Under the pieces are notes generated by a model. It was not told the DNA's origin. It worked only from the letters and a program-made list of their open reading frames with translations, and searched no databases. The position numbers and the translations under genes were made by a program. DNA of 39,426 bases from Synechococcus sp. SP2 MAG (GTDB lineage Bacteria; Cyanobacteriota; Cyanobacteriia; PCC-6307; Cyanobiaceae): assembly GCA_030756895.1 (NCBI GenBank), contig JAVBIX010000004.1, positions 1-39,426 of the forward strand, written 5' to 3'. Of this stretch, positions 1 to 39,426 are shown one piece after another; the stretch's first letter is position 1; every line of letters starts with the position of its first letter.

Positions 1-306
1 AACGCCTACGACCTCAAAGAAGGCCAGATTGAGGAATTGCGTCCAGGGTTGATGCGCGAGGCCGAACGCTTCTTTATTCTTCAACAGATTGATACTCTCT
101 GGCGTGAACATCTACAGGCCATGGATGCGTTGCGTGAATCGGTGGGATTGCGAGGTTATGGACAGAAAGATCCGCTGATTGAATATAAAAATGAGGGCTA
201 CGATATGTTCTTAGAAATGATGACGAATATGCGCCGCAATGTGATTTACTCGATGTTTATGTTCCAGCCCGCTCCCCCTGCAGGGGCTCAGTCCACTTCG
301 GCATAA
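1..306 (+). CDS. secA: Preprotein translocase ATPase SecA, C-terminal fragment
   Basis: This is the last 101 codons of SecA, the cytoplasmic ATPase that drives unfolded preproteins through the SecYEG channel (and, in cyanobacteria, into thylakoids as well). The frame is open from the first base, so the gene begins outside the window. The visible part is the helical scaffold/wing end: the stretch with [16 protein letters not shown] is a hallmark of SecA, followed by [20 protein letters not shown] and the FLEMM helix. The protein ends in a short Pro/Ala-rich tail without the Cys-rich zinc-binding linker end of E. coli SecA, which is usual for cyanobacteria. It converges on cysE with about 26 bases between the stop codons and no clear terminator hairpin. 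Confidence 0.97.
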
Positions 307-332
307 CTAACTCCTGAAGAGAGAAGCGTTAC

Positions 333-1070
333 TTAGTCCCCCAGAAACTCAAGGATTTCTCGATCCTTGAGGTTTTGGGATTTTCCGGCACTTCCCTCAC
401 GAATGGGGCGTCCAGCAGACACCGCGTTTAGGCAACTCTGCAATTCGCCCACTTGATTTTCGAGTTGATCAATCCGCTCCATCAGGTTTCGGATCACATT
501 TGCTTCCGCATCGGGCAGGGCTGAGTGGGCTAGGGGGTTGATGCGCACGCCGCTCTGATGGATCACACGCCCAGGGATGCCCACCACGGTGCAGTTCTGC
601 TCAACACTGCGCACAACCACGGAGCCAGCACCAATCCTGGTGTTAGCACCCACCTCAATGGCCCCCAGCACCTTGGCGCCGGCTCCCACCACAACGTTGT
701 TGGCGAGCGTGGGGTGACGCTTGCCGCTGTCTTTGCCCGTACCGCCCAGGGTGACGCCTTGATAGAGCAGGCAGCGATCGCCAATTTCGCTGGTTTCACC
801 AATCACCACCCCCATGCCGTGATCGATGAACACGCTTCGGCCAATCGTGGCGCCCGGGTGGATCTCGATCCCAGTGATTCCTCGCCCAAGCTGGCTGAGC
901 AGCCTTGCCGGCAATTTCAGGGGTAGGCGGGAGCGCCAGAGCCGATGGCTCAGCCTGTGCAGGCTGATCGCTTGAAAGCCTGGGTAGCAAAGCAGGATCT
1001 CGAGTGGCCCGCGCGCTGCAGGATCCCGTTCGCGGATGATCGCAAAGTCGGCCCGAATTTGATCAAGCAT
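333..1070 (-). CDS. cysE: Serine O-acetyltransferase CysE
   Basis: Makes O-acetylserine from serine and acetyl-CoA, the committed step to cysteine. The 245-residue protein has an N-terminal helical domain followed by a left-handed beta-helix built from hexapeptide repeats (about residues 67-170). Family catalytic residues are visible: Asp83-His84 in FIDHGMG and His119 in GKRHP. A C-terminal extension after residue 170 ([16 protein letters not shown]) is predicted to be a short coiled coil. The ATG at 1070 lies directly before MLDQIRADF and gives the usual length of the shorter plant/cyanobacterial-type enzymes. It lies downstream of the GntR-type regulator on the same strand with about 80 bases between them, so co-transcription is possible but unproven. 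Confidence 0.96.
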
Positions 1071-1150
1071 GGCCTTGCTGCTTTGAGCCTGTGGCTAGTG
1101 CACTCATCATCTCGTGCGAGCAACCCTTATCGCGGCGGATCCGTGCCTGA

Positions 1151-2140
1151 TCAGTGGCTGACCAAGCCAATTTCTTTGCGCAGTAGATCGATCGTGTCAC
1201 TGCTGAGATAGCTCTCGGCGCAGTGCACTTGGGGCATGCGCATCAGCTGGGAGCGGTTTTGACGCAGGCTTTGCTCCACCAGCGGCATGCTGGGGCGATC
1301 GCAAAGCACGTGGCTGGAGGCGCGCAGAAGGGCCAGCAGCCGGCTGCCGATGTCTGGAGTGGCTGTCATCAGCAGCAGGTCATTGCCGCGCATGCTGTGC
1401 AGGATCACCTCGGCGGCGCGCAGGATGCCGGGGCTGATGCTCACCAGGCCAACGCAGCTGCCTTGGCGCAGCTCTTTGAGCATCCCCAATTCCGCCTTGA
1501 AGTCATTGAGATCCACGGCAACGGCGCGCACACCGTGTTTCTTGGCCAATTCTTCTATGGGCTGGAGGAAGTATCTGCTGGTGACCACCGTTCCATTGCT
1601 CGCGTTCTCGAGCACGCTCTCCAGCTCTTCCATCGGCACCACTTCCACGGGCACGTTGATGTTGGGTTCGAGTTCTTCTGCGATCAGCATCGAAGCGCCA
1701 ATGTCTTCTCGCGGGGTGCTCACAAGCACCCGGGCGCCGCAGCGCAGGCGCCAATCGATTTCACGCGTGAGCAGTTCTCGGGTTTGCTGCAGAGTGCACC
1801 CAGCATTGAGCAGGCCATCCACGCATTTGCGCACCTCTCGATCGAGATCGGTGACGCCACGATTGCGGATATGGGGCGGCGTTCGGATTTCTCGTGGCTT
1901 TTGTTGATCGCGCACATAGATCCCAGAACCTGCCATCGCTTCCACCACCCCATCGGTTTCGAGCTGGCGGTACACCTTGCTGATGGTGTTGCGATGCAGG
2001 CCGGTCTGCATCGCCAGCTGTCTCGTACTCGGAAGACGATGGCCAGGCGGGTAGTGCCGGGCGGCGATTGCGAAACAGATCTGGTTGTAGAGCTGGGTCG
2101 ATGCCGGTATGTCGCTTTCCTGTTGGATGTGGAATCGCAC
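1151..2140 (-). CDS. GntR-type winged-helix regulator with a cyanobacterial C-terminal domain
   Basis: DNA-binding regulator with an N-terminal GntR winged helix (about residues 9-75: STQLYNQICFAI, the PPGHRLPSTRQLA recognition region, HRNTISKVYRQL). The roughly 250-residue C-terminal half does not look like a FadR, HutC or aminotransferase-type effector domain; it resembles the long C-terminal region of YtrA-like or cyanobacteria-specific GntR proteins. Its ligand and targets cannot be told from sequence. I chose the GTG at 2140, which gives MRFHIQQES and 329 residues, because the conserved part begins there; a TTG at 2194 would add 18 residues of low-complexity sequence. It is followed by cysE on the same strand, so a link to sulfur metabolism is possible but speculative. 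Confidence 0.88.
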   Translation of the reverse strand: MRFHIQQESDIPASTQLYNQICFAIAARHYPPGHRLPSTRQLAMQTGLHRNTISKVYRQLETDGVVEAMAGSGIYVRDQQKPREIRTPPHIRNRGVTDLDREVRKCVDGLLNAGCTLQQTRELLTREIDWRLRCGARVLVSTPREDIGASMLIAEELEPNINVPVEVVPMEELESVLENASNGTVVTSRYFLQPIEELAKKHGVRAVAVDLNDFKAELGMLKELRQGSCVGLVSISPGILRAAEVILHSMRGNDLLLMTATPDIGSRLLALLRASSHVLCDRPSMPLVEQSLRQNRSQLMRMPQVHCAESYLSSDTIDLLRKEIGLVSH

Positions 2141-2243
2141 GCCGGTGGACCGGATTGATGTGGCCACCTTAAGGACTGGACGGCTTGGTGACAATTGCTG
2201 AGCTGATCCTTGCCCCGATCTAGCGGCTTATCTTCACGCGCTG

Positions 2244-3023
2244 ATGCCTACTCCATCTCTTTTCCCTCCTCTTCTGCCCGAGCCATCGCCAGGGTGCTGG
2301 GTGATGGTGAACACCGGTCCGGTGCCGTTGCGCTGTTGGTGGGCGCCCACCAACAGCGCGAAGCCAGCGAGGCGTGCCGTGATCGTGCTTCCTGAGATTT
2401 TTGGCCTGAATTGTTGGGTGCGGGGTGTGGCCGATCGCTTGTCGGCGGCTGGTGTTCCGGCCTTAGCGATTCCGCTGTTTGCGCGCACGGCTCCAGAGCT
2501 GGAGTTGGGCTACAGCCCCGAGTCCACCCGTGAAGGTCGACGTCATAAGGAGGCCACGACCAGCGAGGGGATCCTTGCGGATGTTCAAGCCTCAATCGAT
2601 TGGTTGCGGCTGGCTCTTGAAGCCTGTGATCAGCCGCTGCGCATCACGGTGGTGGGGTTCTGTTTTGGCGGGCATGCCGCTCTGCTGGCCTCCACCCTTG
2701 CTGATGTGCAGGTCAGTTTGGATTTTTATGGGGCAGGGGTGAGCCGTGGGAGGCCCGGTGGAGGAGCCCCCAGCTTGGAGCTGCTGCCCTCGGTGCATGG
2801 AGAGCTGCATTGCTTGTGCGGCAGCATCGATCCCCTGATCCCAAGCTCAGAGCAACAGGCGATTCAGGCTGCACTGCAAACGGAGGATTCCAGTGGACTG
2901 CGTTTGCGCTATAGCGCCTTTGAGGGCGCTGATCACGGCTTCATGTGCGAAGCCCGTGATCAGTATCACCAGCCCTCAGCACAGGAGGGATGGAGGCTGC
3001 TTCTGGAAGCAGCTCAGTCTTGA
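2244..3023 (+). CDS. Dienelactone hydrolase family protein
   Basis: An alpha/beta hydrolase of the dienelactone hydrolase family, cytoplasmic, substrate unknown. The cysteine-type catalytic triad is visible: Cys140 in GFCFGG, Asp196 in GSIDPLIP and His231 in [14 protein letters not shown] (residues 49-56) matches the family's conserved first strand-loop with its Glu. The gene is 259 codons, slightly long at the N-terminus; a start at ATG 2304 (MVNTGPV) would also keep the whole domain. A perfect 30-bp palindrome sits in codons 29-39 (see the repeat entry). The stop codon overlaps the 3' end of the convergent infC by 10 bases. It is divergently placed from the GntR-type regulator, a common position for a regulated target. 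Confidence 0.9.
2330..2359. repeat. Perfect 30-bp palindrome with no loop inside the hydrolase gene
   Basis: The 15-base arm GCGCTGTTGGTGGGC at 2330-2344 is followed immediately by its exact reverse complement at 2345-2359. A smaller palindrome (CACCGG, one T, CCGGTG) lies just upstream at 2312-2324. Because of the symmetry, both strands can be read as [10 protein letters not shown] in a non-coding frame. In the gene's own frame it encodes a segment near the N-terminus ([10 protein letters not shown]). The symmetry is directly visible; the function is unknown. It could be an operator for a dimeric protein such as the adjacent GntR-type regulator, a cruciform or hairpin, or chance. Confidence 0.9.
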
Positions 3024-3652
3024 GTGATGATCCGACGCGCTGGTGAAGGAATAGTGCGCACAGCGTTGTTCCCTGCTCCGTCTTCCTTGTCTTTCTTCAA
3101 CAGCGGTGCTTTGCGCGGTGTGAGAAACATGATCATGTTGCGGCCCTCGCGTTTAGGCGGCTGTTGCACCTCGGCGGGCTCCTCTAGGTCTTTGGCCATC
3201 CTGCGCAGCAACACTTCTGCCAACGCGGTGTGCTGAATTTCCCGGCCGCGGAAAATCACCGTGCACTTCACCTTGTCGCCGGCTTTAAGGAAGCGCTGGG
3301 CTTGACCAATGCGGACGTCGTAATCGTGAGAATCGATCTTGTAACGCATCTTGACTTCTTTGACTTCGGTCTGATGCGACTTCTTCTTTGCTTCTTTGGC
3401 TTTCTTTTCTTGCTCGAATTTGAATTTGCCGTAATCCATGATCCGGCATACCGGCGGATCGGCTTTCTCGCTCACCAGCACGAGATCGAGCTCGCGTTCA
3501 CGCGCAACTTCTAGTGCTTTTTCCCGGTCGATTACCCCGAGCTGCTCTCCGTCTGCGTCAACAACCCTGAGCTGTGGGTAGCTGATGCGGTCATTGATGT
3601 TGGGGAGCTCCCGGACGGGGGCGCGACGGTCAAAGCGAGGACGTGGGGGCAT
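3014..3652 (-). CDS. infC: Translation initiation factor IF-3
   Basis: IF-3 binds the 30S subunit, checks the start codon and initiator tRNA, and prevents early 50S joining. Both domains are visible: the N-domain starts at [20 protein letters not shown] and runs through [35 protein letters not shown], then a Lys-rich linker, then the C-domain with [16 protein letters not shown] and [18 protein letters not shown]. At 212 residues it is longer than the E. coli protein because of a basic C-terminal tail. The ATG at 3652 fits. miaA lies upstream on the same strand with a 53-base spacer, which holds a 7-bp inverted repeat (CTGCTGA at 3669-3675, TCAGCAG at 3689-3695) that could fold in the infC leader. 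Confidence 0.98.
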
Positions 3653-3705
3653 TCAGTGTGGTGAAGGACTGCTGATTGAAAGCGGTGCTCAGCAGAGATT
3701 GCTCT

Positions 3706-4638
3706 TCAGTCTAGACACGCTTCGATCAGGCTTATTGCTTCGCTGAGCGCTTCCTGACCTTCTAACCAGTGGGGGTTGTGTTGACGGCGGAACCAGGTGC
3801 GTTGTCGCTTGGCGAATTGTTGGGTCCGCCGGGTGGTGGTGGCGATGGCCTCCGCTTCGCTCAGGCCTCCTTGCAGCACCTCGAGCGCTTCGCCGTAACC
3901 GATCGTTTTCAGCATGGGGAGGTCAGACCCATAGCGCTGGCTCAGCTGCTGAGTTTCGGCAAGCAAGCCCTCTTGATAGATCTGCTGGGTGCGTTGGGCG
4001 ATGCGTGAGCGCAGCTCCACGGGATTGAGTCCGAGCTCCAGCACCCGCCAGGGCGGTGGATTGGCCGACTGTTGCTCACTCATCGGTTTGCCGCTGGCAT
4101 ACAGCACTTCCAGAGCGCGTTGGGTGCGAACTGCGTCCGCAGGGGCAATCTTGGCGGCCGCTTGAGGATCGGCCTGTTGGAGGAGTTGATGGCAGTTCGT
4201 TTGACCAAGCTCTAGGAGTTGGCGGCGTAGCTCGGCTTGAGGAGGCACGGCTGGGGGCTGCAGTCCCTGGGTAAGGGCCTTGAGGTACAGGCCGCTGCCT
4301 CCGGCTAAAAAAGCCACGCCTCGATTCTTGAGCACTTGGCTCACGGCGGCAGCGGCTTCCTGCTGAAATTCCTGAAGCGTGATCGGTTGATCAGGGGAGC
4401 GCAGGTCGAGCAGGTGATGGGTCACGCGCTGTTGTTGCTCGGCCGTGGGTTTGGCCGTGCCGATATCCATCTCTCGGTAGAGCTGGCGAGAATCGATGTT
4501 GAGGATCTCCAGCTGGAAGTGCTCAGCAAGCTCCAGCGCGAGCGCGGTTTTGCCACTCGCCGTCGGGCCCACCAGTGCCACCACAAGGGGAGCCTCTGCG
4601 TTGGCTGTGGTCCCGAATTCAGGGCTGATCTGATTCAT
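3706..4638 (-). CDS. miaA: tRNA dimethylallyltransferase MiaA
   Basis: Transfers a dimethylallyl group to N6 of A37 in tRNAs that read codons beginning with U. The P-loop GPTASGKT (residues 24-31), the DSRQLY motif (49-54) and GTAKP (60-64) are characteristic, and the Arg/Gln-rich end QRTWFRRQ is the usual C-terminal signature. I chose the ATG at 4638 (MNQISPEF, 310 residues, normal family length). The frame stays open to 4758, which would add 40 non-conserved residues and overlap the start of the divergent gyrB. infC follows on the same strand. The miaA-gyrB spacer (4639-4756) should carry the promoters for both directions. Confidence 0.95.
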
Positions 4639-4679
4639 CGAAGAAACGATGGGGTGCATCCCCTTTGAAAATGACGCGT

Positions 4680-4703
4680 CAGAGGCTTCTGCGTGCGCCT
4701 CTG
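4680..4703. repeat. Inverted repeat in the miaA-gyrB divergent spacer
   Basis: CAGAGGC at 4680-4686 and its exact complement GCCTCTG at 4697-4703 flank 10 bases. It lies in the only non-coding DNA between divergent miaA and gyrB, so it could be an operator or a leader hairpin. gyrase genes are often controlled by supercoiling, but nothing here shows that this repeat is involved. Confidence 0.45.
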
Positions 4704-4729
4704 GGATACCGGTGGTAAGTTGACCATGA

Positions 4730-6723
<1,994 letters not shown>

Positions 6724-6724
<1 letters not shown>

Positions 6725-7062
6725 TGCGGATGTCAACAGGGTTTGTGTTGCGCTGGGGTTGGCTTCTTGGTGTGGCCTTGATGGCACCAGCGGCACTTCC
6801 TGCCGGTGGGGCTCAGCGACGGCTTCCACCCTTGCGCCGCGAGGAGGGCAAAAGCCCCTTGCTCAGTGGTGAGTGCTGTGTGTTGCGCTCCAGCCCGCTT
6901 GTTGAAGCCCCTGCCCTACGGCGGTTGGAGTTAGGCACTCCGCTCCAGATGTTGCGTCATTGGCGTGGAGACGACGGCCGCGACTGGATCCAAGTTCAGA
7001 TGTCCTCAGGCGCTGGCTTGCCTGTTGGCTTTCAGCCCGTTCGCGGTTGGGTGCGTGGCTGA
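6724..7062 (+). CDS. Small exported SH3-like protein
   Basis: A 112-residue protein not assigned to a characterised family. It begins with a likely signal peptide (positive [13 protein letters not shown], hydrophobic [17 protein letters not shown]), followed by about 80 residues with the pattern of a bacterial SH3 fold: [38 protein letters not shown] and a final RGWVRG. Such domains often bind cell-wall peptides, but that is only family knowledge. The ATG overlaps the gyrB stop by one base, and its end overlaps the GTG start of the first crcB, so it is probably translated in a coupled run. There is no evident functional link to gyrase or to fluoride export. Confidence 0.75.
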
Positions 7063-7465
7063 ATCCTTCACGGCTGGTCAGGTCGTGCTGGTAGGAATTG
7101 GGGCGATTCCTGGAGCGTGGCTGCGGCTGCGGATTGTCAATCACTTTGAGCCGATGGTTCCCCGCAAGCACTGGGGAACCTTTGCGGTGAATCTTGTAGC
7201 GGCCTTTGCCCTAGGTCTGGTGCTTGGCCTGCAAGCGAATGATCCCTGCACAACGTCGAAGGGTGTTTCGGGGCTGACGTTGCTAGTGGCTGTGGGCTTT
7301 TTTGGCAGCCTCAGTACGTTTTCTACGTTTGCGGTTGAGTTGCTCAACACCCTCAAGCAGAGGCATTGGCGTGAATCGTTGCTGCTCGGCGTTGGTTCGA
7401 TCCTGGGTGGTTTGATTGCGGCTGGCCTTGGCTATGGGCTTGGCTTGGCCGAGGGGGTCGCCTGA
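7055..7465 (+). CDS. crcB: Fluoride channel CrcB/Fluc, first of a tandem pair
   Basis: Small integral membrane protein of the Fluc family, which lets fluoride leave the cell as dual-topology dimers. Four hydrophobic segments and the family motifs are visible: [12 protein letters not shown] near the N-terminus, [15 protein letters not shown], and [15 protein letters not shown], which carries the pore Phe/Ser/Thr positions. The chosen GTG at 7055 (VAESFTAGQ) gives 136 residues; the frame is open upstream to 6965 but that part is out-of-family and inside the previous gene. The stop shares bases with the ATG of the second crcB, indicating translational coupling. Lineages with two adjacent copies often form heterodimeric channels, which is inferred here. 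Confidence 0.9.
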
Positions 7466-7857
7466 TGCCGCAGTCTTCTTCCAGCGCAAACCAGCTCACC
7501 CTTCGCCAAGACCTGAGCGAGCTATTGCTTGTAGCGCTTGGTGCCGTTCCTGGCGCTGTAATCCGTTGGCAAATAGGGTCCCACCTGCCTGACAACGACG
7601 TGATTGTGAACGTGCTCGGCGCGTTCATTTTGGGCTGGTTGGTTGGGCTTCCGCTCCGCCCGAAACGTCAGCTATTGGTTGGTATCGGTTTCTGCGGTTC
7701 GCTCACCACATTCAGCAGCTGGATGGTGCACTGCGTGACCTTCATCGCTCAAGGCGACTGGCTTGCTGCATTGGGGTTGATTGGCCTCACCCTGGGGCTG
7801 GGGCTGGGTGCCGCAGCCCTGGGTGTCTTCGTAGGCCGGAGCTTGGTTAGGCGTTAA
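7465..7857 (+). CDS. crcB: Fluoride channel CrcB/Fluc, second of a tandem pair
   Basis: Second Fluc-family protein, 130 residues, four predicted membrane segments. Motifs: GAVPGAVIRWQIG, NDVIVNVLGAFILGWLVG and GFCGSLTTFSSWMVH. The two copies differ considerably outside these motifs, so this is not a recent duplication; in two-gene systems the partners insert with opposite orientation and form one channel. ATG at 7465 overlaps the first copy's TGA by one base. The last 11 bases overlap the convergent glutathione peroxidase gene. I saw no fluoride riboswitch upstream, and the pair seems to depend on the gyrB-side promoter or an internal one. Confidence 0.92.
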   Translation: MPQSSSSANQLTLRQDLSELLLVALGAVPGAVIRWQIGSHLPDNDVIVNVLGAFILGWLVGLPLRPKRQLLVGIGFCGSLTTFSSWMVHCVTFIAQGDWLAALGLIGLTLGLGLGAAALGVFVGRSLVRR

Positions 7858-8326
7858 GAGCAGACGCAATCGCAGCCTTTAGTTCATCTGAATCGGGCTC
7901 AACGCCGCTTTTGAAGCGTGCGATCACCGTGCCGTCTTTGCCCACAAGGAACTTCTCAAAGTTCCAAGCCACATCGCCTGAAGGCTCTGTTGTGTTGAGG
8001 GTGGTGTATGGCTCAGTGGTGCTTCCAGTGGCATGCACTTTGTCGAACAGCTCAAAGCTGGCGTTGTAAGTGGTGGAACAGAAGCTTTTGATCTCCTCCA
8101 AAGAGCCGGGCTCTTGACCGCCAAAGTCGTTGCAGGGGAAGCCCAAAACCTGAAGGCCTTGAGCGCCGTAACTGTCTTGCAACGCTTGCAGACCGCTGTA
8201 CTGACGCGTGAAGCCGCAGCGGCTCGCCACGTTCACGATTAACAGCACCTTGCCGGAGTAAGAGCCGAGTGATTTGTTGGCGCCGTCGGGAGTGTTGACG
8301 GACACGTTGCTGATGTTTGGGGCCAT
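7847..8326 (-). CDS. Glutathione peroxidase family protein
   Basis: Thiol peroxidase of the glutathione peroxidase family, reducing hydrogen peroxide or lipid hydroperoxides. The peroxidatic residue is Cys37 in NVASRCGFT (cysteine, not selenocysteine), followed by the FPCNDFGGQEPG motif (63-74) with Gln71 and by Trp121-Asn122 in AWNFEKFLV, which completes the catalytic tetrad. Cyanobacterial members usually take electrons from thioredoxin or NADPH-linked systems instead of glutathione, so the name is a family label. I chose the ATG at 8326 (MAPNISNV, 159 residues, normal length); the frame is open to 8443 but the extra part is not family-like and overlaps mgtE. Its 3' end overlaps crcB by 11 bases. 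Confidence 0.93.
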   Translation of the reverse strand: MAPNISNVSVNTPDGANKSLGSYSGKVLLIVNVASRCGFTRQYSGLQALQDSYGAQGLQVLGFPCNDFGGQEPGSLEEIKSFCSTTYNASFELFDKVHATGSTTEPYTTLNTTEPSGDVAWNFEKFLVGKDGTVIARFKSGVEPDSDELKAAIASALNA

Positions 8327-8331
8327 AACTA

Positions 8332-8360
8332 TTGAGAGTGCAATCGGCGCTGACGATAAC
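8332..8360 (+). promoter_or_regulatory. Possible sigma70-type promoter for mgtE
   Basis: TTGAGA at 8332-8337 and GATAAC at 8355-8360 are spaced by 17 bases, close to the TTGACA/TATAAT consensus, about 45 bases before the mgtE ATG. It lies just outside the start of the divergent glutathione peroxidase gene. Position and spacing fit; the -10 match is only partial. Confidence 0.3.
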
Positions 8361-8405
8361 CGGCGACCGCCCCTCTTACACTGGAAGTGTGGCTGGGCGG
8401 AGAGC

Positions 8406-9860
8406 ATGGAAGAAGCCCACGGCCGCAGCGGTGTGAGCGTCACGAATGATCTGGTGGCTGAGGTTGTTGCTCAGCAACTGGAATCGATGTTGTCGGTTGG
8501 CAATTACGACGGAGTCAAGTTGCTCTTGGCTCCGGTTCAGCCCGTGGATGTGGCGGAAGCGGTTGGCTGCCTACCGCGAACGCTGCAGGCCCTTGCTTTT
8601 CGCTTGCTCGGCAAGGACGAAGCGATTGAGGTGTACGAATACCTCGAGCCAGCCATTCAGCAAAGCTTGTTGGAACGGCTGCGCTCCAGTGAAGTGTTGG
8701 AGCTTGTGGAAGAGATGTCACCCGATGACCGGGTGCGCCTGCTCGATGAGTTGCCGGCCAAAGTGGTGCGCCGTCTTTTGGTGGAGCTCAGTCCCGCCGA
8801 GCGGCGGGTGACCGCCCAGCTCCTTGGCTATGCCCCCGAAACGGCTGGCCGTTTGATGACAACGGAATACATCGATCTCAAGGAATTTCATAGTGCCGCG
8901 CAGGCTCTCACCATCGTTCGACGCCGTGCGAGAGAAACCGAAACGATCTACAGCCTCTATGTCACCGACGGGCAGCGCCACCTCACTGGAATCCTGTCTT
9001 TGCGTGATTTGGTCACGGCCGACCCCAGCGATTGCATTGGTGATGTGATGACGCGAGAGGTGGTGAGCGTTGGCACCGATATCGATCAGGAGGAGGTGGC
9101 CCGTGCGATTCAGCGCTACGACTTCCTTGCTGTGCCTGTTGTGGACCGGGAACGTCGTCTTGTCGGGATCGTCACGGTGGATGACGTGATCGACGTGATC
9201 GAGCAGGAGGCCACCCGTGACCTCTATGCCGCTGGTGCGGTGGAGGCTGGTGATGAGGATGACTACTTCCAGAGCAATTTGTTCACCGTCGCGCGGCGGC
9301 GCGTGGTGTGGCTTGCGGTCTTGGTAATTGCAAATATCTTCACAACCCAGGTGATCGCGATGAACGATGGCGTGCTGCGTGAGGTTGTGATGCTTGCGGC
9401 ATTCATCCCCCTCTTAATTGGGACCGGCGGGAACGTGGGTGCCCAGAGTTCCACGGTGGTGATTCGTGGATTGAGCACCCAGCGCATTCAATCTTTGGGT
9501 CCCTGGCGGGCTGTTGTCCGAGAGGCGCTCGCCGGCGCCTTACTGGGCCTGCTGATGCTTTTTGTTGTGGTGCCATTTGCTTGGTGGCGTGGCGACGGCC
9601 CACTTGTAGGGATGGCGGTCGGCATCAGTTTGCTTGCGATTACCACCCTGGCCGCCACGGCGGGTGCTGCGTTGCCGTTGCTGTTTAACCGCATGGGCCT
9701 CGATCCAGCCCTGATGTCAGCTCCTTTCATCACCACGGCCACAGACGTAGCGGGCGTGTTCATCTATTTGAAAACAGCTCAGTGGTTGCTGCTGCATGCG
9801 CCCCAGCTGCTCGAGACCACGAGTATTTCTACTCATCTAGCCACTTCTTTCGCTTTCTGA
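8406..9860 (+). CDS. mgtE: Magnesium channel MgtE
   Basis: Mg2+-gated Mg2+ channel of the inner membrane. The 484-residue protein shows the full family layout: a cytoplasmic helical N-domain (about residues 20-140, with ELVEEMSPDDRVRLLDELP), two CBS domains (about 150-265, with MTREVVSVGTD and the YDFLAVPVVD repeat) that sense Mg2+, and five membrane segments in the C-terminal third. The channel signature IPLLIGTGGNVGAQSST is intact. The ATG at 8406 gives MEEAHGRSG; the frame is open upstream to 8274, but that part overlaps the divergent peroxidase gene. A promoter-like pair precedes it. The sigma factor gene follows after 52 bases. Confidence 0.95.
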   Translation: MEEAHGRSGVSVTNDLVAEVVAQQLESMLSVGNYDGVKLLLAPVQPVDVAEAVGCLPRTLQALAFRLLGKDEAIEVYEYLEPAIQQSLLERLRSSEVLELVEEMSPDDRVRLLDELPAKVVRRLLVELSPAERRVTAQLLGYAPETAGRLMTTEYIDLKEFHSAAQALTIVRRRARETETIYSLYVTDGQRHLTGILSLRDLVTADPSDCIGDVMTREVVSVGTDIDQEEVARAIQRYDFLAVPVVDRERRLVGIVTVDDVIDVIEQEATRDLYAAGAVEAGDEDDYFQSNLFTVARRRVVWLAVLVIANIFTTQVIAMNDGVLREVVMLAAFIPLLIGTGGNVGAQSSTVVIRGLSTQRIQSLGPWRAVVREALAGALLGLLMLFVVVPFAWWRGDGPLVGMAVGISLLAITTLAATAGAALPLLFNRMGLDPALMSAPFITTATDVAGVFIYLKTAQWLLLHAPQLLETTSISTHLATSFAF

Positions 9861-9912
9861 GAGTTCGTTTACGTTTCTTAGGGTTACTCTTTACACAACT
9901 CAATGAAGCGTC

Positions 9913-10920
9913 ATGGCTCCTGCTGCTGCTGTTGCTTCCCGCCCCGCATCTGCCTCCACCGGTCGCGCCTCTGGCGCTGAAGTCGATTTAGTTCGTTCGT
10001 ACTTGCGAGACATCGGCCGAGTGCCGTTGTTGAGCCATCAGCAGGAGATCACCCTGGGCCGTCAGGTGCAGGAGTTGATGGATTTAGAGGCGTTAGAAGC
10101 AGAACTCAAGGATCAGCGTGGCGGAGAAGAGGTCGCAAGAGAAGAGTGGGCCAAAGCTGCTGGCGTGAGTGCGGCGCAACTGAAGCGAAAGCTGCAGGCG
10201 GGTCGCCGCGCCAAGGAGCGGATGGTGGCTGCCAACTTGAGGTTGGTGGTGAGCGTCGCCAAGAAATACACCAAGCGGAATATGGAACTGCTGGATTTAA
10301 TCCAGGAGGGAACGATTGGTTTGGTGCGTGGCGTAGAGAAATTTGATCCCACCCGGGGCTACAAATTCAGCACCTATGCGTACTGGTGGATTCGTCAGGG
10401 CATCACGCGTGCGATTGCGGAGAAGAGCCGCACCATTCGCCTACCGATTCACATCACCGAGATGTTGAACAAGCTCAAGAAAGGCCAACGGGAACTCAGC
10501 CAAGAGCTAGGCCGCACTCCATCGGTCACGGAATTGGCATCGTTTGTGGAGCTTCCAGAAGATGAGGTGAAGGATTTGATGTGCCGGGCCCGCCAGCCAG
10601 TGAGCTTGGAGATGAAGGTGGGTGATGGCGATGACACCGAACTGCTGGAATTGTTGGCCGGCGATGGTGAGCTGCCATCAGATCAGGTGGAAGGCGAATG
10701 CTTGAAGGGAGACTTGGCTGATTTGTTGAGCCAGCTGCCTGAATTGCAGGGAAAAGTGTTGCGGATGCGCTACGGGATGGACGGGGAAGAGCCGATGAGC
10801 CTCACTGGTATCGGTCGCATCATTGGCATTAGCCGCGACCGTGTACGCAATCTCGAGCGTGATGGCTTGGCTGGTTTGCGTCGCCTAAGCGATCAAGTTG
10901 AGGCCTATGTTGCCTGCTGA
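9913..10920 (+). CDS. Group 2 RpoD-type sigma factor
   Basis: Alternative sigma-70 family factor of the non-essential group 2 kind, of which cyanobacteria have several. Regions can be followed in order: 1.2 (DLVRSYLRDIGRVPLLSHQQE, about 25-45), region 2 (NLRLVVSVAKKYTKRN, LLDLIQEGTIGLVRGVEKFD and YKFSTYAYWWIRQ, about 105-165), region 3 (EKSRTIRLPIHITEMLNKLKK) and region 4 (LRMRYGMDGEEPMSLTGIG and the helix-turn-helix ISRDRVRNLERDGLAGLRRL). It lacks the long acidic N-terminal domain of the main RpoD, and at 335 residues has the usual group 2 size. I cannot assign it to SigB, SigC, SigD or SigE. The last 16 bases overlap the convergent alpha/beta hydrolase gene. Confidence 0.95.
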   Translation: MAPAAAVASRPASASTGRASGAEVDLVRSYLRDIGRVPLLSHQQEITLGRQVQELMDLEALEAELKDQRGGEEVAREEWAKAAGVSAAQLKRKLQAGRRAKERMVAANLRLVVSVAKKYTKRNMELLDLIQEGTIGLVRGVEKFDPTRGYKFSTYAYWWIRQGITRAIAEKSRTIRLPIHITEMLNKLKKGQRELSQELGRTPSVTELASFVELPEDEVKDLMCRARQPVSLEMKVGDGDDTELLELLAGDGELPSDQVEGECLKGDLADLLSQLPELQGKVLRMRYGMDGEEPMSLTGIGRIIGISRDRVRNLERDGLAGLRRLSDQVEAYVAC

Positions 10921-11840
10921 TTGAGTATCAGTAGTAAACGTTCGTTAACAATCTTTGGTGATTCATCGTGTGGGCAATGTCCTGCACGGGCAATCACCAA
11001 AAGTGATTGAATGCAATCAAATTGCTTCTCCCATTCCTTGGCTTCCTTGATGGGTTCCCAGGGATCTGCTTCACCCCAAATCAGATGGACTGGCACCGAT
11101 AGGGCTTGAAGTAAATCTGGTGCTAAGTGATCATTAAATAAATTGATAAAGCCGCGAAATGCTTCCGCGGCTCCATCTCTCTGACTCGGTCCTAGTAGAA
11201 GGGCTACTAAGTCGTCATCCACATTGCTTCCACTGGGGTAGGCCTGTTTGAGCACCCTACGAATGAGCGCTGGTCGCGCTGCATTGCGGAACAGGGCTGT
11301 GCTCAGCCAGCGCTGACTGACCAGGGTTTTGAGGAGGGGGCGTATCCAAGCCATCCAGGCAGGTTGTGTTGCCAATTGTTTGTCATCCATCAGTCGCTGG
11401 GCGCAGTCGATCAGCACCACTCCCTCACAGGGAATACTTTGGCTTTGCTCTTTTAAAAGTTGTGCAGCTCTCAGCGCTACAACACCACCGATTGAGTTGC
11501 CAACAAGCACTACGGGACGATCAATTACCTCGTGGCAAAAATCGACAACTTGTTGAGCCCATAGATCAAAACAGTATTGAACTGTTTCGTTCGTGCTGGG
11601 TTCATCCTTCAGCTGTGCTTGTGGCTGATCACTGCTGCCGAAACCCAGCAGATCGATGGCATAGGTGGGAACTTTTTCGGCGAGTACGGGTTGGTTAAAG
11701 CGCCAATGATTGGTATTCGCCCCGAAGCCATGAATGAGTAGCACCGCTGTAGGAGCCGTTTGATCTCCCATCACTGACCAGCCAATTTGGTGCGTTTTCC
11801 AGGACCATGGTGCTTGCATCGGAGCAAAAGGAGCGTTCAT
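10905..11840 (-). CDS. Alpha/beta hydrolase, last gene of the RND operon
   Basis: Alpha/beta hydrolase fold enzyme of 311 residues. The oxyanion motif HGFGAN (37-42), the nucleophile elbow GNSIGG with Ser116, Asp259 in GEADPW and His288 in GHCPHDE form a complete triad. Similar cyanobacterial proteins are often listed as haloalkane dehalogenase- or chlorophyll-dephytylase-like, but the substrate cannot be read from the sequence. The start ATG overlaps the RND pump stop in an ATGA (11837-11840), so the three genes adaptor-pump-hydrolase are very likely one transcript with coupled translation. The 3' end overlaps the sigma factor gene by 16 bases. Confidence 0.9.
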   Translation of the reverse strand: MNAPFAPMQAPWSWKTHQIGWSVMGDQTAPTAVLLIHGFGANTNHWRFNQPVLAEKVPTYAIDLLGFGSSDQPQAQLKDEPSTNETVQYCFDLWAQQVVDFCHEVIDRPVVLVGNSIGGVVALRAAQLLKEQSQSIPCEGVVLIDCAQRLMDDKQLATQPAWMAWIRPLLKTLVSQRWLSTALFRNAARPALIRRVLKQAYPSGSNVDDDLVALLLGPSQRDGAAEAFRGFINLFNDHLAPDLLQALSVPVHLIWGEADPWEPIKEAKEWEKQFDCIQSLLVIARAGHCPHDESPKIVNERLLLILNQQAT

Positions 11841-14800
11841 TTGCTGGGTGACATGAGCCTGCTTTCAAGGTCCTTGACCAGCACATAAACAGGGGGAACA
11901 ACTCCTATAGAAAGCACTGTGGCAACGATCAATCCACCAAAAATGACAGTTCCAAGAGATTGTTGTGCACTCGCTCCTGCACCATTGGCGACCACGAGAG
12001 GCAAGAAACCGGCTAGCGCGGCTGTAGCAGTCATCAGGATGGGACGAAGCCGCGATTCGGCAGATTCGATCACGGCGATCACGCTACTTTTCCCCTCCTT
12101 GAGTTTTTGTTCCGCTACCTCCACGATCAAAATTCCATTTTTGGCCGCTAGTCCGATCAAGGTGACCAGGCCAATTTGTGCATAGATGTTCAAATCGATT
12201 GAACGAATCGCCAGAAAGGCGAGGGCACCAAGCATGGCCAGGGGTACCGTTGCCAAGATGATCACTGGTGTGATGTAACTCTCGTACTGGGCTGAGAGCA
12301 CGAGATACACAATCAGCACCCCAAGTCCAAACACCAAGACGGTCGCGTTGCCGGCGGAGAGCTGCAGCGCTGCCAGACCGGTGAAGGCTGAACCAATGTT
12401 GGTGTAATTCTCAGCTTTAAACAGTTGCTGGATTTTGCTCAGGGCCTGACCGCTGCTCTTGCCGATTGCTTCCGCGCCTTGGATCAGCACGGTGCGGCTC
12501 AAGTTGTAGTGGCTGATCACGGGTGGAGCGCTGCTGAGCTCGGCTTCAGCAAATTGCGACACCTGGACTAGCTCGCCATCATTTGATCGAACGTAATAAC
12601 TAAGGATGTCATCGATATTTTCACGTTGATTTGGCGTTCCCTGCACGTAGATGCTGCGGACTTGGCCACTCTCGTAGGTGAGTCCGGAGTAGTTGCTTCC
12701 GGCTAGCGCAGAAATCGTGTCCATCGCCTCTTTGAAGTCGACGTTGAGAGCCCCCATCACCTCGCGATTGATGTTGAGGCCGATCGCTGGAGAGCTTGGG
12801 GTGAACTGGGTGTAAACGCTGGAAAAGTCTCCGCTTGCATCAGCCTTCTTGATCAGTTGGCCAGCCAAATCGGAGAGTTCGTTGAAGCTGTAGGCACTGT
12901 TGCTGAGGTCGTTGAATTGGAAGTAGAAACCTCCTTGGGCGGAGAAGCCAGGCACCGCTGGTGGGCCTGAAGCTCGAGCAAGTCCGTCGCTTAATTGGAT
13001 TAATTTGGCATTGAGCCGTTTGACGATGGCATCTGAACTATGTTCAGCGCCTTTGCGCTCTTCCAAGGGCTGAAGGCCGAAGAAAAAGATGCCTTGATCA
13101 GGGCTTGAGCCGTTGAAGCCAAACCCGTTGATAACGGATGCATTGTCCACATCGTCTTCCTCACTGAGAACCTTGGCGATTTGGTTGCCGAGCTTTTTGG
13201 TTTCCACCAGGGAAGCCCCGTTCTGCAGTTGGAAAATCCCCACTCCATAGCCTTGATCCTCATCGGGAATAAAGGCTGTGGGGAGGGTCGTGAAGGCGAA
13301 GCCGGTGGCCAGGATCCCTGCAACCAGTCCAATCAGAACGATGCGGCGGGCTTGGATCATCCGTTTAAGAAGCCTGGAGTAGGTGTTTTCGAGACGCTCA
13401 AAATTGCGGTTGAACACCTTGAAGATCAGTGGCAGGTTCGATCCAGCGAGGGCACCGATCACGATGCCGGCGATGTAAGTCCAGTTCCCAAAAGAAGCAG
13501 CACTGAAGCGGCCAAAGGCCAAGCCCACGATCACACCCACCACAATCCAACTGCGTCCCTTCGCTTCCGGTGGTTTTTTCTGCGAAAGGATCAAACCCGA
13601 GAGCATCGGTGAAAACGTCAGCGCGTTAAACGCAGAGATGGCAACCGAAAAGGCGATCGTGAGTGCGAACTGTTTGTAGATGATCCCGATCCCACCTGGA
13701 TAAAACGCAACTGGAACAAATACCGCCATCAACACGAGGGCGGTTGCAAGTAGCGCACCGAAGAGCTCGCCCATGCAAGCCAGTGCTGCCTCGCGGGGCT
13801 TCATTCCCTGGTCGATGTTGGTGGAGACAGCTTCGATCACAACGATGGCGTCATCCACCACGAGGCCTGTTGCCAGCACAAGCCCCAGCAGCGTGAGCTG
13901 ATTGATCGAAAACCCGAAGACATTGAGGAAGGCGAATGTTCCCACCAGAGAAATCGGAATGGCGAGGCTGGGCACCACGGTGGCGCGCCAGTTTTGGAGA
14001 AAAAGAAACAGGATGATTAACACCAACACGATCGCCAGTCCGAGGGCGTCAATCACTCCATTAACGGAGGATTCGATGAATTGGCCGATGTTATAAATTT
14101 GATTAATCGTGACGCCAGGAGGCACGGTGCTTTTGAACTGGTTGAGTTGATCAACCACGGCTTCAGAGACATCGAGAGCATTGCTCGAAGGGGTCTGATA
14201 GATGGCAACAGTGAGCGCTTCTTTTCCGTGTTTATCAATAGCCTGCACCGAGAAGGTGTTAGTGCCATAGCGCACTTCGCCTACATCCTTCAGTTTGAGC
14301 AGATTGCCGGAGGGCGAGCGGCTGAGGATCAGGTTGTTGAAATCATCGATCGAGATCAGATTGCCGTTGTTCTCCACCACAATCGGGTAGGTGTAGGCCT
14401 GGTCGCCTGAGGCTGGAGGTCCTCCAACAAGGCCACCAACAGCCACGCTGTTTTGAGACTGCACTGCATTCAGTACGTCTTCAGCTGTGAGTTTGTTAGC
14501 TGCAAGTTTGCTTGGATCAACAAACAGCCAGAAGGCAGGATTGGCGCCTCCGATGATACTGACTGTGGCAACGCCTTCTACCCGTGAAAGAGGGTAATAG
14601 AGCTGTTCGTAGACAAGTCCGTTCAAAAAAGCAGCATCAAATTGCCCTTCGCTGGAACTGATTTCATAGGCAAGAAGGATGGATGGGTTGCTTTGCGTTA
14701 CGGATACCCCTGTTTCTTTTACCTGGTCTGGGAGTTGGGGATTGGCCAGAGACACACGGTTCTGGACATTCACCTGATCGATATCAATATCTGTTGTTTG

Positions 14801-15091
14801 GTCGAAATAGACATTGATGGTGCTGTTGCCCGTCATGTCGGTGTTCGAGGAGATGTAGCTCACTCCGGGAACGCCGTTGATCTGTTGCTCCAAGGGATTC
14901 GTCACCGCTTGCTCGGTGACCTCTGCATTGGCGCCTCCAAAGGTTGCACTGACCAGGATCAGAGGATTGGCAATGTTTGGCAGGTTGGCAATGGGCAGGA
15001 TCGGGATCGAGATCAGCCCCGCTAGCACAATCAAAATGCTGCAGACCGTGGTCAAGACCGGTCGCTTGATGAAATTGTCAGAGAAGGCCAT
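11837..15091 (-). CDS. RND efflux pump, HAE1 (AcrB-like) family
   Basis: Inner-membrane proton-driven multidrug efflux transporter, 1084 residues, close to the normal length. The N-terminus MAFSDNFIKRPVLTTVCSILIVLAG is the standard first membrane helix. The proton-relay Asp pair is seen in VLATGLVVDDAIVVIEAV, and the matching Lys in GLAAKNGILIVEVAEQ near the C-terminus, so transport chemistry looks intact. Two large periplasmic loops carry porter and docking sequences. The adaptor gene lies immediately upstream (4 bases) and the hydrolase immediately downstream (ATGA overlap). No TolC-type outer membrane channel is in the window, so it must recruit one encoded elsewhere. The substrate is unknown. 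Confidence 0.96.
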   Translation of the reverse strand: MAFSDNFIKRPVLTTVCSILIVLAGLISIPILPIANLPNIANPLILVSATFGGANAEVTEQAVTNPLEQQINGVPGVSYISSNTDMTGNSTINVYFDQTTDIDIDQVNVQNRVSLANPQLPDQVKETGVSVTQSNPSILLAYEISSSEGQFDAAFLNGLVYEQLYYPLSRVEGVATVSIIGGANPAFWLFVDPSKLAANKLTAEDVLNAVQSQNSVAVGGLVGGPPASGDQAYTYPIVVENNGNLISIDDFNNLILSRSPSGNLLKLKDVGEVRYGTNTFSVQAIDKHGKEALTVAIYQTPSSNALDVSEAVVDQLNQFKSTVPPGVTINQIYNIGQFIESSVNGVIDALGLAIVLVLIILFLFLQNWRATVVPSLAIPISLVGTFAFLNVFGFSINQLTLLGLVLATGLVVDDAIVVIEAVSTNIDQGMKPREAALACMGELFGALLATALVLMAVFVPVAFYPGGIGIIYKQFALTIAFSVAISAFNALTFSPMLSGLILSQKKPPEAKGRSWIVVGVIVGLAFGRFSAASFGNWTYIAGIVIGALAGSNLPLIFKVFNRNFERLENTYSRLLKRMIQARRIVLIGLVAGILATGFAFTTLPTAFIPDEDQGYGVGIFQLQNGASLVETKKLGNQIAKVLSEEDDVDNASVINGFGFNGSSPDQGIFFFGLQPLEERKGAEHSSDAIVKRLNAKLIQLSDGLARASGPPAVPGFSAQGGFYFQFNDLSNSAYSFNELSDLAGQLIKKADASGDFSSVYTQFTPSSPAIGLNINREVMGALNVDFKEAMDTISALAGSNYSGLTYESGQVRSIYVQGTPNQRENIDDILSYYVRSNDGELVQVSQFAEAELSSAPPVISHYNLSRTVLIQGAEAIGKSSGQALSKIQQLFKAENYTNIGSAFTGLAALQLSAGNATVLVFGLGVLIVYLVLSAQYESYITPVIILATVPLAMLGALAFLAIRSIDLNIYAQIGLVTLIGLAAKNGILIVEVAEQKLKEGKSSVIAVIESAESRLRPILMTATAALAGFLPLVVANGAGASAQQSLGTVIFGGLIVATVLSIGVVPPVYVLVKDLESRLMSPSK

Positions 15092-15095
15092 CGGT

Positions 15096-16223
15096 TTAAT
15101 TGCCTCCTTTTGAAACCTTCACAGGCATGCCACTGCGAAGCCGGCTTGTGTTGCTAATCGCCACTTTGTCCCCAGCTTGGAGTCCAGAGATCACGGGATA
15201 AAGGTTGTTTTGCAGATCCCCGAGTTGCACCTTCGTTTGAATCACGATCGGGGTGTTGCCTGGAAGTTTTTCCAGTTTTTTCAACGCTTGAGCCGACGTG
15301 TTGGCTGAGCGTTTGATTTTCGGCAGCGCCTTGCTGATAGGTACCACCTCATAAACGAAAGGTTGCTGCGCTTGCATCATTACGGCCTGCACCGGTATCG
15401 CTAACTGTTCACTCGATCCGGTAATGATTTCGGAGGCAACATATTGGCCTGTTTTTAATTGTCCGGTGAGGTTGGGGAATACCGCCTTCACCATCAGTGT
15501 GTTGGGAGGATTGCCGGCTTTGGAACTCGCATAGTAAGGCGATACAAAGGTGATTTTCCCTTCACCAGTGACCTGTGGGGTGGATTGCGATGCGAGCTGT
15601 ACAGGTTGCCCAACTTTGACTTGTGATCCCTGCGAAGCGGGAATTTCCATCAACGTCCAGAGGGTGGAATTGTCAACAATTCCTGTGATAACGTCTCCAG
15701 TTTTGACGTAATCTCCGATTTTTACGGTGTCCAAGTCACCGATCACTCCATTAATAGGAGAGCGCACAAACTTATAGTTAAGATTGGCCTTGTCAGCGAT
15801 TGCTTGATCTCTTGATGTGATCGCTTTTGTTGCATAAGCGTCACGACGTTTCGCTGATGCGGCTCCTTGTTCGTAGAGAAATTGGTATCTTTCAGCATTC
15901 ACTTTGTCATAGCGAGCTTCTGATTGAGAGGCATCGAGCTGGGCGCTCAGTTGCGTGTTGTCGAGCACAAGAATCACTTGACCTGCTTGAACTTGATCCC
16001 CTTCCTTGACAAGTTTCTTGATCACCCGGCCATCTGTTTCAGGGCTGAGCGTCACGTTGGTGGTGGACTCGAGAGGGCTGATCGCTTTGATACTGGGTTT
16101 GAAGCTGCCTTGGGAGAGCGTTGCGGTGTTGATGGATAAAAATGTCGTGCTGGATGTCTTGCTCTGCCCGCATGCTGCAATCGCAACCGAGAGAGTCAAT
16201 ACAGCAACAAAAGGGCCCCGCAC
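15096..16223 (-). CDS. RND periplasmic adaptor lipoprotein (membrane fusion protein)
   Basis: Periplasmic adaptor that joins the RND pump to an outer-membrane channel. It begins with a lipoprotein signal (LTLSVAIAACGQ, lipobox Cys near residue 18). Then comes a barrel-sandwich half with TDGRVIKKLVKEGDQVQAGQVILVLD, a short alpha-hairpin (QLDASQSEARYDKVNAERYQ), the second lipoyl half (VRSPINGVIGDLDTVKIGDYV) and the beta-barrel. The region around residues 285-320 (KALPKIKRSANTSAQALKKL) is an unusual basic insertion within the membrane-proximal part. The start is GTG at 16223; no better ATG is in frame. It is the first gene of the adaptor-pump-hydrolase operon and diverges from the next gene over 183 bases. 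Confidence 0.94.
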   Translation of the reverse strand: MRGPFVAVLTLSVAIAACGQSKTSSTTFLSINTATLSQGSFKPSIKAISPLESTTNVTLSPETDGRVIKKLVKEGDQVQAGQVILVLDNTQLSAQLDASQSEARYDKVNAERYQFLYEQGAASAKRRDAYATKAITSRDQAIADKANLNYKFVRSPINGVIGDLDTVKIGDYVKTGDVITGIVDNSTLWTLMEIPASQGSQVKVGQPVQLASQSTPQVTGEGKITFVSPYYASSKAGNPPNTLMVKAVFPNLTGQLKTGQYVASEIITGSSEQLAIPVQAVMMQAQQPFVYEVVPISKALPKIKRSANTSAQALKKLEKLPGNTPIVIQTKVQLGDLQNNLYPVISGLQAGDKVAISNTSRLRSGMPVKVSKGGN

Positions 16224-16406
16224 AATGCAACCAATGAGTTGTGCGGAACCTACCTGTTATCGGCGAACAATGACGTCGATGACGCTTTGAATTTTCATTC
16301 GGCTTCGATCGAGCAAGTTCCGCGTCATGTCAGCGGGGACTTGTTGCTTTCCCTAAGCCCAAGCCGTTCGTTTCGTTCATGACGAGAGAAGCCCTGCAGT
16401 CAAGAC

Positions 16407-16910
16407 GTGAACCATGAGATTCTGGGCGCCGATCACAGAAGGCTGGCAGACGCAATGTTTCGAATGTTCCGATCACCGAGTCGCTTCGATTGCCCGTTTT
16501 TCCGCAAGCGCTATCCGGTGCTCGATCCCCGCTATTTCGATGATCCTGGGCACATAAGTACGGGCTGGGTGCCCATGTCCCCAGGGGGGTATCGCCGTAC
16601 TTTGCTTCGCCTAGGTGAGATTGCCACTCAGGTGCTGAGCTTCCATCCGACGGCTTATCGCCATTACAAGACGCTTGTCTATTTGGGATCGCTCCTGGCT
16701 TTTGGCAATGCATTAAAGATGAGCCTTCTGCGTAATGAGCTCAATATCAATCGTTATGAGCATTGGTGGATGATTCTGTTGTTGGTGCAGACTTTGGTGG
16801 GGTGCTGTGTCACATTGTTTCTGCTTAATCGCTCCATCGTGATTGATGGAAATACAGCAGAAGTCCATATAGGCCAGCCACGGCTTGGGGGGCTCAAGCA
16901 GTTGCGATAG
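16407..16910 (+). CDS. Membrane protein, N-terminal part of a gene split by an in-frame TAG
   Basis: Hypothetical protein with two strongly hydrophobic segments (about residues 93-112, VYLGSLLAFGNALKM, and 120-140, WWMILLLVQTLVGCCVTLFLL), followed by a short soluble part beginning RSIVIDG. I do not recognise a named family. The GTG at 16407 is the longest start; ATG at 16455 (MFRMFRSPSRF) is more likely. The frame is stopped by TAG at 16908-16910, but downstream codons in the same frame continue without interruption to 17213 and look like the natural continuation of the protein (see next entry). Either the gene is broken, the stop is read through, or there is a sequencing difference at one base (CAG to TAG). 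Confidence 0.6.
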   Translation: MNHEILGADHRRLADAMFRMFRSPSRFDCPFFRKRYPVLDPRYFDDPGHISTGWVPMSPGGYRRTLLRLGEIATQVLSFHPTAYRHYKTLVYLGSLLAFGNALKMSLLRNELNINRYEHWWMILLLVQTLVGCCVTLFLLNRSIVIDGNTAEVHIGQPRLGGLKQLR

Positions 16911-17213
16911 CTGCAAGGCCTGGACTGCCGCTCCGTGCCTTTTGCTGAGGTCCATAGCATTCAGCTTCTGGATGAAGAAGTTCGACGCACGAGTGAGTCA
17001 ATGTTTTGGAGCTACGAGCTCAACTTGGTGCTTCGTAATGGAAACCGCATCAACCTTATTGACCATGGCAATCAACGGGAGAATCGTTGGGATGCTGGTG
17101 ATCTTTCGAGGATGATTGATGTTCCTATTTGGGACTTTATTGGCTACCGGCAACCTGCTGATTCGTTAGATCCCAATGAGATTAAGGCCAGGATCCTCCA
17201 GCACATTTTTTGA
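16911..17213 (+). pseudogene. C-terminal continuation of the TAG-split membrane protein gene
   Basis: Same reading frame as the preceding segment, open from just after TAG 16908-16910 to TGA at 17211-17213. It encodes a soluble domain with VPFAEVHSIQLLDE, YELNLVLRNGNRINLIDHGNQ and VPIWDFIG. These patterns resemble the C-terminal part of a family of bacterial membrane proteins of unknown function, in which such a module follows two membrane helices; I cannot name it further. If translated alone it could begin at GTG 16935, but this start has no convincing ribosome-binding site. The simplest reading is one ancestral gene of about 268 codons with a premature amber stop. Confidence 0.6.
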
Positions 17214-17325
17214 GAATCAAGGCGCTGTTGGCTAATGGACTTGCATTAATCGCTGAAAAGGGGATTGGTAAGACTTGAATGACAAATTAGGCCGTGAGGC
17301 AGCGCCTGGGAACGAGCAGGACTCA

Positions 17326-18480
17326 ATGCGAGATTTTGGTGCATTTTCTCCTGAACTGTGTCGCTCGTTGTTGGCCTGGTGGAAGAAACTTGGCCGAAGA
17401 GATCTGGCGCAGAAACCATGGATGTTTACTGCGGATCAAACGTGGCCTCTGCCCGACGAAGTGTTGTCCCCTTATGGCATTTGGATCGCCGAGGTGATGT
17501 TGCAACAGACCCAGTTGCAGGTGGTGTTGCCGTATTGGGAGCGCTGGATGGAGGCTTTCCCCACGCTTGAGCGACTGGCTGAGGCGCGCGAACACGATGT
17601 ATTGCTGCTTTGGCAGGGGCTCGGTTACTACTCGCGAGCTCGCCGTCTTTTGGCCGGGGCCAAGCAACTGATTGGTCAGATTGCTCCTGCCTCAAGCAAG
17701 ACGCTCTCCGCTTGGCCAAAAGATCTCGACTGCTGGCTGCTTCTTCCTGGGATTGGCCGCACCACCGCGGGGGGCATCCTTTCGTCTGCCTTCAACAGCC
17801 CATTGGCGATTCTTGATGGCAATGTGCGCCGGGTCTTGGCTCGGCTTCATGCCCATCCCAGACCTCCCGCACGGGATCAAGCCTTGTGTTGGCAATGGAG
17901 TGGGGCTCTTATTGAGGCTGCACCCGTGCGTGCTCGTGATCTCAATCAGGCACTAATGGATCTCGGTGCCACCGTTTGCACTCCCCGCTCACCAAACTGC
18001 GGCGCCTGTCCTTGGAGGGAGCAATGCGCTGCTTACGCTGCTGGCGATGTGGAGCGCTACCCCGTGAAAGACACCCCTCGTGCTGTTCCCTTTCAGGTGA
18101 TTGGTGTTGGTGTTGTGCTGAACGATGCAGGTGAGGTGTTGATTGATCAACGTTTGAATGAGGGACTGCTCGGTGGACTCTGGGAATTTCCCGGCGGGAA
18201 GCAGGAGCAGGGGGAGCTAATCGTTGACACCATTGCCCGTGAATTGCAGGAGGAACTGGCGATTGAAGTGTTCGTGGGAGAGGAGTTGATCAGCCTTGAC
18301 CATGCCTACAGCCATAAAAAGCTGCGTTTTGTGGTGCATCTCTGCCAGTGGCGGAAGGGAGAACCCCAGCCGCTTGAGAGCCAGCAGGTGCGCTGGGTGC
18401 GTCCGGAGTCTTTAGCTGACTATCCCTTCCCTGCAGCGAATGCGCGAATCATTGCTGCGTTGTTGGACCATGTTTCCTGA
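17326..18480 (+). CDS. mutY: Adenine DNA glycosylase MutY with C-terminal Nudix domain
   Basis: Removes adenine mispaired with 8-oxoguanine. The N-terminal glycosylase domain has the catalytic Glu in AEVMLQQTQ, the helix-hairpin-helix LPGIGRTTAGGI and the catalytic Asp in LDGNVRRVLAR. Four Cys ligands of the [4Fe-4S] cluster lie in VCTPRSPNCGACPWREQCAAY with the usual 6-2-5 spacing. The C-terminal domain contains a near-canonical Nudix box (GKQEQGE, then RELQEEL), more complete than in E. coli MutY, so it may also hydrolyse an oxidised nucleotide. I chose ATG 17326, preceded by AGGA four bases away and matching the E. coli N-terminal length; TTG at 17275 would add 17 residues. Confidence 0.94.
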   Translation: MRDFGAFSPELCRSLLAWWKKLGRRDLAQKPWMFTADQTWPLPDEVLSPYGIWIAEVMLQQTQLQVVLPYWERWMEAFPTLERLAEAREHDVLLLWQGLGYYSRARRLLAGAKQLIGQIAPASSKTLSAWPKDLDCWLLLPGIGRTTAGGILSSAFNSPLAILDGNVRRVLARLHAHPRPPARDQALCWQWSGALIEAAPVRARDLNQALMDLGATVCTPRSPNCGACPWREQCAAYAAGDVERYPVKDTPRAVPFQVIGVGVVLNDAGEVLIDQRLNEGLLGGLWEFPGGKQEQGELIVDTIARELQEELAIEVFVGEELISLDHAYSHKKLRFVVHLCQWRKGEPQPLESQQVRWVRPESLADYPFPAANARIIAALLDHVS

Positions 18481-18545
18481 GTAGGGGGACGTTGGTTGGC
18501 ATCACGCCCAGCCGTAGCCAGCCTGAAAACACCCGACTTGCTGTC

Positions 18546-19544
18546 ATGGCCGATCTGTCTGCGTTGGCTCCTCGCATGCTGTGCCTGGGGGAGGCCTTGG
18601 TGGATCGATTGGGCCCGCTTGGGGGGGATCCCGCTACAGCGGCGCCAGATTCTTGTGATGATCGTCTTGGTGGTGCGCCCGCCAACGTGGCCTGTGCTCT
18701 CGCTCGGCTTGGTACACCCGTTGGCCTGATTGGTCGGCTGGGGGAAGACGCCATCGGTTCTGCATTCCTCGAGTTGTTTCAGCGCAGGGGCGTTGATGTG
18801 CAAGCCCTTCAATCAGATGCAAGTCACCCAAGCCGGGTGGTGTTGGTTCGCCGCCATGCCAATGGGGAGCGGGTGTTTCAGGGCTTTGCCGGAGATCAGG
18901 CCCTTGGCTTCGCGGATCAAATGTTGGATCGTGGCTCTTTGCAAGCGGTCTGGCCAGGCTTGGCCGAGCAGGCTCGTTGGTTATTGGTCGGCACGATTCC
19001 ATTGGCATCGATGGCTTCTGCCGACGCGTTGCAATGGGTGTTGGCTCAGGCCAAGGCGGCTGGTCTTGCCTTGGCTGTGGATGTGAACTGGCGCCCCACC
19101 TTCTGGGATCCCGAGGCAGATCCAGCGGCAGGCCCTACCGCTGATGCAATGGCGCTGATCAAGCCGTTGTTGGAGCAGGCCTCCCTGCTCAAGTTGGCGC
19201 GGGAGGAGGCCGTTTGGTTTTTTGGAAGTGATGATCCTGCCGTTATTGCTGCCGGGTTGCCGCAGCAGCCCGACGTCGTCGTGACCGATGGAGCTGAACC
19301 CGTTCGCTGGTTCATCGCCAAGGAAGCCGGGAGCATGCCGGTGTTTTCGCCCGCTCAGGTGATCGACACCACAGGTGCAGGGGATGCCTTCACCGCCGGC
19401 CTGTTGCACTGTTGGGATCTTCCGGTTGTGGAGCGATTGCGCTTCGCGTCAGCCTGCGGTGCACTCGTTTGTGGCGGAGCTGGAGCGATTGACCCACAGC
19501 CACAGGAGCAGGCCGTATCGGCTTTTCTCAAGGAGTGCAAGTAA
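18546..19544 (+). CDS. PfkB-family carbohydrate kinase (fructokinase-like)
   Basis: Ribokinase/PfkB-fold sugar kinase, 332 residues, probably phosphorylating fructose or a related sugar. Family signature 1 is seen near the N-terminus (LGGAPANVACALARLG, and GRLGEDAIGSAF). Signature 2 is DTTGAGDAF at 274-282, with the catalytic base Asp280. The order and length fit fructokinases, but PfkB members cannot be separated reliably by eye. ATG 18546 starts MADLSALAPRMLCLGEAL; the frame is open to 18492 but the extra 18 residues are not conserved. The gene follows mutY by about 65 bases, and its stop overlaps the next start by one base, which puts it in one unit with the symporter pair. Confidence 0.9.
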   Translation: MADLSALAPRMLCLGEALVDRLGPLGGDPATAAPDSCDDRLGGAPANVACALARLGTPVGLIGRLGEDAIGSAFLELFQRRGVDVQALQSDASHPSRVVLVRRHANGERVFQGFAGDQALGFADQMLDRGSLQAVWPGLAEQARWLLVGTIPLASMASADALQWVLAQAKAAGLALAVDVNWRPTFWDPEADPAAGPTADAMALIKPLLEQASLLKLAREEAVWFFGSDDPAVIAAGLPQQPDVVVTDGAEPVRWFIAKEAGSMPVFSPAQVIDTTGAGDAFTAGLLHCWDLPVVERLRFASACGALVCGGAGAIDPQPQEQAVSAFLKECK

Positions 19545-19729
19545 TGGATGTGATGCCAAGTCGCTGGCCATGGCTGGCCGTGCTCGCTGCGGTTGTTTTG
19601 GCCTTAGTGGTGCATGGTCAGGCGGACTCAGCCCTGCCGTTTTGGGCTGGCATGCCTGTTTGGGTGTTGATGTTCATCGCTCTGCAAGCAGGACTCACTC
19701 TTGCTGCTGCTTGGATCGCCCGCCGATGA
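19544..19729 (+). CDS. Small two-helix membrane protein coupled to the symporter
   Basis: 61-residue protein made almost entirely of two hydrophobic helices (LAVLAAVVLALVVHGQ and PVWVLMFIALQAGLTLAAAWIA) with a short charged end RR. An AGGAG ribosome-binding site at 19531-19535 precedes the ATG, which overlaps the kinase stop by one base; its own stop overlaps the symporter ATG by four bases (ATGA). Small two-helix proteins of the DUF485 and DUF3311 types sit in exactly this position before sodium:solute symporters in other bacteria, and the FWAGMPVWVL pattern is reminiscent of DUF3311, but I cannot assign a family with confidence. Likely an accessory subunit. Confidence 0.75.
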   Translation: MDVMPSRWPWLAVLAAVVLALVVHGQADSALPFWAGMPVWVLMFIALQAGLTLAAAWIARR

Positions 19730-21183
19730 GTACCACTCTGATTTCTGCGTGCCTTGCTCTAGTTGTTTACCTGCTGGCTTTGCTCTGGCTTGGTGCCCAG
19801 AGTCTCGGGGGCCAAACCAACAGCGCCGACTCCTATTTTCTGGCCGATCGCCGTCTGCGTGCCGGCGTGCTGTTTTTCACGCTGATCGCGACCAACTTCA
19901 GCGCCTTCTTTTTTCTTGGCTTTGCCGGCGCTGGATATCGAATCGGGATTGCTTACTACCCAATGATGGCGTTTGGAACAGGATTGGCTGCCCTCAGTTT
20001 CGGCAGCCTTGGCTGTCGGGTGCGGAAACTCAGTGCTGACCATGGCCTCATCACTCCGTCCGAATTGATTGGCCATCTCTTGCCCGGGGAGGGACTGCGC
20101 CTGTTGGTTCTTGCGGTGATGGTGCTGTTCACCCTCCCTTATTTGGCCCTGCAACCTCTTGGTGCCGGTTATTTGCTCGAGAGCCTCACGGGAGGTGCGG
20201 TTCCTTTTGGGGTGGGAGCAATCCTGCTCACCGTTGTGATCGTGCTGTACGTGGTGGGCGGGGGCATGCGCGCTGTGGCGCGGACCGATGTGCTTCAGGG
20301 GGTGCTGATGTTTTCGCTGATGCTGATGGCCTTTATGGCTGTCGCCAAAGGTGTCGGTGGCGTCGAGATGGCCAATCGCACGCTGTTTGTGCAACGTCCT
20401 GAGCTGTTCAGTGCGGCAGGACTGGGCAATTTTTTTACGCCGCGAATGATGGCGAGCTATCTGCTGCTTTGGCCGTTGTGCCTGCCGATGTTTCCGCAGA
20501 TGCTGATGCGTTTCTTTGCTGCCGGGGATGACCGCTCGTTGAAGCAGTCGATGGTGCTTTACCCAGTCGTGGCGGGAGTGCTGTTTATTTGTCCCGTGAT
20601 GATCGGGATGTGGGGGCATCTGGCCTTCCCTGATCTGGTGGGTCGTGCCTCCGATCAGATCATGCCCCTGATGCTGGCCCGGTACAGCCCGGAATGGTTA
20701 ACGGGAATCGTGATGGTTGGTGCCTTGGCTGCGTTTATGTCCACCCTGGATTCGCAGTTGTTGGCGCTGTCTTCGATGCTGACTCGCGACCTATATGGAA
20801 GGTATTGGCGACCGCAAGCGTCTTTGGCGGAGCAAGTGCGTGTTGGGCAGCTCGTGGTGATCGCTCTAGCGGTCGCTGGTCTAGCGATCGCCCTGCGTCC
20901 GCCGGAGGCCATTCTGTCGCTTGCAACCCATGCCTTCTCGGGTCTCGCACTGCTGTTTCCGATGCTGGTGGGTGCGGTCTATGGCCTGCGCTGGTCCGTC
21001 GTTGGCGCCATGTTGTCGGTGATCGGAGGGGAAGCTGTTCTGCTGGGTTTTGCAACGGGCGTGATTCCGGAGGCGTTTCAGTGGGGCTGTCTGCCTTTGA
21101 TCCCTGCACTCGTTGTGGCCTGCACGGTTTTGGGAGTGGATCAGCTCATCGCTCGCTGGCCGTCGTCAGGTTTGCGGGCTTAA
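19726..21183 (+). CDS. Sodium:solute symporter (SSS family)
   Basis: Secondary transporter with the LeuT-like fold, using the Na+ gradient to take up a solute. The 485-residue protein has about 12-13 membrane segments. Family patterns include SADSYFLADRRLRAGVLFFTLIATNFSAFFFLGFAGAGYRIG near the N-terminus, the YVVGGGMRAVARTDVLQG region (residues about 180-200) and FMSTLDSQLLALSSMLTRDLY in the eighth/ninth helix area, which carries a Na2-site Ser/Thr pattern. Substrate class cannot be assigned; the adjacent sugar kinase makes a sugar or related polyol one possibility. Start ATG 19726 is set by the ATGA overlap. The last 38 bases overlap tsaE, which runs the other way. Confidence 0.9.
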   Translation: MSTTLISACLALVVYLLALLWLGAQSLGGQTNSADSYFLADRRLRAGVLFFTLIATNFSAFFFLGFAGAGYRIGIAYYPMMAFGTGLAALSFGSLGCRVRKLSADHGLITPSELIGHLLPGEGLRLLVLAVMVLFTLPYLALQPLGAGYLLESLTGGAVPFGVGAILLTVVIVLYVVGGGMRAVARTDVLQGVLMFSLMLMAFMAVAKGVGGVEMANRTLFVQRPELFSAAGLGNFFTPRMMASYLLLWPLCLPMFPQMLMRFFAAGDDRSLKQSMVLYPVVAGVLFICPVMIGMWGHLAFPDLVGRASDQIMPLMLARYSPEWLTGIVMVGALAAFMSTLDSQLLALSSMLTRDLYGRYWRPQASLAEQVRVGQLVVIALAVAGLAIALRPPEAILSLATHAFSGLALLFPMLVGAVYGLRWSVVGAMLSVIGGEAVLLGFATGVIPEAFQWGCLPLIPALVVACTVLGVDQLIARWPSSGLRA

Positions 21184-21670
21184 CGTTCGGTGGCTGGAGT
21201 GAGACGGTGCGTCCGCTGGCAGGTGCGTAGTTGAGATCCAAGAGCCAGGCGTCTGGAAGGGAAAGGCTGAGCCGCTCCGGCCACTCCACTACGAGCAAGG
21301 CTCCCATTGCGTTTGCCTCTTCCTCCTCTTGAAGGAAAAGGTCGTCGGCTGCAATCGCTTGCTCGAGCCTGTAGAGGTCGAGATGGACGAGAGGGGGGGT
21401 TCCTTCTGGGTAGTGCTGAGCGAGCGCGAAGGTTGGGCTGGTGATCGGCTCTTTGATTCCCAGAGCGCCGGCTAGCCCCTGGACGAGAGAGGTTTTGCCT
21501 GCACCGAGTGGCCCTCGCAACAGCAGAATGTCGTGCGCTTTGAGGCGCGCTGCCAACATCCGGCCAAGGTCTTTTGTGGCCTCGAGATCGTCAAGGAGCC
21601 TTGTCTCATCTGTAGATTGGCTTGTAAGGGAGCCCGAAGCCTCGGCGTCTCCGAAGTATTTATCGTTCAC
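21146..21670 (-). CDS. tsaE: tRNA threonylcarbamoyladenosine biosynthesis ATPase TsaE
   Basis: ATPase partner of TsaB and TsaD in making threonylcarbamoyladenosine (t6A) at position 37 of ANN-decoding tRNAs. Walker A is GPLGAGKT (53-60), followed by the family pattern [10 protein letters not shown] and HLDLYRLE. The C-terminal part, with VVEWPERL, is conserved. The chosen GTG at 21670 gives 174 residues, longer at the N-terminus than most TsaE; the domain itself begins around residue 24, so a later start cannot be excluded. It diverges from ahcY with only 24 bases between start codons, so each promoter must lie in the other's 5' region. Its 3' end overlaps the symporter gene by 38 bases. Confidence 0.92.
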
Positions 21671-21694
21671 ATCCTCCCCAGGGAGCTTTTCAAT

Positions 21695-23125
21695 ATGGTG
21701 GCAACAGCCGCGGCAACGACCGAACTTCAGGTCGCAAAGGATTACGTCATTGCGGATATCGGTTTAGCCGATTTTGGACGCAAGGAACTCAATATTGCTG
21801 AGACCGAGATGCCCGGTCTGATGGCATTGCGTGCCAAGTACGGCAAGGAGAAGCCCTTGAAAGGGGCCCGGATCGCCGGCTCCTTGCATATGACGATTCA
21901 GACCGCTGCTCTGATCGAAACTCTCACCGAGCTTGGTGCCGATGTGCGCTGGGCCTCCTGCAACATCTTCTCTACCCAAGACCACGCCGCAGCTGCGATG
22001 GCTGTTGCTGGAATTCCCGTCTTTGCCGTTAAGGGTGAAACCCTTGAGGAGTACTGGGATTACACCCACAGCATTCTCGAATGGGGCGATGGTGGAACGC
22101 CCAACATGATCCTGGACGACGGTGGCGATGCCACCGGCCTGGTGATGTTGGGTAGCAAGGCTGAGCAGGACATCACCGTGCTCGACAACCCCTCCAACGA
22201 AGAGGAGACCTTCCTTTTCGCTTCGATCAAGAAGAAGCTGGCGACGGATTCCAGCTTCTACAGCCGCATCAAGGCTGAGATTCAGGGCGTCACCGAGGAG
22301 ACCACCACTGGAGTGGCACGTCTCTACAAGATGCAGAAGAGCGGAGAGCTTCCCTTCCCTGCGATCAACGTCAACGACTCGGTTACCAAGAGCAAGTTCG
22401 ACAACCTGTACGGCTGTCGTGAATCGCTGGTGGACAGCATCAAGCGCGCGACCGACGTGATGGTGGCTGGCAAGCAGGCCCTTGTGGTTGGCTACGGCGA
22501 TGTGGGCAAGGGTTCAGCCCAGTCATTGCGTGGTCTTGGCGCCACCGTATGCATTGCTGAAGTGGATCCCATTTGCGCCTTGCAGGCTGCGATGGAGGGT
22601 TACCGGGTTGTCCGCCTTGAAGATGTGGTGGACCAGATGGACATCTTTGTGACTGCCACCGGCAACTACCAGGTGATTCGCAACGAGCACCTGGTGAAGA
22701 TGAAGGACGAAGCGATCGTCTGCAACATCGGCCACTTCGATAACGAGATCGATGTGGCTTCGCTCAAGTCCTATGAGTGGGACAACATCAAGCCTCAGGT
22801 GGATCACATCACCTTGCCAAGTGGCAACAAGATCATTCTTCTTGCCGAAGGCCGTCTCGTGAATCTGGGTTGCGCCACCGGTCACCCCAGTTTCGTGATG
22901 AGCAACTCGTTCACCAACCAAGTATTGGCTCAGATTGAGTTGTTCACCAAGGGAAGTGAGTACGGGAAAGAGGTGTATGTGTTGCCTAAGCACCTCGATG
23001 AGATGGTGGCTCGCCTCCATCTTGAGAAGATTGGCTGCAAACTCACTGAGTTGAGCAAAGATCAAGCTGATTACATCAACGTTCCTGTTGAAGGTCCCTA
23101 TAAGCCTGATCACTATCGCTATTGA
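21695..23125 (+). CDS. ahcY: Adenosylhomocysteinase
   Basis: Reversibly splits S-adenosylhomocysteine into adenosine and homocysteine, recycling the by-product of methyltransferases (such as EgtD in this window). The 476-residue protein uses tightly bound NAD+. Visible motifs: [16 protein letters not shown], the catalytic region [18 protein letters not shown] (with its Lys and Asp), the NAD-binding [12 protein letters not shown] loop, and the C-terminal KPDHYRY that reaches a neighbouring subunit. It carries the roughly 40-residue insertion typical of plant and bacterial type enzymes. The ATG at 21695 is preceded by GGGAG at 21681-21685. A strong terminator follows at 23145. Confidence 0.98.
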
Positions 23126-23144
23126 TCGCTTTTGGATCGATTGA

Positions 23145-23169
23145 GGGCTGCGAATGCAGCCCTTTTTTT
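23145..23169 (+). terminator. Rho-independent terminator after ahcY
   Basis: GGGCTGC (23145-23151), a four-base GAAT loop and GCAGCCC (23156-23162) form a perfect 7-bp GC-rich stem, followed by seven T (23163-23169). It starts 20 bases after the ahcY stop, so it ends that transcript. It is the clearest terminator in the window. Confidence 0.93.
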
Positions 23170-23170
23170 A

Positions 23171-23588
23171 TGGCCTTTTGCTTTGGGTTTGGAGAGCAGT
23201 TCAAATTGCTTAATTTCTATGCTGAAAAATTCCCTGCAGTGCTCTTTTGGTTGTGCTTGTAGATAGTTAATAGGTTTCAGTTTTGCTTATTATTAATCAA
23301 GCAACATATGTTATCCTGAGCGGTAAAATATATGTATGATGATCGCAAGCTCTTAGCTTTGGTAGCATGTGTAGCTGGAATATTGTTATTTGTTTCGTAG
23401 GTTGCCACTGCTCGAGGGTTTGGGAAGCGGCGAAGGCTTTTGTGTCTCAAATGATTCCTTGCTGACTCGGTGGCTTAAGCATTCCTGCTTTTCAAGAGTC
23501 TGATTCTGCTGTGTTAATTGCATCGTTATCGAGGATGCAGCTTGCTCAAAAAGTATGAAATACTGGTTAAAATTTGTTTTTGTTGTTG
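23171..23588. other. AT-rich intergenic region between ahcY and dedA
   Basis: The longest non-coding stretch here, about 420 bases and much richer in A+T than its surroundings. It holds one candidate small gene (23332-23400), a weak inverted repeat (TGCATC at 23519-23524, GATGCA at 23534-23539) and probably the dedA promoter. I saw no tRNA-like sequence and no recognised cyanobacterial small-RNA motif. Nothing else in it can be supported by eye. Confidence 0.6.
23332..23400 (+). CDS. Candidate 22-residue single-helix membrane peptide
   Basis: ATG at 23332 opens a 23-codon frame ending in TAG. The peptide begins with charged MYDDRK and continues as one hydrophobic segment (LLALVACVAGILLFVS), the pattern of many small cyanobacterial membrane peptides. 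The upstream GAGCGG at 23318-23323 is a weak ribosome-binding site at a workable distance. I do not recognise the peptide as a known photosystem or cytochrome subunit. A 23-codon frame can also arise by chance, so this is only a candidate. Confidence 0.3.
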   Translation: MYDDRKLLALVACVAGILLFVS

Positions 23589-24248
23589 ATGGGTCTGTCT
23601 GAACTGATTACGCAGCTACCAGAGCTGATTGGGCAGGCCGTCGAGGCGAATCAATGGTTGGGGTATGGCGCCATTTTTGCGGCCATGTTTCTGGAAAATT
23701 TGTTTCCGCCCATCCCTTCGGAGCTGATCATGCCTCTGGGAGGGTTTTATGTGCAGCAAGGACAACTGCAATTCATCCCGGTTGTTCTTGCCGGTTTGAT
23801 TGGAACAGTGCTCGGAGCGTTGCCTTGGTATGGCATCGGCCGCCTGATCAATGAACAACGCATTGAGCAATGGCTGGACAAGCATGGCCGCTGGATCGGC
23901 ATTAGTTCCGAGGAGTTGGCGCGGAGTCGCCGCTGGTTTAGCCGTTATGGCACCGCCTTGGTGTTTTGGGGTCGGTTGGTTCCTGGCATTCGCACCCTGA
24001 TTTCGGTTCCTGCAGGGATCGAGCTGATGCCGATGGCTCCATTTTTGATTTGGACCACGGCTGGCAGCTTGATCTGGACGTTGTTGCTCACCATCGCTGG
24101 CATGGTGCTCGGTGAGGGCTACAGCAATGTTGAGGTCTGGATCGACCCCGTTTCCAAAGTGATCAAGGTCGGCTTAGTCGTTGCCGTTTTGGCAGGTGGG
24201 ATCTGGCTTGCCCTCAGAATTTGGCGCCGCCGTCAGTCGGCCGACTAA
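23589..24248 (+). CDS. DedA family membrane protein
   Basis: Integral membrane protein of the DedA (VTT-domain) family, several of which flip phospholipids or undecaprenyl phosphate across the inner membrane. The 219-residue sequence shows the family marks: FLENLFPPIPSELIMPLGGF near the N-terminus with its Glu/Pro pair, GALPWYGIGRLI, and the conserved RLVPGIRTLISVPAGIELM loop with essential Arg residues. Four to five hydrophobic segments. ATG at 23589 is preferred; a TTG at 23574 would add five Leu-rich residues. It converges on ssb; the 78-base gap contains a 10-bp inverted repeat. Confidence 0.93.
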   Translation: MGLSELITQLPELIGQAVEANQWLGYGAIFAAMFLENLFPPIPSELIMPLGGFYVQQGQLQFIPVVLAGLIGTVLGALPWYGIGRLINEQRIEQWLDKHGRWIGISSEELARSRRWFSRYGTALVFWGRLVPGIRTLISVPAGIELMPMAPFLIWTTAGSLIWTLLLTIAGMVLGEGYSNVEVWIDPVSKVIKVGLVVAVLAGGIWLALRIWRRRQSAD

Positions 24249-24266
24249 CGAGCTGACAGGAGCCAT

Positions 24267-24311
24267 CAACCGGCTGTTGTGAGCTCCTCGAGCCGAGGGT
24301 GCAGCCGGTTG
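24267..24311. repeat. Inverted repeat between convergent dedA and ssb
   Basis: CAACCGGCTG at 24267-24276 and its exact complement CAGCCGGTTG at 24302-24311 flank 25 bases. The position between two converging genes suggests a shared transcription end, but neither side has a T-run, so a classic rho-independent terminator is not shown. Confidence 0.4.
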
Positions 24312-24326
24312 CCATGGCTGGCTGAT

Positions 24327-24707
24327 TCAGAAAGGAACCTCTTCGTCGCTCGGGCTTCCTCCCCCGAATCCGCCGGATCCCGCTTCGCTGTCGCGTTTGG
24401 AGCCCAGGAGTTCGAGTCGATCAACGCGAACCACAGGCTTGCTGCGTTCCTCCCCGCTGTTGCGATCGGTCCAGCGATCCAATTTGAAGCTGCCGATGAT
24501 GCCGAGGAGTGATCCTTTTTTGACGTAATCGGCTGCAACCTGGGCCTGTTTGCCCCAAATCTCAAGGTTGAACCAATCCGGTTCATCGTCGCGGCTGCGG
24601 CGATTCACGGCAATGGTCAGGTTGGCCACCATGCTTCCCGATTCGAAGTAACGAACTTCGGGGTCTCGGCCGGCTCGGCCGACCAGGGTTACGGAGTTGA
24701 CACCCAT
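24327..24707 (-). CDS. ssb: Single-stranded DNA-binding protein
   Basis: Binds and protects single-stranded DNA in replication and repair. The 126-residue protein has the OB-fold start MGVNSVTLVGRAGRDPEVRYFESG, then ANLTIAVNRR and DWFNLEIWGKQAQVAADYVKKGSL. The Gly/Ser-rich linker is very short, and it ends in the acidic tip DEEVPF, the docking peptide for partner proteins such as repair and replication enzymes. The length is shorter than E. coli SSB but usual for cyanobacteria. ATG at 24707. It diverges from mreB, and the start codons are about 136 bases apart. Confidence 0.96.
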   Translation of the reverse strand: MGVNSVTLVGRAGRDPEVRYFESGSMVANLTIAVNRRSRDDEPDWFNLEIWGKQAQVAADYVKKGSLLGIIGSFKLDRWTDRNSGEERSKPVVRVDRLELLGSKRDSEAGSGGFGGGSPSDEEVPF

Positions 24708-24843
24708 AAAGGTTTAGTTCTGCGTGGATCAATGATGCGCCACGGTTGTCGTGGCTGCTTTTAAGGAGTTCCACCCTCAGCTCCGGATGTATCAGCCGGT
24801 GCATGTCGCTCCACCTAATATTCGTCAACTTGTTCCACAACCA

Positions 24844-25896
24844 GTGTTTTTTCGTCGGTTCCAGCTCTCTCGTGACATCGGTATCGACCTCGGCACTGCC
24901 AACACACTGATTTACGTCTCCGGCAAGGGGATTGTGTTGCAAGAACCTTCAGTGGTGGCGATTGATCTGGAAAGGGGTGTGCCTCTGGCCGTTGGTGATG
25001 AAGCGAAGCTGATGCTGGGCCGTACGCCAGGGAACATTCGTGCGGTGCGGCCCCTGCGCGATGGCGTGATCGCTGATTTTGATGCGGCTGAGCAGATGCT
25101 CAAAAGCTTTATTCAAAAAGGCAATGAGGGGCGCGGGATCATCGCCCCACGCTTGGTGGTGGGCATCCCCAGCGGTGTAACTGGTGTGGAGCGCCGCGCT
25201 GTGCGTGAGGCCGGCCTGGCCGGTGCCAGGGAAGTGCATCTCATCGATGAGCCAGTGGCCGCGGCGATTGGTGCCGGTTTGCCGGTCACGGAGCCCGTCG
25301 GCACGATGATTGTGGATATCGGCGGTGGAACCACCGAAGTGGCGGTGCTCAGCCTCGGAGGAACCGTATTGAGTGAATCCGTGCGCGTCGCCGGTGATGA
25401 AATCAGCGATTCGATTGGTGTCCATCTCAAAAAGGTTCACAACCTGGTGGTGGGTGAGCGCACCGCCGAAGACATCAAGATTCGAATCGGTTCTGCATTC
25501 CCAGACAATGAGTTCGATCAAACGGTGATGGATGTGCGTGGCTTGCACCTCCTATCTGGTTTGCCGCGCACGATTCAGCTCCAAGCTGGGGACCTTCGTG
25601 AGGCCATGGCTGAGCCCCTCAACGTGATTGTTGAGGCGGTGAAGCGCACGCTCGAACGCACCCCTCCTGAGCTGGCAGCGGACATCGTTGATCGCGGAAT
25701 CATGCTTGCCGGCGGTGGGGCCTTGGTGAGGGGGATTAGTGACCTGATCAGCCATGAAACTGGGATCTTCACCCACGTTGCGGAAGATCCGCTCCTGTGC
25801 GTGGTGAATGGCTGTGGTCAGGTGCTCGAGGATTACAAACGCCTTCAGCGTGTGCTGGATACACCCGAATTCGTTCGTTCTGCCTCGAGCCTTTAA
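24844..25896 (+). CDS. mreB: Rod-shape determining protein MreB
   Basis: Bacterial actin that forms membrane filaments guiding cell-wall synthesis and cell shape. Actin-fold motifs: phosphate-1 DIGIDLGTANTLIYV, phosphate-2 VDIGGGTTEVAVLSLGG and the adenosine loop GIMLAGGGALVRG. The chosen GTG at 24844 gives MFFRRFQLSRDIG and 350 residues, the normal length. The frame is open to 24751, and an ATG at 24787 exists, but the extra residues are not actin-like. It is the first gene of the mreB-mreC-mreD-lipoprotein run. Confidence 0.96.
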   Translation: MFFRRFQLSRDIGIDLGTANTLIYVSGKGIVLQEPSVVAIDLERGVPLAVGDEAKLMLGRTPGNIRAVRPLRDGVIADFDAAEQMLKSFIQKGNEGRGIIAPRLVVGIPSGVTGVERRAVREAGLAGAREVHLIDEPVAAAIGAGLPVTEPVGTMIVDIGGGTTEVAVLSLGGTVLSESVRVAGDEISDSIGVHLKKVHNLVVGERTAEDIKIRIGSAFPDNEFDQTVMDVRGLHLLSGLPRTIQLQAGDLREAMAEPLNVIVEAVKRTLERTPPELAADIVDRGIMLAGGGALVRGISDLISHETGIFTHVAEDPLLCVVNGCGQVLEDYKRLQRVLDTPEFVRSASSL

Positions 25897-25901
25897 TCCC
25901 G

Positions 25902-26645
25902 ATGGGCTCATCGCCTTGGCCGCAGGGAACGCGTTCCCGGAGCCTGAAACGAATCTGGCCTTGGCTCGTTCTTCTCGGAGTGCTGGGGATGGTGCGTTGG
26001 AGCAAGGGCGCCGGCTTTGCCGATGCTTATGCCTTGCTCACGCGTCCGTTTTGGCCTGGTTCAGCCCAGAAACAGTGGATCCAGTCAGCGCAGCAGCAGA
26101 ACGATGCCACCCGATTGCAGTTGCTTGAGGTGGATAACGCCCGTTTGAGGGGGTTGCTCTCGCTGGATCGTCAAGGAGCCAAAAACGCGATTTCTGCTGC
26201 TGTGATCTCCCGAACGCCTGAAGGCTGGTGGCAGCAGATCGTGCTTGGAAAGGGGATGCTGGATGGTATCCAACAAGGTGATGCGGTGATCGGTCCAGGT
26301 GGATTGATTGGCCGCGTTCAAAGCGCCACGCCAGCGACAAGCCTGGTGCGTCTACTCACCGCCCCGGGGAGTCGAGTTGGCGTTTGGGTGCCGCGGACCC
26401 GTCAACATGCCCTGCTGGTGGGAATGGGAACATCCCGTCCTGAATTGAAATTCATCGATAAAGACGTGAAGGTTCGACCTGGAGATTTGGTGAGCACCTC
26501 CCCAGCCAGCACCCTGCTGCCTGCAAACCTTCCGGTGGCCGTGGTGCAGTCCTTGAACTCCAGGGCGGTGCCGGCTCCCACGGCTTTGGTTCAGTTGATT
26601 GCGCCTCCGGATGCGATCGATTGGGTGCAGGTGAGTAGGCGCTGA
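25902..26645 (+). CDS. mreC: Rod-shape determining protein MreC
   Basis: Bitopic inner-membrane scaffold linking MreB, MreD and the wall-synthesis enzymes. One membrane helix near the N-terminus (IWPWLVLLGVLGMVRW), a coiled-coil-like stretch (QQQNDATRLQLLEVDNARLRG) and a periplasmic double beta-barrel with AAVISRTPEGWWQQIVLGKG, GVWVPRTRQHALLVG and VRPGDLVSTS. At 247 residues it is a short MreC, with no long tail. ATG 25902 lies five bases after the mreB stop; upstream in-frame codons belong to mreB overlap and are ignored. mreD follows three bases later. Confidence 0.93.
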   Translation: MGSSPWPQGTRSRSLKRIWPWLVLLGVLGMVRWSKGAGFADAYALLTRPFWPGSAQKQWIQSAQQQNDATRLQLLEVDNARLRGLLSLDRQGAKNAISAAVISRTPEGWWQQIVLGKGMLDGIQQGDAVIGPGGLIGRVQSATPATSLVRLLTAPGSRVGVWVPRTRQHALLVGMGTSRPELKFIDKDVKVRPGDLVSTSPASTLLPANLPVAVVQSLNSRAVPAPTALVQLIAPPDAIDWVQVSRR

Positions 26646-26648
26646 TCG

Positions 26649-27152
26649 ATGGCTCGTCTTCACAGCCAACCGATCTGTGTTGCCTCCGGATTGTTGGTGC
26701 CCTTGATCAGCTTGGCCGCACCCTCATGGCTGAGTTTGGGCGGTGTCTTGCCGAGCTGGGCCGTGTTGTGGCTCCTGCCTTGGGCCCTGATTGATGGGCC
26801 GGTATCGGGTGTGATCGCAGGAGCGGCGATGGGGCTGATCCTGGATGGTCTCAATGTGGGAGATGCCAGCCAGGTGCCCGCTTTGATGCTGTTGGGCTGG
26901 TGGTGGGGACGGCTTGGGCGGAGGGGACGACCGATTCAACGCAGTCTCAATTTGGGGTTGCTGGCTTGGATCGGCACGATGCTGCTTGGGCTGAGTCTTT
27001 GGGCGCAGCTGTTGGTTCAGGGTGTGGATGCTCCACTGGCCCAAGCCTTTGCATTGCACACCTGTTTGGCTCAAGGGCTGATGACGGGCCTGATGGCCCC
27101 GATGATTGGGTCTTGGCAACTTCTGATCTGGCGACGGCGCACTCCCGCATGA
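26649..27152 (+). CDS. mreD: Rod-shape determining protein MreD
   Basis: Small integral membrane partner of MreC, 167 residues with about five hydrophobic helices (for example WAVLWLLPWALIDGPVSGVIAG and GLLAWIGTMLLGLSLWAQLL). Primary sequence is poorly conserved in this family, so the call rests on length, topology and position directly after mreC. The start ATG is three bases after the mreC stop. The last four bases overlap the ATG of the solute-binding lipoprotein. Confidence 0.85.
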   Translation: MARLHSQPICVASGLLVPLISLAAPSWLSLGGVLPSWAVLWLLPWALIDGPVSGVIAGAAMGLILDGLNVGDASQVPALMLLGWWWGRLGRRGRPIQRSLNLGLLAWIGTMLLGLSLWAQLLVQGVDAPLAQAFALHTCLAQGLMTGLMAPMIGSWQLLIWRRRTPA

Positions 27153-28471
27153 TTCAGCACACTTCCCCTCGCCCTAGGTCCTATCGCCGCAGATGGCTCG
27201 CCTTGGCGCTTGTCAGCACGTCGTTGTTGATCGGGGGATGCAGGCGTGCCGCAGCTCCAGAAGGCGCTCTCCAGCTTTGGACGCTGCAGTTAGCGCCCAA
27301 GTTCAACTCCTACATGGAACAGGTGATTGATCGCTGGGACGCTGACCATCCCGATGCACCGGTGCGTTGGACCGATTTGCCTTGGGGCTCGGTGGAACGG
27401 AAGCTCCTGGCTGCAGTGTTTGCGCGAACTGCCCCCGATGTCGTGAATCTCAATCCCCCCTTTGCGGCCAATTTGGCAAGCAAGGGTGGGTTGACCGATC
27501 TCACGCCGCTGTTGCCGCCCGATGCCGCAGAGCGCTATTTACCTTCGGTGTGGCAAGCGGCAGGAGATCCAAAGGCTGGCCAGATCGCCGTGCCCTGGTA
27601 TCTCACCGTCCGCCTCAGCTTGGTTAATCAGCAGCTGCTTCAACAGGCTGGCGTGGGCTCGCCCCCCCGTCGTTGGGAGGACGTTCCTGCCTTTGCCCGC
27701 AAAATCCGAGAGCGAACGGGACGTTACGGCCTCTTTGTCACAGCAGTGCCCGACGATTCCGCCGAATTGCTGGAGTCGATGGTGCAGATGGGGGTTGTGT
27801 TGCTGGATCAAAAACAGCGAGCGGGATTCGACTCACCCGAGGGGCGCAAGGCGTTTGCGTTTTGGACCGATTTGTATCGGGAGGGTCTTCTCCCTCGGGA
27901 AGTGGTCAGTCAGGGGCAACGCCGGGCGATTGAGCTCTATCAAAGTGGTGAGCTCGCGCTGCTGGCGAGTGGCGCTGAATTTTTACGCAGCATTCAGACC
28001 AACGCTCCTGGCGTGGCGGCGGTGACCTCCCCGCAACCGCCCCTCACCGGCGGCGATGGCACAGCCAACGTGGCTTTGATGACGCTTGCAGTCCCTCGCC
28101 AGAGTGAGCGACCGCAAGAAGCGCTGTCGTTTGCACTGGATCTCACCAACGGGCCGAACCAAGCGCGCTTTGCCCGCGAGGCCAGGGTGTTGCCCTCCTC
28201 CCTGGAGGCGCTCAGGCAGGTGCGTGCTGAGCTTGAAGCCGAGCGTCCTGCAACCCCTGAGTTGGCACAAATTCGAGAGGCAAGGCTTCTCTCTGCCAAA
28301 ACGCTAGAGCGGGCGAGGGTCCTGGTCCCTGCGACGCCCGGTGTCAAGCGTCTTCAGAGCATCGTGTACACCCAATTACAGCGGGCGATGTTGGGTCAAA
28401 TCAGCAGTGAGGAAGCGGTGCGCACGGCTGCTGAGCAGTGGAACCGTTATTCAGAGGCGAGATGGCCCTAA
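27149..28471 (+). CDS. ABC-type sugar solute-binding lipoprotein without a local transporter
   Basis: Periplasmic binding protein of the sugar-type family (extracellular solute-binding family 1), 440 residues. The lipobox is LLIGGC with Cys31. Family pattern: LQLWTLQLAPKFNSYMEQVIDRWDADHPDAPVRWTDLPWG near the start, then FARTAPDVVNLNPPFAANLASKGGLTDLTPLL and IAVPWYLTVRLSLVNQQLLQQAG. No permease or ATPase gene lies nearby, so partner subunits must be encoded elsewhere or it has another job. The ATG overlaps the mreD stop (ATGA), so it is translationally coupled to the cell-shape genes. The tail after about residue 370 has unusually high Arg/Glu/Leu helix content. Confidence 0.9.
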   Translation: MIQHTSPRPRSYRRRWLALALVSTSLLIGGCRRAAAPEGALQLWTLQLAPKFNSYMEQVIDRWDADHPDAPVRWTDLPWGSVERKLLAAVFARTAPDVVNLNPPFAANLASKGGLTDLTPLLPPDAAERYLPSVWQAAGDPKAGQIAVPWYLTVRLSLVNQQLLQQAGVGSPPRRWEDVPAFARKIRERTGRYGLFVTAVPDDSAELLESMVQMGVVLLDQKQRAGFDSPEGRKAFAFWTDLYREGLLPREVVSQGQRRAIELYQSGELALLASGAEFLRSIQTNAPGVAAVTSPQPPLTGGDGTANVALMTLAVPRQSERPQEALSFALDLTNGPNQARFAREARVLPSSLEALRQVRAELEAERPATPELAQIREARLLSAKTLERARVLVPATPGVKRLQSIVYTQLQRAMLGQISSEEAVRTAAEQWNRYSEARWP

Positions 28472-28608
28472 GCAGCCACCCATTGCGTTCATTGCTTGCG
28501 TTGAATTGAAAACATAAAAACAATCGAAAGCCTGAGTGCGTAGCTTTTGGTTGCTCACGAACTGTTCACGTAGAACGGTAGAGTCGCTTCTCTTCACATT
28601 GTGTTGCG

Positions 28609-29376
28609 ATGCCCACAGATGGGCCTTCTGCAAAAGGAACCATTCTTGTGGTGGACGACGAGCCCGCAGTAAGGCGGGTCTTGTTGATGCGTCTGCAATT
28701 AGCTGGTTACACCGTCGTTTCCGCTGAAGATGGCGAGGAGGCGCTGGAAAAGTTTCATAGCGAATCACCGGATCTCGTCGTTCTCGACGTGATGCTTCCA
28801 AAAATGGATGGCTTTGCTGTCTGCAGGCGTTTGCGCGCAGAATCTTGCGTTCCGATTATTTTTCTCTCGGCTTTGGAGTCCATCTCTGAACGAGTGGCTG
28901 GCCTTGACCTAGGAGCTGACGACTATCTTCCGAAGCCCTTCAGCCCGAAGGAGCTTGAGGCACGCATTTCCACGATCCTGAGAAGGGTGGGATCCGGTGC
29001 TGCCACCGTTGAACCCCGCGAAATCCCCAGTGGGCAAGGCGTGATGCGGGTTGGAGATTTAGTGGTCGACACCAATCGCCGCCAAGTGAATCGGGGAACC
29101 GAACGCATCGCCCTGACTTACACCGAATTCAGCCTTCTTGAATTGCTGTTTCGCGACCCAGGTCATGTGGTTCCTAGGGCTGAAATCCTTGAGCAGCTGT
29201 GGGGCTATCCGCCCAGACGGGCGGCTGACCTTCGCGTCGTTGATGTTTACGTTGCACGCCTGCGAGGCAAGCTCGAGCCCGATCCGCGCAATCCTGAATT
29301 GATTCTCACGGTGAGGGGCATTGGCTATGCGTCCCAACGCATGGGTGAGCCCGCAGGAGCACCTGCTGCAGTTTGA
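28609..29376 (+). CDS. OmpR-family response regulator, RpaB/Ycf27-like
   Basis: DNA-binding two-component regulator, 255 residues. The receiver has the acidic pair Asp16-Asp17, phosphoacceptor Asp60 (VVLDVMLPKMDG), Ser87 and Lys109 (PKPFSPKELEARI), all expected for a working receiver. The winged-helix output domain spans about 145-242 (YTEFSLLELLFRDPGHVVPRAEILEQLWGYPP, RVVDVYVARLRGKLE, GIGYASQRM). The wording of these motifs is close to RpaB/Ycf27, the regulator of high-light and photosystem genes, but differs enough (DLRVVDVYVARLR in place of DTRVVDVHISRLR) that it could be a paralogue, so I give no symbol. No histidine kinase is adjacent. Confidence 0.9.
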   Translation: MPTDGPSAKGTILVVDDEPAVRRVLLMRLQLAGYTVVSAEDGEEALEKFHSESPDLVVLDVMLPKMDGFAVCRRLRAESCVPIIFLSALESISERVAGLDLGADDYLPKPFSPKELEARISTILRRVGSGAATVEPREIPSGQGVMRVGDLVVDTNRRQVNRGTERIALTYTEFSLLELLFRDPGHVVPRAEILEQLWGYPPRRAADLRVVDVYVARLRGKLEPDPRNPELILTVRGIGYASQRMGEPAGAPAAV

Positions 29377-29447
29377 TGAATTTGGGGTGATCTGTTCGCT
29401 CTCGTGCCCTCCGCGGGGCAGGATGGCGCCCGACTGCTTCTTCTCTC

Positions 29448-30917
29448 TTGTCTGAACTTCGTGAGACCCGCTTGGAGAAGGCGAACGCTCTCAAAGAACA
29501 GGGGCAAGAGCCATATGCGTTGCGTTTTGATCTCACCGATCGCATGGCTCGCCTGCAAGCCGATCACGCTGATCTTGCAAACGGCACCGAGCGTGACCTC
29601 AAGGTTTCGGTTGCTGGCCGAGTGATGACGCGCCGAGTGATGGGCAAGCTTGCCTTTTTCACGCTGGCGGACGAAACGGGAACGATCCAGTTGTTCCTTG
29701 AGAAAGCAACGCTGGGCGAGAGCTTTGCTCAGCTCAGTTCCTTGGTGGATGCGGGTGACCTCATCGGGGTTCACGGCATCTTGCGCCGCACGGATCGGGG
29801 TGAGCTGTCCGTGAAAGTGAGCGAGTGGCAGATGCTCACCAAATCGCTGCAGCCGTTGCCCGATAAGTGGCATGGTCTCGCGGATGTGGAGAAGCGTTAT
29901 CGCCAGCGCTATCTGGATTTGATCGTCACGCCGCAGTCCCGTGAGACGTTCCGGCGTCGGGCGATGGCCGTGAGTGCGATTCGCCGTTGGTTGGATGATC
30001 GCGACTTTCTAGAGATCGAAACACCGGTCTTGCAGTCCGAAGCCGGAGGCGCTGAGGCGCGACCGTTCATCACGCATCACAACACCCTCGACCTGCCTCT
30101 CTACTTGCGGATTGCCACGGAGCTCCATCTCAAACGGCTCGTGGTGGGTGGTTTTGAACGGGTGTATGAGCTCGGGCGGATCTTTCGCAACGAAGGGGTG
30201 AGCACGCGCCACAACCCTGAATTCACCTCGGTGGAGGTGTACCAGGCCTATGCCGATTACAACGACATGATGACGCTCACCGAACAGTTGATCGCTTCGG
30301 TGTGTGAGCAGGTGTGCGGTACAACCCGCATCAGCTACCAGGGCGTGGACGTGGACCTGACGCCGTCCTGGAGGCGCGCCACGATGCATGAACTCGTGCA
30401 GGAGGCCACTGGCCTCGATTTCGGCTCCTTCCAGACCCGTGAGGCGGCTGTGGAGGCGATGCGGGCCGCCAATCTCCCCACGCCGGATAAGGCCGACACG
30501 GTGGGTCGGCTCTTGAACGAAGCGTTTGAGCATGCTGTGGAACCGAATTTGATCCAGCCCACCTTTGTGCTCGATTACCCGCAGGAAATCTCACCCTTGG
30601 CGCGTAAACATCGCAGCAAGCCCGGGCTTGTGGAGCGGTTTGAGTTGTTCATCGTTGGCCGTGAAACGGCTAATGCCTTCAGTGAGCTCACCGATCCTTT
30701 GGATCAAAGAAGCCGCATGGAGCTTCAGCAGGAACGTCGTGCTGCTGGAGATGTGGAAGCCAGCGGAGTGGATGAGGATTTCATCCAGGCCCTCGAAGTG
30801 GGGATGCCCCCCACGGGTGGCCTTGGAATCGGGATTGACCGCTTGGTGATGTTGCTCACCGATAGCCCCTCGATTCGGGATGTCATTGCCTTTCCATTGA
30901 TGCGGCCAGAGGGGTGA
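29448..30917 (+). CDS. lysS: Lysyl-tRNA synthetase, class II
   Basis: Charges tRNA-Lys with lysine. The 489-residue protein has an N-terminal OB-fold anticodon-binding domain ([21 protein letters not shown], about 57-77) and the class II catalytic domain with motif 1 around [10 protein letters not shown], motif 2 [15 protein letters not shown] and motif 3 [11 protein letters not shown]. The GGAEARPF and QEISPLA patterns are typical of LysS. The start is TTG at 29448 ([16 protein letters not shown]); there is no ATG in frame nearby and no clear ribosome-binding site, because the sequence before it is pyrimidine-rich. This is unusual for a highly expressed gene. It follows the response regulator by 71 bases. 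Confidence 0.97.
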
Positions 30918-30962
30918 CCTGTCAGCATGGATAATTAAACCCAGTGGCAGGGTCCAATTCCC

Positions 30963-31226
30963 ATGAGTGGTGAGCGCGTAGGTTTCCGCTTCAAACACGC
31001 CGATGCGGTGGTCAAGCGCAATCCGCAGGGGCGGTCCCGTCGCGGATGGGTGATGGAGCCAGTGGAGCAGACCACGAGCCGAGGCACCAAAATGCCTGCT
31101 TATCGCATCCGCTGGCGTGACAGTGAGCGTCCTGAGATTGTGCTTCAGCACATGCTGATTGCTGATCCAGACCCCACTCCTCCGCCTGAAAATGTGAGCC
31201 TCGAGCCACCCGCACCCAAGGCTTGA
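30963..31226 (+). CDS. Small basic conserved-type protein of unknown function
   Basis: An 87-residue protein I cannot place in a named family. It is basic in its first two-thirds (RVGFRFKHADAVVKRNPQGRSRRG, YRIRWRDSERPEIVLQHML) and ends in a Pro-rich acidic tail. The alternation of charged and hydrophobic residues suggests a small beta-barrel, of a kind found in translation- or nucleic-acid-associated proteins, but this is a guess. It follows lysS by 45 bases, and its coding strand agrees. Its end nearly meets the coiled-coil gene on the other strand (22 bases apart). Confidence 0.65.
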   Translation: MSGERVGFRFKHADAVVKRNPQGRSRRGWVMEPVEQTTSRGTKMPAYRIRWRDSERPEIVLQHMLIADPDPTPPPENVSLEPPAPKA

Positions 31227-31248
31227 TTGAGAGCCATCTCAACCTGGA

Positions 31249-31734
31249 TCAGCTGAGGCCTTGATTGCGCCTCAGCTCTTCCAGCTCTTGTTGTGCTTCG
31301 AATAGGGCCCAATCCTCATCAAGGCTTCGCCTGGAGGAGGATTGCTGCTCTTGAGTTTTAAGGCTGTTGAGCTGCGCTTCGAGTTCGGCGAATTGAAGGC
31401 CAAGGGCCTCGAACTCCTCCCAGAGCTCGCGGCCCTGCTGCATCAGACCAACAACGTGCTGATCCGCCCGTTGCGCGAGTTCAAGGGCGCCAGCCTTACG
31501 TGCTTTCTCGCCCCGCTTTGTCCAGGCTTGGACCTGTTCGGCGAGGGTGAGCAGTTGACGGCGTAATTCCCTCGCTTGGAGTTGCTGCTGCCCGCGACGA
31601 TTATGAAGATCCCTTTGGCGGTCTTGAAGATGCTGTTCGCGCAGCAATTGATCTTGGCTGGGATTGCTGCTTAAAAACTGTTCAAGCCGTTCTTCCAGGC
31701 TGCGTTCGAGGTTGTCCAGCCAGGTGGGACTCAT
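31249..31734 (-). CDS. Coiled-coil protein of the hercynine cluster
   Basis: 161-residue protein, almost wholly helical and rich in Gln, Glu, Arg and Leu, predicted to form a long coiled coil (about residues 20-135). I associate it with the cyanobacterial family usually labelled hercynine metabolism protein, from its start (WLDNLERSLEERLEQFLSSNP) and its position; no biochemical role is established to my knowledge. It is the last gene of the egtB-egtD operon: its ATG overlaps the stop of the small protein by four bases. Possible roles are a scaffold or membrane-peripheral organiser. There is no signal peptide or membrane helix. Confidence 0.8.
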   Translation of the reverse strand: MSPTWLDNLERSLEERLEQFLSSNPSQDQLLREQHLQDRQRDLHNRRGQQQLQARELRRQLLTLAEQVQAWTKRGEKARKAGALELAQRADQHVVGLMQQGRELWEEFEALGLQFAELEAQLNSLKTQEQQSSSRRSLDEDWALFEAQQELEELRRNQGLS

Positions 31735-31964
31735 TGGATCGGATCCGGTGCGCTCGTGATCAATGGAGCTTCGATTTCTTGCTCCAGCGGATTGATCGCA
31801 CCTTCCCGTGAACGGAGCAACAGCTGGGTGAGACGGGCCACTGAGCCCTCTCCGAGCTCAAGGGCGCCCAAGCGATCGAAGGCGTTGCGGTACACCGTTT
31901 CCAGCTCTTCGATCAGGGTCTCTCGTTGTAAACGGACTGTGGCCCGTTGCTCGTCGCGACTCAT
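31731..31964 (-). CDS. Small protein of the hercynine cluster
   Basis: 77-residue helical protein (MSRDEQRATVRLQRETLIEELETVYRNAFDRLG), no membrane segment. Its size and position after egtD match the family often called hercynine metabolism small protein; its biochemical function is unknown to me. It lies 31 bases after the egtD stop and overlaps the next gene's start by four bases, so it is translated together with the coiled-coil protein and may bind it. A role as chaperone, adaptor or regulator for EgtB/EgtD is only conjecture. Confidence 0.78.
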   Translation of the reverse strand: MSRDEQRATVRLQRETLIEELETVYRNAFDRLGALELGEGSVARLTQLLLRSREGAINPLEQEIEAPLITSAPDPIQ

Positions 31965-31995
31965 GGCTCAGCAGGGATGAAGGTCTAGATCTCAC

Positions 31996-32976
31996 TCAGT
32001 CTGTGGGTTCTAAGAGATGTAAGGAAAGATCGTCATCTGGATCATGCCAGCGGCGCACCCAGCGCCATCCGGCCAGTTGAGCTAAGGCAACAGCCCGTTC
32101 AGGGCTGTATTTGACGCTGTATTCGGTGATCAGTGGTTCATCGCACCTGAAGGTCCAACGGTCATCGGCAATTCTGATCACTTGGTCGCAGCTGCTGATC
32201 AAGGCCATCTGCACCCGCTGTTGGTCGGCTTGCCAACGCGCTTGGTATTGGAAGCATTGGGGGTCAAAATTCGCTCCTAAATCGGCATTGAGGCGATGCA
32301 GCAAGTTGCGTGCGAAAGCGGCTGAGATGCCAGCGGCATCGTTGTAGGCCGCTTCGAGGCGGACCTCACTTTTGGGTTGGTCCAGACCAAGCAGGAGAGG
32401 TCCCCCCTTCAGCAACTGCTTGAAATGGCGGAGCAGGTGGACGGCATCGTGCTGCTCAAAATTGCCGAGCGAGCTGCCAGGAAAGAAACCGATGCGGCGT
32501 TGGTTGCGCAGCAATGGGTGCTCAGGCACTGCTGTAAGCGTGCTGTGATCGCAGCAAATTCCCAGCATTGGCACCTCTGGATGGCGTTGCTGCAGAGCTG
32601 TGGTGGCTTTGCCTAGATGCTCCGCACTGATGTCGAGGGCTACGTAGGCGGCGGGATGGATCGCGTTGAGAAGAGGGCCTACTTTTTGGGCGCTGCCAGC
32701 ACCGAATTCAACGATCACACCCTCACCAATGGCAGCCGCTATCTCGGCGGCACATGATTTGAGCAGAGCAATTTCGGTGCGGGTGAGGCTGTATTCGGGT
32801 TGTTCACAGATGCGATCGAACAGGCGTGAACCCTCCTCGTCATAAAGAAACCAGGCCGGGAGTTGGCGGGGACAACGGTTGAGCCCGATCCGCACGAGCT
32901 GTTCCATATCCGCTGCTGGCGGATGGAGGTCGATCAGTTCGGGTTTTTGATCGGTCTGTTGAGAGGTGGTGGTCAT
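31996..32976 (-). CDS. egtD: L-histidine N-alpha-methyltransferase EgtD
   Basis: Trimethylates histidine at its alpha-amino group, using three S-adenosylmethionine, to give hercynine. Family residues known from the mycobacterial enzyme can be aligned: Tyr45 in FLYDEEGSRLFDRI, the methyl-donor site EFGAGSAQK (90-98), Asn172 in GSSLGN, Tyr211 in AYNDAAG and the Glu285-x-Ser287 pair in TEYSVKY. All are present, so the enzyme should be active. 326 residues is normal length. Its ATG overlaps the egtB stop (ATGA). The S-adenosylhomocysteine it produces is recycled by AhcY, encoded in this window. Confidence 0.96.
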   Translation of the reverse strand: MTTTSQQTDQKPELIDLHPPAADMEQLVRIGLNRCPRQLPAWFLYDEEGSRLFDRICEQPEYSLTRTEIALLKSCAAEIAAAIGEGVIVEFGAGSAQKVGPLLNAIHPAAYVALDISAEHLGKATTALQQRHPEVPMLGICCDHSTLTAVPEHPLLRNQRRIGFFPGSSLGNFEQHDAVHLLRHFKQLLKGGPLLLGLDQPKSEVRLEAAYNDAAGISAAFARNLLHRLNADLGANFDPQCFQYQARWQADQQRVQMALISSCDQVIRIADDRWTFRCDEPLITEYSVKYSPERAVALAQLAGWRWVRRWHDPDDDLSLHLLEPTD

Positions 32977-34211
32977 CGGGCCAAGCGCAGGCCAGCCGCC
33001 ATCCAGCGGCTAGAGGGGGCAAAAAAATTGCGGTAGGTGTTGCGGGCATGTCCCTCTGGGGTGAGGTGGCTGCTGCCCCGCAACACAAATTGGGAGGTCA
33101 TGAATTTGCCGTTGTACTCGCCCACAGCTCCTTGAGCTGGTTGAAATCCCGGATAGGGCCTGTAAGGACTCGCGGTCCATTGCCAAAGCTCAGCATGGCT
33201 TTGCTTGAGCTGCAGCCCTTGCTCTTGAGCGGCCATTTCCCATTCGGCTTCCGTTGGTAAGCGGGCTCCAGCCCAGCGGGCATAGGCATCTGCTTCAAAC
33301 CAGCTGAGATGACGCACCGGGCGATGGGCCTCTAGCGGACAGCGGCCGGCCAGGGTGAACTCCCAGGCCCAGGCTGGCTGCTCACCACAGCGCGCTTGGC
33401 GCCAGTAACGCGGTGCCTTCCACTGCCGCTCTGTGCGAATAGCCCAGCCTTCACTCATCCAGAGTTCGGGGCGCTCATAGCCGCCATCCTCGATAAAAGC
33501 CCTGTAGTCGCCGTTGCTCACTAAGCGATCCGCCAGGGCATAGGGCTCGAGCCAAACGCGATGCCGTGGTTCCTCGTTGTCGAAGTGGAAGGGCTGGGCG
33601 TTGGTGTTGTTGTTTTCTTGGATGTCCTGGCCGATCTCCACCAGACCCCCCGCACACTGCAGCCAAACGGGAGCTGACTGGTCCTTCGCTGACCCGTGGT
33701 TAAGAGGCGATTCGGGCTCCTGCCAATCCATTCGATACGCCGGTTCCAAGGGCTGACGGCTGAAGGCATCGAGAAGATCCATCAACATCAACTCTTGATG
33801 CTGTTGCTCGTGCTGAAGGCCCAGTTCCACGAGCTCTAACCAGGGGGACTCTCCATTGCGTTGGAGCAGGTCTTCCAGGGCCTGGTTCACCTTGTGCCGC
33901 CAAGCGATCACCTCCTGCATCGGTGGCCTGCTGAGCAAGCCCCGTTGCGGTCTGGGTTGCCGCGGGCCAACCGCTTCGTAATAGGAGTTGAACAGATAGT
34001 TCCAACGGGGATCTGCCCCTTCGTAATCAGGGCAATGGGGGATCAGAACAAAGGTTTCAAAAAACCAGGTGGTATGTGCGAGATGCCATTTGGGGGGGCT
34101 CGCATCGGCCATGCCCTGGAGGCAGAGGTCTTCGGCTTCAAGCGGCTCAATCAATACTTCGCTGGTGCGGCGCACGTCCATCAGCCGGCTGAGCAGCGTG
34201 CCGGAGTCCAT
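32973..34211 (-). CDS. egtB: EgtB-type non-heme iron sulfoxide synthase
   Basis: Iron enzyme that oxidatively couples hercynine with a thiol (gamma-glutamylcysteine or cysteine) in ergothioneine synthesis. The N-terminal DinB-like four-helix domain carries the three iron ligands: His46 in WHLAHTTW, and His134 and His138 in LQHEQQHQEL. The C-terminal formylglycine-generating-enzyme-like domain (from about residue 180) has VEIGQD, WFEADAYARWAGARLPTEAEWE and the end VLRGSSHLTPEGHARNTYRNFF. 412 residues is typical. Which thiol it takes cannot be decided by eye. It is the first gene of the hercynine operon and diverges from the kinase-like gene over 97 bases. Confidence 0.95.
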   Translation of the reverse strand: MDSGTLLSRLMDVRRTSEVLIEPLEAEDLCLQGMADASPPKWHLAHTTWFFETFVLIPHCPDYEGADPRWNYLFNSYYEAVGPRQPRPQRGLLSRPPMQEVIAWRHKVNQALEDLLQRNGESPWLELVELGLQHEQQHQELMLMDLLDAFSRQPLEPAYRMDWQEPESPLNHGSAKDQSAPVWLQCAGGLVEIGQDIQENNNTNAQPFHFDNEEPRHRVWLEPYALADRLVSNGDYRAFIEDGGYERPELWMSEGWAIRTERQWKAPRYWRQARCGEQPAWAWEFTLAGRCPLEAHRPVRHLSWFEADAYARWAGARLPTEAEWEMAAQEQGLQLKQSHAELWQWTASPYRPYPGFQPAQGAVGEYNGKFMTSQFVLRGSSHLTPEGHARNTYRNFFAPSSRWMAAGLRLAR

Positions 34212-34308
34212 GGCAGGTTGTTGCTCGGGACAGTGACCTTAGTGAGGCCAGGCTGCAGGTGCTTTCCTACAAGTCGCCCTAGCATCAGCCCATTTAGGCA
34301 ATGTCGTT

Positions 34309-36363
34309 GTGATCGGCACGCTGCTGGCTGAGCGCTACCGCTTGGATCAATGTCTGACGTCAGACATGTCCGCACCCCAGGGAAAGCTTTGGCGTGGCAC
34401 CGATGTGTTGGCCTCCGATGCGCCAGTGGCACTGCGGCAGCTTCAAGATCCCGAGGCGCAAGACCGGTTTCGCCAGCTGTGGCCGGCGATGCAATCGGTG
34501 CTTCACCCGCTGATTCCACGATTCGGAGGACTGCTGGAGGACTTGGATTCGCTCTGGCTGGTGAGGGAGTGGCAGGAAGGATCCAGCTTTGGGCAAATCC
34601 AGCAGCAGCGGCGTGAGCGTCAGCTCGTGTTTGGTGGCGGCGAAGTGTTGTTGTTGTTGCGCCAGCTCCTCCCCGTGTTGGGCGTTCTCCATGGCAAGGG
34701 ACTGGTCCATGGCGATATCAATCCCAGCAACCTTCTTCGCCGTGATCAGGATGGGTTGCCGGTTTTGCTGGATTTTGGCCTGCTTCAAAACCTGGGAACC
34801 GCGCCGCTCCTAGGAGCCACGGCCAGCTATGCCCCGAGGGGGCAAGGCCGCGGCGAGATGGCCGCGCCATGGATGGATTTGCATGCTTTCGGCGTGACCG
34901 CATTGACCTTGCTGAGCGGACGGGCGCCTGAGGCCTTGCTGCCTGCCGATGCCAGCGAATGGCCATGTCCCCCAGACCTCGAGATCCATGAAGGCTTCCG
35001 CGAGGTGTTGGAACGGATGCTGAGTGAGGTGCCAGGTCGTCGTTTTGAGCAGGCCGGGGAGGTTTTGCAGGCCTTGAAAGTGGTTCCTATGCCTGAATCG
35101 ACCGGGCCGATGCCGAGTTCGGCCCGAACCGTTGTGCTCGCTCCTGTGGTGCTGGCCTCTGCGCAACTCCCTGCCGCCCTTCCGCAGGCTGTTGGCTCGC
35201 CTTCCCCTCAGCCTCGCCGGCGTCAGCGCGCCGATGAACGGCAAGTGGCCGCGGAAGGGCGGCTATGGCCCGTGGTGATTGCCCTGTTGTTGTCGGCTGT
35301 CGTGGGCACAGCCATCGGCTGGTTCCTTCTCAGCCGCGGCAACGCTCCGTCTGGTGTTCCATCCACCGACCGTGATGTGGTGGGCCGCTCGCCGACGGCC
35401 AGCCTCCCGCCTGCAGAGGTGGATCAGCGTCAACAACTTCTCAGTCGGCTGAGGGCTCTGCAGGTGGACCGCAGCTGGTTCTTGGAGCTTGTGGATGCCA
35501 GCTTGTTGGCCCGTTTCCCGGAGCGAAGCGGTCGCTTGCCCAGTGATTCCCTGGAGGATGCACCCCTGCGACAGGTTTGGAACGAGCTAGCCAATGAGTG
35601 GTTAGCAAGGGTGGAGCAGTTGCCTCCAGGGTTGCGCAGTCGACTGGGGACACTTGATCCGAAAGATTGGCAAACCCAGCGTCAGGCCCTTCTTGCGCAG
35701 GGTGTGAATGACAGGGTGGTGGAACAGATGGTCTCCGTGGCGTCCAACACCCTGTTGCCGGGTGTGGCCTCTGGGACCAAGCCACCTGAACCGTTCCGGC
35801 AGCTTTGGTTTGCGGCTGCCTTGCGCAGTCTGGAGGAGGTCAAGATTGAAACGGTGAAGGCCGGAGCTGAGATGGCCACCGTGCTGTCCAGTCGGGTACC
35901 AGCCGATAGCGCGCGCCTGATTTCCATTCAGGTTCCACCCAACCGTCGGCTGGTGCTCGGCATTAACGGAACACCATTGATGCAGATGACCGTCTATGCC
36001 TCTGACGGCTCTGTGGCCGCCGAACGGGGGCCTTTGCGAGTGGTCACCCTGGCGGCTGATGTGGGCACGCCTGTGCAGGTGCTCGTGACCAATGAAGGTG
36101 TCGCCTCTGGTCTGCTGACCTTGTCTTGTCGCGCTGACCTGCCGATCACGAATCCTGCACCGAAAGCAGTGCCGAAACCGCTGCCAAGGGTGGATCGCAA
36201 TCCGATTGCCGATCCGGCGACTGGAGCGCAGGGACCGGTGGAGGCGTTGCCAGAACCTCCTGGCCCGAAGCCTGCAGGTGTGAGGGAGGAGGTGTCCCAA
36301 GAGCCATCTGCCCCAGAGCAAGCCGTCCAAGAACCATCCTCCGCAGGGTTGGGCAGTCAGTAG
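34309..36363 (+). CDS. Degenerate serine/threonine-kinase-like membrane protein
   Basis: 684-residue protein with an N-terminal kinase-like domain (about 5-260). The catalytic-loop [10 protein letters not shown] (Asp136, Asn138) and a DFG (Asp155) are kept, but there is no Gly-rich loop, and the VAIK-type Lys is Arg43 in VALRQLQ, so ATP binding is doubtful. A Pro-rich, basic linker leads to one membrane helix (about 320-341), then an extracytoplasmic region: a helical part (about 370-500), a beta-rich domain (about 520-620, [20 protein letters not shown]) and a Pro-rich tail. Start GTG at 34309. The gene is divergent from egtB. Function unknown; a sensor or pseudokinase scaffold is possible. 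Confidence 0.8.
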
Positions 36364-36851
36364 CGGGCGATGGCGTCCCGCGTTTCTTTTTTGACCTGCT
36401 TGTCTTTGGCAGCGGCCCGCTTGTCATGGAGCTTGCGTCCCTTGCCCAAGCCGATGGTCACCTTGATCCAGGACCCCTGCAGGTGCAGATTGAGTGGGAT
36501 CAGGGTGAGCCCTTTTTGTTCGAGGTGACCCCGCAATTTGTCGATTTCGCGGCGATGGGCGAGTAGCCGCCTCACCCGAAGTGGCTCGTGGTTGAAATAG
36601 CGGCTGGCGTGGGTGTGCGGGGAGATGTGAACGTTATGGAGGTGCAGTTCGCCGCGTCTGATCAGGCAGAAGCCATCGCGAAGATTGGCCTGCCCCGCAC
36701 GCACCGACTTCACCTCGGTCCCCAAAAGTTCGATTCCCGTTTCTAGGGTTTCGAGGATCTCGTACTGGTGTCTCGCCAGCCGGTTGTCGGCCAGCAGGCG
36801 GTTGGCCGCTGCTCTTGCCGCTGCACTCTTCTTGCCGCCTCCCTTGCCCAT
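36357..36851 (-). CDS. smpB: SsrA-binding protein SmpB
   Basis: Partner of tmRNA in rescuing stalled ribosomes. The 164-residue protein has the conserved core: [40 protein letters not shown], then [32 protein letters not shown] and [28 protein letters not shown], followed by a basic tail ending AIARY. Start ATG 36851; the N-terminus has a Lys/Ala-rich segment ([18 protein letters not shown]). No tmRNA gene was found in the window. The 3' end overlaps the kinase-like gene by seven bases. It diverges from ruvB with 64 bases between starts. Confidence 0.97.
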
Positions 36852-36915
36852 CTCGCGTCAGGCCCCACGGCCGATCGGTCTCCCGACCTTATCCAGCTAT
36901 CGGTACCCTGCGACC

Positions 36916-37995
36916 ATGGCGATTGTTTCTTCCAACGCTGGATCCTCCAAAGGAGCTCCCCGACCGAAGCCGTCGCGGGTGGTGGATGCAACGCGCCAGC
37001 AGGATGAATCGGCCGAGCTGAGCCCGAATAAGGAAGACGGTCTTAGGCCGCGTCGTCTCGACGATTACATCGGCCAGCGCGAACTCAAGCAAGTGCTGGG
37101 GATTGCCATTCAGGCGGCGATGGGGCGAGGTGAGGCCCTCGACCATGTGTTGCTGTATGGCCCTCCGGGCTTAGGTAAAACCACCATGGCGATGGTGTTG
37201 GCTGAGGAATTAGGGGTCACTTGCCGGATTACCAGCGCTCCTGCCCTGGAGCGCCCCCGCGACATTGTTGGCCTGCTCGTGAACCTGCAGCCGAAGGAGG
37301 TGCTCTTTATTGATGAGATTCATCGGCTCACCCGCGTTGCCGAAGAGCTCCTCTATCCGGCGATGGAAGACCGCCGCCTTGATCTCACCGTTGGCAAAGG
37401 CAGTACGGCGCGAACGCGAGCCCTGGAGTTGCCCCCCTTCACGCTGGTGGGTGCCACGACAAGGGCCGGTGCACTGAGTTCTCCTCTGCGTGATCGCTTT
37501 GGACTGATTCAGCGCCTGGAGTTTTACGGACAAGACGATCTACAAGCGATTGTGATGCGGGCGGCTGGTTTGTTGTCGCTGCAGCTTTCGCCTGAGGCGT
37601 GCGCAGAGATTGCCCGACGTTGTCGGGGCACCCCCCGGATTGCCAATCGCCTGTTGCGCCGGGTGCGGGATGTGGCCTGTGTGCGTGAGGTGTTTGGCTG
37701 CATCGATGTGCACTTGGTGGATGAAGCACTCACGCTGCATCGTGTGGATGGCAAGGGCCTTGATGCCAGTGACCGTCGCCTTTTGGAGCTGTTGCTTCAG
37801 TCCCATGGAGGCGGTCCCGTCGGTCTCGACACCCTGGCCGCGGCGCTTGGCGAGGATCCCACCACCTTGGAAGCCGTGGTGGAGCCGTACTTGCTTCAGC
37901 TCGGCTTTCTACAGCGCACCCCCCGTGGACGGGTGGTGACTGCAGCTGGCCGCGGCCACCTGGGCTGGCCTGCGGATGAGGGAGATGCGGCATGA
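36916..37995 (+). CDS. ruvB: Holliday junction DNA helicase RuvB
   Basis: AAA+ motor that drives branch migration of Holliday junctions with RuvA. Walker A is [11 protein letters not shown], Walker [10 protein letters not shown], sensor I GATTRAG, the arginine-finger region SPLRDRFG, and the C-terminal winged-helix domain with [13 protein letters not shown]. It has an N-terminal extension of about 45 residues before [11 protein letters not shown], which is common in cyanobacteria. ATG at 36916 gives 359 residues; the frame is open to 36685 but those codons lie inside smpB on the other strand. The stop overlaps the TPR gene start by four bases (ATGA). Confidence 0.98.
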
Positions 37996-38807
37996 AATTT
38001 GATCTCAAGCGTTGGTTCTCCGTCTTGTTGGTTGCCTTCGGGGTTGTGGTGTTGCTTGGGGCTGATCCAGCTTTTGCTGAAGCGCTTCCTAAGGATCAGC
38101 ACCGTCAATTGTTTGAACAGGCCCTGCGCTTCAGCCGTCAGGGCGACCCGCAGCAAGCTTTAGAAGGATGGGATCGGGTGCTGGAGCTGGCTCCGGATGA
38201 CGCTGCTGCCTGGAGCAACCGCGGCAATGTCCGTTTGGTCTTAGGTGATACCGAGGGGGCGATCGCCGATCAAACCAAGGCGATTGAGCTCGCTCCAGAG
38301 GAAGCTGACCCCCACCTCAATCGAGGCACGGCTGAGGAGGCCTTGCAGGATTGGGCGGCAGCCGAGCAGGATTACAACTGGATTTTGAAGAGGGATCCTC
38401 AAGATGCTTCGGCGCTCTACAACCTCGGCAACGTGCGCGGCTCAGAAGGCGATTGGGAATCCGCTGAATCTCTCTATGGGCGCGCCGCAGAGGCCCGTCC
38501 TGGGTTTGCGATGGCGCGCTCCAGCAGGGCCTTGGCCCTCTACCAACTCGAGGCCTTTGACGAAGCTGAGCGGGAGATGCGCAATTTGATTCGTCGTTAT
38601 CCGATGTTTGCTGATGCGCGGGCTGGCTTAAGTGCTCTGCTTTGGATCCGTGGTTCTAAGGGTGAGGCCGAAAGCAACTGGGCAGCAGCCTCTGGTTTGG
38701 ATCCCAGTTATCGCGAAGCCGATTGGTTGCTCCAGGTGCGTCGTTGGCCGCCACGCCCTGTTGCTGACTTACAACGTTTGCTGGCTCTGGAGATGGAGAG
38801 TTCATGA
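37992..38807 (+). CDS. Exported or membrane-anchored TPR protein
   Basis: 271-residue protein with an N-terminal signal sequence ([29 protein letters not shown], likely cleaved after about residue 29), then tandem tetratricopeptide repeats from about residue 36 to 245 (for example [36 protein letters not shown] and the [28 protein letters not shown] unit). TPRs mediate protein-protein binding; comparable luminal TPR proteins assist photosystem assembly in cyanobacteria, but nothing here shows that role. It is translationally coupled to ruvB before it and to the amidohydrolase after it (ATGA in both cases). Confidence 0.88.
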
Positions 38808-39426
38808 CCACCACCACTCCCCCTCTTCAACAGCGGCTTGAGGCGATCTTGCCCGAGTTGATCGAGCTGCGACGCCATCTCCATGCCCATCCGGAATTGA
38901 GTGGGGAAGAGCATCAAACCGCAGCGCTTATTTCCGGAGAGTTGCGTCAGTACGGCTGGCGTGTTCGTGAAGGGGTGGGGCGCACCGGTGTGATGGCGGA
39001 GCTTGGGCCTCAGAGCGGTCCGCAGTTGGGGCTGCGCGTGGATATGGACGCGTTACCCGTAGAGGAACGCACGGATTTGCCCTATGCCTCCCTGCGGCAA
39101 GGGGTCATGCACGCTTGCGGCCATGACTTGCACAGTTGTATCGGCTTGGGGGTTGCACGCTTGTTGGCGCAGGAGGCGTCATTGCCAGTGGGGATGCGCC
39201 TTTTGTTCCAGCCTGCTGAGGAGCTTGCGCAAGGTGCCCGCTGGATGCGCGCTGATGGTGCGACCGATGGTCTTAGCGCCCTATTTGGCGTGCATGTGTT
39301 CCCTTCTTTGCCGGTGGGCACGATCGGGGTGCGCAGCGGCAGCTTGACGGCTGCTGCTGGTGAATTGGAAATCGAAGTGATCGGTGAAGGCGGTCATGGA
39401 GCGAGGCCCCATCAATCCGTTGATGC
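38804..39426 (+). CDS. M20-family amidohydrolase (hippurate/amino-acid-conjugate hydrolase type), N-terminal part
   Basis: The first 207 codons of a zinc-type M20 peptidase; the frame is still open at the window edge. The family marks are present in order: ELRRHLHAHPELSGEE near the N-terminus, LRVDMDALPVEE, the metal-binding MHACGHDLH, and LLFQPAEELAQGARWM with the catalytic Glu pair. These fit the IAA-amino-acid hydrolase/hippuricase-like branch (M20D), which removes acyl groups from amino acids; the substrate is unknown. The ATG at 38804 overlaps the TPR stop (ATGA), so it is read from the same transcript as ruvB and the TPR gene. Confidence 0.93.
   Translation, partial: MTTTTPPLQQRLEAILPELIELRRHLHAHPELSGEEHQTAALISGELRQYGWRVREGVGRTGVMAELGPQSGPQLGLRVDMDALPVEERTDLPYASLRQGVMHACGHDLHSCIGLGVARLLAQEASLPVGMRLLFQPAEELAQGARWMRADGATDGLSALFGVHVFPSLPVGTIGVRSGSLTAAAGELEIEVIGEGGHGARPHQSVD

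Follow-up and report, generated by a model that had tools for sequence, protein, structure and literature searches.

A probable picocyanobacterial egtB-egtD operon carrying two small genes that are separable from hercynine synthesis genes

The egtB-egtD-small77-cc161 gene run of Synechococcus sp. SP2 MAG (family Cyanobiaceae) is, in the reading we consider probable, a picocyanobacterial operon in which selection acts separately on three units: egtBD, small77 and cc161. We examined a window of 39,426 nucleotides (contig JAVBIX010000004.1, assembly GCA_030756895.1), an earlier sequence-only reading of it, and the distribution of the four genes across related genomes. At this locus egtBD, linked small77 and cc161 were found in each of the seven non-empty combinations that they can form, and small77 is under purifying selection in the egtBD-less clades tested. 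The biochemical roles of all the proteins encoded by the unit are ones that we infer.

Results

Gene order and existing names

The sequence-only reading had described four minus-strand genes in one run, with 4-base overlaps between egtB and egtD and between small77 and cc161. The run was borne out by coordinates and lengths, and both overlaps are real (Table 1); a gap of 31 bases separates egtD from small77. Using the neighbouring gene X87 as query, we collected 80 named loci; the same order (cc161, small77, egt genes) occurs in 52, two of these being broken off by a contig end ahead of egtB, so the arrangement is not due to chance. Marine Synechococcus WH7803 is among the strains that have the complete unit. 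The four genes would lie on one transcript, with small77 probably translationally coupled to cc161.

Table 1. Features of the egtB-egtD-small77-cc161 locus in the window.
Feature	Position	Strand	Description or basis
egtB	34211-32973	minus	412 aa; sulfoxide synthase; TIGR03440 506.8 bits (cut-off 360)
egtD	32976-31996	minus	326 aa; histidine N-alpha-methyltransferase; TIGR03438 361.9 bits (cut-off 290.9)
small77	31964-31731	minus	77 aa; TIGR04374 family, 126.8 bits (cut-off 70); predicted two-helix hairpin
cc161	31734-31249	minus	161 aa; TIGR04375 family, 210.7 bits (cut-off 125); predicted helical hairpin, PspA/Vipp1-like
ATGA overlap, egtB stop / egtD start	32973..32976	minus	sequence
ATGA overlap, small77 stop / cc161 start	31731..31734	minus	sequence

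The two small proteins had been presented as conserved partners of unknown chemistry, which stands; they had also been taken as uncharacterised, and here both already have NCBIfam models, TIGR04374 (small_w_EgtBD) and TIGR04375 (cyano_w_EgtBD), named as 'hercynine metabolism' proteins. A text search of one literature collection for 'hercynine metabolism' or the TIGR accessions found no paper.

EgtB, EgtD and the pathway end point

The genes egtB and egtD are ordinary pathway genes. Both products exceeded their family cut-offs, and EgtD also matched PF10017 and the solved EgtD 4uy5 (E = 5e-51). In an alignment with PDB 4x8b, EgtB residues H46, H134 and H138, which we take to be the iron ligands, fall within W-x-L-A-H and HE-x-QH motifs, and EgtD has all of Y45, Y62, N172, Y211, E285 and S287, presumably equivalent to the mycobacterial substrate pocket. 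The sequence-only reading had reported the iron ligands and the substrate residues as all present, and under these assignments they are. EgtB matched the solved chains 8qf6, 6qki and 6o6l at E of about 1e-117 and 4x8b at 6e-31. Closest to the Cabther enzyme and with the histidine triad present, the window protein fits a cysteine-type EgtB, and it probably uses free cysteine. The alternative identity SenA (selenoneine) was rejected for EgtB, which scored 332.9 against a cut-off of 420.

The earlier reading had reported neither egtC nor egtE in the window and had proposed a genome-wide search, in which neither passed its cut-off. EgtE (TIGR04343) exceeded the 400-bit cut-off in none of 151 family genomes, the best score being 110.6 with a model that also gives matches in 14 of 14 controls. 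EgtC was over cut-off in none of 37 family genomes, and the genome of the window itself had no match. Hercynine and hercynylcysteine sulfoxide would be the products expected of the egtB-egtD pair, free cysteine being the probable substrate, and ergothioneine could be completed by a general PLP enzyme.

Separability of egtBD, small77 and cc161

The 151 family genomes were searched with TIGR04374, TIGR04375, TIGR03438 and TIGR03440. No egtB or egtD was found in 36 of the 118 genomes having a small77-family match; because eight egtBD-less genomes have an unlinked copy only, we use the count of 28 genomes in which small77 lies between X87 and smpB and egtB and egtD are unmatched genome-wide. Completeness is at least 90% in 14 of these 28. 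In one genome assembled as a single contig (G180, 99% complete), the last 29 egtD codons remain directly before an intact small77-cc161 pair. The converse also occurs: seven of 31 same-genus genomes, a set that includes the genome of the window, carry egtD with cc161 adjacent but lack small77 at the locus, and the missing linked small77 was confirmed on sequence in five of the seven. EgtBD is further found without cc161 (G132) and without either small gene at the locus (G078); two other genomes have egt genes without small77 at loci that are ended by contig edges (G122 and G148). A LysS tree covering 61 loci required at least nine changes for egtBD, eight for linked small77 and five for cc161; this tree excludes 27 family genomes with none of the three units and takes the state of Vulcanococcus limneticus (L264) from its locus alone.

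The sequence-only reading had placed the two partners in hercynine metabolism, possibly in a complex with EgtB and EgtD, and had named their absence from, or lack of linkage to, egtBD in related genomes as evidence that would count against it. The genes proved separable in both directions (28/151 and 7/31 genomes), and on the occurrence of all seven combinations we reject an obligate four-protein complex; as a whole, that interpretation is partly supported. As judged from gene content, hercynine chemistry would need neither small77 nor cc161.

A weaker form of the idea is that the small proteins are accessory factors of EgtB and EgtD (a scaffold, a regulator, or a handler of iron or substrate) with a second role that retains them after egtBD loss. 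The NCBI names imply such a role. The single gene run with its overlaps speaks for it, as does the presence of both small genes in 80 of 84 egt-bearing family genomes (Fisher p 2e-11 for small77 and 4e-17 for cc161, uncorrected for relatedness and paralog matches), a co-occurrence strong enough to be compatible with a facultative role. We nevertheless consider it unlikely, since egtD is kept without linked small77 in the seven same-genus genomes, G132 has egtBD but no cc161, and G078 has egtBD with neither small gene at the locus.

Selection on small77

The small genes occupy the place where relatives have egtBD, as neutral remnants left behind by a hercynine system since lost also might. We give that explanation almost no credence. 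Neutral remnants are rejected by the dN/dS of small77, which was 0.12-0.32 in 13 pairs out of 14 drawn from egtBD-less clades (the remaining pair was saturated), and small77 is kept in the 28 genomes described above, 25 of which have assemblies below 2 Mb.

Unlinked small77 copies all fall outside the clade of linked copies in a FastTree phylogeny, which was built on few columns and carries long-branch warnings. The sole copy is unlinked in nine genomes, eight of them egtBD-less and the ninth the egt-bearing G078; a YG motif is present in the unlinked copy of eight of the nine and absent in G031. The AlphaFold2 model of the window protein has helices at 3-34 and 39-65 (mean pLDDT 87.9). Its best Foldseek match among solved structures had an E of 1.4, and its best match among PDB sequences an E of 0.16. 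We picture small77 as a two-helix protein that may bind cc161, yet each is found without the other.

cc161, TIGR04376 and a probable PspA/Vipp1 relation

The AlphaFold2 model of cc161 has helices at 3-23, 25-80, 84-135 and 138-157, with pLDDT of 93-98 by block over residues 41-120; its weak part is the first helix (pLDDT near 70), and pTM is 0.60. The model predicts an alpha1-3 helical hairpin with its turn near residue 82. In a Foldseek search with this model, ranks 1-14 were all Vipp1, PspA or ESCRT-III chains, and no match reached an E of 0.001 or less. VIA-align Z was near 11-12.5, a range in which unrelated helical hairpins score similarly.

A clearer link came from the family TIGR04376, which the window cc161 matched with 55.3 bits over about 125 residues. 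Among 23 cyanobacterial genomes from outside the family, 22 had a TIGR04376 match over cut-off; inside the family none of 37 did. Four of the 23 outside genomes are without EgtD and three of these four have TIGR04376, a pattern seen in the named Synechococcus elongatus genome, and no egtB or egtD was found near it in 20 loci with flanks of as much as 7 kb on either side; both observations also argue against the accessory-factor explanation. In profile tests at E<0.001, run on real sequences and on reversed and shuffled controls, the cc161 HMM matched 20 of 20 TIGR04376 proteins and the TIGR04376 HMM matched 48 of 48 cc161 proteins, with no matches to controls, which demonstrates at the level of sequence profiles that the two are homologous. 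The TIGR04376 HMM also matched nine of 12 Vipp1 proteins (best 2.4e-8; controls 0), and in many genomes the alignment of TIGR04376 with Vipp1 loci spans positions 2-180 out of 189 (E 1e-5 to 1e-3). The 'cc161' match in G033 (E 8.5e-5) lies at a place where TIGR04376 matches as it does at Vipp1 loci, weakly and nearly full-length, and was therefore left out of our counts. An MGLF-type start is common to TIGR04376 and Vipp1.

Direct comparisons were weaker. HMM tests between cc161 and Vipp1 at E<0.001 gave 0 of 12 and 1 of 48 matches; hhalign gave a probability of 0.7% with the alignment in an unexpected register and, with a deeper alignment, the expected register at 1.4%, which is not significant. 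The window cc161 fell below the PF04012 cut-off (10.3 vs 33.9 bits). At E<=0.01 that model picked up seven cc161 orthologs out of 48, with a best E of 3.6e-6, and, in a genome search, seven cc161 loci of the genus (E 6.8e-6 to 7e-4), while eleven further Pfam models weakly matched some orthologs (CENPH, 6/48). A search of all PDB sequences with the cc161 profile gave three chains at E<=10, and neither Vipp1 nor PspA was among them. The best of these chains has 145 residues and is listed as lysozyme, and no stretch of it passes alone.

These results could also mean that cc161 is a generic coiled coil whose likeness to PspA/Vipp1 reflects convergence of helical hairpins. The two hhalign values, the PDB sequence search, the similar Z of unrelated hairpins, the lack of any Foldseek match at the 0.001 level and the matches of some orthologs to other coiled-coil models all fit such a protein. 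Several observations speak against convergence: TIGR04376, clearly homologous to cc161, matches nine of 12 Vipp1 proteins and none of the reversed or shuffled sequences, it aligns with Vipp1 loci over nearly its whole length, the Foldseek top 14 belong to one superfamily, and TIGR04376 and Vipp1 share their type of start. We hold convergence to be slightly less likely even than the accessory-factor explanation. The PspA relation is supported through TIGR04376 and the predicted fold, and cc161 is probably a remote PspA/Vipp1 relative.

The first helix of cc161 is amphipathic (moment 0.50), with a median net charge of -2 (range -4 to 2, 48 cc161 proteins) vs +2 in 12 Vipp1 proteins, so that cc161 does not show the basic N-terminal helix of PspA/IM30. 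The acidic charge would suggest contact with a protein or other surface, not with anionic lipid like Vipp1.

Discussion

Under the three-unit reading, cc161 would stand in, within the family, for the near-universal cyanobacterial protein TIGR04376. It would be a remote member of the ESCRT-III superfamily whose first helix is amphipathic and precedes a long helical hairpin and a short tail, and it would most likely self-assemble or act as a scaffold at or near membranes. That the small genes share an operon with hercynine synthesis could reflect a need for both in cells under photo-oxidative stress. More tentatively, TIGR04376 and, in picocyanobacteria, TIGR04375 might represent a further cyanobacterial ESCRT-III-like lineage beside Vipp1/PspA, marked by an acidic first helix; in Synechococcus, an operon that also holds a two-helix partner might then couple membrane upkeep to a thiol antioxidant, a possibility that we rate below even chances. 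A further ESCRT-III-like protein in cyanobacteria is a testable question, and TIGR04376 offers the lead, with a probable PspA/Vipp1-like fold, the opposite first-helix charge and a presence in nearly all the cyanobacteria sampled outside the family.

Comparison with known systems

The Cabther EgtB (6o6l, 6qki, 8qf6), presumably of the cysteine-using type, is matched by the window EgtB over its full length, with a YNGKFM segment in both, and the absence of an EgtC match is consistent, at the sequence level, with cysteine and not gamma-glutamylcysteine as the EgtB substrate. The window proteins pass the cut-offs of TIGR04374 and TIGR04375, but the functional label of these models is not supported for them: were 'hercynine metabolism' to mean occurrence with egtBD and never without it, neither gene would qualify, and the comparison argues that the label misleads. 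TIGR04376 is homologous to cc161, longer (189 model positions), over cut-off only outside the family, and has no assigned function. From PspA/IM30 (Vipp1), cc161 differs in its PF04012 score below cut-off, its acidic first helix and its shorter C-terminus; it resembles them in the predicted alpha1-3 hairpin, the Foldseek ranks and the profile link through TIGR04376.

The egtBD unit and its neighbourhood

The four-gene unit proposed by the sequence-only reading, made up of egtB, egtD and the genes for a 77-residue protein (small77, TIGR04374) and a 161-residue coiled-coil protein (cc161, TIGR04375), was borne out by gene calls and a sequence check on contig C34 of the 2.22 Mb, 88-contig genome. 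X87, a neighbouring gene for an 87-residue protein, was found at 401 loci among the genome contigs and had no match in Pfam or NCBIfam (best PDB E-value 0.19). In every fetched locus holding it, X87 was 91-100% identical to the window copy (LysS, 71-98%; SmpB, 64-99%), an extreme conservation for a protein without a name. The kinase-like gene was unmatched or only partly matched by tblastn at most loci lacking egtBD.

Features of the unit, its flanks and related loci, the window features in window order
Feature	Position	Strand	Remark
Substrate-binding protein gene (presumed label)		+	before rpaB
rpaB		+	profile match; upstream side of X87
lysS		+	profile match; upstream side of X87
X87	30963-31226	+	between lysS and cc161
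cc161		-	after X87
small77		-	after X87
egtD		-	after X87
egtB		-	after X87
Kinase-like gene	34309-36363	+	divergent, adjoins egtB
smpB (presumed label)		-	after kinase-like gene; from gene calls
ruvB (presumed label)		+	after kinase-like gene; from gene calls
TPR-like gene (presumed label)		+	after kinase-like gene; from gene calls
small77 short paralog (L084)	G000:C13:18036-18200		same genome as the window
small77 short paralog (L089)	C14:2559-2729		same genome as the window
small77 short paralog (L105)	C53:4121-4291		same genome as the window
Gene with T2SSC-like C-terminal match	L317:7812-9230	-	472 aa; 28.7 bits, cut-off 27

EgtB and EgtD both score over their NCBIfam equivalog models. 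Against the Cabther EgtB structures, EgtB reaches E about 1e-117, far better than the 6e-31 for the mycobacterial enzyme; the Cabther type uses free cysteine. In line with this, the genome of the window has no EgtC match, and EgtC exceeds its cut-off in 0 of 37 Cyanobiaceae genomes as against 12 of 23 other cyanobacteria. No match reached the EgtE cut-off in the 151 genomes of the family (weak matches to the model also occur in 14/14 control genomes). Either a general PLP enzyme would therefore take the last step, or the pathway would end in a different product.

The small genes occur without egtBD, and egtBD without them

We searched the same 151 family genomes for all four families and cross-tabulated their presence. 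The raw counts were 80 genomes with small77, cc161 and egtB/egtD, 18 with both small genes only, 18 with small77 alone, 2 with small77 and egtB/egtD, 4 with cc161 alone, 2 with egtB/egtD alone (both stopping at contig edges) and 27 with none. In nine genomes (G031, G032, G065, G074, G078, G094, G098, G104 and G159) the sole small77-family match is an unlinked copy, and one cc161 match (G033) is most likely Vipp1. After correction, linked small77 remains in 109/151 genomes, in 93 of which it adjoins cc161, as read from coordinates. Linked small77 stands without egtB or egtD in 28 genomes; half of these (14) are at least 90% complete, and seven of the 14 consist of a single contig. All 28 loci were fetched, and every one has small77 placed between X87 and smpB. 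One such genome (G180) still shows the deletion: the final 29 egtD codons stand before an intact small77-cc161 pair, and two genomes of the same genus (G034 and G113) carry the full unit.

The converse was also found. Among 31 same-genus genomes, seven (G001, G002, G011, G016, G017, G022 and G024; sequence inspected in five) have egtD and an adjacent cc161 with no small77 at the locus; G078 has egtB-egtD with neither small gene beside them, and G132 is missing cc161. The small genes are thus absent from or unlinked to egtBD in relatives in both directions, against the tie that had been proposed. The suggestion of a hercynine-specific set, possibly forming a complex, is supported only in part; small77 and cc161 are separable from egtBD, which speaks against the specific set.

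With X87 as the query, we fetched 80 of the 401 loci as named loci. The 51 that reach smpB comprise 32 full units, 6 without small77, 5 with small77-cc161 and no egtB/egtD, 4 with small77 alone, 3 with cc161 alone and 1 without cc161; these partly come from the same genomes as the 151 (for example, the contigs of L202 and G022:C31 are equal in length), and the two counts are not additive. Loci lacking egtBD include those of Prochlorococcus sp. AG-363-J23 (L201) and AG-409-P01 (L231). In Vulcanococcus limneticus LL (L264), small77 and cc161 are present and there is no trace of egtBD before the kinase-like gene; this finding covers the locus alone, on a contig that ends before smpB. All seven non-empty combinations of egtBD, linked small77 and cc161 were found, two being represented by just one genome each. 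A LysS tree of 61 loci requires at least 9 changes for egtBD, 8 for linked small77 (3 before paralog correction) and 5 for cc161; genomes with none of the three units were left out, so the frequency of joint loss is not shown by this tree.

In clades lacking egtBD, dN/dS was 0.12-0.32 for small77 (13/14 pairs, one being saturated), rough values since all dS exceed 1, and 0.26 for cc161 (one pair). G180 against two sisters gave 0.03-0.14 for small77 and 0.08-0.10 for cc161, and egtBD-bearing pairs gave 0.03-0.22 and 0.11-0.14 (one further cc161 pair saturated). Judged by these ratios, both small genes are kept under purifying selection without the pathway in the clades tested.

The operon and both small families are already known. 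NCBIfam names them 'cyano_w_EgtBD' (TIGR04375, 161 aa) and 'small_w_EgtBD' (TIGR04374, 77 aa), wording which suggests gene neighbourhood as the basis of the names; a search of the available literature found no paper with either accession or the phrase 'hercynine metabolism'. As far as our searches show, what is new is the evidence that the 'hercynine metabolism' label is unearned, and the placing of cc161 with TIGR04376, a cyanobacterial family without assigned function, near the PspA/Vipp1 group.

Relatives of the two small proteins

The structure predicted for small77 is a hairpin of two helices (pLDDT 87.9), for which structure and PDB sequence searches gave no convincing solved relative. 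Outside the family, five genomes of the class hold weak homologs (two of the five are from one genus), and the named Synechococcus elongatus control also gives a match. The paralogs in the genome of the window carry an N-terminal YG motif, as do eight of the nine unlinked copies that are the only copy in their genomes.

TIGR04376 exceeds its cut-off in 22/23 cyanobacterial genomes outside the family and 0/37 inside, where the stronger of its weak matches are cc161. It is present in 3/4 outside genomes without EgtD and, over its cut-off, in the S. elongatus control, which has no EgtD match; no egtB or egtD was found near it in 20 fetched loci (up to 7 kb either side). The gene at L317 and its relatives lie upstream of and adjoining TIGR04376 in 13/20 loci from several cyanobacteria. 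Proteins at L183, L187, L188 and L189 match a hairpin-tip stretch of PspA_IM30 in their second half, the first half being presumably LRAT/NlpC-like.

We cross-searched cc161, TIGR04376 and Vipp1 by HMM, with reversed and shuffled controls. Homology of cc161 and TIGR04376 is clear from these searches, with a slight circularity in that the TIGR04376 proteins were chosen from their loci by the cc161 model. Homology of TIGR04376 and Vipp1 is likely: the TIGR04376 HMM matched 9/12 Vipp1 proteins at E<0.001 (best 2.4e-8, controls 0), and the reverse search 3/20. Direct cc161-Vipp1 tests were weak (0/12 and 1/48), and hhalign and a PDB sequence search with cc161 were negative for a Vipp1/PspA link. 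PF04012, the PspA/IM30 family, matched 7/48 cc161 orthologs, the most of any Pfam model (CENPH, 6). Membership of cc161 in PF04012 was rejected, the window protein falling below the cut-off.

The AlphaFold2 model of cc161 (mean pLDDT 84.7, pTM 0.60) has helices at 3-23, 25-80, 84-135 and 138-157, the first near pLDDT 70. Its 14 top-ranked Foldseek matches are Vipp1, PspA or ESCRT-III chains without exception (E 0.022-0.29, none as low as 0.001), and a second aligner paired residues 1-136 with 1-136 of Vipp1 8qbs at a Z similar to that for unrelated hairpins. The first helix is amphipathic and acidic (median charge -2, 48 sequences), as in TIGR04376 (-3 in the 7/20 that begin MGLF), unlike the basic first helix of Vipp1 (+2, 12 sequences). 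On this profile, fold and charge evidence, we call cc161 a probable remote relative of PspA/Vipp1, not a PF04012 member, and it may work like a PspA-type scaffold. PspA paralogs in cyanobacteria are reported in PMC11237479 to be encoded side by side or as fusions; the available passages of that paper and of PMC13051332 do not mention TIGR04376 or TIGR04375.
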